A DNA stretch of 64,000 nt from Prolixibacteraceae bacterium. GTDB lineage: Bacteria > Bacteroidota > Bacteroidia > Bacteroidales > Prolixibacteraceae. The position numbers and the translations under genes are program-made. The stretch spans positions 1 through 64,000 of the forward strand of contig JAFLKN010000017.1 in the NCBI GenBank assembly GCA_019163175.1, given 5' to 3'. Shown piece after piece: positions 1 to 64,000 of the stretch. How positions within the stretch are numbered: the stretch's first letter is position 1; each line of letters opens with the position of its first letter. The notes under the pieces were generated by a model. That model did no database searches and had not been told where the DNA came from. It saw only the letters and a program-made list of their open reading frames with translations.

Positions 1-563
1 CTGAAATGGCAAAATGTTACGGAAAACACGACAACGTGATGTACGAGATTTACAACGAACCACTCAAGGTTTCGTGGAGCGAAGTAGTGAAACCCTACGC
101 TGAAAAAGTGATAGCCGCCATACGTGCCATCGACCCTGACAACCTGATTATTGTGGGTTCGCCCTACTGGTCGCAAAAAGTGGTCGATGCGGCCAACGAC
201 CCGATTAAAGATAAAAATGTGGCGTACACCCTGCACTTCTATGCGGGTACACACGGTCAGTCGTTACGCGATGATGCCACGCTGGCCATGCAAAAAGGAA
301 TTGCCCTGTTTGTAACCGAATGGGGAACCTGCGACGCCTCCGGTAATGGTGGTTTTAATCCGGCTGCTGCGGAAGAATGGCTGAAATTCTGTAAAGATAA
401 TATGCTGAGCATGTGTAACTGGGCGGTAAACGATAAAGCCCAAACCGTATCAATCATCAAACCCGGATCAAACCCAAAGGGAGGCTGGACTGCAGCCGAT
501 TACACCGAGTCCGGAACTTTTGTTCGCGAGAAAATGAGGAATTGGAAGATTACAGGAAAATGA
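1..563 (+). CDS. GH5-type endoglucanase, C-terminal part (5' truncated by window edge)
   Basis: The reading frame is open from the window edge, so the ATG at 6 is probably internal and the true start lies outside. The visible part carries the hallmarks of a GH5 (clan A, TIM-barrel) retaining glycosidase. A YNEP motif near nt 50-63 supplies the acid/base glutamate, a histidine-containing HFYAGTHG stretch lies near nt 235-255, and FVTEWG near nt 308-325 supplies the nucleophile glutamate. The motif set looks most like subfamily 2 bacterial endo-1,4-beta-glucanases (cellulases), acting on beta-glucans outside the cell or in the periplasm. No domain follows the barrel. The SDR gene begins 27 nt after the stop, so co-transcription is likely. 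Exact substrate (cellulose, mixed-linkage glucan or mannan) cannot be fixed from this part. Confidence 0.85.
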   Translation, partial: EMAKCYGKHDNVMYEIYNEPLKVSWSEVVKPYAEKVIAAIRAIDPDNLIIVGSPYWSQKVVDAANDPIKDKNVAYTLHFYAGTHGQSLRDDATLAMQKGIALFVTEWGTCDASGNGGFNPAAAEEWLKFCKDNMLSMCNWAVNDKAQTVSIIKPGSNPKGGWTAADYTESGTFVREKMRNWKITGK

Positions 564-590
564 ATTGAATAAAAACAAAAAAAATAAAGT

Positions 591-1316
591 ATGATTGATT
601 TAAAAGGGAAAAATGCCCTGATTACAGGGTCAAGTCGCGGAGTAGGACAACAATTGGCACAAGCGTTGGCCAAATTGGGTTGTAATGTGATTGTTCACGG
701 AAGAACTAAGGAAAGCTGTGCCAAAACCCTTGCACTAATTAAGGATTCGGGTGTGAAAGTATATTGTGTTTCCGGTGAATTATCCCACGAAAAGCAGGTG
801 AATGAAGTTATCCGACAGGTTCGTGAACTGAAAATCCAGGTGGATATTCTATACAACAACGCTGCAGTAATGACTCCATACCACACCAATTATTGGGACC
901 ACAACTGGGATGAGTGGATGCTGAGCATGAAAGTGAATGTGTTTGCCATGTACAGCTTGTGTCGGGCATTTATTCCGGCGATGATTGAAACCAATTTCGG
1001 ACGGGTAATAAATGTCACTTCAGGAATTATGAATGAACCTGAACTGGCTCCTTATGGCGCTTCAAAATGGGCGGTCAATAAACTGACCGATGATCTGGCT
1101 TTCAAACTGAAAAACACGAATGTACGCATCAACATGCTCGATCCGGGATGGTTGCGCACCGACCTGGGCGGACCAAATGCGGATCACGCTGTTGAAGATA
1201 CTTTGCCCGGCGCATTGGCCCCTGCATTGGTCGAAAATGACGGGCCAAATGGTAAGTGCTTTTCTTCTATCGACCACGAGCTGGATGTTGAATTATTCAA
1301 AAAATTACTGGCATGA
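591..1316 (+). CDS. SDR family NAD(P)-dependent oxidoreductase
   Basis: A 241-residue classical short-chain dehydrogenase/reductase. The N-terminal Rossmann signature TGSSRGVG (residues 12-19) binds the nucleotide, NNAA near residue 90 is the conserved central motif, and a serine (VTSG) followed by YGASK near residue 155 gives the Ser-Tyr-Lys catalytic set. Length is normal for classical SDRs. The arginine in the glycine-rich loop (SSRG) hints at NADPH preference, which is inference. The stop overlaps the start of the next gene by four bases (ATGA), so translation is probably coupled. Its place between a GH5 enzyme and a secreted protein suggests a sugar or polyol substrate, but the sequence alone does not reveal which. 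Confidence 0.88.
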   Translation: MIDLKGKNALITGSSRGVGQQLAQALAKLGCNVIVHGRTKESCAKTLALIKDSGVKVYCVSGELSHEKQVNEVIRQVRELKIQVDILYNNAAVMTPYHTNYWDHNWDEWMLSMKVNVFAMYSLCRAFIPAMIETNFGRVINVTSGIMNEPELAPYGASKWAVNKLTDDLAFKLKNTNVRINMLDPGWLRTDLGGPNADHAVEDTLPGALAPALVENDGPNGKCFSSIDHELDVELFKKLLA

Positions 1317-2566
1317 ATCGAATTCCACGAAAATCAGGTAATGAAAAGATTTTTAAATTTCCAATCCTTACCTTGAATAAAGCACAGAAGAAAGGCATTT
1401 TGTTTTTGACATTAATCCTGTTGACATTCAGTTCTGTTTTTAGCCAGAATAAAGATATTGAACTCGATATGTCGAAACCTGAACTTTGGATCGTTGATGT
1501 GGTACACCTTGGATCGAAGCAGATTGAGATTTCTTATGATGCAAAAGAAAATGCTGCAGAGATGCTGCCAAAATGGTCGAAGGACGATGCCAATTCCACC
1601 GATGTTGCGACCCGGAACATCGAAAACGGGCGGCTCCATTCGTACCAGCACATTCCGATGACCGACTGCAGTCAGTCGGAAGTGAGCTTCGAGATCAACA
1701 TTCCGCAGAAATACATCGACGAGGGCAAAATGGAGTTCGTTTTCTCATTGCAGGCCAGTTCCGCCGGTGATTACCTGTTTAATGGGCACACCTATAAAAT
1801 GTCGGATTTTGTTGGCAGTGGCGGAAAATATAAAAGGATGATCGTGGTTCCAGCCGATTACAATGAACCCTCGATTAAGCAACGAAAAATTGAGCGCGTG
1901 AACATTGTTTTCGAGCGCCGGGGTTCGGTGGTTTCGGCACCCATTAAAATCCGTAACCTGAAAATCAAACTCAACGAAGATAAAATCATTCCCGAACCAC
2001 CTGATCCGGTGGTGACCAATCCGAAATCATTCTACGAATTCAACTACAATAATCAAGCTTCCATTGACAAACTGGAAGTGAGAATTTCAGCCGAAAGCAT
2101 GGATATCACCCGTTGGCTAAACAAAGACGGCAATGGAATGGCGCTAATTCCACAATGGGGTGAAGGTCAGGTTTCGCAGGGCCACACCGGCGATGTGACC
2201 ATTTGCCAGTCGCTTGGAGCACCGCACAACTTTGAGCCCTTTAAAGTTGAATACATTTTTAACATCCCGAAAGCTTATTTCAACGAGGGAAAGATGCAGA
2301 TCACGCCTTTTGTTCAGGCCGGCGAAAAAGGGTATTATGTGTGGAGCGGAGTGTCGAGAGAATTGTCTGGGTTTGCTTCAAAAGTAGGTCAGGATATAAT
2401 AATTACCTTGTCGACCGAAGATTTTTTAATTAATAAACAAAAGAAGAAAAACCTCATTGAAACTGTTGGTTTTAAATTCGACAGACATGGTTCAACGATA
2501 ACCGAGCCGATTATTCTGAAAAGCATCATTGTAAATCTGGATGAAAAAGCAATCAATAAAAATTAG
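1313..2566 (+). CDS. Secreted protein with a duplicated beta-rich domain, possible carbohydrate-binding role
   Basis: A 417-residue protein I do not recognise as a named family. A hydrophobic segment (about residues 28-44, ending VFSQ) looks like a signal peptide. This implies that the true start may be the ATG used here with a long n-region, or a later non-ATG start. Two homologous halves follow, about residues 50-220 and 240-412. Both contain a NIP.(K/A)Y...EGKM motif, a glycine/aromatic stretch and a terminal block of the form V.(I/F).F.R.GS.(V/I)..PI.(I/L)..(L/I). No catalytic signature is visible. Operon position with a GH5 enzyme and a sugar symporter suggests a non-catalytic glycan-binding or surface accessory protein, but that is inferred from context only. 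Confidence 0.7.
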   Translation: MNRIPRKSGNEKIFKFPILTLNKAQKKGILFLTLILLTFSSVFSQNKDIELDMSKPELWIVDVVHLGSKQIEISYDAKENAAEMLPKWSKDDANSTDVATRNIENGRLHSYQHIPMTDCSQSEVSFEINIPQKYIDEGKMEFVFSLQASSAGDYLFNGHTYKMSDFVGSGGKYKRMIVVPADYNEPSIKQRKIERVNIVFERRGSVVSAPIKIRNLKIKLNEDKIIPEPPDPVVTNPKSFYEFNYNNQASIDKLEVRISAESMDITRWLNKDGNGMALIPQWGEGQVSQGHTGDVTICQSLGAPHNFEPFKVEYIFNIPKAYFNEGKMQITPFVQAGEKGYYVWSGVSRELSGFASKVGQDIIITLSTEDFLINKQKKKNLIETVGFKFDRHGSTITEPIILKSIIVNLDEKAINKN

Positions 2567-2621
2567 GATAAAAGAAAAAAACAGGAGATTTGCGAAAACG
2601 ACCAATAACACAACAAGACTT

Positions 2622-4223
2622 ATGGAAAAACTATCACTTAAAGAAAAAATCGGGTATGCCCTTGGCGACGGGGCCGCAAATATTGCATGGCGCGGCGTTT
2701 CAACATTCTTATTTATTTTTTATACCGACGTATTTGGATTAAATCCCGCCGTGGTTGGGGTATTGTTTCTGATTGCCCGGTTTGGCGACGGAATTCTTGA
2801 TGTGCTGATGGGAATTATTTGCGACCGTACCAATTCGAAATGGGGTAAATTCCGTCCGTGGATTTTATGGACAGCCGTTCCCCTGGGCATTTCGTTATCG
2901 CTTCTGTTTACATCGCCCAATTTGAGTGATACTGGGAAAATAGTTTATGCATACGCCACCTATCTGCTGTTTTTCTTTATGTACACCGCTAATAACATTC
3001 CTTACGGAGCATTAATGGCCGTAATGACCGGCGACGACAAGGAGCGTACAAGTCTGGGTTCGTACCGTATGACCGGTGCATTTACCGGCGGGATGATTGT
3101 GCAGGGTGCTTTGTTGTTTTTGGTGGCCCATTTCGGCAATATAAATCCTGTGGTTAACGTGAAACAGCTTGAGCCGGCAAAATACGAAGTAACCGTTTCG
3201 ACGCACGAAGACATAAAAAACGTAAACATCAAAACCAAAGATGGAATAGCCCTTTTTAGCTGGGCAAATGCTGCATTGAGCAACGGCGACAACACCCCGG
3301 CCAAAGGCAAAAGCTTTTCGATGGAAGCGAACAAAGAGTACAATTTTATTGTCGCCGGAGAAGAAAATCTTGAAGCAACAAAAATATCAATCATCGACCA
3401 GAAAAGGGGTTACAGCTCTGCCATTTATATCATGTCGGTTTTCCTGTCGATTTTTATGATTTTAACTTTTGCTGCCACCAAAGAACGGGTGCTGCCTCCG
3501 AAAGAACAGGAATCAAACCTGCTTAAGGATTTGAAAGACCTTATTAGAAACAAACCCTGGGTTGTACTTCTGGTGATTGGTATGCTTTTCAATGTTTTCA
3601 ACAATATAAAACAAGGAATTGTGGTCATCTATTTTACACACTATTTGCATAATCCACTGCTTACCGCTTCGTATCTGGTATTGCTTGCTGTTGCGTCGAT
3701 TGGTGGAGCCATGATAACAACTCCGCTGGCTAAACGATACGGCAAACGCAATCTGTTTATTGGCGCCCTTATTTTCTCGGGCATTGTAAATTCGCTGTTT
3801 GTTTTTTGCGGTCCCGAAGATACAACAGCCATTTTTGCCATTGGTATTATTGGCGAGTGTGCCTCCGCCATTTTCCCAACGCTGTTCTTTGCCATGCTTG
3901 GCGATGCCGCCGATTATTCCGAATTTAAAAATGGACGACGGGCCACCGGACTGGTATACTCAGCTGGTTCGTTCGCAACCAAATTTGGCGGAGGTATTGC
4001 TGGTGCAATTATTGGTTTTGTACTTAGCGCCTTCCATTACGACGGGCAAAATGTGGTGTCAATTGTAGGAGCCATTCCTGGTATTATTATGCTGATGAGC
4101 TGGATACCAACCATCGTGGCAGTAATTACAGCAGGCGTTATGGCACTTTATCCACTTGATCAGAATAAGATGGATGCAATTACTCTTGAACTGAATACCA
4201 GAAGGGCTAAAGAAATGGCATAA
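2622..4223 (+). CDS. GPH-family (MelB-like) sugar:cation symporter with a large periplasmic insert
   Basis: The start was placed at the ATG at 2622 (MEKLSLKEK), which gives the usual GPH N-terminus and 533 residues. The upstream in-frame extension (from 2541) overlaps the previous gene and is lysine-rich. Signature features of the glycoside-pentoside-hexuronide:cation symporter family are YALGDGAANI in the first helix and DxxxG..CDRTNSKWGKFRPW in the helix 2-3 loop. Twelve hydrophobic segments are expected. An unusual block of roughly 95 mostly polar residues (about nt 3130-3415) separates helix 5 from helix 6. With the standard N-in topology this lies in the periplasm. Probable role is inner-membrane uptake of the oligosaccharide or monosaccharide released by the GH5 enzyme. 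Confidence 0.85.
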   Translation: MEKLSLKEKIGYALGDGAANIAWRGVSTFLFIFYTDVFGLNPAVVGVLFLIARFGDGILDVLMGIICDRTNSKWGKFRPWILWTAVPLGISLSLLFTSPNLSDTGKIVYAYATYLLFFFMYTANNIPYGALMAVMTGDDKERTSLGSYRMTGAFTGGMIVQGALLFLVAHFGNINPVVNVKQLEPAKYEVTVSTHEDIKNVNIKTKDGIALFSWANAALSNGDNTPAKGKSFSMEANKEYNFIVAGEENLEATKISIIDQKRGYSSAIYIMSVFLSIFMILTFAATKERVLPPKEQESNLLKDLKDLIRNKPWVVLLVIGMLFNVFNNIKQGIVVIYFTHYLHNPLLTASYLVLLAVASIGGAMITTPLAKRYGKRNLFIGALIFSGIVNSLFVFCGPEDTTAIFAIGIIGECASAIFPTLFFAMLGDAADYSEFKNGRRATGLVYSAGSFATKFGGGIAGAIIGFVLSAFHYDGQNVVSIVGAIPGIIMLMSWIPTIVAVITAGVMALYPLDQNKMDAITLELNTRRAKEMA

Positions 4224-4243
4224 AGCTGTTTTAATTAAAGCAT

Positions 4244-4287
4244 AAAAGAGAAAGGCAGAATTCAAATGAATTCTGCCTTTCTCTTTT
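4244..4287. terminator. Bidirectional intrinsic terminator
   Basis: A perfect 20-bp inverted repeat with a 4-nt AAAT loop. The stem edges are A-rich on the left and T-rich on the right, so it can terminate both the + strand symporter and the minus-strand gene that converges on it. Confidence 0.9.
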
Positions 4288-4305
4288 ATCTCGGTCATAC
4301 AGTAA

Positions 4306-5319
4306 TTAAACCATCGGATATTTTTTGAAGATCTCTTCTGATTTAGCCAGAATATCAACATACTGTGCACGTTGATAAGTGAATGGGTCTTTCAGGTTTT
4401 TACGCGATAAATTTCCGCGGAAATCTGACAGTTTTTTGTAGCCTTTTTTGTCCATCCAGGCCTGAAGCTCAGAAAGAATAGTAGCCACATAAGCTGGTTG
4501 ATTTTTATAAATGGTGGACACAATTTGTACGGCGTCGGCACCCGAAAGCAAAAGTCGAATTACATCTTCGGCGTTGTAAATACCGCGGCTGGCGCAAATG
4601 CTGGCTTCGATATTTCCATGTAGCAAACCAACATAGCGCAGCGCAAGATGATGGTCGCGCGATTGCGTAAGTTCCCATGGGAAATGGAATACTTCATTTT
4701 CAATATCAATCTCGGGTTGAAAGAATCGGTTAAACATGACAAAACCATCTATTCCAGCTTCGTCGAGTTTCTTGATAAAGTTCAAGGTATTGGTGTAAAA
4801 TGGACTAAGCTTAACACTTACAGGAATTTTAACAGCCTTTTTCACACTGCGCACAATCTGATACTGTTTTTCTTCGATTGAACTGGCGCCAACTTCAAAG
4901 TACCCTGGTGTAGCATAGAGATTTAGCTCAAGACCATCAATGCCGGTTTCTTCCAGCGATTTGGCGTATTCTACCCAGCTTGGCTCGTAAATGGCATTCA
5001 AACTGGCAAAAACTGGTACTGAAGTATTTTGTTTTAGCTTTTTGAGGTTGTAAAGGTGTTCTTTAGGTCCGGCATGTTCAATATCCGGGAAAAGACGACC
5101 CATTTCCGAATTGCGATTTGAATATTCATTCAGTTCTTCATCAAGCTGAAGGCTTTCCAACTGGATTTGTTCTTCAAAAAGAGACTTGTAAACAATGGCA
5201 GAAATTCCTGCCTCTTCAAGCTCTTTAATCACTTCGGGTTTGGTAACAAGATTGCTGGCGCCCAAAATCAAAGGGTTTTTTAATTTGACGCCCATGTAGG
5301 TTGTTGATAAATCTGCCAT
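4306..5319 (-). CDS. Dihydroorotate dehydrogenase-like flavoprotein
   Basis: A 337-residue TIM-barrel protein of the dihydroorotate dehydrogenase-like family. Evidence is the N-terminal [15 protein letters not shown] segment typical of class 1 DHODs, the V.VKLSP strand near residue 170 and the C-terminal [13 protein letters not shown] phosphate-binding segment for FMN. These paralogues occur alongside genuine pyrD in many Bacteroidota and also resemble subunits of dihydropyrimidine dehydrogenases. Whether it oxidises dihydroorotate or another cyclic amide is not shown. It appears to be a single-gene unit, closed by the terminator at 4244-4287. Confidence 0.85.
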
Positions 5320-5390
5320 AATATCTGGTTTTAGTATTGTAGTCTTTGTCCTTAAACTCTTTTTGCCTGTTTTTTGTTCAGCATTATCTG

Positions 5391-5425
5391 AAAAAAAGAA
5401 ACCCCGAAGAAAATCTCCGGGGTTT
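5391..5425 (-). terminator. Intrinsic terminator of hppA
   Basis: An 8-bp GC-rich stem (5399-5406 with 5418-5425, core CCCCG/CGGGG) is followed, reading the minus strand, by a T-rich run (complement of 5391-5398). It lies just past the hppA stop. Confidence 0.85.
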
Positions 5426-5445
5426 AAATGTATCCTAAATTTTTA

Positions 5446-7686
5446 TTACATCAAACTGTACGCAATAGTTAATCCAGCCATTACGATTGAAACCATGCTC
5501 ATCAACTTAATAAGGATGTTCAATGAAGGGCCTGAAGTATCTTTAAATGGATCACCAACAGTATCGCCTGTTACAGCAGCTTTGTGGCAATCAGATCCTT
5601 TACCTCCGTAATGACCTTCTTCAATGTATTTTTTAGCATTGTCCCATGCACCACCGGCATTAGCCATGAAAATGGCAAGGATAAATCCGGTTGAAGTTCC
5701 ACCCAAAAGCAAACCCACAACTCCGGAAACTCCGAAAATAAGACCAGTACCAATTGGAATAAAAATGGCTAATAATGAAGGAAACAACATTTCTTTCTGA
5801 GCACCTTTTGTAGAAATCTCAACGCAACGTGCATAATCAGGTTCTCCTTCTCCAGTTAAAATTCCTTTGATTTCCCGGAACTGGCGACGAACTTCTTCGA
5901 CCATACTTTGAGCAGCACGACCCACTGCATTCATAGTCAATCCGCAGAATAGGAATGCAGCCATTGAACCGATGAATGCACCAACCAAAACTCTTGGGTT
6001 CATTAAATCGAGGTGCAGATATTGCATCATTTCAGGAATAGTGGCTTTGTGAACATCCACATTGGTAAAATGATTGTTTGTGGCATATTGTGCAAACTCA
6101 GCAACTTTTTCAGGAACACGAGCCAAGGCAATTTTAATTTCTTCGATGTAAGAAGCTAAAAGAGCTAACGCTGTTAATGCAGCCGAACCAATCGCAAATC
6201 CTTTTCCGGTTGCAGCAGTGGTATTTCCAAGCGTATCCAAAGCATCAGTACGAACACGAACTTCATGGCCTAAACCACTCATTTCAGCATTTCCACCGGC
6301 ATTGTCGGCTATTGGGCCATAAGCATCGGTTGCTAAAGTAATACCCAGAGTTGAAAGCATACCTACAGCAGCAATAGCAATACCATAAAGGCCCATGCTA
6401 ATGTTGTTAAAATCGAAACTTGAGGCAAACAGGAATGCAAGTATAATAGAAGCGCCTACAATTAAAACTGGAATAGCAGTAGAAATCATACCAGTACCAA
6501 TACCAGAAATAATTACTGTTGCAGGACCGGTTTTGGTAGACTCGGCAATCTTTTGTGTTGGACTGAATCCTGAAGAAGTATAGTATTCAGTGATTTTACC
6601 GATACCAATACCGCCAGCTAAACCTGCCATCATAGCACCCCAAACACCTAGAAAGTTTGGAATATCAAGATATTTTAGGATTAGGTAAGAGAAAATAGCA
6701 ATACCTATCGAGCTGACATTTACCCCGCGACCTAAGGCTGCCAGCAATTGTTTTTGCGAAGCGCCCTCTTTGGCTTTTACAAGGAAAATACCAAATATGG
6801 AAAGGATGATTCCAACGGCAGCAATAACCATAGGGGCAATAACACCGTTAAATTGGGTTTCTGCTCCCAAACCGGCAAATGCAGTTGCACCAAGTGCTGC
6901 AGTCGAAAGAATTGCACCACAATAGGATTCGTATAAGTCAGCACCCATACCAGCGACGTCACCTACGTTATCGCCTACGTTATCGGCAATTGTTGCAGGG
7001 TTGCGAGGATCGTCTTCTGGAATACCAGCTTCCACTTTACCAACAAGGTCAGCGCCTACGTCGGCAGCTTTGGTGAAAATACCACCACCAACGCGGGCAA
7101 ACAAAGCCTGGGTCGATGCACCCATACCGAAGGTAAGTGTTGTTGTTGTGATAATGATAAGTTTCATAGATGGATCGGCAGCAATAATACCATTGGTTGT
7201 AGAATCCAACGCACCAATAATATATTGCAGCGCATAGAACCAGATCGAGATGTCAAGTAATCCCAAACCTACTACAACCAAACCCATAACAGCTCCTGAT
7301 CGGAAAGCAACCCGCAGTCCGTCGTTCAGTGAACGCTGAGCTGCATTGGCAGCGCGGGCCGAAGCATAAGTTGCAGTGCGCATACCGAAGAAACCTGCCA
7401 ATCCGGAGAAGAAACCTCCGGTGAGGAATGCAAACGGTACCCATGGATTTTGGATTTTTAATACATAGGCCATGACGGCAAACAAAAGAGTAATAACCAC
7501 GAAAACAATAGTAACAACACGATACTGTTGTTTCAGGTAAGCCATTGCGCCATCACGAACGTGTTTGGCAATTTTTTTCATTGTGTCGGTACCTTCGCTT
7601 TCCTTCATCATTTGCTTGAAGAAGTAATAAGCAAAAGAAAGTGCTAAAATCGAACTGATTGGCACCAGCCAAAAAATAGAATTCAT
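5446..7686 (-). CDS. hppA: Membrane-bound cation-translocating pyrophosphatase
   Basis: A 746-residue polytopic membrane PPase, which hydrolyses cytoplasmic pyrophosphate and pumps Na+ and/or H+ across the inner membrane. The pyrophosphate/Mg site is visible at about residues 200-255 ([14 protein letters not shown], then repeated DNVGDNVGD), with further acidic motifs [16 protein letters not shown] and [15 protein letters not shown] near residue 714. The segment [10 protein letters not shown] near residue 485 has alanine where K+-independent enzymes carry lysine, so this should be a K+-dependent type. Many Bacteroidota members of that type pump Na+ or both ions; the ion choice here is inferred. 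It stands alone with its own terminator. Confidence 0.96.
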
Positions 7687-7832
7687 AAGTTAAGATTTTA
7701 TGCAACTAAGTTGCTGTTAGTTAATTGAATTTTACGGTGAATTGAAAGCCCCGAAATTAGTAATTAATGACTTGAATGATCAGTGAACATTAATGTTATA
7801 TGGCAGCATCCAATTGTCTGTGCATTGAAAGA

Positions 7833-7840
7833 CAAAATTA
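7833..7840 (-). promoter_or_regulatory. Candidate -7 box of hppA (TAATTTTG)
   Basis: On the minus strand this reads TAnnTTTG, the Bacteroidota primary-sigma -7 consensus, about 147 nt before the hppA start. No clear TTTG -33 element lies at the expected distance, so support is partial. The rest of 7687-7962 shows no gene. Confidence 0.4.
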
Positions 7841-7962
7841 AAAAACAACGTCAATTTTAAGTAAATGACATGATGTTGGTAACGATTTGTAAACAAATAC
7901 TTAATATTCGTTTTAATTTGGAATGCTGGCAGAAAATGACCATTCAATAAAAATGTTGCGCT

Positions 7963-8898
7963 TTAAACCAAATCAGTTGTCAAACCTTCTTCCGAAGTTT
8001 TCTTTTTTCGTTTTATCAAATTCAGACTTAACAGAGAAGATGCAATCAGCACCATTCCAAGAATTGAAATTAGATCAGGGGATTCATTTGGAAGAATCAA
8101 CCAACTTAGAATTGCTCCTGAAACCGGAATCAGGAATTTCCAGATGTTGAGTTCAGAAACCTTAACTTTTGGGCGTCGAAGCAGTGTATTCCAGATCGAG
8201 ATCGCTGCAGCCGATAAGAAGCTGAGCCAGGCCAGGGCCAAATAATATTCAGTAGGGAAAGTTTGTTTTGGAAGTCCTTCGAATGGGATGGAAACGATCG
8301 TAAGAAATGCACCACCCAAGAAAAGCGAAGCGGAGGTCAATACCATGGGTGATATACTTTGTTTTTTTCTGGCCACAACGACATTGGTAATGCCAGAGGC
8401 CAAATTGTTGAGTAACAAAAACAATACTCCAAGCAAGGCGATTTCAGCGCCCGAAGGAATACTTTTTCGCCCAAGTGTTATCACGGCAACGCCAATGATT
8501 CCGAGGGCAATACTAGCCGTTTTATACCAGTCCATTCGGTCGCCTGAAATGGAGAAATGAGCAACCAAGGCTACGAATAAGGGAGAGGAACCCACAATCA
8601 TGGCAGAAATCGATGCCGGAACCAGATTGACTCCCATGTAAAAAAGTGAATATTGAAGAATCACCTGCAAAAAGGCGATCAGGCAGACATAAGCAAAATT
8701 CTTTGATACTTCTTCCCGGAACTTTCCGAAATCATGAATGACAGGCAAAAGCATCAATCCCGACAACATGAATCGAATTCCTGCAAACTGGAGCGGAGAA
8801 TGGTATTTCAGACCAATTTTTACCCCGACAAAAGCCGATGACCAGAGCAAACAGGCAATAATTGCCAAGAAGGTAGTTTGAGAAAAGTATTTCTTCAT
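7963..8898 (-). CDS. EamA/DMT-superfamily transporter
   Basis: A 311-residue inner-membrane protein with about ten hydrophobic helices arranged as two EamA repeats. The first begins LWSSAFVGVKIGLKY..PLQFAGIRF, a typical drug/metabolite transporter opening, and the second repeat ends before a basic tail (KRKKKTSEE) that should be cytoplasmic. Members export amino acids, nucleosides or other small metabolites; the substrate cannot be read from sequence. It is flanked by gaps of about 110 nt (8899-9007) and 276 nt and seems to be monocistronic. Confidence 0.85.
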   Translation of the reverse strand: MKKYFSQTTFLAIIACLLWSSAFVGVKIGLKYHSPLQFAGIRFMLSGLMLLPVIHDFGKFREEVSKNFAYVCLIAFLQVILQYSLFYMGVNLVPASISAMIVGSSPLFVALVAHFSISGDRMDWYKTASIALGIIGVAVITLGRKSIPSGAEIALLGVLFLLLNNLASGITNVVVARKKQSISPMVLTSASLFLGGAFLTIVSIPFEGLPKQTFPTEYYLALAWLSFLSAAAISIWNTLLRRPKVKVSELNIWKFLIPVSGAILSWLILPNESPDLISILGMVLIASSLLSLNLIKRKKKTSEEGLTTDLV

Positions 8899-9007
8899 AG
8901 TTTAGTTCGCCAGGTCAAAGTTCAAAATTCCAGTTTCTTAAAATCTCCTTTCTAAGGCGCATCTGAACGCAGTTTTAGAGATAAGTTTCTGAACCCACAA
9001 CATGAGT

Positions 9008-9454
9008 TTATCTGAAAGAATCAGGGAAATCGTCCTGAAACTGAATAGTTTTTGCACCATAATCAATTGTACAACCATATTGCATCAGGATGTCTCCACC
9101 CAGAAGTCCGGCAATGCGGTATGCTGTGTATTTTTCGTAAATCTCATTGACGTGGTTAAGGTCAATTAAGGCCACCTTTTGGTTGGTAATTTCCAAGTCA
9201 TCAAATCGCAAATAATGCATTTTGCCAACCGAAGTTTCCATCATTCCCTGATTAATGCCAGCACTTTGGTAATCATCTTCATTGTCTGAATCAACAACTT
9301 CGTAGAACGGATGCAGATTTACATCAAGCACAGTTTTCGATGCACCGGTATCGATAATCCAGTACACCGGCGTCTCATCAATAAAATGGCCTTCAATAAG
9401 GATGTGGAAATTATCGTGTTCGAGTTCTATAATTTGCAGGGGAATTTCAGTCAT
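9008..9454 (-). CDS. Small retropepsin-like aspartic protease-family protein
   Basis: A 148-residue single-domain protein with the clan AA signature. IIDTGASKTVLD (Asp35-Thr36-Gly37) is the catalytic D-T-G-A/S motif and AGLLGGDILMQYG near residue 116-128 is the conserved flap-distal hydrophobic-Gly-Asp strand. Retroviral-type proteases work as homodimers with one DTG per chain, and the size fits that. There is no signal peptide, so it should be cytoplasmic. Substrate is unknown. It starts about 20 nt downstream of the mdh terminator on the same strand, so it probably has its own promoter or relies on readthrough. Confidence 0.8.
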   Translation of the reverse strand: MTEIPLQIIELEHDNFHILIEGHFIDETPVYWIIDTGASKTVLDVNLHPFYEVVDSDNEDDYQSAGINQGMMETSVGKMHYLRFDDLEITNQKVALIDLNHVNEIYEKYTAYRIAGLLGGDILMQYGCTIDYGAKTIQFQDDFPDSFR

Positions 9455-9472
9455 AAGTTGGTCAACAGTTAT

Positions 9473-9504
9473 AAAAAAAGCCCCGGCAAAAATTACCGGA
9501 GCTT
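9473..9504 (-). terminator. Terminator of mdh
   Basis: A stem of about 9 bp with one mismatch (9478-9486 with 9496-9504), followed on the minus strand by a T-run (complement of 9473-9478). It lies between the mdh stop and the retropepsin-like gene. Confidence 0.8.
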
Positions 9505-9541
9505 CAAATATAGATGATATTGTTTGTTTGCGCTATAAAAC

Positions 9542-10477
9542 TTACAGAATATTCATGCCGTCAACAACGTCCATGATTTCTTTAACTGCAGCAGCCGATT
9601 CAACCAATAAAGCTTGTTCGTCAGCAGTAAGTTTAACTTCAACAATTTTCTCAACACCGTTTTTGCCCAATTTAACTGGTACGCCAACAAATACATCGTT
9701 CAAACCAAATTCGCCTTCCATTTTAACGCAACATGGGAAAATACGTTTTTGATCCATTACGATAGCTTCAACCATCTGAGCAGCAGCCGAACCCGGTGCA
9801 TACCAAGCCGAAGTTCCCATCAGGTTAACCAATTCGCCACCACCTTTTTTGGTGCGGTCGATAATTTTGTCCAGTACGTCTTTGTCAATTAACTCAGTTA
9901 CAGGAATACCGGCAACTGTGGTGTAACGGGGTAGTGGAACCATGGTGTCGCCATGTCCGCCCATCAGCAAAGCCTGAATGTCACGTGGAGAAATGTCCAA
10001 AGCTTCAGCAAGGAAAGCACGGTAACGGGCAGTATCGAGGATACCAGCCATACCCAACACTTTATTTTTGCTGGTTTTCGAAACCGCATAAGCGACGTAA
10101 GTCATTACATCAAGCGGATTTGAAACGATAATAATGATGGCGTTTGGTGAGAATTTAATTACGTTTTCGGTAACATTTTTCACGATACCGGCATTAATGG
10201 AAATCAAATCGTCACGGCTCATTCCCGGTTTACGGGGAACTCCAGAAGTGATAACAACCACATCAGAATCGGCCGATTTTGAATAATCGTTGGTTGATCC
10301 AACCAAACGGGTGTCATAATAATTAATGGGAGCAGTCTGCCACAAGTCCAATGATTTTCCTTCTGACAATCCTTCTTTAATATCAAGTAAAACTACTTCG
10401 CTTACAATGTTTTTTTCGGCTACAATCTGCGCGCAGGTTGCTCCAACATTTCCAGCTCCAACAACTGTTACTTTCAT
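9542..10477 (-). CDS. mdh: Malate dehydrogenase (LDH-like type)
   Basis: A 311-residue NAD-dependent malate dehydrogenase of the TCA cycle, in the group that resembles lactate dehydrogenase. The glycine-rich loop [10 protein letters not shown] opens the Rossmann fold (residues 4-13). The substrate loop [12 protein letters not shown] carries the arginine that selects malate over lactate. The conserved [10 protein letters not shown] contains the catalytic histidine. Length is standard. A good -7 promoter box lies about 42 nt upstream and a terminator follows the stop, so this is a single-gene transcription unit in the cytoplasm. Confidence 0.96.
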
Positions 10478-10518
10478 AGTGGTGTTTTTATGGATTATTG
10501 TTTTTTTTATTCCGCATG

Positions 10519-10526
10519 CAAAGATA
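10519..10526 (-). promoter_or_regulatory. Candidate -7 box of mdh (TATCTTTG)
   Basis: On the minus strand the sequence reads TATCTTTGCA, the commonest Bacteroidota -7 form, ending about 42 nt before the mdh ATG. The -33 TTTG is not obvious. Confidence 0.55.
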
Positions 10527-10890
10527 AAAGGTATTTTGGATTGACGACTTAAAATTTTCTTCGCTTAACAATTTGGTAAGGAATCAATCAGTCAGTTTGT
10601 TACAGAGGTATTTAGATGCGAATGTTGACTGCTGGTAACGGCAAGCTGGTTTGTATTTCAGACTCTCCTGAATATGAAAAATATGCAATTTCATACTGCT
10701 TGATTAATCGAGGCAACGAAGGGTCTTTATTTTTTCTTTTGAGATGCAGTTTCTATTCACTTTAGTATATATTTTTTTGACCTCAGAATGTGATTTTTCA
10801 GCTAATTACCGTTACTTTAGTTTCATTATTCCGAAAGACTAAACTTTTTATCGAGATAAAGGTTTATGAACAAAAACTAAAAAAATAATT
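10527..10890. other. Intergenic region between divergent mdh and ppa
   Basis: No ORF with coding character was seen on either strand. It should hold the ppa promoter. TACTTTAG at 10813-10820 is a one-mismatch -7 box but has no -33 partner, so I do not call it. Confidence 0.5.
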
Positions 10891-11553
10891 ATGGCAGACA
10901 GATTATCTGATCCTATTGGCCGTTTGATGGGCCTTCGCTATAAATCGCATCCCTGGCATGGAATTTTTATTGGCAAAGATGCTCCCGAAAATGTGGTGGC
11001 ATTTATTGAAGTGGTTCCTACCGATACCGTAAAATACGAGATCGATAAGGAAAGCGGCTTTCTGAAACTCGACAGGCCTCAAAAATATTCAAATGTTGTT
11101 CCGGCTCTTTACGGTTTTATTCCACAGACGTTTTGTGGCGAACTCGTTGGCAAATTCTGCATGGAAAAAACAGGTAAAATAAGTATTAAGGGCGATGGCG
11201 ACCCCATCGATATTTGCGTATTGACCGAGAAAACAATTGCACACGGCGATATTCTGGTTGATGCCCGTCCGATTGGCGGATTCCGCATGATTGACGGCAA
11301 TGAAGCTGATGATAAAATCATTGCCGTGTTGACGAATGATGTGGTTTACAGCGAATACAAGGATTTATCTGATTTACCTGACATTGTAGTTCAGCGTTTA
11401 AAGCATTACTTCCTTACTTACAAAGACATGCCAGGAAAAGTGAGCAATACCGAAATTACACACATTTACGGAGTTGAAGAAGCTCTGGAAGTTATTAAAT
11501 GTTCAATTTCCGATTATCATCAGCGTTTCGACAACATTGGAAAATTGTTGTAA
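10891..11553 (+). CDS. ppa: Soluble inorganic pyrophosphatase, family I
   Basis: A 220-residue cytoplasmic enzyme that hydrolyses pyrophosphate to two phosphates. The family I signature DGDPIDICVL (about residues 107-116) supplies the Mg-binding aspartates, and NVVPALYGFIPQTFCGE upstream forms the preceding active-site strand. It is longer than the roughly 175-residue E. coli type and carries an N-terminal extension (ADRLSDPIGRLMGLRYKSHPWHG) like other Bacteroidota family I enzymes. The genome segment therefore encodes both a soluble and a membrane pyrophosphatase within 4 kb. A terminator follows directly. Confidence 0.93.
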   Translation: MADRLSDPIGRLMGLRYKSHPWHGIFIGKDAPENVVAFIEVVPTDTVKYEIDKESGFLKLDRPQKYSNVVPALYGFIPQTFCGELVGKFCMEKTGKISIKGDGDPIDICVLTEKTIAHGDILVDARPIGGFRMIDGNEADDKIIAVLTNDVVYSEYKDLSDLPDIVVQRLKHYFLTYKDMPGKVSNTEITHIYGVEEALEVIKCSISDYHQRFDNIGKLL

Positions 11554-11582
11554 TAAGAATCCTTTTTGACACAATAGAATAT

Positions 11583-11620
11583 ACTCCTGTTTTCCTATGA
11601 AGGCGGGAGTTTTTATTTTC
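11583..11620 (+). terminator. Terminator of ppa
   Basis: A 7-bp stem (11583-11589 with 11604-11610, one G-T pair) followed by TTTTTATTTT. It runs into the 3' end of the convergent folA. Confidence 0.8.
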
Positions 11621-12107
11621 TTTCCAGATTCAAATACGAATACTTAAACCCGTTTTTTTCATCAAATAAATCTTCGCGGTAAAGTTCTCTCCATGCCGAA
11701 TATTCAATTTCAGGAAAATAAACATCAGCATCAAAATCCTGATGAACGAGGGTAAGGTAAAGTTTTCCGGCCACTGGGTAAAACTGACGGTAAATCATTC
11801 CACCACCAATAATAAATGCTTCTGTCTCATTTTTTACCGCTTCCACCGCTTCGTCGATCGAGAAAACCATTTCGCAACGGTCGAATTTTTCATCGGGATT
11901 GTCGGTAATAACTATATTTCGGCGATTGGGAAGTGCTCCTTTGGGTAAAGACAATAAGGTGTTTCGTCCCATGATAACCGGGTGGCCTATAGTTATTTCC
12001 TTAAAACGTTTCAAATCGTTCGGAAGATGAAATAGCAGGTCGTTGTTTTTACCAATGGCAAAATTCTGAGCAACTGCTACAATGATCGATATATTGTGGT
12101 GAATCAT
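11613..12107 (-). CDS. folA: Dihydrofolate reductase
   Basis: A 164-residue NADPH-dependent enzyme that reduces dihydrofolate to tetrahydrofolate. Visible landmarks are ISIIVAVAQNFAIGKNNDLLFHLPNDLKRFK at the N-terminus (pteridine site and the W/F-x-x-P-D/N-D element, here HLPNDLKRFK), PVIMGRNTLLSLP (NADPH site) and FIIGGGMIYRQF. Length matches bacterial enzymes. It lies 36 nt after thyA on the same strand, the common thyA-folA pairing in which thymidylate synthesis makes the dihydrofolate that this enzyme recycles. Confidence 0.96.
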   Translation of the reverse strand: MIHHNISIIVAVAQNFAIGKNNDLLFHLPNDLKRFKEITIGHPVIMGRNTLLSLPKGALPNRRNIVITDNPDEKFDRCEMVFSIDEAVEAVKNETEAFIIGGGMIYRQFYPVAGKLYLTLVHQDFDADVYFPEIEYSAWRELYREDLFDEKNGFKYSYLNLERK

Positions 12108-12143
12108 ATTTGCTTGATCGATATTTGGTTTATACGTACTAAA

Positions 12144-12938
12144 TTACACAGCAACTTTCCCGGGTATGTGTGGATGTGCCTGATATCCTATTAATTCAAA
12201 GTCTTCGTACTTGAAATCGAAAATGTTTTTTACTTCCGGATTGATTTTCATGGAAGGAAGCGGATAGGGATTGCGTGAAAGTTGCAGCTTTACCTGTTCC
12301 ATGTGGTTCGCGTAAATATGTGCATCGCCGAGGGTGTGAATAAATTCGCCTGGCTGAAGACTACAAACCTGAGCCATCATTAGGGTAAGCAAAGCATACG
12401 AAGCAATATTGAATGGAACTCCAAGGAAAATATCGGCGCTTCGCTGGTACAGTTGGCAAGAGAGTTTTCCATCGGCAACATAAAACTGAACCAAAATATG
12501 GCATGGCGGAAGATTCATTTGATCAATCTGCCCTACGTTCCATGCGCTTATAAGGTGGCGGCGTGAGTCAGGATTGGTTTTTAGGCTGTTCACTACCTGT
12601 GCTATTTGGTCAATGTGGCGGCCGTCCGGGGCTGGCCAGGATCGCCATTGATATCCGTAAACCGGACCAAGATTGCCATTTTCATCGGCCCATTCGTCCC
12701 ATATTCGGACACCATTTTCTTTGAGGTATTTGATGTTGGTATCGCCAGTTAAAAACCAAAGCAATTCGTGAATTATTGATTTGAGGTGTAATTTTTTTGT
12801 CGTCAGTGCCGGAAATCCTTCAGCTAAATCGAATCTCGACTGATACCCGAAAACACTGATCGTTCCGGTTCCGGTTCGGTCTTTTTTTTCTGTTCCGGTT
12901 CGAATTACATGATCTAATAAATCAAGATATTGCTTCAT
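12144..12938 (-). CDS. thyA: Thymidylate synthase
   Basis: A 264-residue classical (ThyA) enzyme that methylates dUMP to dTMP using methylenetetrahydrofolate. The catalytic cysteine sits in [13 protein letters not shown] at residue 146, exactly where it is in the 264-residue E. coli enzyme. [11 protein letters not shown] near residue 21 and the [11 protein letters not shown] stretch (residues 124-134) bind the phosphate, and C-terminal [10 protein letters not shown] closes the active site. It is the first gene of a two-gene operon with folA. Confidence 0.97.
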
Positions 12939-13010
12939 TTTTATATCTTTTTGACACGGTCATTTTAACGGGTGGCAAGGTAAAAAGTTTAAAGAGAAAT
13001 GCCAAGTAGC

Positions 13011-13061
13011 ACACAAAAAAGAAAGCGGATAGTTTTCGCAATAAACAGGAAAGCTATCCGC
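13011..13061 (-). terminator. Terminator of the nucleoside-permease gene
   Basis: An 8-bp stem (13025-13032 with 13054-13061, core GCGGATAG) followed on the minus strand by TTTCTTTTTT. It separates the permease from thyA, which lies downstream on the same strand. Confidence 0.75.
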
Positions 13062-13103
13062 ACTTATATCTTTAAACTTAATGTTTTATTTGGGGTAATC
13101 CCT

Positions 13104-14333
13104 TTAGATTGTCGCCTCTTGTTTGTGTTTGTATTTGAAAACCAGTGGAAAAATTAACCCAAGAATCAAGGCATACGCAGCAAAAACAAACCAGATCGTC
13201 CTCCAGTTGCTCACTCCATCGGCCGTAAAATAATCAACAACCAATCCGCTTCCATAGCCACCAATCATTGCGCCAACCCCATTAGTCATCAGCATAAACA
13301 GTCCTTGTGCACTGGCTCTGATACCCGGACTTACTTCATTTTCAACGAACAATGATCCGGAGATGTTGAAAAAGTCAAAGGCCATTCCATATACAATCAT
13401 CGACAGAACCAGCAAATACAAACCACTTCCGGGGTCACCAATGCCGAATAAGCCAAAACGCAGTACCCAGGCAAAAATACTGATCAGCATTACTTTTTTA
13501 ATACCAAATTTTCGCAGGAAGAAAGGTATGGTAAGAATAAACAGTGTTTCTGACATTTGCGAAATAGAAAGCAAAACAATCGGATGTTTTACACCAAAAG
13601 TGTCGGGATGTGTGAGATTGAAACTTTCGAGAAACGAACCTCCAAAGGCATTGGTAATTTGCAAGGCTGCCCCCAGAAACATGGAAAAGAAGAAAAAAAC
13701 AGCCATTTTTCTCTGTTTGAAAAGCACAAAAGCATCTAAGCCAAGTGAGGAAATCAGCGATTTGTCATGTTTGCTTTTTTCAGGGGGACAGGAGGGCATG
13801 GAAAAGGCATAAAAGCCCAGCGCAAGTGCAGAAAATCCGCTAAATATCAATTGCATATTTGAAGATTTCCATCCGAATAAATCAACAATCCACATGGCAG
13901 CAATAAATCCGATAGTCCCCCAAACCCTTATTGGCGGAAAATCTTTTACAATATTGAATCCGTTTTTTTCGAGTATAATGTAGGAAACCGTGCTGTTTAA
14001 GGCAATGGTAGGCATATAGAACATCGAATTTAACAGCATAATCCAAAAGAAAAATACCGGATCTTTTATGGTCGAAGCAATAAACAAAAGGCAGGCACCA
14101 ATCAGGTGACTCATCCCAAGCACGCGCTCGGCGTTGATCCATTTGTCGGCAACAATACCCAATAAGGCCGGCATAAAAAGAGATGCTATTCCTAAAGTTG
14201 AAAATACGGCTCCGATCTGTGCTCCGGTAAAATGAAGGGTTCCTCCCAGGTAGGCTCCAATTGAAATAAGCCATGATCCCCACATGAAGAACTGGAGAAA
14301 ATTCATGATGATCAAACGATTCTTAATCCCCAT
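13104..14333 (-). CDS. MFS nucleoside:H+ symporter-like permease
   Basis: The start chosen is the ATG at 14333 (MGIKNRLIIMNFLQFFMWGSW), which places the first helix directly after a short N-terminus and gives 409 residues. The track's longer frame adds an unlikely 23-residue leader. About twelve hydrophobic helices are present. The N-terminal LxxMxFLxFFxWGxWxxxxGxYL pattern and the loop GIVADKW are typical of the NupG/XapB-like nucleoside permease group of the major facilitator superfamily. The predicted role is proton-driven nucleoside uptake, which fits the thymidylate genes downstream, although a terminator separates them. Confidence 0.8.
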   Translation of the reverse strand: MGIKNRLIIMNFLQFFMWGSWLISIGAYLGGTLHFTGAQIGAVFSTLGIASLFMPALLGIVADKWINAERVLGMSHLIGACLLFIASTIKDPVFFFWIMLLNSMFYMPTIALNSTVSYIILEKNGFNIVKDFPPIRVWGTIGFIAAMWIVDLFGWKSSNMQLIFSGFSALALGFYAFSMPSCPPEKSKHDKSLISSLGLDAFVLFKQRKMAVFFFFSMFLGAALQITNAFGGSFLESFNLTHPDTFGVKHPIVLLSISQMSETLFILTIPFFLRKFGIKKVMLISIFAWVLRFGLFGIGDPGSGLYLLVLSMIVYGMAFDFFNISGSLFVENEVSPGIRASAQGLFMLMTNGVGAMIGGYGSGLVVDYFTADGVSNWRTIWFVFAAYALILGLIFPLVFKYKHKQEATI

Positions 14334-14503
14334 AGTATTGTTTGTTAAATGTAAATAGGTTTTTTTGAAGGCTATAAATCTACTAAAATCTACAAACAGC
14401 AATCATGTCGATTCTCAAAAAACATAAGAAAGCGGTAAAGTAATTTTTCTGACGAATTAATCGGGTTTGATGGGGTAGTTCTGGATAGCTTAATGGGGAG
14501 TGA

Positions 14504-15100
14504 TTATTCTTTTCTTCGGCGGTTAATTTCGTCACGGATGGCTGAAGCTCTTTCGTAGTCTTCATCGCTGACAGCACTATTCAGCATTTGTGTGAGTTCA
14601 GCGGAAGTATATTTTTCGTATTCGTGTTTTCCTCTTATCGGCTCATCGCTAACAGACTGATGCCATTCTTCCTGACTTTGGTCGTTTTCAAACTCAATAA
14701 CAATACCAGCGCGTTCAATAATTTCTTCGGTAGTGTAAATCGGGCAGTTAAAACGAAGTGATAGAGCTACTGCATCTGAGGTTCGAGAATCGATTATGAA
14801 TTGTTTGTCGCTTCGCATACAGATAAGTTCCGAATAGAAAATTCCTTCTTCAAGCTTGTAAATAATGACTTCAGTAATCTCAATGCCGAAGGCTGAAGCC
14901 ATTTGTTTGAAAAGATCGTGAGTCAATGGTCGTGGAGGTTTTAATCCTTCAAGCTGTATAGCGATTGATTGTGCCTCGATTGGTCCTATAATAATAGGTA
15001 TCCTCCGGTCTCCATTTTCTTCAGCAAGTACCAAAGCATATGCCCCCGACTGCGATTGACTAACTGACAGACCTAAAATATTGAGTTTGATTTTTTGCAT
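14504..15100 (-). CDS. Bifunctional nuclease (BFN/DUF151) family protein with UVR motif
   Basis: A 198-residue cytoplasmic protein. Residues 1-135 match the DUF151/BFN fold: opening LNILGLSVSQSQSGAYALVL, then PIIIGPIEAQSIA, and SRTSDAVALSLRF near residue 108. The C-terminal 35 residues (LTQMLNSAVSDEDYERASAIRDEINRR) form a UVR/UvrB-C-like helical hairpin, a common add-on in Bacteroidota members. Related plant proteins were reported to have DNase and RNase activity; the bacterial role is not settled. It is divergent from the rplU operon, sharing a region of about 280 bp. Confidence 0.85.
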   Translation of the reverse strand: MQKIKLNILGLSVSQSQSGAYALVLAEENGDRRIPIIIGPIEAQSIAIQLEGLKPPRPLTHDLFKQMASAFGIEITEVIIYKLEEGIFYSELICMRSDKQFIIDSRTSDAVALSLRFNCPIYTTEEIIERAGIVIEFENDQSQEEWHQSVSDEPIRGKHEYEKYTSAELTQMLNSAVSDEDYERASAIRDEINRRRKE

Positions 15101-15266
15101 TCACTTCTACATTTCATCTCTACGGAAACAAATATAACAATTGTTTTACATTCTCTGTGGCTAAATTTAGCTTTTCCATCGGGCATTTCCTTCGGTTGTT
15201 TTTGGGATATGTGCTGCAATAAGTTGTATTTCAATAGAAAATAATTCAGAAAAATTAATGCAACCT

Positions 15267-15297
15267 TTTGGTGGTCATTGAAAATTATATACTTTTG
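15267..15297 (+). promoter_or_regulatory. Promoter of rplU-rpmA (TTTG-N19-TACTTTTG)
   Basis: TTTG at 15267-15270 and TACTTTTG at 15290-15297 are separated by exactly 19 nt, a full match to the Bacteroidota -33/-7 consensus. Transcription should start near 15303, leaving a leader of about 78 nt before rplU. This is the best promoter in the window. Confidence 0.85.
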
Positions 15298-15380
15298 CAG
15301 TCCGAAAGATTTCGAGCAGGCCCAATAAGTGGCAATTGAATGATTCCCGCCTGCCGGAAGAAATATTAAAACACATTGAA

Positions 15381-15692
15381 ATGTACGCAATTGTAGAAAT
15401 TGCCGGTCAGCAAATGAAAGTTGAAAAAGGCCGGAAAATTTATGTACACCGTTTGGAAAATGCCGAAGGCGAAACTGTTGTTTTTGACAAAGTTCTTTTG
15501 GTTGATGACGAAGGTGCTGTAAAAGTTGGAACTCCAAGTGTTGAAGGTGCAAGTGTAACTGCTACTGTAGTTGAACACGTTAAAGGAGATAAAGTATTGG
15601 TCTTCAAAAAGAGAAGAAGAAAAGGTTACCAAAAAATGAATGGTCACCGCCAGTACATGACCAAAATTCAAATTGAAGAAGTAATAGGATAA
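15381..15692 (+). CDS. rplU: 50S ribosomal protein L21
   Basis: The start is taken at ATG 15381 ([17 protein letters not shown]), the conserved L21 N-terminus, giving 103 residues; the longer frame from 15336 is non-homologous leader. The protein shows the family core: V..GD.V.F..VL......V.VGTP.V.GA.V.A.V..H.KG.K(V/I).VFK.(K/R)R(R/K). It binds 23S rRNA in the large subunit. rpmA starts 17 nt downstream, the universal rplU-rpmA pairing. Confidence 0.97.
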
Positions 15693-15709
15693 CATTAAAA
15701 AATTTTACC

Positions 15710-15982
15710 ATGGCTCATAAGAAAGGTGCGGGTAGTTCAAGAAACGGTCGCGAATCAGAAAGCAAAAGACTCGGCGTTAAAATTTACGGCGGTCAGGCTG
15801 CAACAGCTGGTAACATTATTGTTCGCCAGAGAGGTACTTCACATCATCCAGGTTTGAATGTTGGTATGGGAAGAGATCATACCTTGTTTGCCTTGATTGA
15901 CGGAACTGTTGTTTTCAAAAAAAGAAGAGACAACAAATCGTTTGTTAACGTTGAACCTGTAGTTGCTGCAGAAGTTAACTAA
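15710..15982 (+). CDS. rpmA: 50S ribosomal protein L27
   Basis: A 90-residue protein beginning [16 protein letters not shown], the invariant L27 N-terminus that reaches toward the peptidyl-transferase centre. RLGVK.YGGQ and the GN.I.RQRGT..HPG.NVG.G.DHTLFAL motifs follow. There is no cleaved N-terminal extension of the kind seen in Firmicutes. It is the second gene of the rplU operon and is followed by a strong terminator. Confidence 0.97.
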
Positions 15983-16006
15983 GACGATTAACTATATTCG
16001 TTAAAT

Positions 16007-16041
16007 AATCTCCTGCTTTTCCGAAGGCAGGAGATTTTTTT
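16007..16041 (+). terminator. Terminator of rplU-rpmA
   Basis: A perfect 10-bp stem (16007-16016 with 16027-16036) with a 10-nt loop and a T-run. serS begins about 40 nt later and so needs its own promoter or readthrough. Confidence 0.9.
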
Positions 16042-16078
16042 GTTTTAAATTTGACGGTCTAAAATAAAATTACCGAAA

Positions 16079-17353
16079 ATGCTCAATCTTAAATTTATAC
16101 AGGAAAATCCGGAATTGGTAATCTCAAAACTGAAAAAGAAGAATTTCAATGCTACTGAAATAGTTAGCCAGATTACCGGATTATCGGCCCGAAAAAATGA
16201 AATACAGGCCAGCGCAGACCAGTGCAAAGCCGAAATGAATAAAATTTCGAAAGAAGTTGGTTTGCTGATGCGCGAAGGCAAGGCAGATGAGGCTCAGGCT
16301 GCAAAAAACCGTACAGCCGAATTGAAGGATACCATCAAACAGCTCGATGAAGATTTTGCCCAAATTGACAAGGAAGTCTTTAATTTACAGGTTCTGCTTC
16401 CCAATCTTCCTGCTGACATAGTTCCCGAAGGCCGCACTCCTGAAGATAACCTGGTGGTGAAAAGTCATGGCGATATTCCGGTTTTACCTGAAAATAGTGT
16501 TCCGCATTGGGAACTGACTAAGAAGTATGATATTATTGATTTCGAATTGGGCGTGAAAATTACCGGCGCAGGTTTCCCGGTTTACAAAGGGAAAGGCGCC
16601 CGGTTACAACGTGCGTTGATAAACTTTTTCTTGGATGAAGCCCGCAACTCGGGATACCTCGAAATTCAGCCACCGTATATGGTGAATGAAGATTCAGGTT
16701 TTGGTACAGGCCAGCTGCCCGACAAAGAAGGACAAATGTACCATGCAACTGCCGATAATTTGTATTTGATTCCAACAGCCGAAGTTCCGGTAACCAATTT
16801 GTACCGCGATGTGATTGTGGAAGCCAAAGATTTGCCAATAAAAAATACAGCATACAGCGCTTGTTTCCGCCGCGAAGCAGGTTCGTACGGGAAAGATGTT
16901 CGTGGTTTGAACCGTTTGCACCAATTCGACAAAGTGGAAATTGTACAGATTGCACATCCTGAAGGTTCATATGATCGGCTCGATGAAATGGTGGCTCATG
17001 TGACTGGTCTGGTCGAAAAACTGGAATTGCCTTATCGTATTCTTCGCTTGTGTGGTGGCGATATGAGTTTCACTTCAGCCTTAACCTACGATTTTGAAGT
17101 GTTCTCGGCCGCTCAGGAAAAATGGCTTGAAGTCAGTTCGGTTTCCAACTTCGAATCATTTCAGGCTAACCGCTTGAAATTGCGTTACCGCGACGAAGCA
17201 ACCAAGAAACCAGTCATTGCACACACCCTCAACGGAAGCGCTTTGGCTCTGCCACGTATTTTGGCTGCCTTGCTCGAGAATAACCAGACTCCTGAAGGAA
17301 TCCGTATTCCAAAAGTTTTGGTTCCGTATTGCGGATTTGAGATGATTGACTAG
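16079..17353 (+). CDS. serS: Seryl-tRNA synthetase
   Basis: A 424-residue class II aminoacyl-tRNA synthetase that charges tRNA-Ser (and tRNA-Sec where present) with serine in the cytoplasm. Residues about 1-110 form the characteristic N-terminal antiparallel coiled coil, rich in Lys/Glu/Ala, that grips the long variable arm. Motif 2 is visible as ACFRREAGSYGKDVRGLNRLHQFDKVE, and motif 3 as LNGSALALPRILAALLENNQ near the C-terminus, ending in the usual VPYCGF. Length is normal. Confidence 0.97.
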   Translation: MLNLKFIQENPELVISKLKKKNFNATEIVSQITGLSARKNEIQASADQCKAEMNKISKEVGLLMREGKADEAQAAKNRTAELKDTIKQLDEDFAQIDKEVFNLQVLLPNLPADIVPEGRTPEDNLVVKSHGDIPVLPENSVPHWELTKKYDIIDFELGVKITGAGFPVYKGKGARLQRALINFFLDEARNSGYLEIQPPYMVNEDSGFGTGQLPDKEGQMYHATADNLYLIPTAEVPVTNLYRDVIVEAKDLPIKNTAYSACFRREAGSYGKDVRGLNRLHQFDKVEIVQIAHPEGSYDRLDEMVAHVTGLVEKLELPYRILRLCGGDMSFTSALTYDFEVFSAAQEKWLEVSSVSNFESFQANRLKLRYRDEATKKPVIAHTLNGSALALPRILAALLENNQTPEGIRIPKVLVPYCGFEMID

Positions 17354-17378
17354 AATTGTTTTCTATCAATATATTAAT

Positions 17379-17419
17379 GTGGCTGTTTCGGAGGAAGTTC
17401 CAAAGCAGCCACTTTTTTT
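17379..17419 (+). terminator. Terminator of serS
   Basis: A 7-bp GTGGCTG/CAGCCAC stem (17379-17385 with 17406-17412) followed by TTTTTTT. Confidence 0.85.
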
Positions 17420-17434
17420 ATGTTTTTCAAAAAA

Positions 17435-17666
17435 CTACCTAAAGTACGAAAATCCAAAACCCAGAATACCAACTAAAACCATGATAAGTAAAGACGCTAA
17501 GCTCAAAATACGTCTGGCTTTTCTTTCATGAATCAAATAGCTTAATAAGGAAAAGGGTACACAAAGGAGCATAAATCTTACGGTGTTGTCTCGTGGGTAC
17601 GAAAATTACGAGCATTAACAGTGCAATGCTGGTAAATAGTGTAAAATACTTTATTCTTTCCATCAT
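17435..17666 (-). pseudogene. Small membrane protein, apparently frameshifted
   Basis: From ATG 17666 the minus strand encodes MMERIKYFTLFTSIALLMLVIFVP, one hydrophobic helix. Around nt 17590-17605 the sensible frame shifts by one base and continues VRFMLLCVPFSLLSYLIHERKARR, then LSLASLLIMVLVGILGFGFSYFR and a TAG at 17435-17437. The combined product would be about 77 residues with three hydrophobic segments. The span is one base off a multiple of three. I do not recognise a family. A genuine frameshift mutation or a single sequencing error are both possible. Confidence 0.45.
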
Positions 17667-17725
17667 AATTTGATTTGTACAAATTTAGTTTAGCATTTTA
17701 CCACGAATTGCAATAGTTAATTAGG

Positions 17726-17875
17726 TCATGATCTTTCTTTGATTTCAGTTTTAATAGCTTTTCCTGATCGACTTCTTATCACTGACCGCTCAATAGCAAC
17801 TAGTATTAGGCTAATGACTAATGCGACTGCCAACAGTATTAAAATTTTCCTAATCAATTTTTTAAAGCTATTCAT
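17726..17875 (-). CDS. Small single-helix membrane protein (49 aa)
   Basis: ATG 17875 to TGA 17726 encodes MNSFKKLIRKILILLAVALV followed by more hydrophobic residues, so there is a basic N-terminus, one transmembrane helix (about residues 8-28) and a basic, charged C-terminal tail (RSVIRSRSGKAIK..IKERS). The positive-inside pattern is ambiguous. It lies 59 nt upstream of the frameshifted membrane ORF on the same strand, and the two may be co-transcribed. No family is recognised. The remainder of 17876-18073 shows no gene. Confidence 0.4.
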   Translation of the reverse strand: MNSFKKLIRKILILLAVALVISLILVAIERSVIRSRSGKAIKTEIKERS

Positions 17876-18073
17876 AGATATGGTCTGAGATTGATAAATA
17901 GGGAATTGTATTTATCAAAAATAACAAATATTATGAATTTTGACTAGTGTTTTGTCTTCTTTTATAAAAATCTTCTGGTCATAATAAATAGAGGCAAACA
18001 GTTGTCAAATGCACGCATGGAAATTGTAATTCAGTTATAATATCATCAAATCAAGTAGCAGTTGCTTTTTTTA

Positions 18074-18081
18074 TAACTTTG
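18074..18081 (+). promoter_or_regulatory. Candidate -7 box of the sulfatase pair (TAACTTTG)
   Basis: A TAnnTTTG match about 31 nt before the ATG of the first sulfatase gene. A TTTG -33 element at 19-21 nt was not found. Confidence 0.4.
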
Positions 18082-18112
18082 ATGTTAGAAATCCTAATTA
18101 GCACTAAATCCT

Positions 18113-19576
18113 ATGCATGCATTTCTGAAACACTCCCTTTTTGTCGGCCTTGCTGCAACGCCTTTCTCCGTATTTTGCGCTCCTGTAGAAAAGTCTCAAT
18201 CTCCCAACATCATCCTGATTTTTATGGATGACCTGGGCTATGGCGATTTAAGTTGTTATGGAGCTTCTCAATACAAAACGCCCAATCTGGATAAAATGGC
18301 ATCTCAGGGAGTTCGGTTTACCAGCTTCCTTTCGGCACAGGCGGTTTGCAGCGCTTCGCGGGCTGGAATTATGACTGGTTGCTACCCAAATCGGGTTGGA
18401 ATTTCAGGAGCTTTAATGCCCGATGCCAAAATTGGATTGAATCCGAATGAAGAAACCATTGCCGAAGTGCTGAAAAAGAGGAATTACAAAACTGCAGCAA
18501 TCGGAAAATGGCATTTGGGTTATCAGCCTGAGTTTCTTCCCTTGCAACAAGGATTTGATGAATATTTAGGATTACCGTATTCGAACGATATGTGGCCCGT
18601 AAATTTTGATGGTAAACATGCTGCCGAAAGCTCAAACAAAGCCCGGTATCCTGAACTTCCGCTAATTGAGGACAACGATAAAATCAGGGAAATACGAACG
18701 CTGGATGATCAGTCAGAACTGACAACTCTTTATACCGAGCGCGCTGTTAGGTTCATTGATGCCAATAAGAAAAATCCATTCTTTATTTATCTGGCGCACT
18801 CGATGACACATATTCCGCTTGCCGTTTCAACTAAGTTTAAAGGGAAAAGTGAACAGGGATTATTTGGTGATGTGATGATGGAAATAGATTGGTCGGTGGG
18901 TGAAATCATGAAAGTTTTGGACAAAAATGGTTTGACAAAAAATACCTTGATTATTTTCACTTCCGACAACGGTCCATGGCTTAATTTTGGTAACCATGCC
19001 GGTTCTAACGGAGGTTTGCGCGAAGGCAAAGGTGCCAGTTTTGAAGGTGGACAGCGCGAACCCTGTATCATGAAATGGCCCGGACATATTCCTGAAGGAA
19101 CAATTTGCAATAAATTAGCTTCAACCATCGATCTTCTTCCAACTTTGGCAGCCATTACCAATTCTCCGCTACCTGAAAAGAAGATTGACGGAGTGAACAT
19201 CCTGCCGCTTTTATTGGGCGATGAAAATGCCAATCCACGCCAATCATTTCTGTATTATTACCGGAAAAACAGTCTTGAAGCAGTTCGCAAAGGCGATTGG
19301 AAACTTGTATTTGCACATCCGGGACGAACATACATTGGTTTCAAACCAGGGGTTGACGGATTTCCGGGCGGAACCAATGAGAACTTTCCGTACGAAGAGG
19401 GTTTGTACGATTTACGCCGCGATCCGGGAGAGCGATTCGATATAAAAGAATATTATCCGGAAGTAGTTGCCGAACTGAAGAAACTGGCCAATGAAGCACG
19501 CGAGGATTTAGGCGATGATATTCAGAAGATCGAAGGGAAAAATCGTCGGGACCCCGGACGCGTACTTACAAAATAG
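18113..19576 (+). CDS. Arylsulfatase-type sulfatase (S1 family, CSASR active site)
   Basis: A 487-residue exported sulfatase. The N-terminus (residues 1-22, to VFCA) looks like a signal peptide. NIILIFMDDLGYGDLSCYG provides the paired metal-binding aspartates (D39, D40). The sulfatase signature C-S-A-S-R starts at Cys79, a permitted variant of C-x-P-S-R, with cysteine destined to become formylglycine. GKWHLG (near residue 134) and TSDNG (near residue 287) complete the metal and sulfate site. Substrate should be a sulfate ester on a glycan; the sulfur-ester position is unknown. A maturase (anSME or FGE) is not in the window. It begins the two-gene sulfatase unit. Confidence 0.93.
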   Translation: MHAFLKHSLFVGLAATPFSVFCAPVEKSQSPNIILIFMDDLGYGDLSCYGASQYKTPNLDKMASQGVRFTSFLSAQAVCSASRAGIMTGCYPNRVGISGALMPDAKIGLNPNEETIAEVLKKRNYKTAAIGKWHLGYQPEFLPLQQGFDEYLGLPYSNDMWPVNFDGKHAAESSNKARYPELPLIEDNDKIREIRTLDDQSELTTLYTERAVRFIDANKKNPFFIYLAHSMTHIPLAVSTKFKGKSEQGLFGDVMMEIDWSVGEIMKVLDKNGLTKNTLIIFTSDNGPWLNFGNHAGSNGGLREGKGASFEGGQREPCIMKWPGHIPEGTICNKLASTIDLLPTLAAITNSPLPEKKIDGVNILPLLLGDENANPRQSFLYYYRKNSLEAVRKGDWKLVFAHPGRTYIGFKPGVDGFPGGTNENFPYEEGLYDLRRDPGERFDIKEYYPEVVAELKKLANEAREDLGDDIQKIEGKNRRDPGRVLTK

Positions 19577-19598
19577 ATAACCAACTAAACCCCAAATA

Positions 19599-21173
19599 AT
19601 GAATAAAACAAATATGCTGACTATGCTTGGGCTTTGCTCAGCTGGAGTTTTACCTGGCTTCGGTATTCCTGTTCAGAAGCAAACCCGCCCGAACATTGTC
19701 TTTATTATGAGTGACGATCATGCTTATCAGGCTATTAGTGCCTATGGACATGGCTTAAATGAAACACCCAACATTGATCGTATTGGTCGCGAAGGAGCAA
19801 TATTCAATAAAGGATTTGTAACCAACTCTATTTGCGCTCCCAGTCGTGCTGTAATGCTTACCGGAAAGTTCAGTCACCTGAATGGCAAAGTTGATAACCG
19901 TGGAGGATTTAACTGGGATCAGCAAAATTTTGCCAAAATACTTCAGCAAAGTGGTTACCAAACAGCCATGATTGGCAAAATCCATTTGGACGGTGCACCC
20001 CAGGGCTTTGATTACTGGAATGTTTTGCCAGGGCAAGGTCAATATTACAATCCTGACTTTATTGAAAACGGTGTGAAGAAAAGATTTCCGGGGTATGTAA
20101 CAACTTTGACAACAGAGTTTGCCTTGAACTGGCTCGATAAGGGTCGCGACAAATCAAAGCCATTCTGTCTGCTGTATCATCAGAAAGCACCCCATCGAAA
20201 CTGGCTTCCTGAAGAAAAATACCTGAATCTGTATGAGGACCGTGAATTTCCATTTCCTGATAACTTTTTTGACGATTATACTGGAAGAGGAACCGCAGCA
20301 CATAAACAGGAGATGGGAATTGTTCAGGTGATGGTATGGGGACATGACATGAAATTTGAGAAGGATCCGTACACTGGAGAGCCCACAAATTTTATGGGAG
20401 ACATTAACCGTATGGATGATCAGCAGCGCGAAGTGTGGCGGAAAGCCTACAACCCAAGAAATGAAGAATTTCTGAAAAAGAAGCCTGAAGGGAAGGATTT
20501 GGCTAAGTGGAAATTTCAACGGTATATCCGCGATTATTTGAAGTGCATAAAATCGGTTGACGATGGCGTTGGCCAGATGTTGAATTACCTGGACAAAAGC
20601 GGATTGACTGAAAATACTATAGTAATTTACACCTCTGATCAGGGATTTTACCTTGGCGAACATGGCTGGTTCGACAAACGGTTTATGTACGAGGAATCCT
20701 TCAGGACACCAATTCTGATGCGCTATCCGAAAGAGATTAAAGCCGGAACTGTGGTTAATGAATTGGTTCAGAACCTCGATTTTGCACCAACATTTCTGGA
20801 TTATGCCGGGGTAAAAGCTCCTTCCGATATGCAAGGTCTGTCGTTCAGAAAAGTGGTAAAAGGTGAAAAAGGCAAGTGGCGCGAAGCCATTTATTACCAG
20901 TATTACGAATACCCAGCAGAGCATATGGTAAAACGTCATTACGGCGTTCGGACGGACAGGTACAAACTCATCCATTTTTATTATGATGTTGACGAATGGG
21001 AAATGTTTGATCTGGAAAAAGATCCGCACGAAATGAAAAGCATTTACAATGATCCTTCTTATGCAAGTATCCAAAAGGATTTGCACAAACGTTTAACTGA
21101 ACTGCGCGCGCAATATGGTGATTCGGATGCGCTTGATCAAAAGTTTATTCAGGAGTTTACCAAAAAGAAATAA
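19599..21173 (+). CDS. Sulfatase (S1 family, CAPSR active site)
   Basis: A 524-residue exported sulfatase starting 22 nt after the first one. A hydrophobic N-terminus (residues 6-24) suggests a signal peptide. Metal-binding aspartates lie in NIVFIMSDDHAYQAISAYG (D39, D40). The formylglycine site is CAPSR at Cys79 in NSICAPSRAVMLTGKFSH, the textbook form. GKIHLDG replaces the GKWHLG of the neighbour, and YTSDQGFYLGEHGWFDKRF is the C-terminal active-site strand typical of the iduronate/N-sulfoglucosamine-like sulfatase branch. The two enzymes differ strongly, so they probably remove different sulfates from one sulfated polysaccharide. Confidence 0.94.
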   Translation: MNKTNMLTMLGLCSAGVLPGFGIPVQKQTRPNIVFIMSDDHAYQAISAYGHGLNETPNIDRIGREGAIFNKGFVTNSICAPSRAVMLTGKFSHLNGKVDNRGGFNWDQQNFAKILQQSGYQTAMIGKIHLDGAPQGFDYWNVLPGQGQYYNPDFIENGVKKRFPGYVTTLTTEFALNWLDKGRDKSKPFCLLYHQKAPHRNWLPEEKYLNLYEDREFPFPDNFFDDYTGRGTAAHKQEMGIVQVMVWGHDMKFEKDPYTGEPTNFMGDINRMDDQQREVWRKAYNPRNEEFLKKKPEGKDLAKWKFQRYIRDYLKCIKSVDDGVGQMLNYLDKSGLTENTIVIYTSDQGFYLGEHGWFDKRFMYEESFRTPILMRYPKEIKAGTVVNELVQNLDFAPTFLDYAGVKAPSDMQGLSFRKVVKGEKGKWREAIYYQYYEYPAEHMVKRHYGVRTDRYKLIHFYYDVDEWEMFDLEKDPHEMKSIYNDPSYASIQKDLHKRLTELRAQYGDSDALDQKFIQEFTKKK

Positions 21174-21181
21174 TCTAAAAC

Positions 21182-21218
21182 AAACAGCATGTCTCATTTA
21201 ATGTTAGACGTGCTGTTT
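21182..21218 (+). terminator. Terminator of the sulfatase operon
   Basis: A 13-bp stem (21182-21194 with 21206-21218) containing one wobble pair and an 11-nt loop, followed by a moderately T-rich tract. Confidence 0.7.
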
Positions 21219-21347
21219 AATATCTTTTCTTATCTTTAAACAAACTGAAAGTACCCGCGAATAAGATTAGTGGCAATCAACAGTATGAATGATACGAATT
21301 CTGTGTGAACGATCAGTTATTCAATGTACTAATATCTTTGTTTGCTC

Positions 21348-23360
21348 ATGAAACTACCCAATATTGTAAAAAATGACAGTTATCTGGAGCCCTTTGCAAC
21401 AATTATCACTGATCGTTTGCAAACTGCTCAGAATAAAGAAAATGAAATCCTAAATGGTCAAAGCTTTTCAGCGTTTGCTCAAGGTCATAAATGGTATGGA
21501 TTACACCATGAAAACAACAAATGGCTTATTCGCGATTGGGCACCCAATGCTACTGCAATTTACCTTATTGGAGAGTTCAATAATTGGCAGGAAGTACCAG
21601 AATATGAACTAAAATCTATTGGTTCGGGAAATTGGGAACTTATTCTTCCCAACGAAAAAATGACTCATAATAATTTATACGCTTTCTCAATTCATTGGGA
21701 GGGTGGCCAGGGCAAACGCATTCCGGCATGGGCCAATCGCGTTGTTCAGGACGATCATACCAAAATGTTCAATGCTCAGGTTTGGGCTCCTGAGAAACCT
21801 TATCAGTGGAAAAAGTCAGTATTCAAACGCAAAGCTGAATCACCTTTAATTTATGAAGCGCACATCGGGATGGCTGGTGAGAGTGAATGCGTTCACACCT
21901 ACAACGAATTCCGAACTGATATTTTGCCTCGTGTAGGGCAGGCCGGATACAATACCATTCAGTTTATGGCCATTCCGGAACATCCGTACTACGGAAGTTT
22001 TGGCTATCACGTATCTAGTTTTTTCGCCCCTTCATCGCGTTTTGGTACTCCTGAAGAATTGAAGCAACTGGTTGACGAGGCGCACAAAATGGGTATTTCA
22101 GTGATTATTGATTTGGTTCATTCCCACGCGGTCAAAAATGAAAATGAAGGTTTGGGCAAATATGATGGTACACGCTGGCAATTCTTTCACGATGGACCAA
22201 AAGGTGAACATCCGGCCTGGGATTCGTATTGTTTCAACTACGGGAAACCAGAAGTTCTACATTTTTTACTTTCCAATATTCGCTATTGGCTCGAAGAATT
22301 TAAGTTTGATGGTTTTCGTTTCGATGGTGTAACCAGCATGTTGTATTTCGATCACGGCTTGGGCAAGGCATTTACCTGCTACGACGATTATTTTAACGAC
22401 GGACTTGATCAGGACGCCTTCACCTATTTCATAATGGCAAACCGTCTGATACACGAAATTAATCCAAATGCCCTTTCTATTGCTGAAGAAATGAGCGGAT
22501 TACCCGGACTGGCTACACCACAAAAAGATGGAGGTTTGGGCTTTGATTACCGAATGGCAATGGGCGTTCCCGATTTCTGGATCAAACTGATTAAAGAAGT
22601 CTCAGACGAAAAATGGGATGTTGGGTACATCTTTCATGAATTAACATCAAAACGGCTCGACGAAAAAGTGGTAAGTTATGCCGAATCGCACGATCAGGCT
22701 TTAGTGGGCGACAAAACCATTATCTTCCGTCTGATCGATAAAGAAATGTATTTCAGTATGGGCAAAGATCAGCCAAACATGGCGGTTGAACGTGGTATTG
22801 CGCTGCATAAAATGATCCGTTTGGCAACCTTGTCGTGTGCCGGAGGTGCTTATCTGAATTTTATGGGCAACGAATTTGGACATCCGGAATGGATTGATTT
22901 TCCGCGGGAAGGAAACAATTGGTCGTATGCCCACGCCAGGAGGTTGTGGAGTTTAGAAGATAATAAAGATTTAAAATACTGTTGGTTATCCGATTTTGAT
23001 CGGGAGATGATTACACTAATCAGAAAATCAAAACTGATAGATATTCCTGAGGTTAATTGGATTTACGATCATAAACAGAATCAGATATTGGCTTATTCAA
23101 GAGGAAAGTATTTGTTTGTTTTCAACTTTAACCCAACGCAATCGTTTGCCGATTATGGGATAGCCATGGAGCCGTCGCAATATAAAATTGTTTTGAACAC
23201 TGATGATTATCGTTTTGGTGGCCAAAATCGGATAGACGATAATTTAGTTTACACAACAGACACTGATAACGGACCTGATAGTCAGAATTATTTGCGATTG
23301 TACATGCCTGCACGCACTGCTATTGTACTTGAAAAACAAAATACAGGAAGAGTGATTTAG
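21348..23360 (+). CDS. glgB: 1,4-alpha-glucan branching enzyme, eukaryote-like GH13 type
   Basis: ATG 21348 is chosen over a TTG at 21342; the product has 670 residues. The order of domains is an N-terminal CBM48 (about 45-160), the GH13 TIM barrel and a C-terminal beta domain. Conserved barrel motifs are VIIDLVHSHA, GFRFDGVTSM with nucleophile Asp326, SIAEEMSG with the acid/base Glu near 380, and YAESHDQALVGD. NYGKPEVLHFLLSNIRYWLEEFKFDGFRFDG resembles the eukaryotic/GH13_8 branch more than E. coli GlgB. It makes alpha-1,6 branches in glycogen in the cytoplasm and opens the glycogen gene cluster. A perfect -7 box (TATCTTTG, 21333-21340) sits only 8 nt before the ATG. Confidence 0.95.
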   Translation: MKLPNIVKNDSYLEPFATIITDRLQTAQNKENEILNGQSFSAFAQGHKWYGLHHENNKWLIRDWAPNATAIYLIGEFNNWQEVPEYELKSIGSGNWELILPNEKMTHNNLYAFSIHWEGGQGKRIPAWANRVVQDDHTKMFNAQVWAPEKPYQWKKSVFKRKAESPLIYEAHIGMAGESECVHTYNEFRTDILPRVGQAGYNTIQFMAIPEHPYYGSFGYHVSSFFAPSSRFGTPEELKQLVDEAHKMGISVIIDLVHSHAVKNENEGLGKYDGTRWQFFHDGPKGEHPAWDSYCFNYGKPEVLHFLLSNIRYWLEEFKFDGFRFDGVTSMLYFDHGLGKAFTCYDDYFNDGLDQDAFTYFIMANRLIHEINPNALSIAEEMSGLPGLATPQKDGGLGFDYRMAMGVPDFWIKLIKEVSDEKWDVGYIFHELTSKRLDEKVVSYAESHDQALVGDKTIIFRLIDKEMYFSMGKDQPNMAVERGIALHKMIRLATLSCAGGAYLNFMGNEFGHPEWIDFPREGNNWSYAHARRLWSLEDNKDLKYCWLSDFDREMITLIRKSKLIDIPEVNWIYDHKQNQILAYSRGKYLFVFNFNPTQSFADYGIAMEPSQYKIVLNTDDYRFGGQNRIDDNLVYTTDTDNGPDSQNYLRLYMPARTAIVLEKQNTGRVI

Positions 23361-23433
23361 GGAAATCTCTTTTGTATATTTAAAATATCACATATTTTTA
23401 TTGTAGAATTGTTAAATTTTAAAATTACTCTTT

Positions 23434-24444
23434 ATGTCGTTTCATACAGAAATACAGATTCCCGAGTTTTCAGAAAAAATGGATTATTCGAAGAGCATGA
23501 TGTATATGGGTTCTTGCTTTTCTGAAAACATTGGACAAAAGATGGTCGACCTTAAATTTAATGTCGATTTAAATCCATTCGGTATATTATACAATCCGGT
23601 GTCAATCGCAAACAGCCTGAAGATATTAATTGATAAGCGTTTTTTCTCAGAATACGACCTGTTTCAGGATCAGGGATTGTGGAATAGTTTTTATCATCAC
23701 AGTCGTTTTTCAGATGTTGATCCTGACGTAGTTCTTAAAAGGATCAATAGCCGGATAGAGTCGTCTTCAGAATTCCTGAAAAATGCAGATTTTTTGGTTT
23801 TGACTTTTGGAACTGCCTATGCTTATGAACTCAAAAGTTTGGGCCAGATCGTTTCTAATTGCCATAAAGTGCCTGCATCACAATTTATGCCTGTTCGTCT
23901 TGGTGTGCATGAAATTGCAGAATCGTACCGAAATCTGATGGAGGAACTTTGGTCGATTAATCCCAAATTGAAAATTATTTTTACTGTAAGTCCGATTCGC
24001 CATTGGAAAGATGGAGCAGTTAACAATCAGGTCAGTAAATCAATACTCTTACTTGCCATTGACCGGTTGAAAAAGGGATACGACGAAAAGGTATGTTCCT
24101 ATTTTCCTGCCTATGAACTCGTGATGGACGAACTTCGCGATTACAGATATTATGCTGAGGATATGCTGCATTTAAACTCGGTCGCCATTGATTATATTTT
24201 TGATCGTTTTAGTAAGGTGATGATTTCAAAAGATAGCGAGCCAATTTCAAATGAAGTTGTAAAAATTATTAAGGCTATTCAGCATCGCCCGTTTAATTCA
24301 AACTCAGCAGAGCACGAAAAATTTCTAAATTCAACCCTGAAGGAAATTGATAAGTTGACATCAACCTTTCCATCTTTTGATTTTGCCGAAGAACGTAAAT
24401 ACTTAGAACAAGAATTGGCTTCATTTAAAGGTTCAGCAACTTAA
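23434..24444 (+). CDS. GSCFA-domain protein
   Basis: A 336-residue soluble protein with the eponymous motif at residues 26-30 (MGSCFSENIG). It continues with NPFGILYNPVSI, LTFGTAYAYE, a conserved CHK, TVSPIRHWKDG and EDMLHLN near residue 250. The GSC-Ser and late D-x-x-H arrangement resembles SGNH/GDSL esterases, to which the GSCFA family has been related. Its substrate is not established. It lies 73 nt after glgB and 78 nt before the glycosyltransferase, all on the + strand, so it probably acts with the glycogen genes, perhaps on an acyl group. That role is inference. Confidence 0.85.
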   Translation: MSFHTEIQIPEFSEKMDYSKSMMYMGSCFSENIGQKMVDLKFNVDLNPFGILYNPVSIANSLKILIDKRFFSEYDLFQDQGLWNSFYHHSRFSDVDPDVVLKRINSRIESSSEFLKNADFLVLTFGTAYAYELKSLGQIVSNCHKVPASQFMPVRLGVHEIAESYRNLMEELWSINPKLKIIFTVSPIRHWKDGAVNNQVSKSILLLAIDRLKKGYDEKVCSYFPAYELVMDELRDYRYYAEDMLHLNSVAIDYIFDRFSKVMISKDSEPISNEVVKIIKAIQHRPFNSNSAEHEKFLNSTLKEIDKLTSTFPSFDFAEERKYLEQELASFKGSAT

Positions 24445-24522
24445 AAGTTAGGAATAGTTGATTTTGTCTTTTCTACTTAGGTTCTTTCACGGGAGCAAAA
24501 TTTGGAAGCTGCACGTAAGACT

Positions 24523-25824
24523 ATGAATATACTCATGTTTGGCTGGGAATTTCCGCCACATATATCAGGAGGATTAGGAACAGCATGCTATGGCCTGACA
24601 AAAGCTTTGTCGGGTTTCAAAGATGTTGAGGTGATATTTGTGGTTCCTAAAGCATGGGGCGACGAGGATCAATCTAACCTTACCTTGTTGGGTGCAGGCG
24701 AGGTTCAGGTTATTCACAAACAAATTCAATTTGACGACATCCTGTCGAAAATAGCCTATTACGAACTGAAATCGGAACTTATTCCCTATCTCGGCACGTC
24801 CGAATTTTACGAATTGAAATCGAAAGTGACTTCCGGAGAAAAACAATTGGTCGAAATTAATTCGGATGGAAAATTTATCTTCTGCGGTTATTATGGTACA
24901 AACCTTTTTCAGGAAATAAGTAATTATGCCCTTGTCGCCGAAACGCTTGCACGTGAATTAGACTTTGATGTAATTCATGTGCACGACTGGATGACCTTTC
25001 CGGCAGGAATTGCAGCGCAGCGAATTTCAGGAAAGCCGTTGGTTGTTCAAATTCACTCTACGGAATTTGATCGTAGCGGGAAACAGGTAAATCCAACTAT
25101 TTGTAACATCGAAAAAGAAGGACTTGAGCTGGCCAACCGAGTTATTACCGTAAGCAATATGACCAGGAATATTCTCATCCGGAATTATCAGATCGAACCA
25201 GACAAAGTTATCACGGTATATAATGCAGTTGAGCCGGTTGCGAACAAAGTTGGTTTAATTCCCCAAAAGGAATCCGGCAAGAAAGTCATTACTTTTCTAG
25301 GGCGGATTACCATGCAAAAAGGTCCTGAATATTTTTTGGAGGCTGCCAGTTTGGTGCTTCAGCGAACTAAGGATGTTCGGTTTATAATGGCCGGGAAAGG
25401 CGATTTGCGAGATGCCATGATCAGGCGGGCAGCAGAATTAAATATCTCTGATTTTGTCGATTTCCCGGGTTTTATTCCCGATGATGAAGTACATAACCTA
25501 TTCCTGCAAAGCGATGTTTTTGTGATGCCTTCAGTTTCTGAACCGTTTGGTATAGTTACACTCGAAGCAATGCAAAATGGAGTCCCGGTTGTTATTTCCA
25601 GGCAAAGTGGTGTGTCCGAAATTCTGGAGAATGCGGTTAAAGTTGATTATTGGGACGTGCGTCAAATGGCAAATGCCATCACCGACCTGGTAAATAATCG
25701 GGCAAAAAGAAATAAGCTGGGGAAGCTTGGTAAAAAGGAAGCAAATAAGGTGCTTTGGAAAAATTCAGCCGACCGAATTCGCCAGATTTATATTAACCTG
25801 TCCGAAGATATTGCCCCACTGTAA
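24523..25824 (+). CDS. Glycogen/starch synthase-like glycosyltransferase (GT4/GT5, GT-B fold)
   Basis: ATG 24523 gives MNILMFGWEFPPHISGGLGTACYGL, the N-terminal glycine-rich donor loop of glycogen synthase-like GT-B enzymes (433 residues). Other markers are DVIHVHDWMTFPAG, the GRITMQKGPEYFLEAA segment opening the C-terminal Rossmann domain, and SEPFGIVTLEAMQNGVPVV, the E-x7-E sugar-nucleotide site. It is shorter than classical GlgA (about 475) and sits between GT4 and GT5 in look. With glgB and glgP beside it, elongation of glycogen from ADP- or UDP-glucose is the best guess. The donor is undetermined. Confidence 0.85.
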   Translation: MNILMFGWEFPPHISGGLGTACYGLTKALSGFKDVEVIFVVPKAWGDEDQSNLTLLGAGEVQVIHKQIQFDDILSKIAYYELKSELIPYLGTSEFYELKSKVTSGEKQLVEINSDGKFIFCGYYGTNLFQEISNYALVAETLARELDFDVIHVHDWMTFPAGIAAQRISGKPLVVQIHSTEFDRSGKQVNPTICNIEKEGLELANRVITVSNMTRNILIRNYQIEPDKVITVYNAVEPVANKVGLIPQKESGKKVITFLGRITMQKGPEYFLEAASLVLQRTKDVRFIMAGKGDLRDAMIRRAAELNISDFVDFPGFIPDDEVHNLFLQSDVFVMPSVSEPFGIVTLEAMQNGVPVVISRQSGVSEILENAVKVDYWDVRQMANAITDLVNNRAKRNKLGKLGKKEANKVLWKNSADRIRQIYINLSEDIAPL

Positions 25825-25968
25825 CTTACCCCTCAAGTTAAGCTAACGTTGAGTTTCCAAAGATTTAACGTCCTTTTTACATTAAGTATTTCGGTAAGAG
25901 TGTTTTTTTAACTTCTTTTGTCCCTTTCTATATAGTGATAGATTTGTGAAATAGATAGATAGAATAAG

Positions 25969-28542
25969 ATGGGCAAAGGTGTTAGATTTATAAAAAACTC
26001 AAACGTGGAACAACCAATCTGGAAAAAATTATTTGTCGAGTCGAATATCCCTGATAAACTGACTCCGCTTAAAGAACTCAGCCGCAATTTGTGGTGGGTA
26101 TGGAATACTGAAGCCCGCGACCTGTTTCAGACTATTGATGCAGAAATATGGGAAAAGAGCGAACATAATCCGATTCTTTTGCTTGAAGAAGTAAATTATC
26201 AGCGTTTTCTTGAACTTGAAAATGACGAAGAATTCTTGCTTCGCATGAATCAGGTTGCGGCATCACTGCATAAATATCTGGATGAAAGAAAAGAACTGAA
26301 AGGGCCATCAATAGCCTATTTCAGTATGGAATATGGTTTGCACGATAGTCTTAAAATTTTCTCAGGAGGTTTGGGAATTCTGGCTGGTGACTACCTGAAA
26401 GAAGCAAGCGATTCGAAAGTAAATCTGGTTGGAGTAGGCTTGTTGTATCGTTACGGTTATTTCCGTCAGAATATTTCAATTAACGGCGAGCAGCTTTCAA
26501 ATTATGACGCACAGCAATTTTCAAAGATTCCGGTTCTTCCGGCTTACGACAGCGAAGGTAACTGGGTTTCTGTTCAGGTTGAATATCCTGGGCGTACATT
26601 GACCGCACGTTTATGGCAGGTTAGTGTGGGTTCAATTAAGTTGTACTTGCTTGATACCGATTTCGAAGCCAACTCAGATGAAGACCGTTTTGTAACTCAC
26701 CATTTGTATGGTGGTGACAATGAAAACCGATTGAAACAGGAAATGCTTCTTGGACTTGGTGGTATGCGCGCATTGAAAAAGCTGGGAATTGAAATGGATA
26801 TTTACCATTGCAACGAAGGACATGCTGCTATGATTGGCCTGGAGAGAATGGCAGATTTTGTTTCAGAAAAGGGTTTGCAATATGCCGAAGCCAAAGAAGT
26901 GGTTCGTGCCTCAACCTTGTTTACAACTCATACGCCTGTTCCTGCCGGACACGATGCTTTTCACCAGGATATGTTTAAACATTACATGTATAAATATCCT
27001 GAACGTGTTGGAATTTCATGGGATGAATTTGTTGGTTTAGGTAAAGCCGAAATCTACGAAGATCATTTTAATATGAGTTATCTGGCCTGCAATCTTTCAG
27101 TAGGCATTAACGGGGTGAGTATGTTGCATGGCGATGTTTCGAAAGAAGTGCTCAGTCCATTATATAAAGGATTCCTTCCGGAGGAATTGGAAGTTGGTTA
27201 TGTAACTAACGGTGTTCATTATTCTACTTGGGCAGCTAAAGAGTGGAAAGAAATGCACCAGAAATATTTTGGCAAAAATTTCCCTGAAGAGCAACTCGAT
27301 TTTGATTCATGGGAAAGAATTTATAAAGTTTCAGACGAAGAGATCTGGAACATGAAACAAACCCTTCGTTTGAAAACGATTGGTTATATCAAGCAGCGGT
27401 TTACAAACAACTGGATCAAGAGGAACGAAAATCCAAAGCTGATTTCGGAAGTTTTAGGCAAGCTTAATCCTTATGCATTGACAATAGGTTTTGCCCGCCG
27501 GTTTGCTACATACAAAAGAGCACATCTATTGTTCCGTAACCTCGACCGCCTGTCGAAACTGGTTAACGATCCGGCACGTCCGGTTCAGTTTATCTTTGCC
27601 GGAAAAGCTCACCCTGCTGATAAAGCTGGTCAGGATTTGATCAAGCATATTGTAGAGATTTCAAAACGTCCGGAGTTTACTGGAAAAATACTTTTCGTTC
27701 AGAATTACGATATGAACCTGGCAAAAATGATGTTGCAGGGTGTCGATATTTGGATGAATACACCAACCCGTCCATTGGAAGCTTCTGGTACCAGTGGCGA
27801 AAAAGGTGTTATGAATGGAACCATTCACTTCTCAGTTCTTGATGGCTGGTGGGTTGAAGGATATAAAAAGGATGCCGGATGGGCGCTTTCTCAGGAAAAT
27901 GCTTACGACGTTAACGATCTTCAGGATGAATTGGATGCTGAAACCATTTACAATATTTTTGAAGAAGAAATTTTACCCGCATTCTACGACCGCAACATGC
28001 ACGGAATTCCTGAAAAATGGGTTTCATATATTAAAAATACATTTGCACAGGTTGCTCCTAATTTCACTACAGCGCGTATGATCCGCGACTATCAGGATCG
28101 TTTTTACAAACCCCAGGCAGAGCGTAGTGCCCGTTTGATTGCTTCAGATTATAAATTAGCCAAAGAAATCGCCCAATGGAAATTTGGTGTTTCAACAATC
28201 TGGTCACAAATTGAAGTAAAAAACGTTCAGATTACCGATGGGATAACCAATGTACTGAAAATTGGAGAACAATATCCGGCATTGGTTGCTGTTGATTTAA
28301 AGGGTTTAAAGCCCGAAGATGTTGGTGTTGAAATGGTGATTACCGAAAACGGTAAAGACAGTGCTCCGAAACTTATTGAGCGACTGCAATTCGAAGTTGA
28401 TAAAGTAGAAGGTTCGCTCGTAACCTACAAACTGAATCTTCATTTAATGGATGCCGGTGCTTTTGGTTATGCCATTCGCATGTATCCGAAACACAAAGAA
28501 TTGCCTCACCGTCAGGATTTCAATTATCTGAAGTGGGTATAA
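25969..28542 (+). CDS. glgP: Alpha-glucan (glycogen) phosphorylase, GT35 with DUF3417 N-terminus
   Basis: An 857-residue phosphorylase that cleaves terminal alpha-1,4 glucose as glucose-1-phosphate. Residues about 30-130 form the DUF3417 cap (LKELSRNLWWVWNTEARDLFQ) typical of the bacterial AgpA-like branch. IAYFSMEYGLHDSLKIFSGGLG and HCNEGHAA follow. GFARRFATYKRAHL binds phosphate, and the pyridoxal-phosphate lysine is Lys612 in GTSGEKGVMNG, where most family members have GTSGMK. It lacks the allosteric N-terminal extension of animal enzymes. It is the last gene of the glycogen cluster and ends in a very strong terminator. Confidence 0.94.
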   Translation: MGKGVRFIKNSNVEQPIWKKLFVESNIPDKLTPLKELSRNLWWVWNTEARDLFQTIDAEIWEKSEHNPILLLEEVNYQRFLELENDEEFLLRMNQVAASLHKYLDERKELKGPSIAYFSMEYGLHDSLKIFSGGLGILAGDYLKEASDSKVNLVGVGLLYRYGYFRQNISINGEQLSNYDAQQFSKIPVLPAYDSEGNWVSVQVEYPGRTLTARLWQVSVGSIKLYLLDTDFEANSDEDRFVTHHLYGGDNENRLKQEMLLGLGGMRALKKLGIEMDIYHCNEGHAAMIGLERMADFVSEKGLQYAEAKEVVRASTLFTTHTPVPAGHDAFHQDMFKHYMYKYPERVGISWDEFVGLGKAEIYEDHFNMSYLACNLSVGINGVSMLHGDVSKEVLSPLYKGFLPEELEVGYVTNGVHYSTWAAKEWKEMHQKYFGKNFPEEQLDFDSWERIYKVSDEEIWNMKQTLRLKTIGYIKQRFTNNWIKRNENPKLISEVLGKLNPYALTIGFARRFATYKRAHLLFRNLDRLSKLVNDPARPVQFIFAGKAHPADKAGQDLIKHIVEISKRPEFTGKILFVQNYDMNLAKMMLQGVDIWMNTPTRPLEASGTSGEKGVMNGTIHFSVLDGWWVEGYKKDAGWALSQENAYDVNDLQDELDAETIYNIFEEEILPAFYDRNMHGIPEKWVSYIKNTFAQVAPNFTTARMIRDYQDRFYKPQAERSARLIASDYKLAKEIAQWKFGVSTIWSQIEVKNVQITDGITNVLKIGEQYPALVAVDLKGLKPEDVGVEMVITENGKDSAPKLIERLQFEVDKVEGSLVTYKLNLHLMDAGAFGYAIRMYPKHKELPHRQDFNYLKWV

Positions 28543-28545
28543 ATA

Positions 28546-28600
28546 CATGACATAAATAAAAAAAAGCAGCTAGAAGCTGCTTTTTTTTATTTATGTCATG
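28546..28600. terminator. Long perfect terminator hairpin after glgP
   Basis: A perfect 26-bp stem (28546-28571 with 28575-28600) with a 3-nt loop. The GCAGC/GCTGC core is flanked by A8 and T8, giving U-tracts on either strand. It isolates the glycogen cluster from the downstream transglutaminase gene. Confidence 0.92.
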
Positions 28601-28782
28601 TCATGTTTTGTGTCTATTTGATAAATTATGAACTATTCCGAAGTCTATTTGTCAAATAATAGTTATTAATGCAATCACAATATCAAATTGTCGGAATTAA
28701 AACTTATATTGGTGAAGTGACCAATTTGTTGTAAGGAATTAAGTTTATTTTCTTTCTCAATCATCTCAAGTAAAAATCGCAT

Positions 28783-31700
28783 ATGGCAATTATCGTAGCT
28801 ATCAAGCACAATACATATTACCAGTACGACCGCCAGATCAACATGGGCGCTCATGTGATTCGTCTGAAACCCGCTCCGCACAGCCGAACCAAAATTCATT
28901 CGTATTCCCTGAATATTGGGCCGAAGGAGCATTTTATCAACTGGCAGCAAGATTCGTTTGGCAATTACCTGGCCCGTGTGGTGATGCACGATAAAGTTAA
29001 AGAGTTTAAGGTTGAAGTGGAGGTTGTTGCTGAAATGACCGTGATTAATCCGTTCGACTTTTTTGTGGAAGAATATGCCAATAAATTCCCATTTAAATAT
29101 GAAGATCAGGATGTTAAAGAATTAGCACCATATTTCGAGATTGTGGAAGATGGCCCACTTCTTCAGGATTGGATCAATAAAGTCTCGGTATACCGCGATA
29201 TGAATATCGTCGATTTTCTGGTGGCAATTAACCGTGAGGTGAATAAGGAAATTGAATACACGGTTCGCCTTGAACCCGGCGTATTTACCTGCGAAGAATC
29301 ACTGCAAAAAAAGCTGGGTTCATGCCGCGATTCGGCCTGGCTGCTGGTTCAAACCATGCGCCACCTCGGGCTGGCTGCCCGTTTTGTCTCCGGATATCTG
29401 GTGCAGTTGAAAGCCGACCAAAAAGCCATCGACGGACCATCCGGGACTGAAAAAGATTTTACCGATTTACATGCCTGGTGCGAAGTTTACGTTCCCGGTG
29501 CAGGTTGGATTGGTCTGGATCCGACTTCCGGATTACTGGCCGGCGAAGGTCATATTCCGCTGTGTTGCACCCCGGCGCCGTCAAGCGCTGCGCCTATTTC
29601 AGGAGCAATTGATCCTTGTGAAGTGGAGTTTTTCCACAGCAACGAAGTGTTTCGGATTCATGAAGATCCGCGGGTGACCAAACCTTACAGCGATGAACAA
29701 TGGGCCGGAATTATGGCTTTGGGCGATCAGGTTGATCAAAAATTTGAAGAAGGAGATGTTCGGCTGACTATGGGCGGTGAACCTACTTTTGTGTCGATCG
29801 ACGATATGGAATCGGAGCAATGGAACACCGCTGCCGACGGCGACGCGAAAAGGGTTTTGTCAAATAAACTGATTCACAAACTCAGCGAGAGTTTTGGCAA
29901 GGGCGGACTGTTTCACTACGGACAAGGCAAGTGGTATCCGGGCGAACCCACGCCGCGTTGGCAAATGGCGCTTTACTGGCGGAAAGACGGTTTGCCCATC
30001 TGGAAGAACAAAAAATGGCTGGCCGATTTCAGCAAAAACTACGGACATACGTTTAAAGATGCGGAGAAATTTATGACTTCGCTGACCCGCAAAATGGGCG
30101 TGGCTGTCGAAAATGTGGTTCCGGGCTACGAAGACGCGTTTTATTATTTGTGGACCGAGCGCAAACTCCCGGTCAACATTGATCCGCTAAATATTGATTT
30201 GAAAGATTCGCTTGAGCGCAAAACCATGATGGAGCAACTTGAGCGCGGACTGAATGATCCGACCGGATTTATTTTGCCGCTTCAGTGGGCGTATCAGAAA
30301 AATGGCTGGATCAGTTGCGAGTGGGAATTTCGCGGTGGAAAAATGTTTTTGATTCCCGGGAATTCGCAGATGGGTTACCGCCTGCCACTCGATTCGCTCC
30401 CTGTTGTGCCCGAATCGAAACGACCGAAACCTGCCGAGCGCAGCCCTTTCGAAGAGTCGGAAGCACTGGATGATTTTCACGAAAGTGTGGAAAAACGCTC
30501 AGATGAAGTGCCCGATTATTCCATTCCTAAAGAAATGCTTTTCCCGAAAGAATACAAAGAGGAGGAAGAGGAAGACGACAAAAAGAACAAAGGAAAACAT
30601 CTGCCTTTTCAGGAAAAGAAGGAAGAAAAGAATGAATACAAACCGCTATACGATGCGTTTACGATAAAAACCGCGCTGGTTTCGGAAATACGCGACGGTA
30701 AAATTCACCTGTTTTTGCCACCAGTTGAAATGATTGAACATTACCTCGATTTGTTGGCAGCCATTGAGTTGACTTGTGAAGAGTTGCAAATACCGGTAAT
30801 TATCGAAGGTTATGCGCCACCCAAAGATACACGCATCGAGAAAATGATGGTGACTCCCGATCCGGGGGTGATTGAGGTGAATATTCATCCGGCCAAATCG
30901 TGGCAGGAAGTGGTTAACAACTACAATATTCTGTTTGAAGCAGCTCTGGACAGCCGTCTGGGTTCCGAAAAGTTTATGCTCGACGGAAAACATACCGGAA
31001 CAGGCGGCGGAAACCACATCACGCTGGGCGGAGTGACACCTTCGGATTCGCCTTTGCTGCGCCGCCCTGATTTGCTGCGAAGCATGCTGGCCTTCTGGCA
31101 GCATCATCCGGGTTTGTCGTACCTTTTTTCCACAGCGTTTATCGGACCAACCAGTCAGGCACCGAGGGTTGATGAAGGCCGCGCTGAAATGCTTTACGAG
31201 CTGGAAATTGCATTTGACCAGATTCCCGATCCGGGCGAGGGCGAAGTACCATTTTGGTTGGTTGACCGGTTGTTTCGGAACCTGTTGATCGACCTGACTG
31301 GAAACACGCACCGTGCCGAATTTTGCATCGACAAACTATATTCTCCTGATTCGTCAACCGGACGATTGGGGATTCTGGAATTGCGTGGTTTCGATATGCC
31401 GCCGAACCGTCAAATGTGTCTGGTGCAGTTGCTGCTCATACGCACACTGGTTTCGTGGTTCTGGGAAAAACCTTACAAAGGCAAACTGGTTCGCTGGGGA
31501 ACCGAATTGCACGATAAATACCTGACACATCATTTTGTGCGTGAAGATCTGAAAGATGTCGTCAGTCAGTTGAACGAAGCCGGATATGCGTTCGATGTCA
31601 ACTGGCTGGAACCGTTTTTCGAGTTCCGTTTTCCACATATTGGTCGGGTAAAATTTAAAGATGTTGAACTGAGTTTGCGCACCGCCATTGAGCCCTGGAA

Positions 31701-32262
31701 TGTGTTAGGCGAAGAAATGTCGAGCTCGGGAACTGCCCGTTTTGTGGATTCGTCGGTCGAAAGAATCGAAGTCAAAGCCATTGGTTTAACCGGAGAGCGC
31801 TATGCAGTTTTATGCAATGGAATGCGTATTCCGATGGTCAACACTGGTACGAAAGGCGAGCATGTGGCTTCTATACGATACCGTGCATGGCAACCACCAT
31901 CGGCACTGCATCCAAATCTGGGAGTGGATACGCCGCTGGTATTTGACATCTTCGATTTGTGGGTCGGCAAATCGGTGGCAGGCTGTACTTATCATGTGTT
32001 TCATCCTGGTGGCAGGGCTTACGACACGTTCCCGGTAAACAGTTTTGAAGCTGAGGGCAGGCGGGTTTCGCGCTTTTACAACGAAAATCATACACAGGGA
32101 GTTCTCACACCGAAAGAAGAAGTCAGTACCGAAATCCGCAGGTATATTCTTGAAAAGGAAATGGATACCAATGAGCGGGTAGTAATTACCCCAAAAATAA
32201 TCGAACCCGATCCGGAGTACCCACATACGTTCGATTTGAGAAAGTATAAGTTGAAGAAATAG
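28783..32262 (+). CDS. Transglutaminase-like protein fused to DUF2126
   Basis: A 1159-residue soluble protein with two parts. Residues 1-290 form a bacterial transglutaminase N-terminal beta domain plus a transglutaminase/papain-like core, with the triad visible as Cys181 (LGSCRDSAW), His230 (DLHAWCEV) and Asp246 (GLDPTSG). Residues about 320-1159 form DUF2126, with YGQGKWYPGEPTPRW, a charged linker rich in Glu/Lys near 590-625, GKHTGTGGGNHITLGG and RRPDLLRSMLAFWQHHPGLSYLFS. This fusion is a standard partner of circularly permuted ATP-grasp and alpha-E proteins. The minus-strand operon at 32664-36894 supplies exactly those partners. It probably cuts or transfers peptide amide bonds; the substrate is unknown. 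Confidence 0.92.
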   Translation: MAIIVAIKHNTYYQYDRQINMGAHVIRLKPAPHSRTKIHSYSLNIGPKEHFINWQQDSFGNYLARVVMHDKVKEFKVEVEVVAEMTVINPFDFFVEEYANKFPFKYEDQDVKELAPYFEIVEDGPLLQDWINKVSVYRDMNIVDFLVAINREVNKEIEYTVRLEPGVFTCEESLQKKLGSCRDSAWLLVQTMRHLGLAARFVSGYLVQLKADQKAIDGPSGTEKDFTDLHAWCEVYVPGAGWIGLDPTSGLLAGEGHIPLCCTPAPSSAAPISGAIDPCEVEFFHSNEVFRIHEDPRVTKPYSDEQWAGIMALGDQVDQKFEEGDVRLTMGGEPTFVSIDDMESEQWNTAADGDAKRVLSNKLIHKLSESFGKGGLFHYGQGKWYPGEPTPRWQMALYWRKDGLPIWKNKKWLADFSKNYGHTFKDAEKFMTSLTRKMGVAVENVVPGYEDAFYYLWTERKLPVNIDPLNIDLKDSLERKTMMEQLERGLNDPTGFILPLQWAYQKNGWISCEWEFRGGKMFLIPGNSQMGYRLPLDSLPVVPESKRPKPAERSPFEESEALDDFHESVEKRSDEVPDYSIPKEMLFPKEYKEEEEEDDKKNKGKHLPFQEKKEEKNEYKPLYDAFTIKTALVSEIRDGKIHLFLPPVEMIEHYLDLLAAIELTCEELQIPVIIEGYAPPKDTRIEKMMVTPDPGVIEVNIHPAKSWQEVVNNYNILFEAALDSRLGSEKFMLDGKHTGTGGGNHITLGGVTPSDSPLLRRPDLLRSMLAFWQHHPGLSYLFSTAFIGPTSQAPRVDEGRAEMLYELEIAFDQIPDPGEGEVPFWLVDRLFRNLLIDLTGNTHRAEFCIDKLYSPDSSTGRLGILELRGFDMPPNRQMCLVQLLLIRTLVSWFWEKPYKGKLVRWGTELHDKYLTHHFVREDLKDVVSQLNEAGYAFDVNWLEPFFEFRFPHIGRVKFKDVELSLRTAIEPWNVLGEEMSSSGTARFVDSSVERIEVKAIGLTGERYAVLCNGMRIPMVNTGTKGEHVASIRYRAWQPPSALHPNLGVDTPLVFDIFDLWVGKSVAGCTYHVFHPGGRAYDTFPVNSFEAEGRRVSRFYNENHTQGVLTPKEEVSTEIRRYILEKEMDTNERVVITPKIIEPDPEYPHTFDLRKYKLKK

Positions 32263-32290
32263 AGGGTTTTTTAATCATGGAATGGTTAAA

Positions 32291-32654
32291 TCCGCCATCG
32301 GCGGATAAATATTGATGACCCCCAATGAAATTGGGGGACAAAGGAGAACAAAAAGAAAGAACCCTTGAAAAGGGTTCAATGTTTATGAATAATTATTCAA
32401 CCCTTTTCAAGGGTTGGTGTTCTCTGGCTATTTGTCGGCCCCCAATTGTATTGAGGATCAATAACATCGAACCCTTTCAGGGTTCTGTTTGATCAGGAAA
32501 GCGGCAGAGCCGCAAAATATTTGTAGAAAGGAAATCTTCCCAGAAGTAAAAGGTGCAGCGCACCGGAATCAATATGTTGTTTTGATATTCCGGTGCGCTG
32601 CACCTTTAATACACGTTTTCAATTGAGACTACAACTATTTTGGTGCTCTGCACC
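32291..32654. repeat. Array of eight short palindromes between convergent genes
   Basis: Perfect inverted repeats lie at 32291-32305, 32319-32337, 32359-32377, 32398-32416, 32469-32485, 32501-32513, 32549-32607 (21-bp stem, 17-nt loop) and 32642-32654. Three share an ACCCTT.../...AAGGGT core with a 3-nt GAA or TTC loop, so they are variants of one unit. No ORF is present. The look is that of REP-type intergenic palindromes. Some copies will also act as terminators or mRNA 3' stabilisers for the genes on both sides. Confidence 0.85.
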
Positions 32655-32663
32655 CCAAAATCC

Positions 32664-33368
32664 TCAATCCTCAAAATGCAGAAAATCGGGTAGGTCATTT
32701 GCTGCGTTGATCAGCATCTGATTCCATTGAATGGCGGTGTCTTTTAAGTCATTTTCTGTTTTGCGTAATTCCTGAATATCGAATGTTCCGTTACGATACA
32801 GGGCAAAATCGATTGGAAAGTCAACATCACTGGCATTTTTAAAGGTTGCATCAAACGAAAGGAACGCTGCTTTAATGGCCAGATCGAACGAAACATCTTC
32901 GTGCATCAAGCGTCGTAAAATCGATTTTCCAAAGCCGGTATTTCCAATAATAGTGTAGGGCGATTCGTCGGAGGTTTCCACCCAGTTCCCTTCAGGAAAA
33001 ACCAAAAATATGGTCGAACGTTTGTCTTTACTGCATTGGCCGCCGACAATAAAATGCGCATCGAAAAAGAATTTGCTTTGCTGAAGCTGTTCCATATCTT
33101 CAATTCGGGCCTGTTTAACCGCATTACCAACCATGGTGGCTATTTTGTACAGTTTGTCGGTGGGGTGATCCGATAACTCATCTTCAAACAGATGGATCAC
33201 CTTATCGCGAATGGATCGCAGTCCGGATGACATGATGAAAAATGAGTTTCCATCTTCCTGATAAGTTTTTATTTTTTTTGAAGTTGAAACTCCCAATCCA
33301 CTGCTGATTCGTGTGTCTGAAAGGGCTACAACTCCGGTTTTACTTTTTATGGCGATGCAAAATGTCAT
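32664..33368 (-). CDS. Anbu-type proteasome-like peptidase
   Basis: The start is set at ATG 33368 because removal of that Met exposes a threonine (MTFCIAIKSK), the N-terminal nucleophile. The longer frame from 33434 would bury it. In mature numbering Thr1, Asp17 (ALSDTR) and Lys33 (KKIKTYQ) reproduce the proteasome-fold catalytic triad. The product is 234 residues, about the usual Anbu length, and GNTGFGKSILRRLMHED near residue 145 is characteristic. Anbu assembles into ring- or helix-like oligomers and is encoded beside ATP-grasp/alpha-E/transglutaminase genes in many bacteria. It is the last gene of the operon, 103 nt after the transglutaminase. Confidence 0.92.
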   Translation of the reverse strand: MTFCIAIKSKTGVVALSDTRISSGLGVSTSKKIKTYQEDGNSFFIMSSGLRSIRDKVIHLFEDELSDHPTDKLYKIATMVGNAVKQARIEDMEQLQQSKFFFDAHFIVGGQCSKDKRSTIFLVFPEGNWVETSDESPYTIIGNTGFGKSILRRLMHEDVSFDLAIKAAFLSFDATFKNASDVDFPIDFALYRNGTFDIQELRKTENDLKDTAIQWNQMLINAANDLPDFLHFED

Positions 33369-33471
33369 AAGCGATAGGATAAATTGTTGTCGGTTAAATG
33401 GTTGAAAATTTATGAATTGACTAATGTTTCCCAAATAGTAAATCGTAAATTTTCAATTTGTAAATATATAC

Positions 33472-34314
33472 TTATTGGTTCGTTACGATAACTGAATGAA
33501 TACTTTTTTGTGCGCCAGTGGTCTCAAGTACGCCGATAATCGGACTGCAATCGCGGTAGTCGGTGCCATGCGCAATTTTGATGTAATGATGGTCGGACAC
33601 CAGGTTATTCGTCGCGTCGAAACCCACCCATCCCAGATCCGGAATCAAGGCTTCGGCCCAGGCATGCAACTGGCTTGTTCCGGTGAAACCTGCTCCCTGA
33701 TTCAGGTAACCACTAACATAGCGCGCTGGTATTTTGTTCTGCCGGCAGATCGAAATAAACAGGTGCGCATAATCCTGACAAACTCCTTTCCGGATTCGCA
33801 AAACCTCTTCGATGGGTGTATTTACGTCGGTACTTTCGGGCGAATACTCGAGTAACTGATACAGGAAACTGGTTAAATGGAGTAAATATTCGAAGATCTG
33901 AATTTCGCCGTTATATTCAGGAAAAGTATAATTGACAAGAGCCGGCATTTTTGTCAAATCGGTTGACCTTAAAAACAAGCTATTGTCAATCTGAAAGTCG
34001 AGTGAATGAATGAGCTCATATTCGTCAGATGGCAAAAGCGGACTGATATAGAACGGGTTAATTTCAGGTTTTGTAATTTTTGCCGACAACTTAAACCAGA
34101 ATTCGGTGAACGGATTGCTGATGTAATAGTTGATGATTTCGAATCCGAAAATATTTTTGGAAATAAGCGTTTCCTGATTTTCAGAGCAATAAAATTTCAA
34201 TTCCTGAACCTGCTGCGAATTGGAATCAGGAATGACCAACAATTGAAAATTGGCTTTCCTGACGGGGGCTTCGTACTTGTTTTCGATAAAATATTCAATG
34301 TAAAACTCTTCCAT
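33472..34314 (-). CDS. Transglutaminase-like cysteine peptidase
   Basis: A 280-residue protein with an N-terminal beta domain (residues 1-150) and a transglutaminase core. The catalytic set is Cys179 (RKGVCQDYAHLF), His217 (QLHAWAEA) and Asp233 (VGFDATN), followed by HHYIKIAHGTDYRDCSPI, a motif typical of the COG1305 members in this gene neighbourhood. No signal peptide, so cytoplasmic. Its start codon overlaps the stop of the alpha-E gene (TGATG), so translation is coupled. It probably hydrolyses or transfers the isopeptide-type bonds made by the ATP-grasp enzyme; that is inference. Confidence 0.92.
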   Translation of the reverse strand: MEEFYIEYFIENKYEAPVRKANFQLLVIPDSNSQQVQELKFYCSENQETLISKNIFGFEIINYYISNPFTEFWFKLSAKITKPEINPFYISPLLPSDEYELIHSLDFQIDNSLFLRSTDLTKMPALVNYTFPEYNGEIQIFEYLLHLTSFLYQLLEYSPESTDVNTPIEEVLRIRKGVCQDYAHLFISICRQNKIPARYVSGYLNQGAGFTGTSQLHAWAEALIPDLGWVGFDATNNLVSDHHYIKIAHGTDYRDCSPIIGVLETTGAQKSIHSVIVTNQ

Positions 34315-35252
34315 CAGAAAGAAAGGTATTTCTTTTCGAGCTCTGCTCCAATTTCCGTAATCCGGTCCTGCGTGTAGTTTAATAAGCCGTAAATATCATC
34401 TTTATATTCGTCAAACGAAAGGTAGCGATACTGTTCGTAGAGCTTTCCGATTTTGAAGCTGATTGTATTCGATTGCGGACTTTCATTCTGGCTAATCTTT
34501 GCTTCGTAACGTCGGATTCCGTTTAACGAATAGGCAATGGAACGCGGGCAATGCGGGTTGAGCATCAGGAATTCGAGCACTTGTTCGCGGTCGGGAATAG
34601 AACGGTAAAATTTGCGGTTCATGTCAAACGATTCCACGCAACGCAACAGGGTGGTCCATTCGAAGCTCATTTCGTTTACCGGATGACCGGTCTGCTCAAT
34701 TTTATAAATGTCGTGCAATTTGGAGTTGATGATTCGGATGATCTGCAGCGCCCGTTCAATGTGCATTCCCAACAGAATAATAGCCCACTCTCCATCGTGA
34801 AGCAAAGTTCCGTATATCTTGCTGCTAACGATTGAAGTCTGATCCAGAATCAGCTGGTTAAATTCGTAAAGTCCGGTTGTCAGATAGACTTCCTGCGGAT
34901 AACTGGTCGCCAGATGGTAGTATTTGTTGATGGACTCCCAAAGTTCTGTTGAAATAACATTTCGGGCACCGCGGGCATTTTCGCGTGCAAAGGTAATATT
35001 GCTGATAATCGAATTGGTATTTGAGGTATCCAGGCCAATTCTGAACAGGATGTCTTTTTCCTCCATACCTTCCATATCGAATATTCCGGCCATATACAGC
35101 ATCGATTCGAGCACAAAATTCCGGTCGTAAGTTTTCAGAATCGGCGCATCGAGCGACGAAAAATAGATTTGTTTGCTATAGCGGGCAAAATGTTCGGCGC
35201 GTTCGATGTATCGCCCCATCCAGTATAAGTTGTTTGCTACTCTCGATAACAT
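34314..35252 (-). CDS. Alpha-E domain protein (DUF403)
   Basis: A 312-residue all-helical protein with the alpha-E signature at the N-terminus: MLSRVANNLYWMGRYIERAEHFAR. Repeated E/R-rich helices follow, with NARGARNVIS near residue 92 and HCPRSIAYSLN near residue 235, both conserved in the family. No enzymatic function is established. The domain occurs almost always with circularly permuted ATP-grasp proteins, sometimes fused to them, and may position the peptide or metabolite substrate. It is the second gene of the operon; a palindromic repeat of about 90 bp lies in the gap before it. Confidence 0.93.
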   Translation of the reverse strand: MLSRVANNLYWMGRYIERAEHFARYSKQIYFSSLDAPILKTYDRNFVLESMLYMAGIFDMEGMEEKDILFRIGLDTSNTNSIISNITFARENARGARNVISTELWESINKYYHLATSYPQEVYLTTGLYEFNQLILDQTSIVSSKIYGTLLHDGEWAIILLGMHIERALQIIRIINSKLHDIYKIEQTGHPVNEMSFEWTTLLRCVESFDMNRKFYRSIPDREQVLEFLMLNPHCPRSIAYSLNGIRRYEAKISQNESPQSNTISFKIGKLYEQYRYLSFDEYKDDIYGLLNYTQDRITEIGAELEKKYLSF

Positions 35253-35303
35253 AGTTTCGTGTTTTTAATGACTCAATTAAGTAAAAGGAACAATCTGTTT
35301 TTT

Positions 35304-35390
35304 ACTCACCCCGAAGCCCGATAAATCGGTCTTCCCCCCTCTCTTCGCGAAGAGAGGGGTCAGAACACCGTAGGTGTGATGGGGGTGAGT
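35304..35390. repeat. Nested palindromic element inside the ATP-grasp operon
   Basis: Outer arms ACTCACCCC (35304-35312) and GGGGTGAGT (35382-35390) enclose a perfect 24-nt palindrome (35336-35359, core TTCGCGAA), a CCGATaaATCGG palindrome and an ACACCgtaGGTGT hairpin. It fills most of the 178-bp gap between the ATP-grasp and alpha-E genes. Confidence 0.8.
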
Positions 35391-35430
35391 TCTTGTTCGA
35401 ATACTGCAATAAATTATTTTAAAATACTCG

Positions 35431-36894
35431 CTAACCCAATACCCAGGTGTCTTTCGAACCTCCGCCCTGTGAGGAATTTACAATCAGGTTTCCACGTTTC
35501 AGAGCCACACGGGTCAGTCCGCCTTTCAGGATATATTCGGTATCTTTTCCCATCAGGCAGAAGGTGCGCAAGTCGATGTGGCGCGGCTCAAATTCCTTGG
35601 TTTCTTCGATAAAAGTGGCATGTACCGAAAGGCTCATAATGGGCTGGGCAATGTATTTTCGCGGATTCGATTTAATCCGGACTTTCACTTCTTCAATTTG
35701 CTCTTTGGTCAAAGTTGTGCCAATGGTGATTCCGTAGCCACCCGATTCGTCAACCGGTTTCACCACCAGCTTGTCGATATTCTCGAGTACATAGTTGACC
35801 TCCGATTCCTTTTCGCAGTGATAGGTTTTTACATTGTTCAGGATGGGTTCTTCGTTGAGGTAATATTTAATGATATCCGGAACGTAGTGATATACCGCTT
35901 TATCGTCGGCAACACCGGTTCCGGGAGCATTGGCAAGGGTTACATTTCCGGCGCGGTAAGCATTCATGAGGCCGGGAACTCCGAGCATCGAATCTTTCCG
36001 GAATACCAACGGATCAATAAATTCATCGTCAACCCGGCGGTAAATCACATCTACCCGAATTGGCCCGTGAATGGTTTTCATGTACACGAAGTTTTTGTCG
36101 ACAAACAGATCGCGACCCTCAACCAGCGGAACGCCCATTTTTTGCGCCAGAAAGGAGTGCTCGAAATAGGCAGAATTGTACATGCCGGGTGTAACAACCA
36201 CCACTGTCGGAACATCAATATTTTTTGGCTTAACTGTTTTCAGAATCTCCAGCAATTGCTCCGGATATTGATACACCGTTTTTGTTTTGAGCTTATCAAA
36301 CAAATCGAACAGCGACTTTTTCAAAGCCAGCCGATTCGATAAGACGTAACTAACTCCTGAAGGGCATCTCAGGTTGTCTTCCAATATATAGTATTGTCCG
36401 TCAGTATGTTTAATTAAGTCGGTTCCTGAAATGTGGGTGTAAATTTTACCTTCCGGCGTGAAATCGACCATTTCTTTCAGGTAATTTTTCGATGAAAAAA
36501 TCAGGTCGGCAGGCACCACCTTATCTTTCAGGATCAATTTCCGGTGATAAATATCGTCGAGAAAGAGGTTGATGGCTCTGTTCCGCTGAATCACACCTTT
36601 TTCAAGCTGCATCCACTCATCGTTTGGAATAATCCGTGGAAACAGATCGAAAGGAAATATCCGCTCATCGGGTTTTTTGTCATCGGAATAAACAGCAAAA
36701 GTGATTCCCTGGTTAAAGAATGCCGTTTTCACCTCGTTGTTGATCCGCTCATAATCTGAAAGACTCAGCTGATTAAAGCGTTCCACGATGCTTTGGTAAT
36801 GCTCCTTCGGTTCTTTGGTCTCCTTGAAAACTTCATCGTAGTGGGAGTTGGTCAAACTGTATGAATCCAATATCCCCTTCTCCGCCTGTTTCAT
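35431..36894 (-). CDS. Circularly permuted ATP-grasp type 2 protein
   Basis: A 487-residue COG2308-type enzyme. Conserved blocks are FPFDLFPRIIP near residue 82, a D-[IL]-[YH]-x-x-[KR] segment at 113, DLIKHTDGQYYILEDNLRCPSGVSYVLSNR (residues 156-186), RVDVIYRRVDDEFIDPL, VGVPGLMNAYRAGNVTLANAPGTGVADDKAVYHYVP and, at the C-terminus, VKPVDESGGYG with the Arg-rich DLRTFCL. Such enzymes are predicted to form amide or peptide bonds through acyl-phosphate intermediates using ATP. It heads the minus-strand operon with alpha-E, transglutaminase and Anbu genes. The substrate is unknown. Confidence 0.94.
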   Translation of the reverse strand: MKQAEKGILDSYSLTNSHYDEVFKETKEPKEHYQSIVERFNQLSLSDYERINNEVKTAFFNQGITFAVYSDDKKPDERIFPFDLFPRIIPNDEWMQLEKGVIQRNRAINLFLDDIYHRKLILKDKVVPADLIFSSKNYLKEMVDFTPEGKIYTHISGTDLIKHTDGQYYILEDNLRCPSGVSYVLSNRLALKKSLFDLFDKLKTKTVYQYPEQLLEILKTVKPKNIDVPTVVVVTPGMYNSAYFEHSFLAQKMGVPLVEGRDLFVDKNFVYMKTIHGPIRVDVIYRRVDDEFIDPLVFRKDSMLGVPGLMNAYRAGNVTLANAPGTGVADDKAVYHYVPDIIKYYLNEEPILNNVKTYHCEKESEVNYVLENIDKLVVKPVDESGGYGITIGTTLTKEQIEEVKVRIKSNPRKYIAQPIMSLSVHATFIEETKEFEPRHIDLRTFCLMGKDTEYILKGGLTRVALKRGNLIVNSSQGGGSKDTWVLG

Positions 36895-37455
36895 ATCCTT
36901 TGGTTTTTATTTATTACAGTTTTATCGTCAAAGATTCAGTAGATCTTAAAATTGAATCTCATATTGACACGAATATAGCAAAATAACAATCAAAAAGACA
37001 GAATAGTTTACCGGATAATGTAAAAATAACACAAAGTACAGTTTGGGTTAATGTAAAAGGGAGTATGGTGATTGGTGTACCCTGCTGAATAGGAAGCTGG
37101 ACGAAAATCCACAATTTGCGGCAATTTCGTTGATTGGTAAAGCGGAAAAATCCTGATGAAGTGAGCAGCTTTTTCGAGCCGAAGCCGGATGACGTCTTGT
37201 TTGGGTGTTACCAGCAGTGCCTCCGAAAAGATTTTCCGGAAATGAAAGGGGGTATAATTGGCTACAGCAGCCAGGGTTTCGAGCGAAACATCGCCGGTCA
37301 GTATACCGATATCGAAAACTGAAGCCTTAAAAATCCCATTAATTTTTAATCAATTTTAGACCGATCGCGGGTCCCTAATTCTCAGGCTTGGGCGTAAAGA
37401 TGCCCACCGAAAACCACTGCTGCCGAACTTGACGACGTGCTGATGTTGCCGGTAG
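36895..37455. other. Gene-poor 560-bp stretch, possible decayed sequence
   Basis: The left part should carry the promoter for the ATP-grasp operon; TTATTTTG on the minus strand at 36979-36986 is a one-mismatch -7 box. A 62-codon + frame at 37134-37322 shows no recognisable domain and no ribosome-binding context, and frames around it are broken by stops. This may be a remnant of a gene lost when the AT-rich pair next door arrived. Confidence 0.4.
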
Positions 37456-38238
37456 TTATTTTTTTATTTTTTCTTTGAGTTGTTCTAACTTTTTCTTTGC
37501 TTCTTCAATTTTCTCTTTCTTTCTTAATTCATCAAGTTTTTCATCCAAGATAATTTCAATTCCTACCCTAAGCGTGTCAAAATGAGCCAAACAGGTTTGT
37601 TCATCTAATTCATGGATGCCAAGACTTAAAATGGAGTACATTGATTTATTTTCAACTAAAAATGTAGGCAAATATTCACTCAATAAATCTATTTTATCTT
37701 CCATTCTTGCTTTTTGAAAATCACCATTAGAAATAACGCCATCTGATTCTGCTTGACTAAACGCTTCCGAAATTAAACTTTCAAAAATACGACGTAGATA
37801 TACAAACGAACCAATACCAACTCCATTTGCTGCTAAACCAATTGCTTTTGTAAACTCTTTTAACTTGTTATCTGATAAAAGTTTTTTGTATTGTTTAACT
37901 TCATTGATGTGAAAGTCAGCGACTGAAGGAAATTGTCCAATTTTAACCAATATGCTCTTTTCTGGAATCCATAAAATAAAATACCTAAACTCATCTCCAT
38001 ACCTTTTGCATTTTATCCTCAATTCAGCATGTCCACCTTCATTAAAATAATCTCGGTGATAGTGACTTAGTGATCTAGATATTTGAAATGTGGATTGTAT
38101 CTTTTTCCAAGGATTGTATCCTTCAAATGTATTATCTAAATCATCAATCTTTATAAATTCGTTCCATTCTTCTTCTTTGATTGTGATTGCATTATATATA
38201 GGAGTATCAAAGAAAAATTTTTCGACTGTAAAATCCAT
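37456..38238 (-). CDS. Conserved hypothetical protein of an AT-rich accessory pair
   Basis: A 260-residue soluble protein without signal peptide. Residues 1-130 are mixed alpha/beta with no motif I can name. From about 140 it becomes helical: an IG..GVGIGSFVYLRRIFE segment, then EDKIDLLSEYLPTFLVENKSMYSILSLGIHELDEQTCLAHF. The last 40 residues are a Lys/Glu coiled coil. I have the impression that the middle segment recurs in widespread hypothetical proteins, but I cannot name the family. Codon use is clearly AT-richer than in the flanking genes. It lies 26 nt after the 38265-39080 gene, so the two form an operon. Confidence 0.7.
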   Translation of the reverse strand: MDFTVEKFFFDTPIYNAITIKEEEWNEFIKIDDLDNTFEGYNPWKKIQSTFQISRSLSHYHRDYFNEGGHAELRIKCKRYGDEFRYFILWIPEKSILVKIGQFPSVADFHINEVKQYKKLLSDNKLKEFTKAIGLAANGVGIGSFVYLRRIFESLISEAFSQAESDGVISNGDFQKARMEDKIDLLSEYLPTFLVENKSMYSILSLGIHELDEQTCLAHFDTLRVGIEIILDEKLDELRKKEKIEEAKKKLEQLKEKIKK

Positions 38239-38264
38239 ATTAGTAAGATTACTTTTGTTTTTGC

Positions 38265-39080
38265 CTATTTTAGTTTGTTGATGATGTTTTTTATAATTAA
38301 GTCATCAAAATCGTTTTCTCCCGCTATATTTTGCAATAGAGTTTTTAAATATTTCAATTTTTTATCCGAGTCAAATGAAATATATCTTCTATGGCTTTTA
38401 GGAGTTGAGTTAAAATACTTCTCTATTGTTTCCAAAAAATATCTTTCTAAGTCAATATTTTCAATAATATATTTATCAATTTCAGATACAAAATCTTGTG
38501 TTCCTTTAATTAGTGATGCCGTTTCTTTAAATGTGAAGTCGCCACCAGATTCCCATGTCTTTTTTAATTGTATTATTTCAAGTCCAGCAAATCTGCCTTT
38601 TAATTCATCTGCTTTCTCAACTAAGCAATTAAGACTTGATTCTCTAATTTCATTATCAATATCATAATGAAATGTGTAATTTCTCCACGTAATTAAAACT
38701 TCCATTAATGCTATTAAGATAGGATCAACATCAATTTCATCAGCGATAAAGATTGTTTTTTTATAAACAGATTGACCTGCTCTTGAAAATAGAATTGTAA
38801 ATTGTTCAGATTCCAATAATTTTGGTTTCCTATTTAATTCAGTCATAAACATTTCTAAAGACTCAACCGCCCAAGCAAGAAACGATTTTAAGATGAATAC
38901 TCGTGATCGTTCAGCTGAGCGTTTATAATCTCTTGGATTCCAAGATGTATTAAAGCTTTCGGGTTTTACCGTTATCTGTCCAGATTGAATACCATCTATA
39001 CCAACAAGAGCTGTAATTAATAAATGATTTGCTTGTCCAAACCTTTTCTTAAATTCCTTTTTTGCAGGAGATATTTTCAT
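38265..39080 (-). CDS. Hypothetical protein with HEPN-like RX4H motif
   Basis: The start at ATG 39080 (MKISPAKKEFKKRF) avoids overlap with the adjacent tRNA-like element that a start at 39107 would need. The product is 271 residues, mostly helical. The sequence WRNYTFHYD (Arg133 to His138) is an R-N-x-x-x-H arrangement, the signature of HEPN-type ribonuclease domains, and it sits at the end of a long helix as in that fold. The rest is unrecognised. AT-rich composition and position next to a tRNA-like sequence suggest horizontal acquisition. A defence or toxin role is possible but is only inferred from one motif. Confidence 0.6.
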   Translation of the reverse strand: MKISPAKKEFKKRFGQANHLLITALVGIDGIQSGQITVKPESFNTSWNPRDYKRSAERSRVFILKSFLAWAVESLEMFMTELNRKPKLLESEQFTILFSRAGQSVYKKTIFIADEIDVDPILIALMEVLITWRNYTFHYDIDNEIRESSLNCLVEKADELKGRFAGLEIIQLKKTWESGGDFTFKETASLIKGTQDFVSEIDKYIIENIDLERYFLETIEKYFNSTPKSHRRYISFDSDKKLKYLKTLLQNIAGENDFDDLIIKNIINKLK

Positions 39081-39095
39081 TTTTTTTCTTAATAG

Positions 39096-39180
39096 TGCAT
39101 CTGGCAAGAGTCGAACTTGCTCTCTTCCTTTAAAAGGACTATTTAGGTCTTAAAGGGAAGCGCCCCCCGGCTACAGATAC
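39096..39180 (-). tRNA. tRNA-like element, atypical or degenerate (Leu-class length)
   Basis: Reading the minus strand, a 7-bp acceptor stem (39174-39180 with 39097-39103, one G-U) closes an 85-nt sequence. It has a 5-bp T arm whose loop TTCGACT fits the TTCRANY consensus (39104-39120), and discriminator A. The total length fits a class II tRNA such as Leu. However the D arm is not canonical (GCC, then a run of G), and the centre folds as one long hairpin of about 12 bp with a bulge rather than an anticodon arm plus variable arm. No anticodon can be assigned. It may be a decayed tRNA, an integration-site remnant or a tRNA-mimicking RNA. Confidence 0.4.
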
Positions 39181-39439
39181 TTTATATATTTACCGTCAAC
39201 TAGTGAATAGCGGAAAATTTACCATACTCTTTCGAAGCTTTGGTTGTTGTGAAATCCAATTCCTCTATCCGTTTAGTCTTGTTTTCAAAGTTTTAAAAAT
39301 AGGGACTTATGTTTATAAAACAAAACTATTTGAAGTTTATTTTCCAATCATTTTTGGAGTTAATACGCTTTGAACCAAATTGTCTGGAGGACCAATGATT
39401 TCCCGCTCTGCCCGGGGTTTGATTGGTGATTACTGCTTT

Positions 39440-39835
39440 TCAGAAATGCTCTCCCGAAACATAGACCCAAAGGTGGTTTTCGCGTTCGAAGCGCGATTTT
39501 TCGTGTATTTGCTGAGGTTTTCCGTTTTCGAGGTAAAGTGCTTTGAATTCTACGTAGCCAATTTCATCTTCGGGGCCACCGGCTTCGGTTTGCAGAATGC
39601 TCAATCCCATCCAGGTCATCGATTTGGCCCATTTTTCGATGCTCTTGCGTTCTTTTATTGGCCGGGTTTTTACCGAATGGCTGCGCATCAGGTAATCGGC
39701 GTTGGCAAAGGTAAAAGCCGTATAGCGCGAACGCATGAGTTGCTCTGCCGTTTCGGCCACTTTCTTTCCGGAGATGATCGGCTCGCAGCAATCGGGGTAG
39801 GAGAGCCCCGTTCCGCATGGGCATTGGGTTTGCAT
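39440..39835 (-). CDS. YchJ-like protein with SEC-C zinc motif
   Basis: ATG 39835 gives MQTQCPCGTGLSYPDCCEP, so the zinc-binding C-x-C-x8-C-C SEC-C motif sits at the extreme N-terminus as in YchJ/UPF0225 proteins (131 residues). The upstream frame from 39868 is non-homologous. LMRSRYTAFTFANADYLMRSH is the second conserved block, and the rest forms the NTF2-like domain (WMGLSILQTEAGGPEDEIGYVEFKA). It is probably cytoplasmic; the molecular role is unknown. The gap 39181-39439 to the right of the tRNA-like element holds nothing I recognise. Confidence 0.9.
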   Translation of the reverse strand: MQTQCPCGTGLSYPDCCEPIISGKKVAETAEQLMRSRYTAFTFANADYLMRSHSVKTRPIKERKSIEKWAKSMTWMGLSILQTEAGGPEDEIGYVEFKALYLENGKPQQIHEKSRFERENHLWVYVSGEHF

Positions 39836-39857
39836 GGTGTTTTTATTTAGCGTACAT

Positions 39858-40009
39858 GGCTGTCTCAAAAGTCATTGATCCCGTCATCCTGAACGTTCGA
39901 CTGAGCTCACGTCGAAGGCTTGTTTCAGGATCCCAACGCATTGTATATCAGATCCCGAAATAAATTCGGGATGACCAGATTCGCAAGCATTTTGACTTTT
40001 GAAACAGCC
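39858..40009. repeat. MITE-like inverted-repeat element, 152 bp
   Basis: Terminal 17-bp inverted repeats with one mismatch (39858-39874 and 39993-40009, GGCTGT...ACAGCC). Inside lie a TTCGAC...GTCGAA palindrome around 39896-39916 and a CCCGAA...TTCGGG hairpin near 39954-39970. Short ORFs within are repeat artefacts. It sits between the YchJ-like gene and rlmF. Confidence 0.75.
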
Positions 40010-40025
40010 TATTAAAATGAAGTGC

Positions 40026-40997
40026 TCACAATACTTTCCATCGTGTATTCTTCCATTGGTTTTGTTCTTCACTGTTCAGAAAAGTCCAGACCACCATTCG
40101 GCTGATTTTGTTTCCCTGTCCCATCGGGATGGTTTCAACCCCAAAAGCCTCTACCTCTTCAAGGGTGCGGTAAACACTTTTTAGGTTCGATTCCTTCGAA
40201 ATCAAAGTTGAAAAGCAGAAACAGTTTGCCGCGAATTTCTTGCTTTGAAAAATCATGTTCCTAACAAATTTTTCTTCGCCGCCATCGCACCACAATTCGT
40301 GGTTTTGTCCGCCAAAATTCAGGGCGTCCTCCGCTTTTTTATCGAGCTTCAGGTGGTGAATCTTCCGGAGTGAGCCGGCCAGCGCCTCTTTTTCCGAAGC
40401 ATGAAACGGCGGATTGCAGATCGACAAATCAATCATTTCGTCTTTCCGGATAATTCCGTAGAAATAGTCTTTCGGATTGGTTTGCAGTTTACAGCTTACC
40501 TTTCCCTGCAGCGTTTCATTGGAGGCAATAATGCGGTTTGCCGATTCAATCGCCACCGGATCGATGTCGGAGCCAATAAACGACCAGCCGTATTCGGTAG
40601 TTCCGATGATGGGGTAGATGCAACTTGCGCCAAGACCAATGTCGAAGCATTTGATGGCCTCGCCCGTCGGAATTTTTCCGTAGTTATTGCGGCACAGAAA
40701 ATCGGCGATGTGGTGAATGTAATCGGCTCTTCCGGGAATGGGCGGACACAAATAACCCGCAGGAATATCCCAGTTGGCAATGCCGTAATGGAAATTCAGA
40801 ATGGCTTTGTTCAGCGCTTTTACTGCTTCAGGATCGGCAAAATCGACCGACTCGTCGCCATAAAGGTTGGGTTTTACAAAGGCGGCCAGTTCCGGAGATC
40901 GCCCGATGAGTTGTTTAAAATCGTATCGTTCGCGGTTTTTGTTTCGTGGGTGCAGTTTCGGTTTCTCGGCCGGATGTTCTTTCTTTTTCTGAAGCAT
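40026..40997 (-). CDS. rlmF: 23S rRNA (adenine-1618-N6) methyltransferase
   Basis: A 323-residue SAM-dependent methyltransferase that modifies A1618 of 23S rRNA. HPRNKNRERYDF near the start, LNFHYGIANWDIPAGYLCPPIPGRADYIH (residues 68-96), FDIGLGASCIYPIIG for SAM binding, and the catalytic NPPF motif in DLSICNPPFHAS (near residue 195) are RlmF signatures. FGGQNHELWCDGGEEKFV follows. Length is slightly above the E. coli enzyme. It appears to be a single gene facing away from the repeat element. Confidence 0.95.
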   Translation of the reverse strand: MLQKKKEHPAEKPKLHPRNKNRERYDFKQLIGRSPELAAFVKPNLYGDESVDFADPEAVKALNKAILNFHYGIANWDIPAGYLCPPIPGRADYIHHIADFLCRNNYGKIPTGEAIKCFDIGLGASCIYPIIGTTEYGWSFIGSDIDPVAIESANRIIASNETLQGKVSCKLQTNPKDYFYGIIRKDEMIDLSICNPPFHASEKEALAGSLRKIHHLKLDKKAEDALNFGGQNHELWCDGGEEKFVRNMIFQSKKFAANCFCFSTLISKESNLKSVYRTLEEVEAFGVETIPMGQGNKISRMVVWTFLNSEEQNQWKNTRWKVL

Positions 40998-41095
40998 GGG
41001 AATTCTGTCTCTGGGTTTGAAGGTGCAAATTTAGAATATAAACAACAGAAAGCAGTAATCACCCGAATTTGATTGTGTTTATCGGATGCTCTCGC

Positions 41096-41689
41096 TCATG
41101 CAGGCAGCTGTATATTTTGTCTTAATGAGAGAAAAAGATAGGCCAAACCTCCTAAGACTGAAACTACAATCAGGTGAACAATTAATGTAATCATCCAGTT
41201 GAATTTGTTGTATTTGGCAATCCCAACCATTAATATACGGAAGCCCAGAAACCACAGAAAAAGATTGGTGAGCGGATTTTGGTGGGTAATAATTTCCACA
41301 TTATTTCTTATCATCCCAACGATGATAAAGGGAATAGTTAAAAAGGCACCTAAAATATTTGGCAAAAAGGAGTAGACAAGTAGGGTTCTTACCTCAATAA
41401 GACTTGCCGTTCCTTTAAATCCATTGCAAATTTTCCAATAAAAATAGCCTATGCCATAAACAATTGGGAAAAATATAAATGGACTACCTGCCAGAAAAAA
41501 AATCAGTTCATCAGAACCTTTGGAACTAGTTATTGAGCCTGCTAAATATTTGGGAAGTATTCCGACGATTGCTCCAAAAGTAATAATTAGATATTGAGTG
41601 ATTTGGCTGGGCCGTTCATCGTTTAGCTCATCAAGTGTTTTTGATGGAAAAACAATAAGTTTAAGGTAGTTGATCATGGATGCCTGCAT
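41096..41689 (-). CDS. Yip1-domain membrane protein
   Basis: A 197-residue polytopic protein with five hydrophobic segments (about residues 32-52, 63-85, 100-125, 140-160 and 165-190). It opens with YLKLIVFPSKTLDEL, the P-x-x-T-x-x-x-L start typical of bacterial YIP1 family proteins, before the first helix. MINYLK at 41677 is an alternative start. Function of bacterial YIP1 proteins is poorly known. It has no obvious operon partner; rlmF begins about 100 nt further along. Confidence 0.7.
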   Translation of the reverse strand: MQASMINYLKLIVFPSKTLDELNDERPSQITQYLIITFGAIVGILPKYLAGSITSSKGSDELIFFLAGSPFIFFPIVYGIGYFYWKICNGFKGTASLIEVRTLLVYSFLPNILGAFLTIPFIIVGMIRNNVEIITHQNPLTNLFLWFLGFRILMVGIAKYNKFNWMITLIVHLIVVSVLGGLAYLFLSLRQNIQLPA

Positions 41690-41769
41690 TTGAGTTTGGG
41701 ATAATGCAAGTTAAAACATAATTATTTCAAAACAAATAGTTATGGAGTGAATGTTTTGCCGTGAAATTA

Positions 41770-41927
41770 GAGACTGTTTAGATTTCATGTTTTTGATTTT
41801 TCGGTTCACCCCAAACCCTGAAGGGAGTCCGAAAAATCCCAGTCTGACATCTGGCAGGAAAAATCACCCTTCAGGGGTGGGGTAAATTTTTGATTTTTAT
41901 GCGCCATTTCAAATTTTAAACAGTTTC
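41770..41927. repeat. Second inverted-repeat element, 158 bp
   Basis: Imperfect terminal arms GAGACTGTTTA (41770-41780) and AAACAGTTTC (41918-41927) continue inward through matching T-rich blocks to CACCCC..CCTGAAGGG (about 41807-41825) and CCCTTCAGGGGTGGGG (41867-41882). It occupies the gap between the CAP-domain and Yip1 genes. It is not the same sequence as the 39858 element. Confidence 0.7.
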
Positions 41928-41932
41928 TTACT

Positions 41933-42613
41933 TTACTTATTCCGGTAATCGCCGGCATAGTCGATGGCGCACATCGACAGGTAGCTGGGGTGGTTTCCGT
42001 TGGCGACTCCGGCAAAACGAAAACAGGGATTCAGGATGTTTTTGCGGTGTGCGCGGGATGAAACTCCATCATCGATCAAGAGGGCAATCACGATTTGCCG
42101 CGCTTCGAAACTTCCGTAGGTAATGTCCTCGGCCGAGCAAATGTCCCAGCTGCCATATTTTTCGATGCGTTTTTGAGGAGCCATTCCATTTCGGGTGATG
42201 TGTCCGATTCCACCATGCTTTTGCTGGTCGGCAACCAGGTCTCTGGCAGCTTTTGCCAGTCCTTCAGCCGGCTTCACGATGGACATCGGTGCGGTTTTAT
42301 GCAGCACCTGAATACATTCATCCAACGGGAGTATACCTTCCTGCGATTTCACCGGATCCTGTCCCGGATAGGTGTACAACTTTCCGGAATAGGCGGTACG
42401 AAGTTCTTCCAGGTAATCGTCGGCGTATTGTTTCGGATTGCTTCTCACTTTATTGAGTTCGTGAATGACCTGTTGTTCAAGCAGGTTCATATAGGCCGCA
42501 TCTTTTGCCGTATTCAGCTCAATAGGCCACTCTTTTTCTTCCGGAAAGATTGGTCCTTCCGGTGAATTGAATCCTGAGAAAAGCAGAAACAGACTGATAA
42601 ATAGATAGCGCAT
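41933..42613 (-). CDS. CAP-domain (SCP/PR1-like) secreted protein
   Basis: ATG 42613 (MRYLFISLFLLFSGFNSPEG) gives a clean signal peptide and 226 residues; a start at 42640 adds nine basic residues and is also possible. The CAP domain follows: LLEQQVIHELNKVRSNPKQYADDYLEELR, L.KAARDLVADQQKHGGIGH (first metal-type His), SAEDITYG in place of the usual AENI, and SSRAHRKNILNPCFRFAGVA carrying the second His. Such bacterial proteins act outside the cytoplasm, and their activity is generally unknown. It lies 33 nt after the URO-D-like gene. Confidence 0.88.
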   Translation of the reverse strand: MRYLFISLFLLFSGFNSPEGPIFPEEKEWPIELNTAKDAAYMNLLEQQVIHELNKVRSNPKQYADDYLEELRTAYSGKLYTYPGQDPVKSQEGILPLDECIQVLHKTAPMSIVKPAEGLAKAARDLVADQQKHGGIGHITRNGMAPQKRIEKYGSWDICSAEDITYGSFEARQIVIALLIDDGVSSRAHRKNILNPCFRFAGVANGNHPSYLSMCAIDYAGDYRNK

Positions 42614-42646
42614 CCGGAAATTTGTTTTGTGTTTGGCCAAAGGTAT

Positions 42647-44089
42647 TTAAAACGACAACAAACACTGCCAGATAAACATGTTTCCGAACGAATCCACATC
42701 TTCCCAGATTTGTTTTACCAAAGGTTCATCCCCATTGATCGATGGTATTTCTTTGCGTTTTTCTTCCCAAGGAATGCACAAACCGGCTTTGTTGGCCGGA
42801 TTGATGCGGCTTCCCATGCCATATTCTTTCCCGAAAATAGTTCCGGGAGTTGGTGCATTTTGAGCATCAAGTTCGAGTAGAGTAGCGCTTCCATCAGAAT
42901 AAACGCCGTATTCGCGGGTAAAATCGGTTAAAACCTTCATGTTTTCGATGGTGGCATCGTTCTGGATAATCGCGCTGGCATCCATGATGTAACCGCCATT
43001 GCGGGCCACTTCGTCAATCACTTTTTTGCAGCGGGCGCGGATTTCATCCGGAGTTCCGTATGAAAGCAGCGTATTTGGTATTCCACCGCTCAGGCAGAAT
43101 TTATGTCCGATGGTTCGGTGTGTTTTGAAAATATCGCCGCTGTCGACATGGTAAACAATACTCTTTTCAGGCAAATCATTGAAATGATTGAGGTGGTGGT
43201 CCCAGCTTCCTTCGGCATAAAACAAGGTCTGATGCCCGTTTTTCCACAATTCTTCAATAATGGGTCGGACGGTTGGCCAGTAATGCGATTCGAATTCACC
43301 TTCAGAAACAAAAGGCACACAACCCCGGTGCATCCAGTAACCAATCGGAACCTGTTTTTTCGGATCGGCGGAATTGAGCGCCACATTGTACAAATGCGGC
43401 ATCAGCGCTTCGCAGGCTTTGCGCACTTTGTCGGGTTGGGTCATCATGTCCATGGTCAGGCCCATGTAGCCACGCAGTTTATCGCCAATAATATCGAACG
43501 GCGCCTTAAAAATACCGTTGATGGCCGAAACCGTTCCGCTATCGGTTCGCAATTTATCGACGTGTGGCCCGTAGGCATTGAAGTAATTGAGCATGGCCAT
43601 TCCACCTTTTACCAAAGCGAGGTTATTGCGGTAACTGGTGGCGGTTCCCATCGGCGAGATATCGGCAGAAACGCGCGGAAGCCATTTGTTGTATAGGAAA
43701 GCGGTCGGATCGTCAATCAGTTCGTCGTATTCGTCTTCCTTCATGAACGATTTTCCTTCTTCCGGCTCGCGGTACTGAAATCCGTTGACAGCCGGCACAT
43801 CGATTCCGGGAACTCCGTAGTAAGTTATTCCGATAGCCTGAGTCAGTCCGGTCCACACATAAACCATGTTCGAAACCACGGCATCCCAGTCGAAATCTGC
43901 CGCACATTTTCGAGCGGCTATAAAAGCGCGATTGTAGTCGTGCACCACATCCTGGCAAGTCATTCCGGCATATTTGGCCGTGAACTCAGCAACAAACGGA
44001 CGAATCGGAATACGGTCTGGCTTTTCGTTGCGCATGGCGGTGAGGTATCGGCTGAGACGCTGGCGGTAGATTTCTTCGGTGGTCGACAT
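42647..44089 (-). CDS. Uroporphyrinogen decarboxylase-like (URO-D/methyltransferase-type) protein
   Basis: ATG 44089 (MSTTEEIYRQRLSRYLTAMRNEKPDRIPIRPF) matches the usual URO-D-like start; 480 residues. The R-x3-A-x3-E-x-P-D-R-(I/V)-P-(I/V) opening, a central TIM barrel and the C-terminal GGYIMDASAIIQNDATIENM block place it in the URO-D superfamily. That superfamily also contains corrinoid-dependent methyltransferases (MtaA/CmuA type). It lacks the arginine-rich N-terminal signature of true HemE and is much longer, so haem synthesis is unlikely. Methyl or demethylation chemistry on plant-derived compounds is a reasonable but unproven idea. Confidence 0.8.
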   Translation of the reverse strand: MSTTEEIYRQRLSRYLTAMRNEKPDRIPIRPFVAEFTAKYAGMTCQDVVHDYNRAFIAARKCAADFDWDAVVSNMVYVWTGLTQAIGITYYGVPGIDVPAVNGFQYREPEEGKSFMKEDEYDELIDDPTAFLYNKWLPRVSADISPMGTATSYRNNLALVKGGMAMLNYFNAYGPHVDKLRTDSGTVSAINGIFKAPFDIIGDKLRGYMGLTMDMMTQPDKVRKACEALMPHLYNVALNSADPKKQVPIGYWMHRGCVPFVSEGEFESHYWPTVRPIIEELWKNGHQTLFYAEGSWDHHLNHFNDLPEKSIVYHVDSGDIFKTHRTIGHKFCLSGGIPNTLLSYGTPDEIRARCKKVIDEVARNGGYIMDASAIIQNDATIENMKVLTDFTREYGVYSDGSATLLELDAQNAPTPGTIFGKEYGMGSRINPANKAGLCIPWEEKRKEIPSINGDEPLVKQIWEDVDSFGNMFIWQCLLSF

Positions 44090-44255
44090 GTTGAATCGGG
44101 TTAGAAAGTTAGCAGTTAAATATACCACTCTTTGCCGGAAAGATAGCTGTCGCATTTCTAAATTTTCCGGTTAGTAAATTGATCCGGAACATGGATTTTG
44201 TATGTTTGCTCCGGATTTTATTCGTTGACATTGACAAAAAAGTACCTGAACCGAT

Positions 44256-45416
44256 ATGTATAGCAAAAATCTGTTGATGGCAGCAGCCTGTCTGGCCATA
44301 GCCATGTTTGGAATGGCTTGTGTTGCATTGGGAACTATAAGCGATTACCTGACCAATACGTTTGCAGTTGACAAAATCTTTATTGGGTTGCTGGCTTCAT
44401 TGTTTGCTTCCGGGGCCTTGGTTGGATCAATCTCTTTTGGCCCGATAGTCGATCGTTTTGGGTATAAGTTTATTTTGATTGTCAGTTTAATTTTGCTTTT
44501 ATCGGGCTTTGAGGTTATTGGCAGAACCAGCCAGTTGAATGTGATTCGCATCATGGTTTTTCTTTTTGGACTTGGCGGCGGAATTATCAATGGCGGCACG
44601 AGTGCTTTGGTTGCCGATTTGTATACCGACAAGAAAGGCGCATATCTCAGCATACTTGGTGTCTTTTGGGGAGTTGGCGCTTTAAGCTTTCCACTTGTTA
44701 CCTCAATTTTGCTTACTCAGGGGATGAATTATTTTTCCATTTTAACTCTGGTTGGCTTGTTTACCCTGATTCCGATGGTGATGTTCGCCGCGCTAAAATG
44801 TCCTCCCGCCAAAAATTCAGGAGGTGTTCCTTACCGGAAATACCTCGACATGATTAAGAATCCTACGATTCTGCTGATTGGATTCTTTTTGTTTTTCCAA
44901 AGCGGATTCGAGACTTTGACTACCACCTGGACTCCCAAATATTTTCTCGAAATGTATTCGTCGAACATGCAATCGGCACTGTTGTCGCTGACTGTCATGA
45001 GTATAAGTTTGACCATTTCCCGCCTGCTGTTGGGCTACGTCCTGAAGAAGATTGAAAACTGGAAAGTCTTGTTGGTTGGTTTGCTTATCACTATTACAGG
45101 CCTGATTGTGATGCGGTTTGGAAACTCTTTTACGGCAGGATTGCTTGGTATTGGTATGCTTGGATTTGGCGCTGCTGCTGCATTCCCGGTAATGCTGGGC
45201 TATGTTGGTGCAATGTATCCCGAAATTTCGGGGGCTGCATTTAGTCTTGTTTTATTTATTGCACTTACCGGAAATGCATTACTCAATGCTCTTGGTGGTT
45301 TTGTTTTCGAGAAGTTTCAGATTTCGAGCTTTGCCTTTTTTATGGTCGGAATCCTACTCATCATGCTGTTGCTTTTGTTCCTGATAATACAAAGAATGAA
45401 AAAGCAGCCTGAATAA
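44256..45416 (+). CDS. MFS transporter
   Basis: A 386-residue permease with twelve hydrophobic helices. The helix 2-3 loop FGPIVDRFGYK is the major-facilitator signature (G-x-x-x-D-R-x-G-x-K/R), and FGLGGGIINGGTSALVADLY in helix 4 resembles fucose permease/FHS-type members. A central basic loop (KCPPAKNSGGVPYRKY) precedes helix 7. It is probably an inner-membrane sugar:H+ symporter. It is divergent from the URO-D-like gene and convergent with the acyltransferase-like gene; the surrounding genes suggest import of a hydrolysis product. Confidence 0.82.
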   Translation: MYSKNLLMAAACLAIAMFGMACVALGTISDYLTNTFAVDKIFIGLLASLFASGALVGSISFGPIVDRFGYKFILIVSLILLLSGFEVIGRTSQLNVIRIMVFLFGLGGGIINGGTSALVADLYTDKKGAYLSILGVFWGVGALSFPLVTSILLTQGMNYFSILTLVGLFTLIPMVMFAALKCPPAKNSGGVPYRKYLDMIKNPTILLIGFFLFFQSGFETLTTTWTPKYFLEMYSSNMQSALLSLTVMSISLTISRLLLGYVLKKIENWKVLLVGLLITITGLIVMRFGNSFTAGLLGIGMLGFGAAAAFPVMLGYVGAMYPEISGAAFSLVLFIALTGNALLNALGGFVFEKFQISSFAFFMVGILLIMLLLLFLIIQRMKKQPE

Positions 45417-45472
45417 TAAATATGGGGATTATATCTTGAAAAGAATATATACCAGCATCAAAATATGGTTAA

Positions 45473-45514
45473 AAAAAGCGAAAGCAGCCTGTTGACAGGT
45501 AACTTTCGCTTTTT
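45473..45514. terminator. Bidirectional terminator between MFS and DUF5009 genes
   Basis: A 12-bp stem AAAAAGCGAAAG/CTTTCGCTTTTT (45473-45484 with 45503-45514), with A-tract and T-tract at the two sides, placed between convergent genes. Confidence 0.88.
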
Positions 45515-45539
45515 GTTTAGGTTTAAGTGATGCCTTAAT

Positions 45540-46667
45540 TTAAATTTTGATGAAGATTTTATTTTTGAACATCCAGTAGCAAACATACCACAAGCTGGCC
45601 CATACCGATAGACTGATCAGAATTTTAGTCGTTAGTTCGCCTGTCCAGCTAAAAAACGTATTGACAATGGGTTTAAAAACTTCGGAAAGAATGTCTGCAC
45701 CACCGAATTCGAAGAGTAGGTAAATAAAAATACAGTTCATTCCGACGATAATAAAGGTTTTTGATCCAGCAGCAAAGCTCTTTTTAACGTCAATCAACCA
45801 ATACGAAAAGCAAAGTGCCAGAATTGCCCAACCGCCACTTGCAAATACGAACGAAGAAGTAGCTATTTTCTTTATTATCGGGGTAATCCCCAACAAATCA
45901 AGCGAGAATCCAACAGCAAGGCAGCTCACGCCGGCCAGTATCATTACTTTAATTTTCTCTGCCGAAGTTTTGTTACTCATCAACAGTTTGCCAAAAAGAA
46001 CGCCCCAAACCGTATGCGCAATGGTCGGAATCGCGTTTAGCGAAGCCCAGATGCTTGTTTTATCTGTGCCTTCAATTTTCGTATTCACCCAGGCACCCAG
46101 GTTGTGGTAAGCTTCCCACGGATGATTAAAGCCTTCAACAGGGGAAAAGCGGTAAGCCAAATCGACCAGCAGCAACACCACCAAGGTGAAGATTACCTGA
46201 AACGAAATGCTTTTCTTCATAATCAGGAAAGCAACCAAATATGTTACTGACAGTTGCGCCAATACGTTTTGTAGTTTGAAAACAATATGGTCCGATCCGC
46301 TGCAATAAATTAACCAGCCCAGTAAAAGCAGAATCAATGACCGTTTAAATGCATGTTTCAAAATGGTGCTGTCGGTGTCTCCTTTTTTCTGTCGGTTGAC
46401 AACTGCGAATGGAATGGCTACCCCAACAATGAACATGAAAAACGGCTGAATAAGATCCCAAAAATGCAATCCGTTCCATTCGTGATGACTCAGTTGTGTT
46501 CCCAAAAATTGAACGAACCCGTTATTTACATGTTCCAGATGTCCGTATATCCGCGAGCTTTCTCCGATAAGCAGGAACATGGTCAATCCACGAAAAAAAT
46601 CGATGGAAGTTACACGTTCGCTTAGGGGCAGACTTTGTTTCAGCTCAGGCTTTCCCAATGTTGTCAT
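45540..46667 (-). CDS. DUF5009 / heparan-alpha-glucosaminide N-acetyltransferase-like membrane protein
   Basis: A 375-residue integral membrane protein with about ten helices. The N-terminal block ERVTSIDFFRGLTMFLLIGE and the HHEWNGLHFWDLIQPFFMFIVGVAIPFA segment are the signature of the NagX/HGSNAT-like family (COG4299/DUF5009). The histidines in SHHEWNG are candidates for the transmembrane acetyl transfer site. In Bacteroidota such genes usually sit in polysaccharide loci and are thought to acetylate sugars, often amino sugars, at the inner membrane. It begins 30 nt after the creatininase-family gene, and the two form an operon. Confidence 0.88.
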   Translation of the reverse strand: MTTLGKPELKQSLPLSERVTSIDFFRGLTMFLLIGESSRIYGHLEHVNNGFVQFLGTQLSHHEWNGLHFWDLIQPFFMFIVGVAIPFAVVNRQKKGDTDSTILKHAFKRSLILLLLGWLIYCSGSDHIVFKLQNVLAQLSVTYLVAFLIMKKSISFQVIFTLVVLLLVDLAYRFSPVEGFNHPWEAYHNLGAWVNTKIEGTDKTSIWASLNAIPTIAHTVWGVLFGKLLMSNKTSAEKIKVMILAGVSCLAVGFSLDLLGITPIIKKIATSSFVFASGGWAILALCFSYWLIDVKKSFAAGSKTFIIVGMNCIFIYLLFEFGGADILSEVFKPIVNTFFSWTGELTTKILISLSVWASLWYVCYWMFKNKIFIKI

Positions 46668-46697
46668 ATAATTTAGTTATTTAGGTTTTTGCAGTTT

Positions 46698-47519
46698 TCA
46701 AATGTAAAAATCTTCGCGGTCAGTCGTCGATAAATCAAACAGAAAATCACCAATTTTTTCGGTGAGTAGTCGAAAGAATTTTTCACCTTTTTCAGCAGTC
46801 GCTTTGGCCGGGTTGCCAATACCTGTGTCGGCTGTAACACTTGTCCAGCGGCGCTCTGCCCAGCCCCAGCCTTCGTGCATGGCTTTGAATTTATATTTTT
46901 TTGCTGCACCGTCGCCTGCCTCCTGAAGCGGTAAAACCCATTCCGGTTTCAGGTAAAGCATCAGGCTGGTTTCTACTTCGCCTGCATGTTCGCCCAAATC
47001 TTCAAAAATAGTATTGGCCTCTTTTACTTTGTACCAGTTCACTTCCGAAAGAAACATTTTTGGATACTTCAGTCCCAATTCGCGCAGCATTTGCCTGAAG
47101 TCGTTTCCTCCATGGCTGTTCAAAATTACCAGCTTGAATATTCCTTGCCGGTTGAGGGTTTCAATGATATCATTCAGGATGGCAAACTGCGTTGACGGAT
47201 TCAGGTTCATGTCGAGTGTAACATCAAACTGGCCGGTATTTACACCGAAGGGAATTGCGGGTAATACAATCACTTTGCTTCCCTTTTCCCATGCGATTCG
47301 GGCGGCTTCAGCTGCAATAGCGTTGGCTTCAACATTGTCGGTTGAATAAGGTAGGTGATAGTTGTGTGCTTCGGTTGCTCCCCAGGGCAGTACAACCAGT
47401 TGATACTGTTCGTCTTTTACAGTTTTCCAGTTGGTTTCGGCTAAAATATACGGTCTCATTATCGGGTTTATTGGTTTTGAATTGTCTTTTAGTGTCTGTT
47501 CCTGATTTGTTTCGTTCAC
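46698..47519 (-). CDS. Creatininase-family amidohydrolase
   Basis: A 273-residue metal-dependent hydrolase. Metal ligands are visible in LPWGATEAHNYHLPYSTD (Glu, His, Asp), in ILNSHGGNDF (His) and in LGEHAGEVETSLMLYL (Glu), which together are the creatininase/mycofactocin-precursor-peptidase family pattern. True creatininases act on a cyclic amide, but many members act on other amides, including sugar-linked ones. The start at 47519 gives a short polar leader; MRPYIL at 47459 is an alternative. It is the first gene of a two-gene operon with the DUF5009 protein and is divergent from the oxidoreductase gene. Confidence 0.88.
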   Translation of the reverse strand: MNETNQEQTLKDNSKPINPIMRPYILAETNWKTVKDEQYQLVVLPWGATEAHNYHLPYSTDNVEANAIAAEAARIAWEKGSKVIVLPAIPFGVNTGQFDVTLDMNLNPSTQFAILNDIIETLNRQGIFKLVILNSHGGNDFRQMLRELGLKYPKMFLSEVNWYKVKEANTIFEDLGEHAGEVETSLMLYLKPEWVLPLQEAGDGAAKKYKFKAMHEGWGWAERRWTSVTADTGIGNPAKATAEKGEKFFRLLTEKIGDFLFDLSTTDREDFYI

Positions 47520-47600
47520 GAAATTGCTTAAAACTGTGCAATCGAATGCATTTCAGAAATATTTCAATTAAATGTTTTCAGTTAGCGCTTTTTACCTTTT

Positions 47601-47608
47601 TACTTTTG
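47601..47608 (+). promoter_or_regulatory. Candidate -7 box of the oxidoreductase-GH127 unit (TACTTTTG)
   Basis: A perfect TAnnTTTG match, identical to the rplU box, about 118 nt before the Gfo/Idh/MocA ATG. No TTTG at 19 nt upstream; the -33 element may be weak. Confidence 0.45.
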
Positions 47609-47725
47609 CCTTGGTTTGATACCTTTAAGGCGAATTTTAGAGCCACTAAAATTAGAAATAAATACGGGATTCAGGTTTTTTGCAGTTCCTGAATTAAATG
47701 ACATAAACCAACTAAGTTACAAGTT

Positions 47726-49045
47726 ATGACCAACGATCGCCGAACTTTTATTAAACAATCGACTACAGTAGCGGCTGCCATAAGCGTTTTTCCTACCCTG
47801 ATGAATGCCGGATGTGTGGGAGCAAATGAGCGGGTTACAGTAGCACTCATCGGTTGTAATAATCAAGGATTTACCAATTTGCAATCATTCCTGAAACTCC
47901 CCAATGTGGTATGTGCCGCCTTGTGCGATATCGACCAGAATGTATTGGAAAAACGAGCAGCCGAAGTAGAAAAAATGACTGGCAAAAAACCTACACTTTA
48001 TAGTGATTTCAGGAAGGTACTTGAGCAAAAGGATATTGATGCTGTAATTATCGGTACACCCGACCACTGGCATTGTATTCCGATGATTTATGCTGCCGAA
48101 GCTGGTAAGGATGTGTATTGTGAAAAACCGCTGGGCTATACTATCGAAGAATGTAACCTGATGGTAAAAGCAACCCACCGCTACAAAACTGTTGTTCAGG
48201 TTGGGCAGTGGCAGCGCAGCGATCCGCATTGGCTCGATGCTGTCAAATACATTCAGGCCGGAAACCTTGGACGTGTACGTTCGGTTCGGGCCTGGTCGTA
48301 TGTAGGCTGGAAAAAATCTATTCCGGTTGTTGAAGATGGCTCGGCGCCTGCCGGAGTCGATTACAATATGTGGCTCGGGCCACGTCCGGAACGCGCTTTT
48401 AACAAAAACCGGTTTCACGCAACATGGCGGTGGTATTGGGATTATGCCGGTGGAGTTATGACCGATTGGGGAGTTCATCTGCTCGATTATGCCTTATTCG
48501 GAATGAATCAGTATGTGCCTAAATCGATCAGTTCCAATGGCGGTAAATATGCTTTTCCGACCGATGCGATGGAAACACCTGACACCATGATGGCCATGTA
48601 TGATTTTGGCGATTTCGGTATTTTATGGGATCATACCATCGGAATTTATGGCGGTCAGTTTAAACGCCGCGGACATGGCGTAGCGTTTATTGGCGAATAC
48701 GGAACATTAATTGTCGATCGTGCCGGATGGGAAGTGATGGCCGAAAACAAAAGTACAAGCGCCAAAGAGGGTTTTGCTGATGTGCCAATTCAGCAAGGTA
48801 CAAATAACGGCCTCGATTTACACGTTGCCAATTTTATCGATTGTATTAAAACACGCAACAAACCGAATTGCGACATTGAAATAGGTGCGCACATTGCACG
48901 TTTTGCACAGATGGGAAATATTGCTTACCGTTTGGGACGGAAGATTGTTTGGAATGACGAAAAGCAGGAATTCCTGAATGATCCCGAAGCTAACGCACTA
49001 ACGAAGGCAAATTACCGCGCCCCTTGGTCGTTACCTAAAGTATAG
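47726..49045 (+). CDS. Exported Gfo/Idh/MocA-family oxidoreductase
   Basis: A 439-residue NAD(P)-dependent sugar oxidoreductase. The N-terminus NDRRTFIKQSTTVAAAISVF is a Tat-type signal (twin Arg followed by F-I-K), so the folded enzyme with bound cofactor should be exported. The Rossmann motif VALIGCNNQGFTNL follows, then VIIGTPDHWHCIPMIYAAEAGKDVYCEKPLGYTIEE, the family's E-K-P motif with the catalytic lysine. GGVMTDWGVHLLDYALFG is the C-terminal substrate-domain histidine motif. Relatives act on glycosides or inositols, some by redox-assisted glycoside cleavage. It precedes the GH127 gene by 72 nt. Confidence 0.92.
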   Translation: MTNDRRTFIKQSTTVAAAISVFPTLMNAGCVGANERVTVALIGCNNQGFTNLQSFLKLPNVVCAALCDIDQNVLEKRAAEVEKMTGKKPTLYSDFRKVLEQKDIDAVIIGTPDHWHCIPMIYAAEAGKDVYCEKPLGYTIEECNLMVKATHRYKTVVQVGQWQRSDPHWLDAVKYIQAGNLGRVRSVRAWSYVGWKKSIPVVEDGSAPAGVDYNMWLGPRPERAFNKNRFHATWRWYWDYAGGVMTDWGVHLLDYALFGMNQYVPKSISSNGGKYAFPTDAMETPDTMMAMYDFGDFGILWDHTIGIYGGQFKRRGHGVAFIGEYGTLIVDRAGWEVMAENKSTSAKEGFADVPIQQGTNNGLDLHVANFIDCIKTRNKPNCDIEIGAHIARFAQMGNIAYRLGRKIVWNDEKQEFLNDPEANALTKANYRAPWSLPKV

Positions 49046-49061
49046 ACTTTACTCCATTCTA

Positions 49062-49092
49062 CACACAGGGAGGCTCTATGTCGCCCTGTGTG
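49062..49092 (+). other. Hairpin in the leader of the GH127 gene
   Basis: A perfect 9-bp stem CACACAGGG/CCCTGTGTG (49062-49070 with 49084-49092), 13-nt loop, no T-run after it. It sits between the oxidoreductase stop and the GH127 ATG and may stabilise the downstream mRNA or trim expression. Confidence 0.5.
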
Positions 49093-49117
49093 CAATTTAC
49101 CGACTAAACCTAACCCA

Positions 49118-51013
49118 ATGAAACAGCTTATTCTTATTTCCGTTTTCCTGATTCCATTTTTTAGTTTTTCACAACCGAAATTAAGTCCGGCCAAAATGGC
49201 AAAAACTGATTTGCTCGAAGCCTGGACTCCTTCCAATATTCATATAAATGGATATCTGGGCGGAAAAATGGATTTGTGCATCAATGAGCGAATTAAAAAG
49301 CAAGATGTACAGCATTTGATTGATCCGTTTAAAACCCGGAATGAGACCCGTTTGTGGCAAACTGAGTTCTGGGGGAAATGGATTCTTTCGGCCATTGCTG
49401 CCTATGAGTACAATCACGATCCTGAACTGTTGAAAATTATTCAGAATGCTGTTTCCGGTTTACTCGCTACCCAAACGGCTGACGGCTATATTGGTAATTA
49501 TTCTCCGGAAGCGCAGTTGCAGCATTGGGACATCTGGGGAAGGAAATACACAATGCTCGGACTACTGGCTTATTTTGATATTTCAGGAGATAAAAAGGCA
49601 CTGGATGCTGCACGGAAAGTTGCCGATCATTTATTTACGCAGGTTGCCCCGGGCAAGGCAGATATTGTAAAAACGGGGAATTATCGTGGAATGCCAAGCA
49701 GCTCGATTCTGGAGCCAATGGTATCCCTGTACCGGCATACCGGAGAAAAACGTTACCTCGATTTCGCCAAATATATAGTTGCCCAATGGGAAACTGCAGA
49801 TGGCCCGAAATTGATTAGCAAAGCTGCTGAAGGAGTTGCTGTGGCAGACCGCTTCCCGTTCCCCAAATCATGGTGGTCGTGGGAAAATGGACAGAAAGCT
49901 TACGAGATGATGTCGTGCTATGAAGGATTGCTCGATCTTTTCCGGATTACCGGTGAACCTACTTACCTGAAATCGGCCGAACTGGCCGTACGGAATATTA
50001 TCGATACCGAAATTAATGTGGCCGGATCGGGAACAGCCTTCGAATGTTTTTACCACGGCGGACAAAGGCAAACCGAACCAACGTATCATACAATGGAAAC
50101 CTGCGTGACGTTTACCTGGATTAAGCTGTGCAATAACCTGCTTCGCCTTACCGGAAACCCCATGTATGCCGATCAAATCGAAAAATCGGTTTACAATGCG
50201 TTGTTAGCTTCGATGAAATTCGATGGTTCGCAAATCGCCAAATACAGTCCACTCGAAGGAATGCGCCACGAGGGTGAGGAGCAGTGCGAAATGCACATCA
50301 ACTGCTGCAATGCCAATGGTCCGCGTGCATTTGCGCTTTTACCAAAATTGGCTTTAATGACAAGTGGAAACGAAATACTGGTCAATCTTTACAGCCAATC
50401 TTCAGCTTCGGTTCAGTTAAATCAAAAAAATAGAGTGACATTGGAGCAGGTTACCACCTACCCGGAATCAGATCAGGTAGAAATCACAGTACAATCTGAG
50501 AAACCTGAAACGTTTACTTTGTCATTGCGCATTCCGGAATGGAGTACCAAAACTTTGGTTTCAGTAAATGGCATTCCTGTTAATGGAACTCATTCGGGCA
50601 GCTATCAGAAAATTAACCGCGAGTGGAAATCAGGAGATAAGGTAGTTTTAAAACTGGATATGAGTGGCCGCTTAATTGCACTCAATGGCTATCAGGCAAT
50701 CATGCGCGGACCTGTTTTGCTCGCGCGCGACTCACGATTTAACGATGGTTTTGTTGATGAGGCTGCAATCATTCGTCAAAAGAACAACGAGGTTGAACTT
50801 CTTCCTTCAGCCGGCAAACAAGAACACATCTGGATGTCGTTTACTGCACCGCTGGTTTTGGGAACCGATTTGGAAGGTGAAGGCCGTAATCCGAAGCAGA
50901 TTCATTTCTGCGATTTTGCTTCGGCCGGAAACACATGGAGTGCCGATTCGCGATACCGAGTTTGGATTAAACAAACCTTGAATGTGATGAATGCGATATA
51001 TAAACCGTATTAA
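49118..51013 (+). CDS. GH127-family beta-L-arabinofuranosidase-like hydrolase
   Basis: ATG 49118 (MKQLILISVFLIPFFSFSQ) supplies a clean signal peptide; 631 residues. This is a DUF1680/GH127-type protein: an (alpha/alpha)6 barrel beginning W..EFWGKWI, with TADGYIGNY near residue 127 and GTAFECFYHGG near residue 307. HINCCNANGPRAF carries Cys396 and Cys397, the cysteine pair of a zinc site in which one cysteine acts as nucleophile in characterised family members. A C-terminal beta domain follows (SLRIPEWS, VNG.P, LDM). It should release beta-L-arabinofuranose from plant glycans or glycoproteins in the periplasm. Confidence 0.88.
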   Translation: MKQLILISVFLIPFFSFSQPKLSPAKMAKTDLLEAWTPSNIHINGYLGGKMDLCINERIKKQDVQHLIDPFKTRNETRLWQTEFWGKWILSAIAAYEYNHDPELLKIIQNAVSGLLATQTADGYIGNYSPEAQLQHWDIWGRKYTMLGLLAYFDISGDKKALDAARKVADHLFTQVAPGKADIVKTGNYRGMPSSSILEPMVSLYRHTGEKRYLDFAKYIVAQWETADGPKLISKAAEGVAVADRFPFPKSWWSWENGQKAYEMMSCYEGLLDLFRITGEPTYLKSAELAVRNIIDTEINVAGSGTAFECFYHGGQRQTEPTYHTMETCVTFTWIKLCNNLLRLTGNPMYADQIEKSVYNALLASMKFDGSQIAKYSPLEGMRHEGEEQCEMHINCCNANGPRAFALLPKLALMTSGNEILVNLYSQSSASVQLNQKNRVTLEQVTTYPESDQVEITVQSEKPETFTLSLRIPEWSTKTLVSVNGIPVNGTHSGSYQKINREWKSGDKVVLKLDMSGRLIALNGYQAIMRGPVLLARDSRFNDGFVDEAAIIRQKNNEVELLPSAGKQEHIWMSFTAPLVLGTDLEGEGRNPKQIHFCDFASAGNTWSADSRYRVWIKQTLNVMNAIYKPY

Positions 51014-51018
51014 AGTGC

Positions 51019-51052
51019 AAGGGCACTGCTTTTAACAAATAGCAGCGCCCTT
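51019..51052 (+). terminator. Terminator-like hairpin after GH127
   Basis: A 12-bp stem with one mismatch (51019-51030 with 51041-51052) and a 10-nt loop lies six bases past the stop. The following tract is only modestly T-rich. Confidence 0.6.
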
Positions 51053-51064
51053 ACTTATTCAGGC

Positions 51065-54000
51065 CTATTCTTTTATAATTTTTATGGATTGCTTATTTAT
51101 TTGTAAAAAATAAGTTCCGGGCACTTGTTTACTAATATCAATTTTGTCCTTATCGGATTCGGTTGTTTTCTCAACAACCAGATCACCATTAGCTGCAAAT
51201 ACACTAATCTTCGACTTTTGATTCAAAGGTAACCCTTCAATATTAATAATTCCGGTAGTCGGGTTCGGATAAACTTTGATCGTTGATAAGTCGATCTCAT
51301 TGAATTCGTTACCTGTCGCAAATGCGGCTCCTGTTTTAAATGTCCAGGTGGCAATATCTGTTATTCCGTCGAATGAATTTCCAGCCAGATCGGTGAGGGC
51401 TTGATTGTCAAGAATCACGTAATACCAGGTGTTTTTATTAAGTCCATTCTGGGTGGACGAATAACCTACATTGATATTTTTTCCAGTGATCATTCCAGAT
51501 GTAATTGGAATATTTAAAGTTGAAGTAGATGTGCCAACTTTACAAACTTTTAATAAACCACCCGAACCAAGCTTGACATTTTCACTAAATGACAGATTAA
51601 ACAAGGGGTGATTGTTCTGGATTGTTTCATTATTCGGATTCCAATAAATCAATTGCGGTTTGGTGAAATCTCCAATCGTGTAAGTTAATGTCTGACCGGC
51701 AAATTTGTTCATATTGGGCGATTGGTCTCTGATTGCATCAGAAAGAACAATAGAAACGGTCGTTTGCTCTTCTGCTGATACTGTTATGGTGTAAGTGTCA
51801 CCAGAACCTGAAACATTTTCCAGTTTTCCGCCAACAACAGTTATTCCATTCGGAACATTTGTGACTGGCACATTAAACTTCAGGCCAATAGTAAATACAG
51901 TTGGCGCTGGAATAGCTGGTGGTGTAACTGTCAAGGTTGGGCCATTCAGCGAATAAACTACTAAAGTTGCACTACTGCTGATTGCAGTATTTATGGAACA
52001 CGAACTGCTTACGTAGCATCGGTATTGATACCCATTCATGCTCATGCTTGTACTGCTTAAACTTAATTTAGAGGTTGAAACGCCTGAATGTTGAAAATCA
52101 ACAGGAACATTAGTCCATCCATTGCCTTTGTTGTATTGCCATTGGTATAAATTGTCTGAACCTGATGCTGTAATACTAAAACTGGCACTTTCCGGAGCTG
52201 TTTTATACTGGTTGTTCGGATTGGAGGTAATAATTGGTGCGGTACAACTTACGCCAACCGACATGGTAATTGAATTCGATGTTGCTAAAGCCGGATTGGC
52301 ACAGGGTAAACTTGAACTCATTACGCAAGTAACAACTTGTCCGTTGGTGAGTGTAGATGTGGAGTATGTCGGGCTATTGGTTCCTACATTACTCCCTTGT
52401 ACTTTCCACTGGTATGTTGGATTTGTTCCCCCGTTGCTTGGTGTAGCCGTAAATGCAACCAGTTGTCCGGGCGTTATTGTTGAAGATGGAGAAGCGCTAA
52501 TAGTTACTCCGGCTATTGTTGCCGAATTCACTGTAATGTAATTTGTCCGGGTCATAGTACTTGTACCAGATACATTGGTGACTGTTAGTTTTACGGTATA
52601 AGTACCCGCTTTGGAGTAGGTATGCGTTGGGTTTTTAATCGTATAATCAACCGACCCATTGTTGTCGATATCCCATGTCCATGAGGTTGGAGTTCCGGTA
52701 CTGACATCCGTGAAGTTTACTGTCAGTGGAGAACATCCTTCAACCTGATTTGCTGAAAAACTTGCTGTTGGAGAAATATTTGCAGTAGTTCCGCAAGCCG
52801 AATTTAACGCATTAAACCTGATGTCACCATCGTAGTTTTTTGCCTTTGCATAGAAACAGTATTGCGTGTTTGCCGAAAGCCCAGTAATAGTTTTTGTACC
52901 CCATGTACTTTTGGTCTGGAATACTTCAGTGTTTCCTAAAGTTCCATTGGCTTGAACATACTGAGAGGTAGTTGTGCAGTAAATTGAATAAGTTGTAATT
53001 GCCGGATTTGCAATTGGTGTTTCAGTATTTAGCGCTATACTAAGAGAACTGGATGTGCCTTGATTGATGGTAGGTACTGACGGAACATCGCAAGCCGTAT
53101 AAATGGGTTTAGGCGAAGCATAGGTATAACTACTGTATAATGCAGGGGTACATTTATATGCTCTCACCCGATAATAGATTGGAATGTTAGGCGAGTCGTG
53201 TAAATTAATTTGCCAACTATATCCAGGATCTCCACCCCAATCGGTGTTCCACAAAATTCCGTCAAACGAATACTCAAAGAAATATCCGTCAGCTCCCGAT
53301 ACAATGCTACAAGATAAATTGGTGGTATGCTCCAGTCCATTGGCCGGATTTCCGATTGATGTTGTGCAGGTAGCTGGTGCTGAAGGTGCAATGCATGATG
53401 TTGGATTAACCGTTATTGTTACGGATTTGCATGTTGTATTGGTTCCGCAGGCCGTTGCCTGAACATAGTAGGTTGTGGTTACAGCAGGTGAAACTACTAA
53501 AGAAGCGCCCGTCCCTACTTGTGTGCCACCACAACTTCCGGTGTACCAAATCCAGCCCGGTGCCGAATTGAGTGTTCCTCCATTAACTTGTAATGTAGTT
53601 GATTGGCCTGATGTAATTGTTGTCAGACTGGCTGTTGCACTTGTTGGCGTGGTAGGTGCAGTGCAATTGGTAACAGTTATTGTTACCGATTTGCAGGTTG
53701 TTGAAACACCGCAAGCTGTTGCCTGAACATAGTAGGTTGTGGTTACAGCAGGTGAAACTACTAAAGAAGCGCCCGTCCCTATTTGTGTGCCCCCACAACT
53801 TCCGGTATACCAGATCCATCCCGGGGCGGAATTGAGCGTTCCTCCGTTTACCTGCAAAGTTGTCGATTGTCCTGATGTGATACTCGTTGAACTGGCGGTT
53901 GCACTGCTTGGTGACACCGGCGCTGTGCAGGATGTTACCGTTATTGTTACTGATTTGCATGTTGTACTGGTTCCGCATGCTGTTGCCTGAACGTAATAGG

Positions 54001-56971
54001 TCTTTGTTGTGGTTGGCGAAACTACCAAAGAAGCACCCGTTCCCACTTGTGTGCCGCCACAACTGCCGGTATACCAGATCCAGCCCGGAGCCGAATTGAG
54101 TGTTCCTCCGTTTACCTGCAAAGTTGTCGATTGCCCCGATGTGATACTTGTTGAACTGGCTGTTGCACTGGTTGGTGAAACTGGTGCAGTACAAACTGTC
54201 ACTGTTACTGATTTACAAGTTGTACTTGTTCCACAGGCAGTTGCCATCACGTAATAAGTCGTTGTTGTGTTTGGAGAAACCAACAAAGTTGTTCCTGTTC
54301 CTACCTGTGTTCCTCCGCAGCTACCACTATACCAAACCCAGTTTGGAGCGGAATTCAGGGTTCCTCCATTAACTTGTAAATTGGTCGATTGTCCGGCGCT
54401 TATTGTTGTAAGGCTGGCCGTTGCGCTGGTTGGTGTAACCGGCGCAGTACAAACAGTCGTTCCGCAGGTAGCATTTGTTGCGCTATATCGAATGTCACCG
54501 TCATTATTCTTTGCTTTAGCATAGAAACAGTATTGCGTATTACCGGTAAGACCAGTAATTGTTTTTGTACCCCAGGCACTTTTAGTCTGAAATACTTCGG
54601 TACTTCCCAATGTTCCATTTGATTGCAGATACTGCGAAGTCGTTGTGCAATAAATCGAGTACGTTGTAATGGCTGGATTTGCAACCGGAGTTTCGGTATT
54701 CAGTGTTAAATTAAGTGAGCTGGAGGTGGCTCCATTCACGATTGGTGATGCCGGAACATCGCAGGCAGTATAAATGGGTTTTGGCAGAGTGTAGGTGTAA
54801 TTGCTATATTGTTTTGGTGAGCATTTGTACGCTCTGACACGGAAATAGACTGGTATATTGGGTTTGTCTCCAAAGTCGACATAATTGGTACAGGTTCCCG
54901 CGCAGCTTGTATCATACCAATTTGCCACCCAGGCAACTCCATCCAGTGAATAGTCCCACATGTATCCATCAGCTCCGATTACGGTTGGAACATAAAAATT
55001 TATCTTATGACTTGTCCCGTTTGCAGGACTTCCGATGGAAGCTGAACTGGAAGCTGGTGCTGATGGTGCCGAGCAATAGGTTATGGTTATTGATTTGCAG
55101 GTTGTAGCTGTCCCGCAGCCAGTAGCCTGCACATAATAGGTTGTTGTAACGATAGGCGAAACCGTTAAAGTAGAACCCGTTCCCACTTGGGTGCCACCGC
55201 AGCTGCCGGTGTACCAAATCCAGTTTGGGGCTGAATTAAGTGCTCCTCCATTTACCTGTAGCGTAGTGGATTGACCTGGTGTAACGGTGGTTAAACTGGC
55301 TGATACACTGGTTGGAGAGGTAGGTGTTCCAATTGAAACTACTAAACTACTCGATGCTCCTGAGCATTTGGCATTGTTTGCTTTTACCTTAATCGTACCA
55401 CCGGCAACTCCTGTAGTCACTGTAATTGATGTTGAGGTCGAACTTCCAGTCCATCCGGTCGGGAGTTCCCAGGTGTAGTTAACTGCACCTGTTACTGCTG
55501 CAATGCTGTAGGTCTCGGATACAGACGGGCAGACCATTGTTTTTCCACTTATTGCACCGGGAGTTGTGGGCAATGCATTTACAGTGACAGCCAATGAACT
55601 TTCGGCAGTGGTACCTAAGCTGTTTTGCGCTTTTACCTTGATGCTTCCGGACTGTGCCGTCGCTCCAAACGTAACAGTTATACTGTTTGTGGTGCTTGTC
55701 CCTGTTGCCCCTGTTGGTAAAGTCCATGTGTAGGAAGCTGCATTTTGGATGGCAGGTACCGAGTATGTTACTGCTGTTTGGCCAGCACAAACTTCAGTAA
55801 GTCCGGTTATAGAACCAATGGCATCGGGTACTTTTGCCGGAAATACTTTTATAATAGCTGCCTGATCGTTGTTAAAAGTATATCCATTAGGTGCATCTGG
55901 ACTAAGGGCTCCAATAAGAAAATATCCATCAGCAGATCCTCCCCATCCCCAATTTATATGAAATTTATTATTCGCATCGTAGCCATCACATACAAAAGCA
56001 TGTCCACCAACTGGGCCATCACCTCGATACCAGATTGGACGGTGAGAGTCTAATTCGAGTTTTAATAGATTGATCCAGTTATTTTCTGTATAATCACTTC
56101 TCCAAACATACACTGCATCTGTAGAATAATTAAAGTAATTCTCTAATGAAGTGGGCGACATTCCTGCACTTGAAGCATCAGGCCCATAATTCATATTTAC
56201 AGCAATCCCACAATGATACATTAATGTTGCAACCGCATCATTTTGACTGCTAACGGAATTGGTCATTAATGTCCATTGATAAGTAGTCGCTCCAAAGTCA
56301 GCAGAAAGTGCTCCATAAGTGGCGTGTGTATAGGTGCGGCTCCCTGTTCCTGTAATCGGATAATTCCAATATTTCAGTATTTGGGCCATAGATGTGGCCA
56401 CACATCCTGTTAAAGCATGGGAACAAGGACCAGCAGCATCTGTAGGACACAAAGCATTGTAATAACATCCTTGATTCCATTTGGTTTGCAAAAGTGGCCC
56501 TACCGTAGTTGCTGTTTCCAAATAGTTGACAGAGCTTAAATTGTCCCATTGCTGAGTTGTTTTACTGTCAGCCTGCAGGTTATTCTTTTTGATGTAGGCA
56601 ATTTCCTGTTTCCTGTTTTCCATCCATTCCACGAATGCGGGAGGCTGGTTGGCTTCATCAAAGTTTCCTTCTAACGAGTAGCCAATAATTGGATAGGCTC
56701 GTCTGTCAGCAGAGACAATAACAAAACTCTTGTTAATGCTGTCATTTAGCACAAAATACAGTGTGTCATTATTCTCAGTTGATGTTGCAGCGGTAGAAAA
56801 TTGAAATTTAGTCCGGCTTGGACCAGCTGATTTCAGATTTCCCTTACTAACGGTCTGCATATGATTCTTGGCAATTTCCTTTGCTGTATTGATGGTGATT
56901 GATTGCGCATACAAAATGCTGCTCGTCAAAATCAAAAAAGCTGTCAGTAAAATTGGGATAGTAATTCTCAT
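51065..56971 (-). CDS. Giant C10-family (streptopain-like) cysteine protease with repeat domains and T9SS tail
   Basis: A 1968-residue secreted protein. In order: signal peptide (1-22); a Spi-type propeptide (about 23-150); a C10 catalytic domain with Cys190 (TGCVATSMAQ) and His324 (VGGHAFVCDG), then HINWGWGGSADGYF; two PKD/Ig-like domains (385-545); Ig-like copy 1 (545-630); a fibronectin-like pair (about 635-830); Ig-like copies 2-5 (838-1185); a second fibronectin-like pair (1190-1395); a PKD domain (1397-1478); another Ig-like domain; a Big_5/SbsA-like domain (about 1760-1885); and a T9SS type A sorting domain (1895-1968, VYPNPTTGIINIEG...). The propeptide should keep it inactive until export. 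It is likely a surface or extracellular protease, of interest for protein degradation or adhesion. Confidence 0.94.
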   Translation of the reverse strand: MRITIPILLTAFLILTSSILYAQSITINTAKEIAKNHMQTVSKGNLKSAGPSRTKFQFSTAATSTENNDTLYFVLNDSINKSFVIVSADRRAYPIIGYSLEGNFDEANQPPAFVEWMENRKQEIAYIKKNNLQADSKTTQQWDNLSSVNYLETATTVGPLLQTKWNQGCYYNALCPTDAAGPCSHALTGCVATSMAQILKYWNYPITGTGSRTYTHATYGALSADFGATTYQWTLMTNSVSSQNDAVATLMYHCGIAVNMNYGPDASSAGMSPTSLENYFNYSTDAVYVWRSDYTENNWINLLKLELDSHRPIWYRGDGPVGGHAFVCDGYDANNKFHINWGWGGSADGYFLIGALSPDAPNGYTFNNDQAAIIKVFPAKVPDAIGSITGLTEVCAGQTAVTYSVPAIQNAASYTWTLPTGATGTSTTNSITVTFGATAQSGSIKVKAQNSLGTTAESSLAVTVNALPTTPGAISGKTMVCPSVSETYSIAAVTGAVNYTWELPTGWTGSSTSTSITVTTGVAGGTIKVKANNAKCSGASSSLVVSIGTPTSPTSVSASLTTVTPGQSTTLQVNGGALNSAPNWIWYTGSCGGTQVGTGSTLTVSPIVTTTYYVQATGCGTATTCKSITITYCSAPSAPASSSASIGSPANGTSHKINFYVPTVIGADGYMWDYSLDGVAWVANWYDTSCAGTCTNYVDFGDKPNIPVYFRVRAYKCSPKQYSNYTYTLPKPIYTACDVPASPIVNGATSSSLNLTLNTETPVANPAITTYSIYCTTTSQYLQSNGTLGSTEVFQTKSAWGTKTITGLTGNTQYCFYAKAKNNDGDIRYSATNATCGTTVCTAPVTPTSATASLTTISAGQSTNLQVNGGTLNSAPNWVWYSGSCGGTQVGTGTTLLVSPNTTTTYYVMATACGTSTTCKSVTVTVCTAPVSPTSATASSTSITSGQSTTLQVNGGTLNSAPGWIWYTGSCGGTQVGTGASLVVSPTTTKTYYVQATACGTSTTCKSVTITVTSCTAPVSPSSATASSTSITSGQSTTLQVNGGTLNSAPGWIWYTGSCGGTQIGTGASLVVSPAVTTTYYVQATACGVSTTCKSVTITVTNCTAPTTPTSATASLTTITSGQSTTLQVNGGTLNSAPGWIWYTGSCGGTQVGTGASLVVSPAVTTTYYVQATACGTNTTCKSVTITVNPTSCIAPSAPATCTTSIGNPANGLEHTTNLSCSIVSGADGYFFEYSFDGILWNTDWGGDPGYSWQINLHDSPNIPIYYRVRAYKCTPALYSSYTYASPKPIYTACDVPSVPTINQGTSSSLSIALNTETPIANPAITTYSIYCTTTSQYVQANGTLGNTEVFQTKSTWGTKTITGLSANTQYCFYAKAKNYDGDIRFNALNSACGTTANISPTASFSANQVEGCSPLTVNFTDVSTGTPTSWTWDIDNNGSVDYTIKNPTHTYSKAGTYTVKLTVTNVSGTSTMTRTNYITVNSATIAGVTISASPSSTITPGQLVAFTATPSNGGTNPTYQWKVQGSNVGTNSPTYSTSTLTNGQVVTCVMSSSLPCANPALATSNSITMSVGVSCTAPIITSNPNNQYKTAPESASFSITASGSDNLYQWQYNKGNGWTNVPVDFQHSGVSTSKLSLSSTSMSMNGYQYRCYVSSSCSINTAISSSATLVVYSLNGPTLTVTPPAIPAPTVFTIGLKFNVPVTNVPNGITVVGGKLENVSGSGDTYTITVSAEEQTTVSIVLSDAIRDQSPNMNKFAGQTLTYTIGDFTKPQLIYWNPNNETIQNNHPLFNLSFSENVKLGSGGLLKVCKVGTSTSTLNIPITSGMITGKNINVGYSSTQNGLNKNTWYYVILDNQALTDLAGNSFDGITDIATWTFKTGAAFATGNEFNEIDLSTIKVYPNPTTGIINIEGLPLNQKSKISVFAANGDLVVEKTTESDKDKIDISKQVPGTYFLQINKQSIKIIKE
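53400..54460 (-). repeat. Tandem 264-bp intragenic repeats in the protease gene
   Basis: Four consecutive copies encode about 86-88 residues each. Equivalent points on the + strand lie at 53418, 53682, 53946 and 54204, a spacing of 264, 264 and 258 bp. Copies 3-5 of the protein are nearly identical at DNA level across long stretches, unlike the more diverged first copy near 55080-55330. This implies recent expansion or gene conversion. Confidence 0.88.
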
Positions 56972-57079
56972 TGATGATGGTTTTATGGGTGGAAGGTTGC
57001 AGTTAATAGGTTTGTTATGAATATCAAATATTGTTGATTGTTTATTTGGTTTGTTTGTTGGAAATAGGAATGATTCATG

Positions 57080-57571
57080 TTATTTCAACTGTTTATAATT
57101 AGATAACTTATTTCGGGTAATTATTTGGTTGATTTCCTTTTCTATGCTTTTATAATTGTATCTGAGTCCCAAATCATAGAGCTCAATCAAGGGATCTGCA
57201 TCAAGCAGTAAGTTCTTAAGCTCGTTTATAGATGGGGGCGAGGCCAGGTTGGAATACTCCTGATAGCTGATTTTCAGGAATCCAACATTCGAACTTATTC
57301 CTCTGTTATCGAGCAAGTAGCCCTTTTTTAATTGGATTGGCAGACAAAGCTTGTTGTCAATGGTTAAGTCTTTTGGGTCAGGATAAGCGACAATAGTTTG
57401 CTTGTCGTCAGAAAGTAAAACCGGAACATTTTTGAAATAATCGGCTTTGGTTTTATAAACAATTGTTGGTGGACCCGGAATAGCAGCAGATTGATCGCCT
57501 TGTATTTTTTTTATTGGAGCACAGCAAGAAAATGAAAATGTGATGAGCACCATGAAAAGACAATATCTCAT
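57080..57571 (-). CDS. Putative lipoprotein next to the C10 protease
   Basis: A 163-residue protein with an N-terminal lipoprotein-like signal (MRYCLFMVLITFSFSCCAPI; the lipidated cysteine would be Cys16 or Cys17). A polar mature part follows, with VPVLLSDDKQTIVAYPDPKDL and a C-terminal helical region (ELKNLLLDADPLIELYDLGLRYNYKSIEKEINQII). I do not recognise a named family. It lies about 108 nt upstream of the protease gene on the same strand. C10 proteases of other Bacteroidota are often linked to small inhibitors or accessory proteins, so a partner role is plausible but unproven. Confidence 0.65.
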   Translation of the reverse strand: MRYCLFMVLITFSFSCCAPIKKIQGDQSAAIPGPPTIVYKTKADYFKNVPVLLSDDKQTIVAYPDPKDLTIDNKLCLPIQLKKGYLLDNRGISSNVGFLKISYQEYSNLASPPSINELKNLLLDADPLIELYDLGLRYNYKSIEKEINQIITRNKLSNYKQLK

Positions 57572-57897
57572 AGAATGTTGAATCTTAAAGGATTAAATCA
57601 AAAATGGTTTTAAACAATCATCTGTTGAGGAAGCCTTTACGGATTCAACTACGTTTGAACTAGTCTAATTTATAACATTTCGGTGGATAAATTATTCTAT
57701 TTTTATTTTTAGTTAGATATTTATAATCAATTTACTTAGTAGTTAATAATGTGCTTATAATTAGTGTTTTAAATTTGTTTTGTTTGCCATAAATTTATTC
57801 AGTACATATCTGATTATTCTAACTTTACTTCTAAAATCAAAAGGCATGGCACTCAGTTATTTTTATTATCATTACCTTCTGATCACAAAACGACCAA
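57572..57897. other. Intergenic region between divergent genes
   Basis: AT-rich, no convincing ORF on either strand. It must hold divergent promoters for the lipoprotein gene and the 57898 gene. TAACTTTA at 57820-57827 is a one-mismatch -7 box with no suitable -33 element. Confidence 0.4.
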
Positions 57898-58296
57898 ATG
57901 GATAAAGAAGCAATTTTCAAAAAGTTGAAGTTTGGACTTTCAGATAAAAACCTGATCGTAAATGCACCGGCTGAGTTTTTAACTATTCTTGAAGGTGCTG
58001 AATTTGATGTTTTACCTGATAAAGTAAAATTGGGAGAATATGGTTTCATTCAGGTTTTTGCCTCCTCTCAAACCGAAATTGACATACTGATTAAAAGCGT
58101 TGCCAAAGCCGGAAAGCACGATTGTTTGTTTTGGGCTTGCTACCCGAAGAGCGTGGGCAAACAAGAATATGATTTGAATCGGGATTCAATATGGCCAGCA
58201 TTGGCTTTGGCCGGGTTGCGGCCGGTTTCGCAAATAGCGATCAACGAAAAGTGGAGCGCTTTGCGTGGCCGCGATCCTGAATTGGTCGGGAAATAA
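57898..58296 (+). CDS. DUF3052-like small protein
   Basis: A 132-residue soluble protein. The core pattern NAPAEFLTIL...VLPD, a hydrophobic strand (YGFIQVFASSQTEIDILI), then CLFWACYPKSVGKQEYDLNRDSIWPALALAGLRPVSQIAINEKWSALRGR matches the DUF3052 family, whose conserved W-x-x-(Y/W)-P-K-x-S and I-(D/N)-E-x-W-S motifs are clear. Function is unknown. Its stop is followed directly by the 58375 gene (78 nt) on the same strand. Confidence 0.75.
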   Translation: MDKEAIFKKLKFGLSDKNLIVNAPAEFLTILEGAEFDVLPDKVKLGEYGFIQVFASSQTEIDILIKSVAKAGKHDCLFWACYPKSVGKQEYDLNRDSIWPALALAGLRPVSQIAINEKWSALRGRDPELVGK

Positions 58297-58374
58297 GTGT
58301 TCAGTGGCACTGCGAAGTTTTTAGATGTAAATAATCCATATAACAGCTTGAACTTATTGCAAATCATTCCTGAA

Positions 58375-59328
58375 ATGACATTTCAAAAAATCACCTTCAT
58401 CGATTCCTGCGGACTGACAAATCCAGTAGTGGAGCAAATTACCCACCTCTCGAAAGAACCGATTGTTATTTATAATGATGATCCGGCTAATGATGACGAA
58501 ATTCTGAAAAGGATAGCCGACTCAGATTGCATTTTGGTTAGTTGGCGTACCAGAGTAAATACTGAAGTGATCAAAGCATCGCCGAACTTGAAATACATTG
58601 GGATGTGTTGCAGTTTGTATGACGAGAAAGCCGCGAATGTTGACATTGTGCAGGCTCGTTCACAGAATATTGTGGTAAAAGGCGTTCGCGATTATGGCGA
58701 CGATGGAACACTCGAATTCATATTTGCAGAACTGATTTATTTGATGAAGGGCTTGGGGCAGCAGCGCTGGCAAAACGAGAACCGCGAGCTTCGGGGTAAA
58801 ACAATGGGCATCATCGGAATGGGAACTTTGGGAACGATGGTTGCACGCACGGCCCGGCAGTTTGGAATGACTGTATTTTATTACAACCGAAGTCGCAAAC
58901 CGGAATTGGAAGCTGAAGGTTTTGGCTTTTTGCCGTTGGGCGATTTGGTCTCAACCTGTGATGTGATCAGTGCACATCTACCCAAAAATTCAAATGTACT
59001 TGGCGAAACGGAATTCAGGAATAAAAAGCCAAATTCGATTTTGGTGAATACGTCAATCGGTTTGACATTCGATAAAAATGCCTTCCTATTTTGGATTGAA
59101 AACGACCCGACTTCATTTGCTATTTTCGATGGTCCGGGTGTTGGTGAATATTTTGATGAGTTTTCTAAATTTCCCAATATCATTCTTTCGAAACCATCTT
59201 CCGGATTTACATTGGAAGCCCAGTCGCGGCTATCAGAAAAAGTATTGGCTAATATGAGTAATTTTTTGTCGGCTTTGGGGAAATGTAATCAGGAATTGGG
59301 CTTTCCCTGGCAGGTGGCTCTGAATTGA
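58375..59328 (+). CDS. D-2-hydroxyacid dehydrogenase-fold protein, catalytic residues apparently missing
   Basis: ATG 58375 gives a 317-residue protein; the GTG at 58297 adds an unlikely leader. The NAD-binding motif GIIGMGTLGTMVARTA and preceding ELRGKTM are as in D-isomer 2-hydroxyacid dehydrogenases. However the usual NTARG catalytic-arginine motif reads VNTSIG (Arg to Ile), the Asp-Val-x3-Glu-Pro glutamate segment is FDGPGVGEYFDE, and the P-H-x-x-G histidine block is KPSSGFTLEAQ (His to Ser). So Arg, Glu and His of the active site are not visible. It may have another reaction or a binding role. Its 3' end overlaps the convergent AraC-type gene by 40 bp. Confidence 0.8.
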   Translation: MTFQKITFIDSCGLTNPVVEQITHLSKEPIVIYNDDPANDDEILKRIADSDCILVSWRTRVNTEVIKASPNLKYIGMCCSLYDEKAANVDIVQARSQNIVVKGVRDYGDDGTLEFIFAELIYLMKGLGQQRWQNENRELRGKTMGIIGMGTLGTMVARTARQFGMTVFYYNRSRKPELEAEGFGFLPLGDLVSTCDVISAHLPKNSNVLGETEFRNKKPNSILVNTSIGLTFDKNAFLFWIENDPTSFAIFDGPGVGEYFDEFSKFPNIILSKPSSGFTLEAQSRLSEKVLANMSNFLSALGKCNQELGFPWQVALN

Positions 59329-60170
59329 GTGGGTGTCTGACCGGTTTGTTTTCTGAATTGAGTCGAAAAATAATCGATCGATTCGTAACCCAGTTCAAGC
59401 GCGATTTCCTTAACCGTTTTAGTTGTGATCGAAAGTAATTCTTTAGCCTTCTGTATTTTTAATTGTGCAATGTATTGTGCCGGAGCTAAACCGGTATATT
59501 GCCTGAACATCCGGCGAAACCAGGTGTAGCTCATGTTTAACGAAGTTGCTAGTTCTTCAGGCGAAATGGTTGTATTAATTTTTTCACGAATGATCAGTCT
59601 GGCTTTATCGATTTTTGTCAGCACTTCTTTGTCTTTCCAGTTTTTATCTCTTTCCCGATAAAACAGATAAGCCAGCAAATGAATCAAAATGCCCGAAAGC
59701 AATTGCTGGTATCCGGGTCGTTCGTTGTTGCTCACCTCCAGAATTTTTCTGTACAATCCAACCATTTCCTCATCGTAGCCAATCTGAATAACCGGATTCT
59801 CTGTATTTAAATTTTCGGTCACCAAACCACTGAATCCCACCCAGTAGCTTTCCCATCCGGTTGTTTCATTAGGTCGGTAGGTGTGCCATTCTCCAGGTTT
59901 CAGCATTAAAATGGTTCCCTCCGAAATATCACACAATTGAATCCGTTCAGAGGCAAACTGTCCTTTTCCTTTGGTAATGTATACCAGTTGAAATTCCTGA
60001 AGGACACGACCGGCCTCGAAGTTAAAGCTGTATCCTGCCGGATGCCCTGTTTTGGGATAGCTTGAATGTTCTGGTACAGACTCGAATCCAACCGTATTTA
60101 CCTTGGTTTGCCACAGGTTGTTTTCCTGATAAGGCATGTACCTGACTTCAGCATTTCGGGCATGTTGCAT
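59289..60170 (-). CDS. AraC-family transcriptional regulator
   Basis: A 293-residue regulator. The N-terminal cupin (about residues 35-150) shows FQLVYITKGKGQF and GTILMLKPGEWHTYRP, typical sugar-sensing AraC jelly-roll strands. The C-terminal double helix-turn-helix (about 195-290) has LATSLNMSYTWFRRMFRQYTGLAPAQYI and VKEIALELGYESIDYFSTQFRKQTGQTPTQFR. It is divergent from the GH78 gene, with about 230 bp between them, so it probably controls the rhamnosidase genes in response to a released sugar. The sugar is not identifiable from sequence. Confidence 0.93.
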   Translation of the reverse strand: MQHARNAEVRYMPYQENNLWQTKVNTVGFESVPEHSSYPKTGHPAGYSFNFEAGRVLQEFQLVYITKGKGQFASERIQLCDISEGTILMLKPGEWHTYRPNETTGWESYWVGFSGLVTENLNTENPVIQIGYDEEMVGLYRKILEVSNNERPGYQQLLSGILIHLLAYLFYRERDKNWKDKEVLTKIDKARLIIREKINTTISPEELATSLNMSYTWFRRMFRQYTGLAPAQYIAQLKIQKAKELLSITTKTVKEIALELGYESIDYFSTQFRKQTGQTPTQFRATCQGKPNS

Positions 60171-60399
60171 AAAAGGTTGTTTGTGTCAAAATTCTAAGGT
60201 ATTCGGTCAATTTTACATGACTTTCACGGCTAATATATTAATATCTTGCACCATCAGCAAATGTGGGATGGAAATTGAAGGTGTCAAATTGTTCTGAAGT
60301 TTGACTTTTAGGTTTGGTCAGATGGACAATCGGGGAGGATGGGAAGCGGGAGCCAATTGCTGGTTATTGAAGATTTAAATCGCTAAACGAACTATATCC

Positions 60400-63156
60400 A
60401 TGAAACACAGTACTCTGGCAATCGCACTCCTTTTTATTCTCCTTTCATGCACGGCAAATGGGAAGCTAACTTTGAGCGTCAAAAACCTGAAAACTACAGT
60501 AGATAAAGTTCCACTGTTTAGTTGGCAAATCAATTCCGATCAGCGGAATCAAATCCAATCAGCATACCAGATTTTGGTATCAAACAATCCTGAAGATTTA
60601 AAAAATACAGAAGGAAATCTCTGGAACTCCGGAAAAGTAAATTCGGATCAATCGGTTTTGGTAGCAGGAATATTTGAGCTAAAACCAGCACAGACTTATT
60701 TCTGGAAAGTTAAAATCTGGAATCAGGACAATCAGGAATCGGAATGGAGCGAAGTAGCTTCGTTTAGAACTGGATTATTTTCGGTGGATGATTGGGCAGA
60801 TGCAAAATGGATTGGCTATGAAGATATGCCTGCAGAAAAAAAAATGACTCCCGGAGTACATGGTAATGGTGACAAATTGGGTGACAAATGCCTTGATCGT
60901 CCCGTTATTCCATTGTTCCGGAAAGAATTTGAAGTAAGCAAAAAGATCAAAGAGGCAACTTTATACATCACGGGATTAGGTCAATATGAGGCTTCAATCA
61001 ATGGCCAAAAAGTTGGCAATTCATTTCTGAGTCCCGGCTGGACCAATTACGACAAAACAGTTTTTTACAATTCGTACGACGTAACCGGAATGCTGCGACA
61101 GGGTAAAAATGCGATTGGAGCAATGGTCGGAAATGGTTTTTACAACATCAACCGCGAACGTTACCGCAAACTGGTGATTGCCTGGGGAAACCCGAAGTTG
61201 ATCGGGCAACTGCGCATTCGTTTTACCGATGGAACGGAGCAAATTCTGGTGACTGGCACCGACTGGAAAACCGCGCCATCTCCTATTACTTTTACCAGCA
61301 TTTATGGTGGAGAAGATTACGATGCAAGGCTCGAACAGAACGGTTGGAATCAGTCTGGCTTCAATGATTCAGTCTGGAAGAATGCGATTCTGATGACTAT
61401 TCCTACAGGAAAACTCACTGAAGAGAAAGATTATCCGCTTGAAATTAAAGAGACTTTTTCAGCAAAAACGATAAAAAAATTGGGAGATGGCGGCTATTTG
61501 TATGATTTTGCACAAAATGCCTCTGGAATTGTTGAATTGAAAGTGAAAGGCAAAAAGGGGCAGGTCGTGCGCTTGATTCCTTCGGAATTACTAACCAAAG
61601 AAAATCAGCCCAATCAATCAGCATCGGGCTCTCCGTATTCGTTTTCGTACACACTAAAAGGCGATGGCGAAGAAATCTGGCGTCCGCGATTTACCTATTA
61701 TGGATTTCGGTATGTAAAGGTTGAAGGTGCAATTCCTGATTCGGCAAAATCGACCGGTGATGTAGCCCGTTTGATTGATCTGAAATTGCTGCATAACCGC
61801 AATTCCACTCCATCCGCTGGAACATTTTCCTGTTCAAATGAGTTGTTCAACCGAACTTTCGACCTCATCAACTGGGGAATTAAAAGCAACCTACAAAGTG
61901 TTCTCACCGATTGTCCACATCGCGAAAAATTGGGTTGGCTCGAACAGACTTTCCTGATGGGCAGTTCGGTTCATTTCAATTTCGATCTGTACCAACTTTA
62001 CAGCAAACAGGTGGACGACATGATGGAAGCCCAGCTCGAAAACGGCCTGGTTCCGGATATCGCTCCTGAATTTGTTCCTTTTGGTGGTGGTTTCCGTGAT
62101 TCGCCCGAATGGGGAAGTGCCTCGGTGATTTTGCCCTGGCTGATTTACAAGTGGTACGGCGATGTTTCGGTAATGGAAAAAGCCTTGCCCATGATGATTC
62201 GTTATGCCGAATACCTGAAAAGCAAATCCGATCATCACATCGTGTCGCACGGATTGGGCGATTGGTTCGACTACGGACCGAAACAACCCGGAGAAGCGCA
62301 ATTGACTCCAAAAGCACTGACGGCTACCTCCATTTATTATTACGATGTAAAATTGTTGTCAGAAATGGCTTCGGTTCTGAAAAAGACCGACGAGCAAAAA
62401 AAATTGGCCGCATGGGCCGGTGAAATCAAAACAGCTTTCAACGCGAAATTCTTTAATCCGAAAACCGGGGTAATTTCAACCGGAAGCCAGACGGCGATGG
62501 CGATGCCGTGGTGCGTTGGCCTTATCGATGAGCAATACAAAACCAAAGTGATGCAGAATCTGGAAGATTCGATTCGCGCACAGGGGAAACCTTTGACTGC
62601 CGGAGATGTTGGATTCCGTTACTTGGTTGAAGCATTGACTTTCGGTGGAAAATCGCAGTTGCTCTACGAAATGAATGCCCGCGACGATGTTCCCGGATAT
62701 GGTTTTCAACTGAAAAAAGGCGCCACCGCACTGACCGAATCGTGGCCGGCACTGGAAAATGTTTCGAATAATCACCTGATGCTGGGTCATTTGATGGACT
62801 GGTTTTATGCCGGATTGGGAGGCATCAGTCAGACCGAAAAATCAGTAGCATACAAAGAGATTGTGATCAAAGCCGAAATGGTGGGCGACCTCACCTGGGC
62901 CAAAGCAAGCTACCAGTCATCCTATGGCGAAATCCACTCGGAATGGGAAAAGTCAGGAACTTCAGTAAAGATGAATGTGACCATTCCGGCCAATACCACT
63001 GCTCTCATTTATATACCTTTCAGTGCGGGATCGACAATAAATGAGAGTGGAAAAGACATTTCAGGAATAAAAAATATCCAGATAATTGGCGAAGAAAACG
63101 GACGAAAAATTCTGAAAGTCGGGTCAGGCACTTTCCAATTTACATCAGGCATCTAA
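60400..63156 (+). CDS. GH78-family alpha-L-rhamnosidase
   Basis: A 918-residue exported enzyme with a lipoprotein-type signal (LLFILLSC, lipidation at Cys17). The order is an N-terminal fibronectin-like domain (about 25-130), Bac_rhamnosidase N and beta domains (LYITGLGQYEASINGQKVGNSFLSPGWTNYDKTVFYNSYDVT), a central (alpha/alpha)6 barrel and a C-terminal beta domain. DCPHREKLGWLEQ begins with Asp504 and contains Glu509, the acidic residues conserved in GH78. It removes terminal alpha-L-rhamnose from plant pectin, glycosides or similar glycans, probably in the periplasm or on the surface. It precedes the GH106-like gene. Confidence 0.94.
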   Translation: MKHSTLAIALLFILLSCTANGKLTLSVKNLKTTVDKVPLFSWQINSDQRNQIQSAYQILVSNNPEDLKNTEGNLWNSGKVNSDQSVLVAGIFELKPAQTYFWKVKIWNQDNQESEWSEVASFRTGLFSVDDWADAKWIGYEDMPAEKKMTPGVHGNGDKLGDKCLDRPVIPLFRKEFEVSKKIKEATLYITGLGQYEASINGQKVGNSFLSPGWTNYDKTVFYNSYDVTGMLRQGKNAIGAMVGNGFYNINRERYRKLVIAWGNPKLIGQLRIRFTDGTEQILVTGTDWKTAPSPITFTSIYGGEDYDARLEQNGWNQSGFNDSVWKNAILMTIPTGKLTEEKDYPLEIKETFSAKTIKKLGDGGYLYDFAQNASGIVELKVKGKKGQVVRLIPSELLTKENQPNQSASGSPYSFSYTLKGDGEEIWRPRFTYYGFRYVKVEGAIPDSAKSTGDVARLIDLKLLHNRNSTPSAGTFSCSNELFNRTFDLINWGIKSNLQSVLTDCPHREKLGWLEQTFLMGSSVHFNFDLYQLYSKQVDDMMEAQLENGLVPDIAPEFVPFGGGFRDSPEWGSASVILPWLIYKWYGDVSVMEKALPMMIRYAEYLKSKSDHHIVSHGLGDWFDYGPKQPGEAQLTPKALTATSIYYYDVKLLSEMASVLKKTDEQKKLAAWAGEIKTAFNAKFFNPKTGVISTGSQTAMAMPWCVGLIDEQYKTKVMQNLEDSIRAQGKPLTAGDVGFRYLVEALTFGGKSQLLYEMNARDDVPGYGFQLKKGATALTESWPALENVSNNHLMLGHLMDWFYAGLGGISQTEKSVAYKEIVIKAEMVGDLTWAKASYQSSYGEIHSEWEKSGTSVKMNVTIPANTTALIYIPFSAGSTINESGKDISGIKNIQIIGEENGRKILKVGSGTFQFTSGI

Positions 63157-63180
63157 CCTAAACGAACTAAACTTATAGCG

Positions 63181-63252
63181 ATGAAACGAGCCATGATAAA
63201 AACATTCTCACACACAAGAATGACTATTTGGCGAGTTCCATATGGCAATTAA
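63181..63252 (+). CDS. Possible 23-residue peptide ORF
   Basis: ATG 63181 to TAA encodes a basic peptide starting MKRAMIKTFSHTRM and ending VPYGN. It sits between the GH78 and GH106-like genes, and its first codons (ATGAAACGA) copy those of the latter. It could be a vestige of a duplicated gene start rather than an expressed peptide. Confidence 0.25.
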   Translation: MKRAMIKTFSHTRMTIWRVPYGN

Positions 63253-63270
63253 AAAACAAATAATAGACAT

Positions 63271-64000
63271 ATGAAACGAATAGTATTTATTTTGCCGATT
63301 CTGGCAGTATTGACAATCATTCTTTCCTGCCAGTCTGATCGTTCCAAAGTGTCGGACAAGGGTTTGGAAAGTGGATTTATCACTCCGCCCGATTCGATAC
63401 AAACCGGCGTTTACTGGTACTGGATATCTGATAATATTTCTAAAGAGGGAGTTGTAAAAGACCTCCAATCGATGAAAAAGGCCGGGATCAACCGGGCATT
63501 TATCGGCAATATCGGGTTGAGCGATATTCCTTACGGAAAGGTCAAAATGCTGAGTGAAGAATGGTGGGATATTTTGCATACTGCGCTGAAAACAGCCACC
63601 GAACTGAACATTGAAATCGGAATTTTTAATTCGCCAGGCTGGAGCCAGTCTGGTGGTCCGTGGATTAAAGCTGAAGAGGCCATGCGCTACCTCACTGCTT
63701 CCGAATTGCGCGTAAAAGGACCACAAAAACTGTCTCAAAAACTGGAAAAACCCGTCGAGATTTTTCAGGATGTAAAAGTTTTGGCCTGGCCAGTCCCCAA
63801 AGATGATCAGTTGGTGCTGAACAAACAAAACGGAAAAATCACATCGTCTCCTAAAACTGCTGATCTGGCAAGTATTTGGGATGGAAATAAAAAAACGGGA
63901 ATCAATCTAGCCGAGGGCGTGGAATATGTCATCGATTTAGAAGCAACCCAACCGTTTACGGCTCGGAGTCTTTCGGTTCGCCCGACAGAACAGCGAATGC
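63271..64000 (+). CDS. GH106-like alpha-L-rhamnosidase, N-terminal part (3' truncated by window edge)
   Basis: ATG 63271 opens a frame still open at the window end (243 residues visible). MKRIVFILPILAVLTIILSC is a lipoprotein signal (Cys20). The following PDSIQTGVYWYWISDNISKEGVVKDLQSMKKAGINRAFIGNIG and NIEIGIFNSPGWSQSGGPWI segments match the start of GH106-type rhamnosidases (beta-strand/TIM-like region with W-x-x-W and SPGW). It should work with the GH78 enzyme upstream on rhamnose-containing glycans. Catalytic residues lie beyond the window and cannot be checked. Confidence 0.8.
   Translation, partial: MKRIVFILPILAVLTIILSCQSDRSKVSDKGLESGFITPPDSIQTGVYWYWISDNISKEGVVKDLQSMKKAGINRAFIGNIGLSDIPYGKVKMLSEEWWDILHTALKTATELNIEIGIFNSPGWSQSGGPWIKAEEAMRYLTASELRVKGPQKLSQKLEKPVEIFQDVKVLAWPVPKDDQLVLNKQNGKITSSPKTADLASIWDGNKKTGINLAEGVEYVIDLEATQPFTARSLSVRPTEQRM

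Follow-up and report, generated by a model that had tools for sequence, protein, structure and literature searches.

The five-gene locus at 28783..36894 of the window (the whole stretch of 64,000 nucleotides that was analysed) raises two questions: whether its genes belong to a known system or to a new one, and on what their products act. The locus is the known Anbu operon, complete and intact with its ATP-grasp, alpha-E, transglutaminase and Anbu genes, and a DUF2126 gene adjoins it. This gene set has long been known and is widespread in bacteria, its members are predicted to make and break amide bonds, and the locus is an ordinary member of it, not a new type of system.

Gene content of the locus

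The + strand arm carries a transglutaminase-DUF2126 protein of 1159 aa (28783..32262), in which Pfam places Bact_transglu_N and Transglut_core at about residues 6–247 and DUF2126, a putative amidoligase domain, at 277–1153. It is separated by a convergent gap with hairpins (32263..32663, no strand) from the - strand arm, which is transcribed in the order ATP-grasp, alpha-E, transglutaminase-fold (TG) protein, Anbu. This arm begins with a circularly permuted ATP-grasp type 2 of 487 aa (35431..36894; CP_ATPgrasp_2, PDB 3n6x), directly followed on the same strand by alpha-E, 312 aa (34314..35252; assigned by Pfam, sequence conservation and a predicted model). The second, stand-alone TG protein has 280 aa (33472..34314; Transglut_core, PDB 3isr), and Anbu is a proteasome-like Ntn hydrolase (32664..33368; Pfam Proteasome, PDB 5nyj). 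With alpha-E and TG genes that share one base and other gaps of just 178 and 103 bp, the arm looks like a single transcription unit.

The first-pass annotation had read the five ORFs as a known set whose members belong together and whose active sites are intact, and all five lie at these coordinates and score above the Pfam cut-offs. The scores are 1293.6 bits for DUF2126, 534.4 for CP_ATPgrasp_2, 227.3 for Alpha-E, 75.7 for Transglut_core in the second TG protein, and 33.8 (cut-off 22.4) for the Anbu ORF against Proteasome. The identity of Anbu is confirmed by its match to the solved Anbu 5nyj (E 2.3e-34). Its ORF is open up to a TTG at 33434; the start is most likely the ATG at 33368, because Thr1 then stands directly after Met.

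Active sites and predicted structures

Both TG proteins have the Cys-His-Asp triads that had been claimed for them. In the DUF2126 protein C181/H230/D246 is invariant across 20 aligned sequences, and in the second TG protein, which matches PDB 3isr with E 1.7e-16, C179, H217 and D233 are kept in 102, 101 and 102 of 102 sequences, respectively. Anbu had been credited with intact Thr1/Asp17/Lys33, of which the first two stand and the third does not. The N-terminal Thr1 (T24 in ORF numbering) is kept in 27 of 28 homologues, with Ser in one, and Asp17 (D40) in all 28, but Lys33 (K56) is Lys in just two of the 28. The lysine of the site is Lys31 (K54), which is invariant in 12 aligned Anbu sequences; its counterpart in the solved Anbu is the second lysine of YKKL.

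Residues 19–486 of the ATP-grasp protein align with PDB 3n6x (E 1.5e-148). For alpha-E, AlphaFold2 with 62 sequences gives an all-helical model (pLDDT 95, pTM 0.93), and the same 62 sequences conserve the pairs E17-R18 and E166-R167. Foldseek finds no match to this model at E<=0.001 in the PDB (best 0.22; TM-score at most 0.34 among the 50 matches listed) or in a viral structure library, and an alpha-E profile against PDB sequences gives a single line at E<=1 (0.75), taken as chance. The predicted fold thus offers a structural handle on a component for which Foldseek finds no solved relative.

The DUF2126 Pfam profile is covered from 1 to 826 of its 826 positions behind the N-terminal transglutaminase, as expected of the putative amidoligase. 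By sequence the protein has no PDB match at E<=0.01. Its model, built from 20 sequences, is mediocre (pLDDT 69). The best Foldseek matches are transglutaminase-like proteins (3isr, E ~1e-10), and several glutamine synthetases match weakly (best E 0.018); going by this model, the DUF2126 domain may have a glutamine-synthetase-like fold.

Co-occurrence of the families

The gene set is found across many phyla. Its distribution within the phylum was followed in 395 genomes, evenly drawn yet dominated by family f43; the counts are raw, without correction for phylogeny, so that p-values overstate the case. Alpha-E is matched in 143 of these genomes, ATP-grasp in 152 and both in 141. Alpha-E stands without ATP-grasp in two genomes, both weak matches, and ATP-grasp without alpha-E in 11, nine of them with E 1e-11 or weaker. 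All 26 genomes with Anbu (E<=1e-10; nine families) and all 12 with DUF2126 (seven families) fall inside the 141 that have both ATP-grasp and alpha-E. The families had been described as co-occurring, and they are indeed co-conserved in relatives.

Of 55 Bacteroidota loci, 48 have ATP-grasp next to alpha-E or joined with it (a fused protein in seven of the 55), as do 53 of 56 loci of a broad scan (fused in 11), the latter drawn from the best 80 of 529 confirmed places. These loci were picked by alpha-E, and two places are common to both sets. The counts require 4 kb on both sides, a condition satisfied by 55 of 61 Bacteroidota and 56 of 80 broad loci, with six and 24 dropped. We infer from adjacency and fusion that alpha-E is the partner of the ATP-grasp protein. 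Ten loci lack the adjacency; five of them (L038, L045, L053, L059, L060) have a solitary alpha-E with ATP-grasp elsewhere in the genome, and in four of these five genomes Anbu is likewise elsewhere. Linkage alone does not explain the co-occurrence, since one of these genomes, the single-contig G309, keeps alpha-E, ATP-grasp and Anbu although they lie megabases or almost that far apart.

Layout variants and known systems

The Anbu operon of Proteobacteria (e.g., Yersinia bercovieri, Pseudomonas putida PP_2685-2688) has four families and their active-site residues in common with the locus, and in a Pseudomonas locus (L183) ATP-grasp, alpha-E, TG and Anbu lie on one strand in the same order as here. 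The locus differs from that operon in its convergent DUF2126 gene, in that no second, fused ATP-grasp-alpha-E was found genome-wide, and in that no sigma-54 site was found.

Two forms are seen among the 12 DUF2126 genomes. Eight (G151, G186, G197, G214, G250, G262, G286, G343) have at least two ATP-grasp and two alpha-E matches, one alpha-E lying in a fused frame of 857–905 aa besides the unfused one. The fused gene is near DUF2126 in five of the eight, about 15 kb off in G343, and far off or on another contig in G151 and G197. The loci of this fused type (G186, G214, G250, G262, G286; also L192 of Sphaerotilus, L174 of Pelomonas and L184 of Bythopirellula) resemble ours in having TG-DUF2126 surrounded by ATP-grasp, alpha-E and TG domains; they have a fused ATP-grasp-alpha-E near DUF2126, whereas the window has one unfused pair with Anbu. 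The remaining four (window, G124, G218, G222) have the compact form, with one ATP-grasp and one alpha-E, unfused, and Anbu beside them.

Three loci of family f32 (L074, L081, L093) and one of Saprospirales (L123) also bring DUF2126 together with one ATP-grasp, one alpha-E and Anbu, but there the arms are divergent and no separate TG gene was detected at the locus. Convergent arms and a separate TG gene are kept in the window, G029 (L077) and G009 (L078). In the window genome ATP-grasp, alpha-E, Anbu and DUF2126 are each single-copy, which would make it a convenient deletion model, because none of the four has a paralogue that could hide the effect of its loss; its compact layout may help experiments on a known but unsolved system. 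The cultivable relatives Maribacter and Zeaxanthinibacter carry ATP-grasp, alpha-E and TG.

Published data and proposed function

Two papers describe the operon and Anbu structures (PMC5666114; PMC6376114), and an Anbu-2 subtype of Bacteroidetes and others has been described (PMC5666114). The ATP-grasp of the Y. bercovieri operon releases phosphate from ATP; its Anbu left all three fluorogenic substrates uncleaved, bound no operon partner specifically and had no stimulating effect on the ATP-grasp (PMC6376114). Fuchs et al. (2017) consider that the Anbu structure makes a role in peptide synthesis less likely, favour protein degradation, and cite unchanged expression of the operon under various conditions (PMC5666114). 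In a Burkholderia cenocepacia ntrC mutant, I35_5080-83, which encode DUF404/407, DUF403 and two transglutaminase-like proteins, are among the changed genes, with values of -6.0 to -9.4 (PMC5491218). In P. putida, PP_2685 (log2 4.44) and PP_2688 (log2 3.99) are higher on nitrate than on ammonium (PMC8050072), and sigma-54 promoters are predicted for COG3484, to which Anbu belongs, in Proteobacteria (PMC12316311). Mutant and association data on these families are too thin to use (PMC6414703; PMC8407117). Among the open-access papers listed, none assigns a substrate to the gene set, going by titles and abstract openings, and no amide product of any of its enzymes is shown in the available parts of the literature on it.

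The proteins may take part in making amides of peptides or metabolites. Quite possibly they run a cycle, driven by ATP, in which ligases and amidohydrolases act on small peptides or amides; in Proteobacteria the published data tie the operon to nitrogen supply. The ATP-grasp protein (with alpha-E) and the DUF2126 domain would activate a carboxylate with ATP and place it in amide bonds on a small peptide or an amino-acid-derived compound, and the two TG domains and Anbu would cleave or transfer these amides, closing a cycle of ligation and hydrolysis. The cycle would probably be tied to nitrogen shortage, by analogy with the published Proteobacteria. It is suggested because of the Pfam and PDB matches, the conservation of active sites, the co-occurrence and the low dN/dS (see below). 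Counter-evidence is the absence of any amide product from the literature covered, the published inactivity of Anbu in vitro and its failure to bind operon partners or stimulate the ATP-grasp, the preference of Fuchs et al. for protein degradation and the unchanged operon expression that they cite, the missing sigma-54 site, and the weakness of the resemblance of DUF2126 to glutamine synthetase.

Sigma-54 is encoded in the genome, and no sigma-54 site (GG/GC core) in gene direction lies upstream within 300 bp of either arm; a single match with two mismatches is found at 36965-36980 on the opposite strand. Comparison of 66 Bacteroidota genes with 507 controls gives no clear enrichment, either at up to two mismatches (3/66 vs 9/507) or at up to three (7/66 vs 42/507). 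The nitrogen link may therefore not be transferable to this phylum.

A stricter form of the amide cycle makes alpha-E the obligatory partner of an ATP-dependent amide ligase, with DUF2126 and Anbu both feeding its one product in an undescribed nitrogen-salvage cycle. It is prompted by the nesting of DUF2126 and Anbu within the genomes that have ATP-grasp and alpha-E, together with the compact single-pair form, and we regard it as speculative and rather improbable.

Small ORFs and neighbouring genes

Precursor or tag peptides were sought among small ORFs of 18–129 aa outside large genes and within 4 kb of module genes, 2501 ORFs in 143 loci; these loci include two places counted twice (L082/L126, L089/L118) and two with DUF2126 pieces only (L105, L106). 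The first-pass annotation had seen no obvious precursor peptide nearby and had proposed such a search, which agrees with it: no precursor- or tag-like ORF recurs near the module in this set, from which very short or fast-changing peptides would escape. Clusters present in at least three loci number 14, and 13 are confined to synteny of f31/Flavobacteriaceae. These 13 were rejected as precursors. They comprise an ArsC-family protein, a DUF1508 protein, further ORFs of which many run antisense to these, and a peptide of 21 aa that ends in LGALRRYL and sits directly before an RF2-like gene (PCRF/RF-1); we take it to be a putative RF2 frameshift leader. The 14th cluster, AT-rich upstream DNA that close relatives share (L078, L079 and window 36946-37032), was likewise rejected.

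Among 139 loci no gene is widely recurrent within 4 kb of the module outside local synteny. Of the 22 commonest neighbour clusters, 16 had a representative scanned with Pfam. One is a ComEC-like competence protein, seen in 16 loci that all come from Burkholderiales-type records; RF2, ArsC, the DUF1508 protein and others occur in Flavobacteriaceae. PAS/histidine kinases form further clusters, as does a zinc-ribbon metallopeptidase in three loci.

These surveys bear on two other functions. The ligases could mark proteins with a tag or with amino acids, and Anbu could degrade or de-tag these proteins, comparable to Pup-proteasome or ubiquitin-DUB systems. Such tagging is discussed in PMC6376114 and PMC5666114 and fits Anbu as a proteasome homologue with intact Thr/Asp/Lys, but we find it unlikely. 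No small tag protein, as a Pup-proteasome-like system would encode with the module, recurs among the 2501 small ORFs of the 143 loci, although a tag gene may lie elsewhere in the genome. No AAA+ protease partner occurs among the 16 scanned representatives, where the sole AAA-type match is an ABC transporter ATPase. Of the 141 genomes that combine ATP-grasp with alpha-E, just 26 have Anbu as well, so that the core manages without it elsewhere.

It is similarly doubtful that the module produces one particular small peptide for secretion or storage, matured by the hydrolases. Two ligase-type and three hydrolase-type domains or proteins would suit this, as would the patchy distribution in the genus (alpha-E in 3 of 23 genomes) and the ABC transporter ATPase cluster, which lies within 4 kb in five scattered loci of the 139. 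Yet no transporter, carrier protein or precursor is widely recurrent next to the module, and its spread over many phyla is unlike that of a niche metabolite cluster.

The convergent gap holds seven terminator-like sites against 0.7 expected. The earlier description of two convergent arms separated by palindromes holds for the convergence, which recurs in L077 and L078, the two relatives seen with a whole locus, but overstated the palindromes: no like palindromes or hairpins lie between the arms in these two relatives. A mobile repeat was considered and rejected; the core GGTGCAGCGCACC occurs three times in the genome, two of them at the locus, and a longer form occurs at the locus only. The hairpins are most plausibly terminators rather than a conserved part of the system.

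History in the genus

With the window's own genome counted and some genomes incomplete, alpha-E was found in 3 of 23 genomes of the genus, in four of the 37 that represent the family and in six of all 61 relatives searched. The DUF2126 protein is found in four of the 23: the window and G009 have it whole, in G002 a contig end truncates it, and G007 keeps a remnant. The remnant consists of pieces with stops that lack the start, part of the middle and the end, and its 8-kb piece of sequence has no other module gene. An RlmF-like methyltransferase gene is next to the DUF2126 gene in G009 and G002 and, at the same place, next to the remnant in G007; in the window the RlmF-like gene lies on the opposite side, at a distance of 3.1 kb from the gene for ATP-grasp. 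The 20-kb stretches of L077 and L078 contain no glycogen-type genes like those that lie beside the window copy.

Absence of alpha-E from 20 of the 23 genomes, some incomplete, and the broken G007 copy could mark the module as a dispensable relic that the genus is losing. This is very unlikely: in the window the five genes are intact, and their dN/dS against G009 is 0.029–0.079. The dS values of the module against G009 are 0.80–1.55 (DUF2126 lowest at 0.80, the other four about 1.2–1.5; rough near saturation), and those of neighbour genes are 1.1–1.5 for four, the fifth being saturated. In an alpha-E tree made by a quick method the sequences of the family form one clade beside a Flavobacteriaceae clade. 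A recent horizontal gain was rejected, since the dS of the module is mostly neighbour-like and the tree reveals no recent donor.

These sequence comparisons suggest that the module is old, under selection and repeatedly lost; alternatively, it may have been gained repeatedly at one place. The RlmF-like region was compared in 16 further genomes of the genus, 14 of them without module genes. A CAP-domain gene, which with the RlmF-like gene flanks the module in G009, was not found in the examined stretch of four of these 14. In the other ten the two genes lie 0.1–6 kb apart, and in G016 the distance is 113 bp.

A possible further partner gene of the module, and solitary alpha-E genes

A zinc-ribbon metallopeptidase (PF15887 with PF10005) is encoded near the module at three of the compared loci, L037 (7401-8450, minus strand), L122 and L135, at a median distance of 79 bp, and is a possible additional hydrolase partner of the module. 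Alpha-E was found as a solitary gene at L038 (genome G309), L045 (G431), L053 (G197), L059 (G335) and L060 (G343); ATP-grasp is present elsewhere in the same genome for all five of these loci, and Anbu for four of them.

Surroundings and divergence of the module in the window

Upstream of the ATP-grasp gene, an open stretch of 110 codons on the minus strand (37020-37349) has a sub-threshold match to the AraC-type helix-turn-helix (PF12833, E = 3.5e-4, under the cut-off) and may be what is left of a gene for a regulator, to judge by its appearance. Two ORFs of 260 aa (37456-38238) and 280 aa (38265-39107), both on the minus strand, are placed between the ATP-grasp and RlmF-like (methyltransferase) genes; neither has a match in Pfam or NCBIfam, and none was seen in the retrieved DNA stretches of relatives. 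The phosphorylase-like gene is followed by a terminator-like inverted repeat (28545-28601), whose two 27-nt arms pair perfectly around a loop of 3 nt.

In the comparison of the window with the relative G009 (locus L078), the DUF2126 gene (28783-32262) has dS of 0.80, which is below that of the other module genes and the neighbours (1.1-1.5), and which could be due to codon bias or gene conversion.
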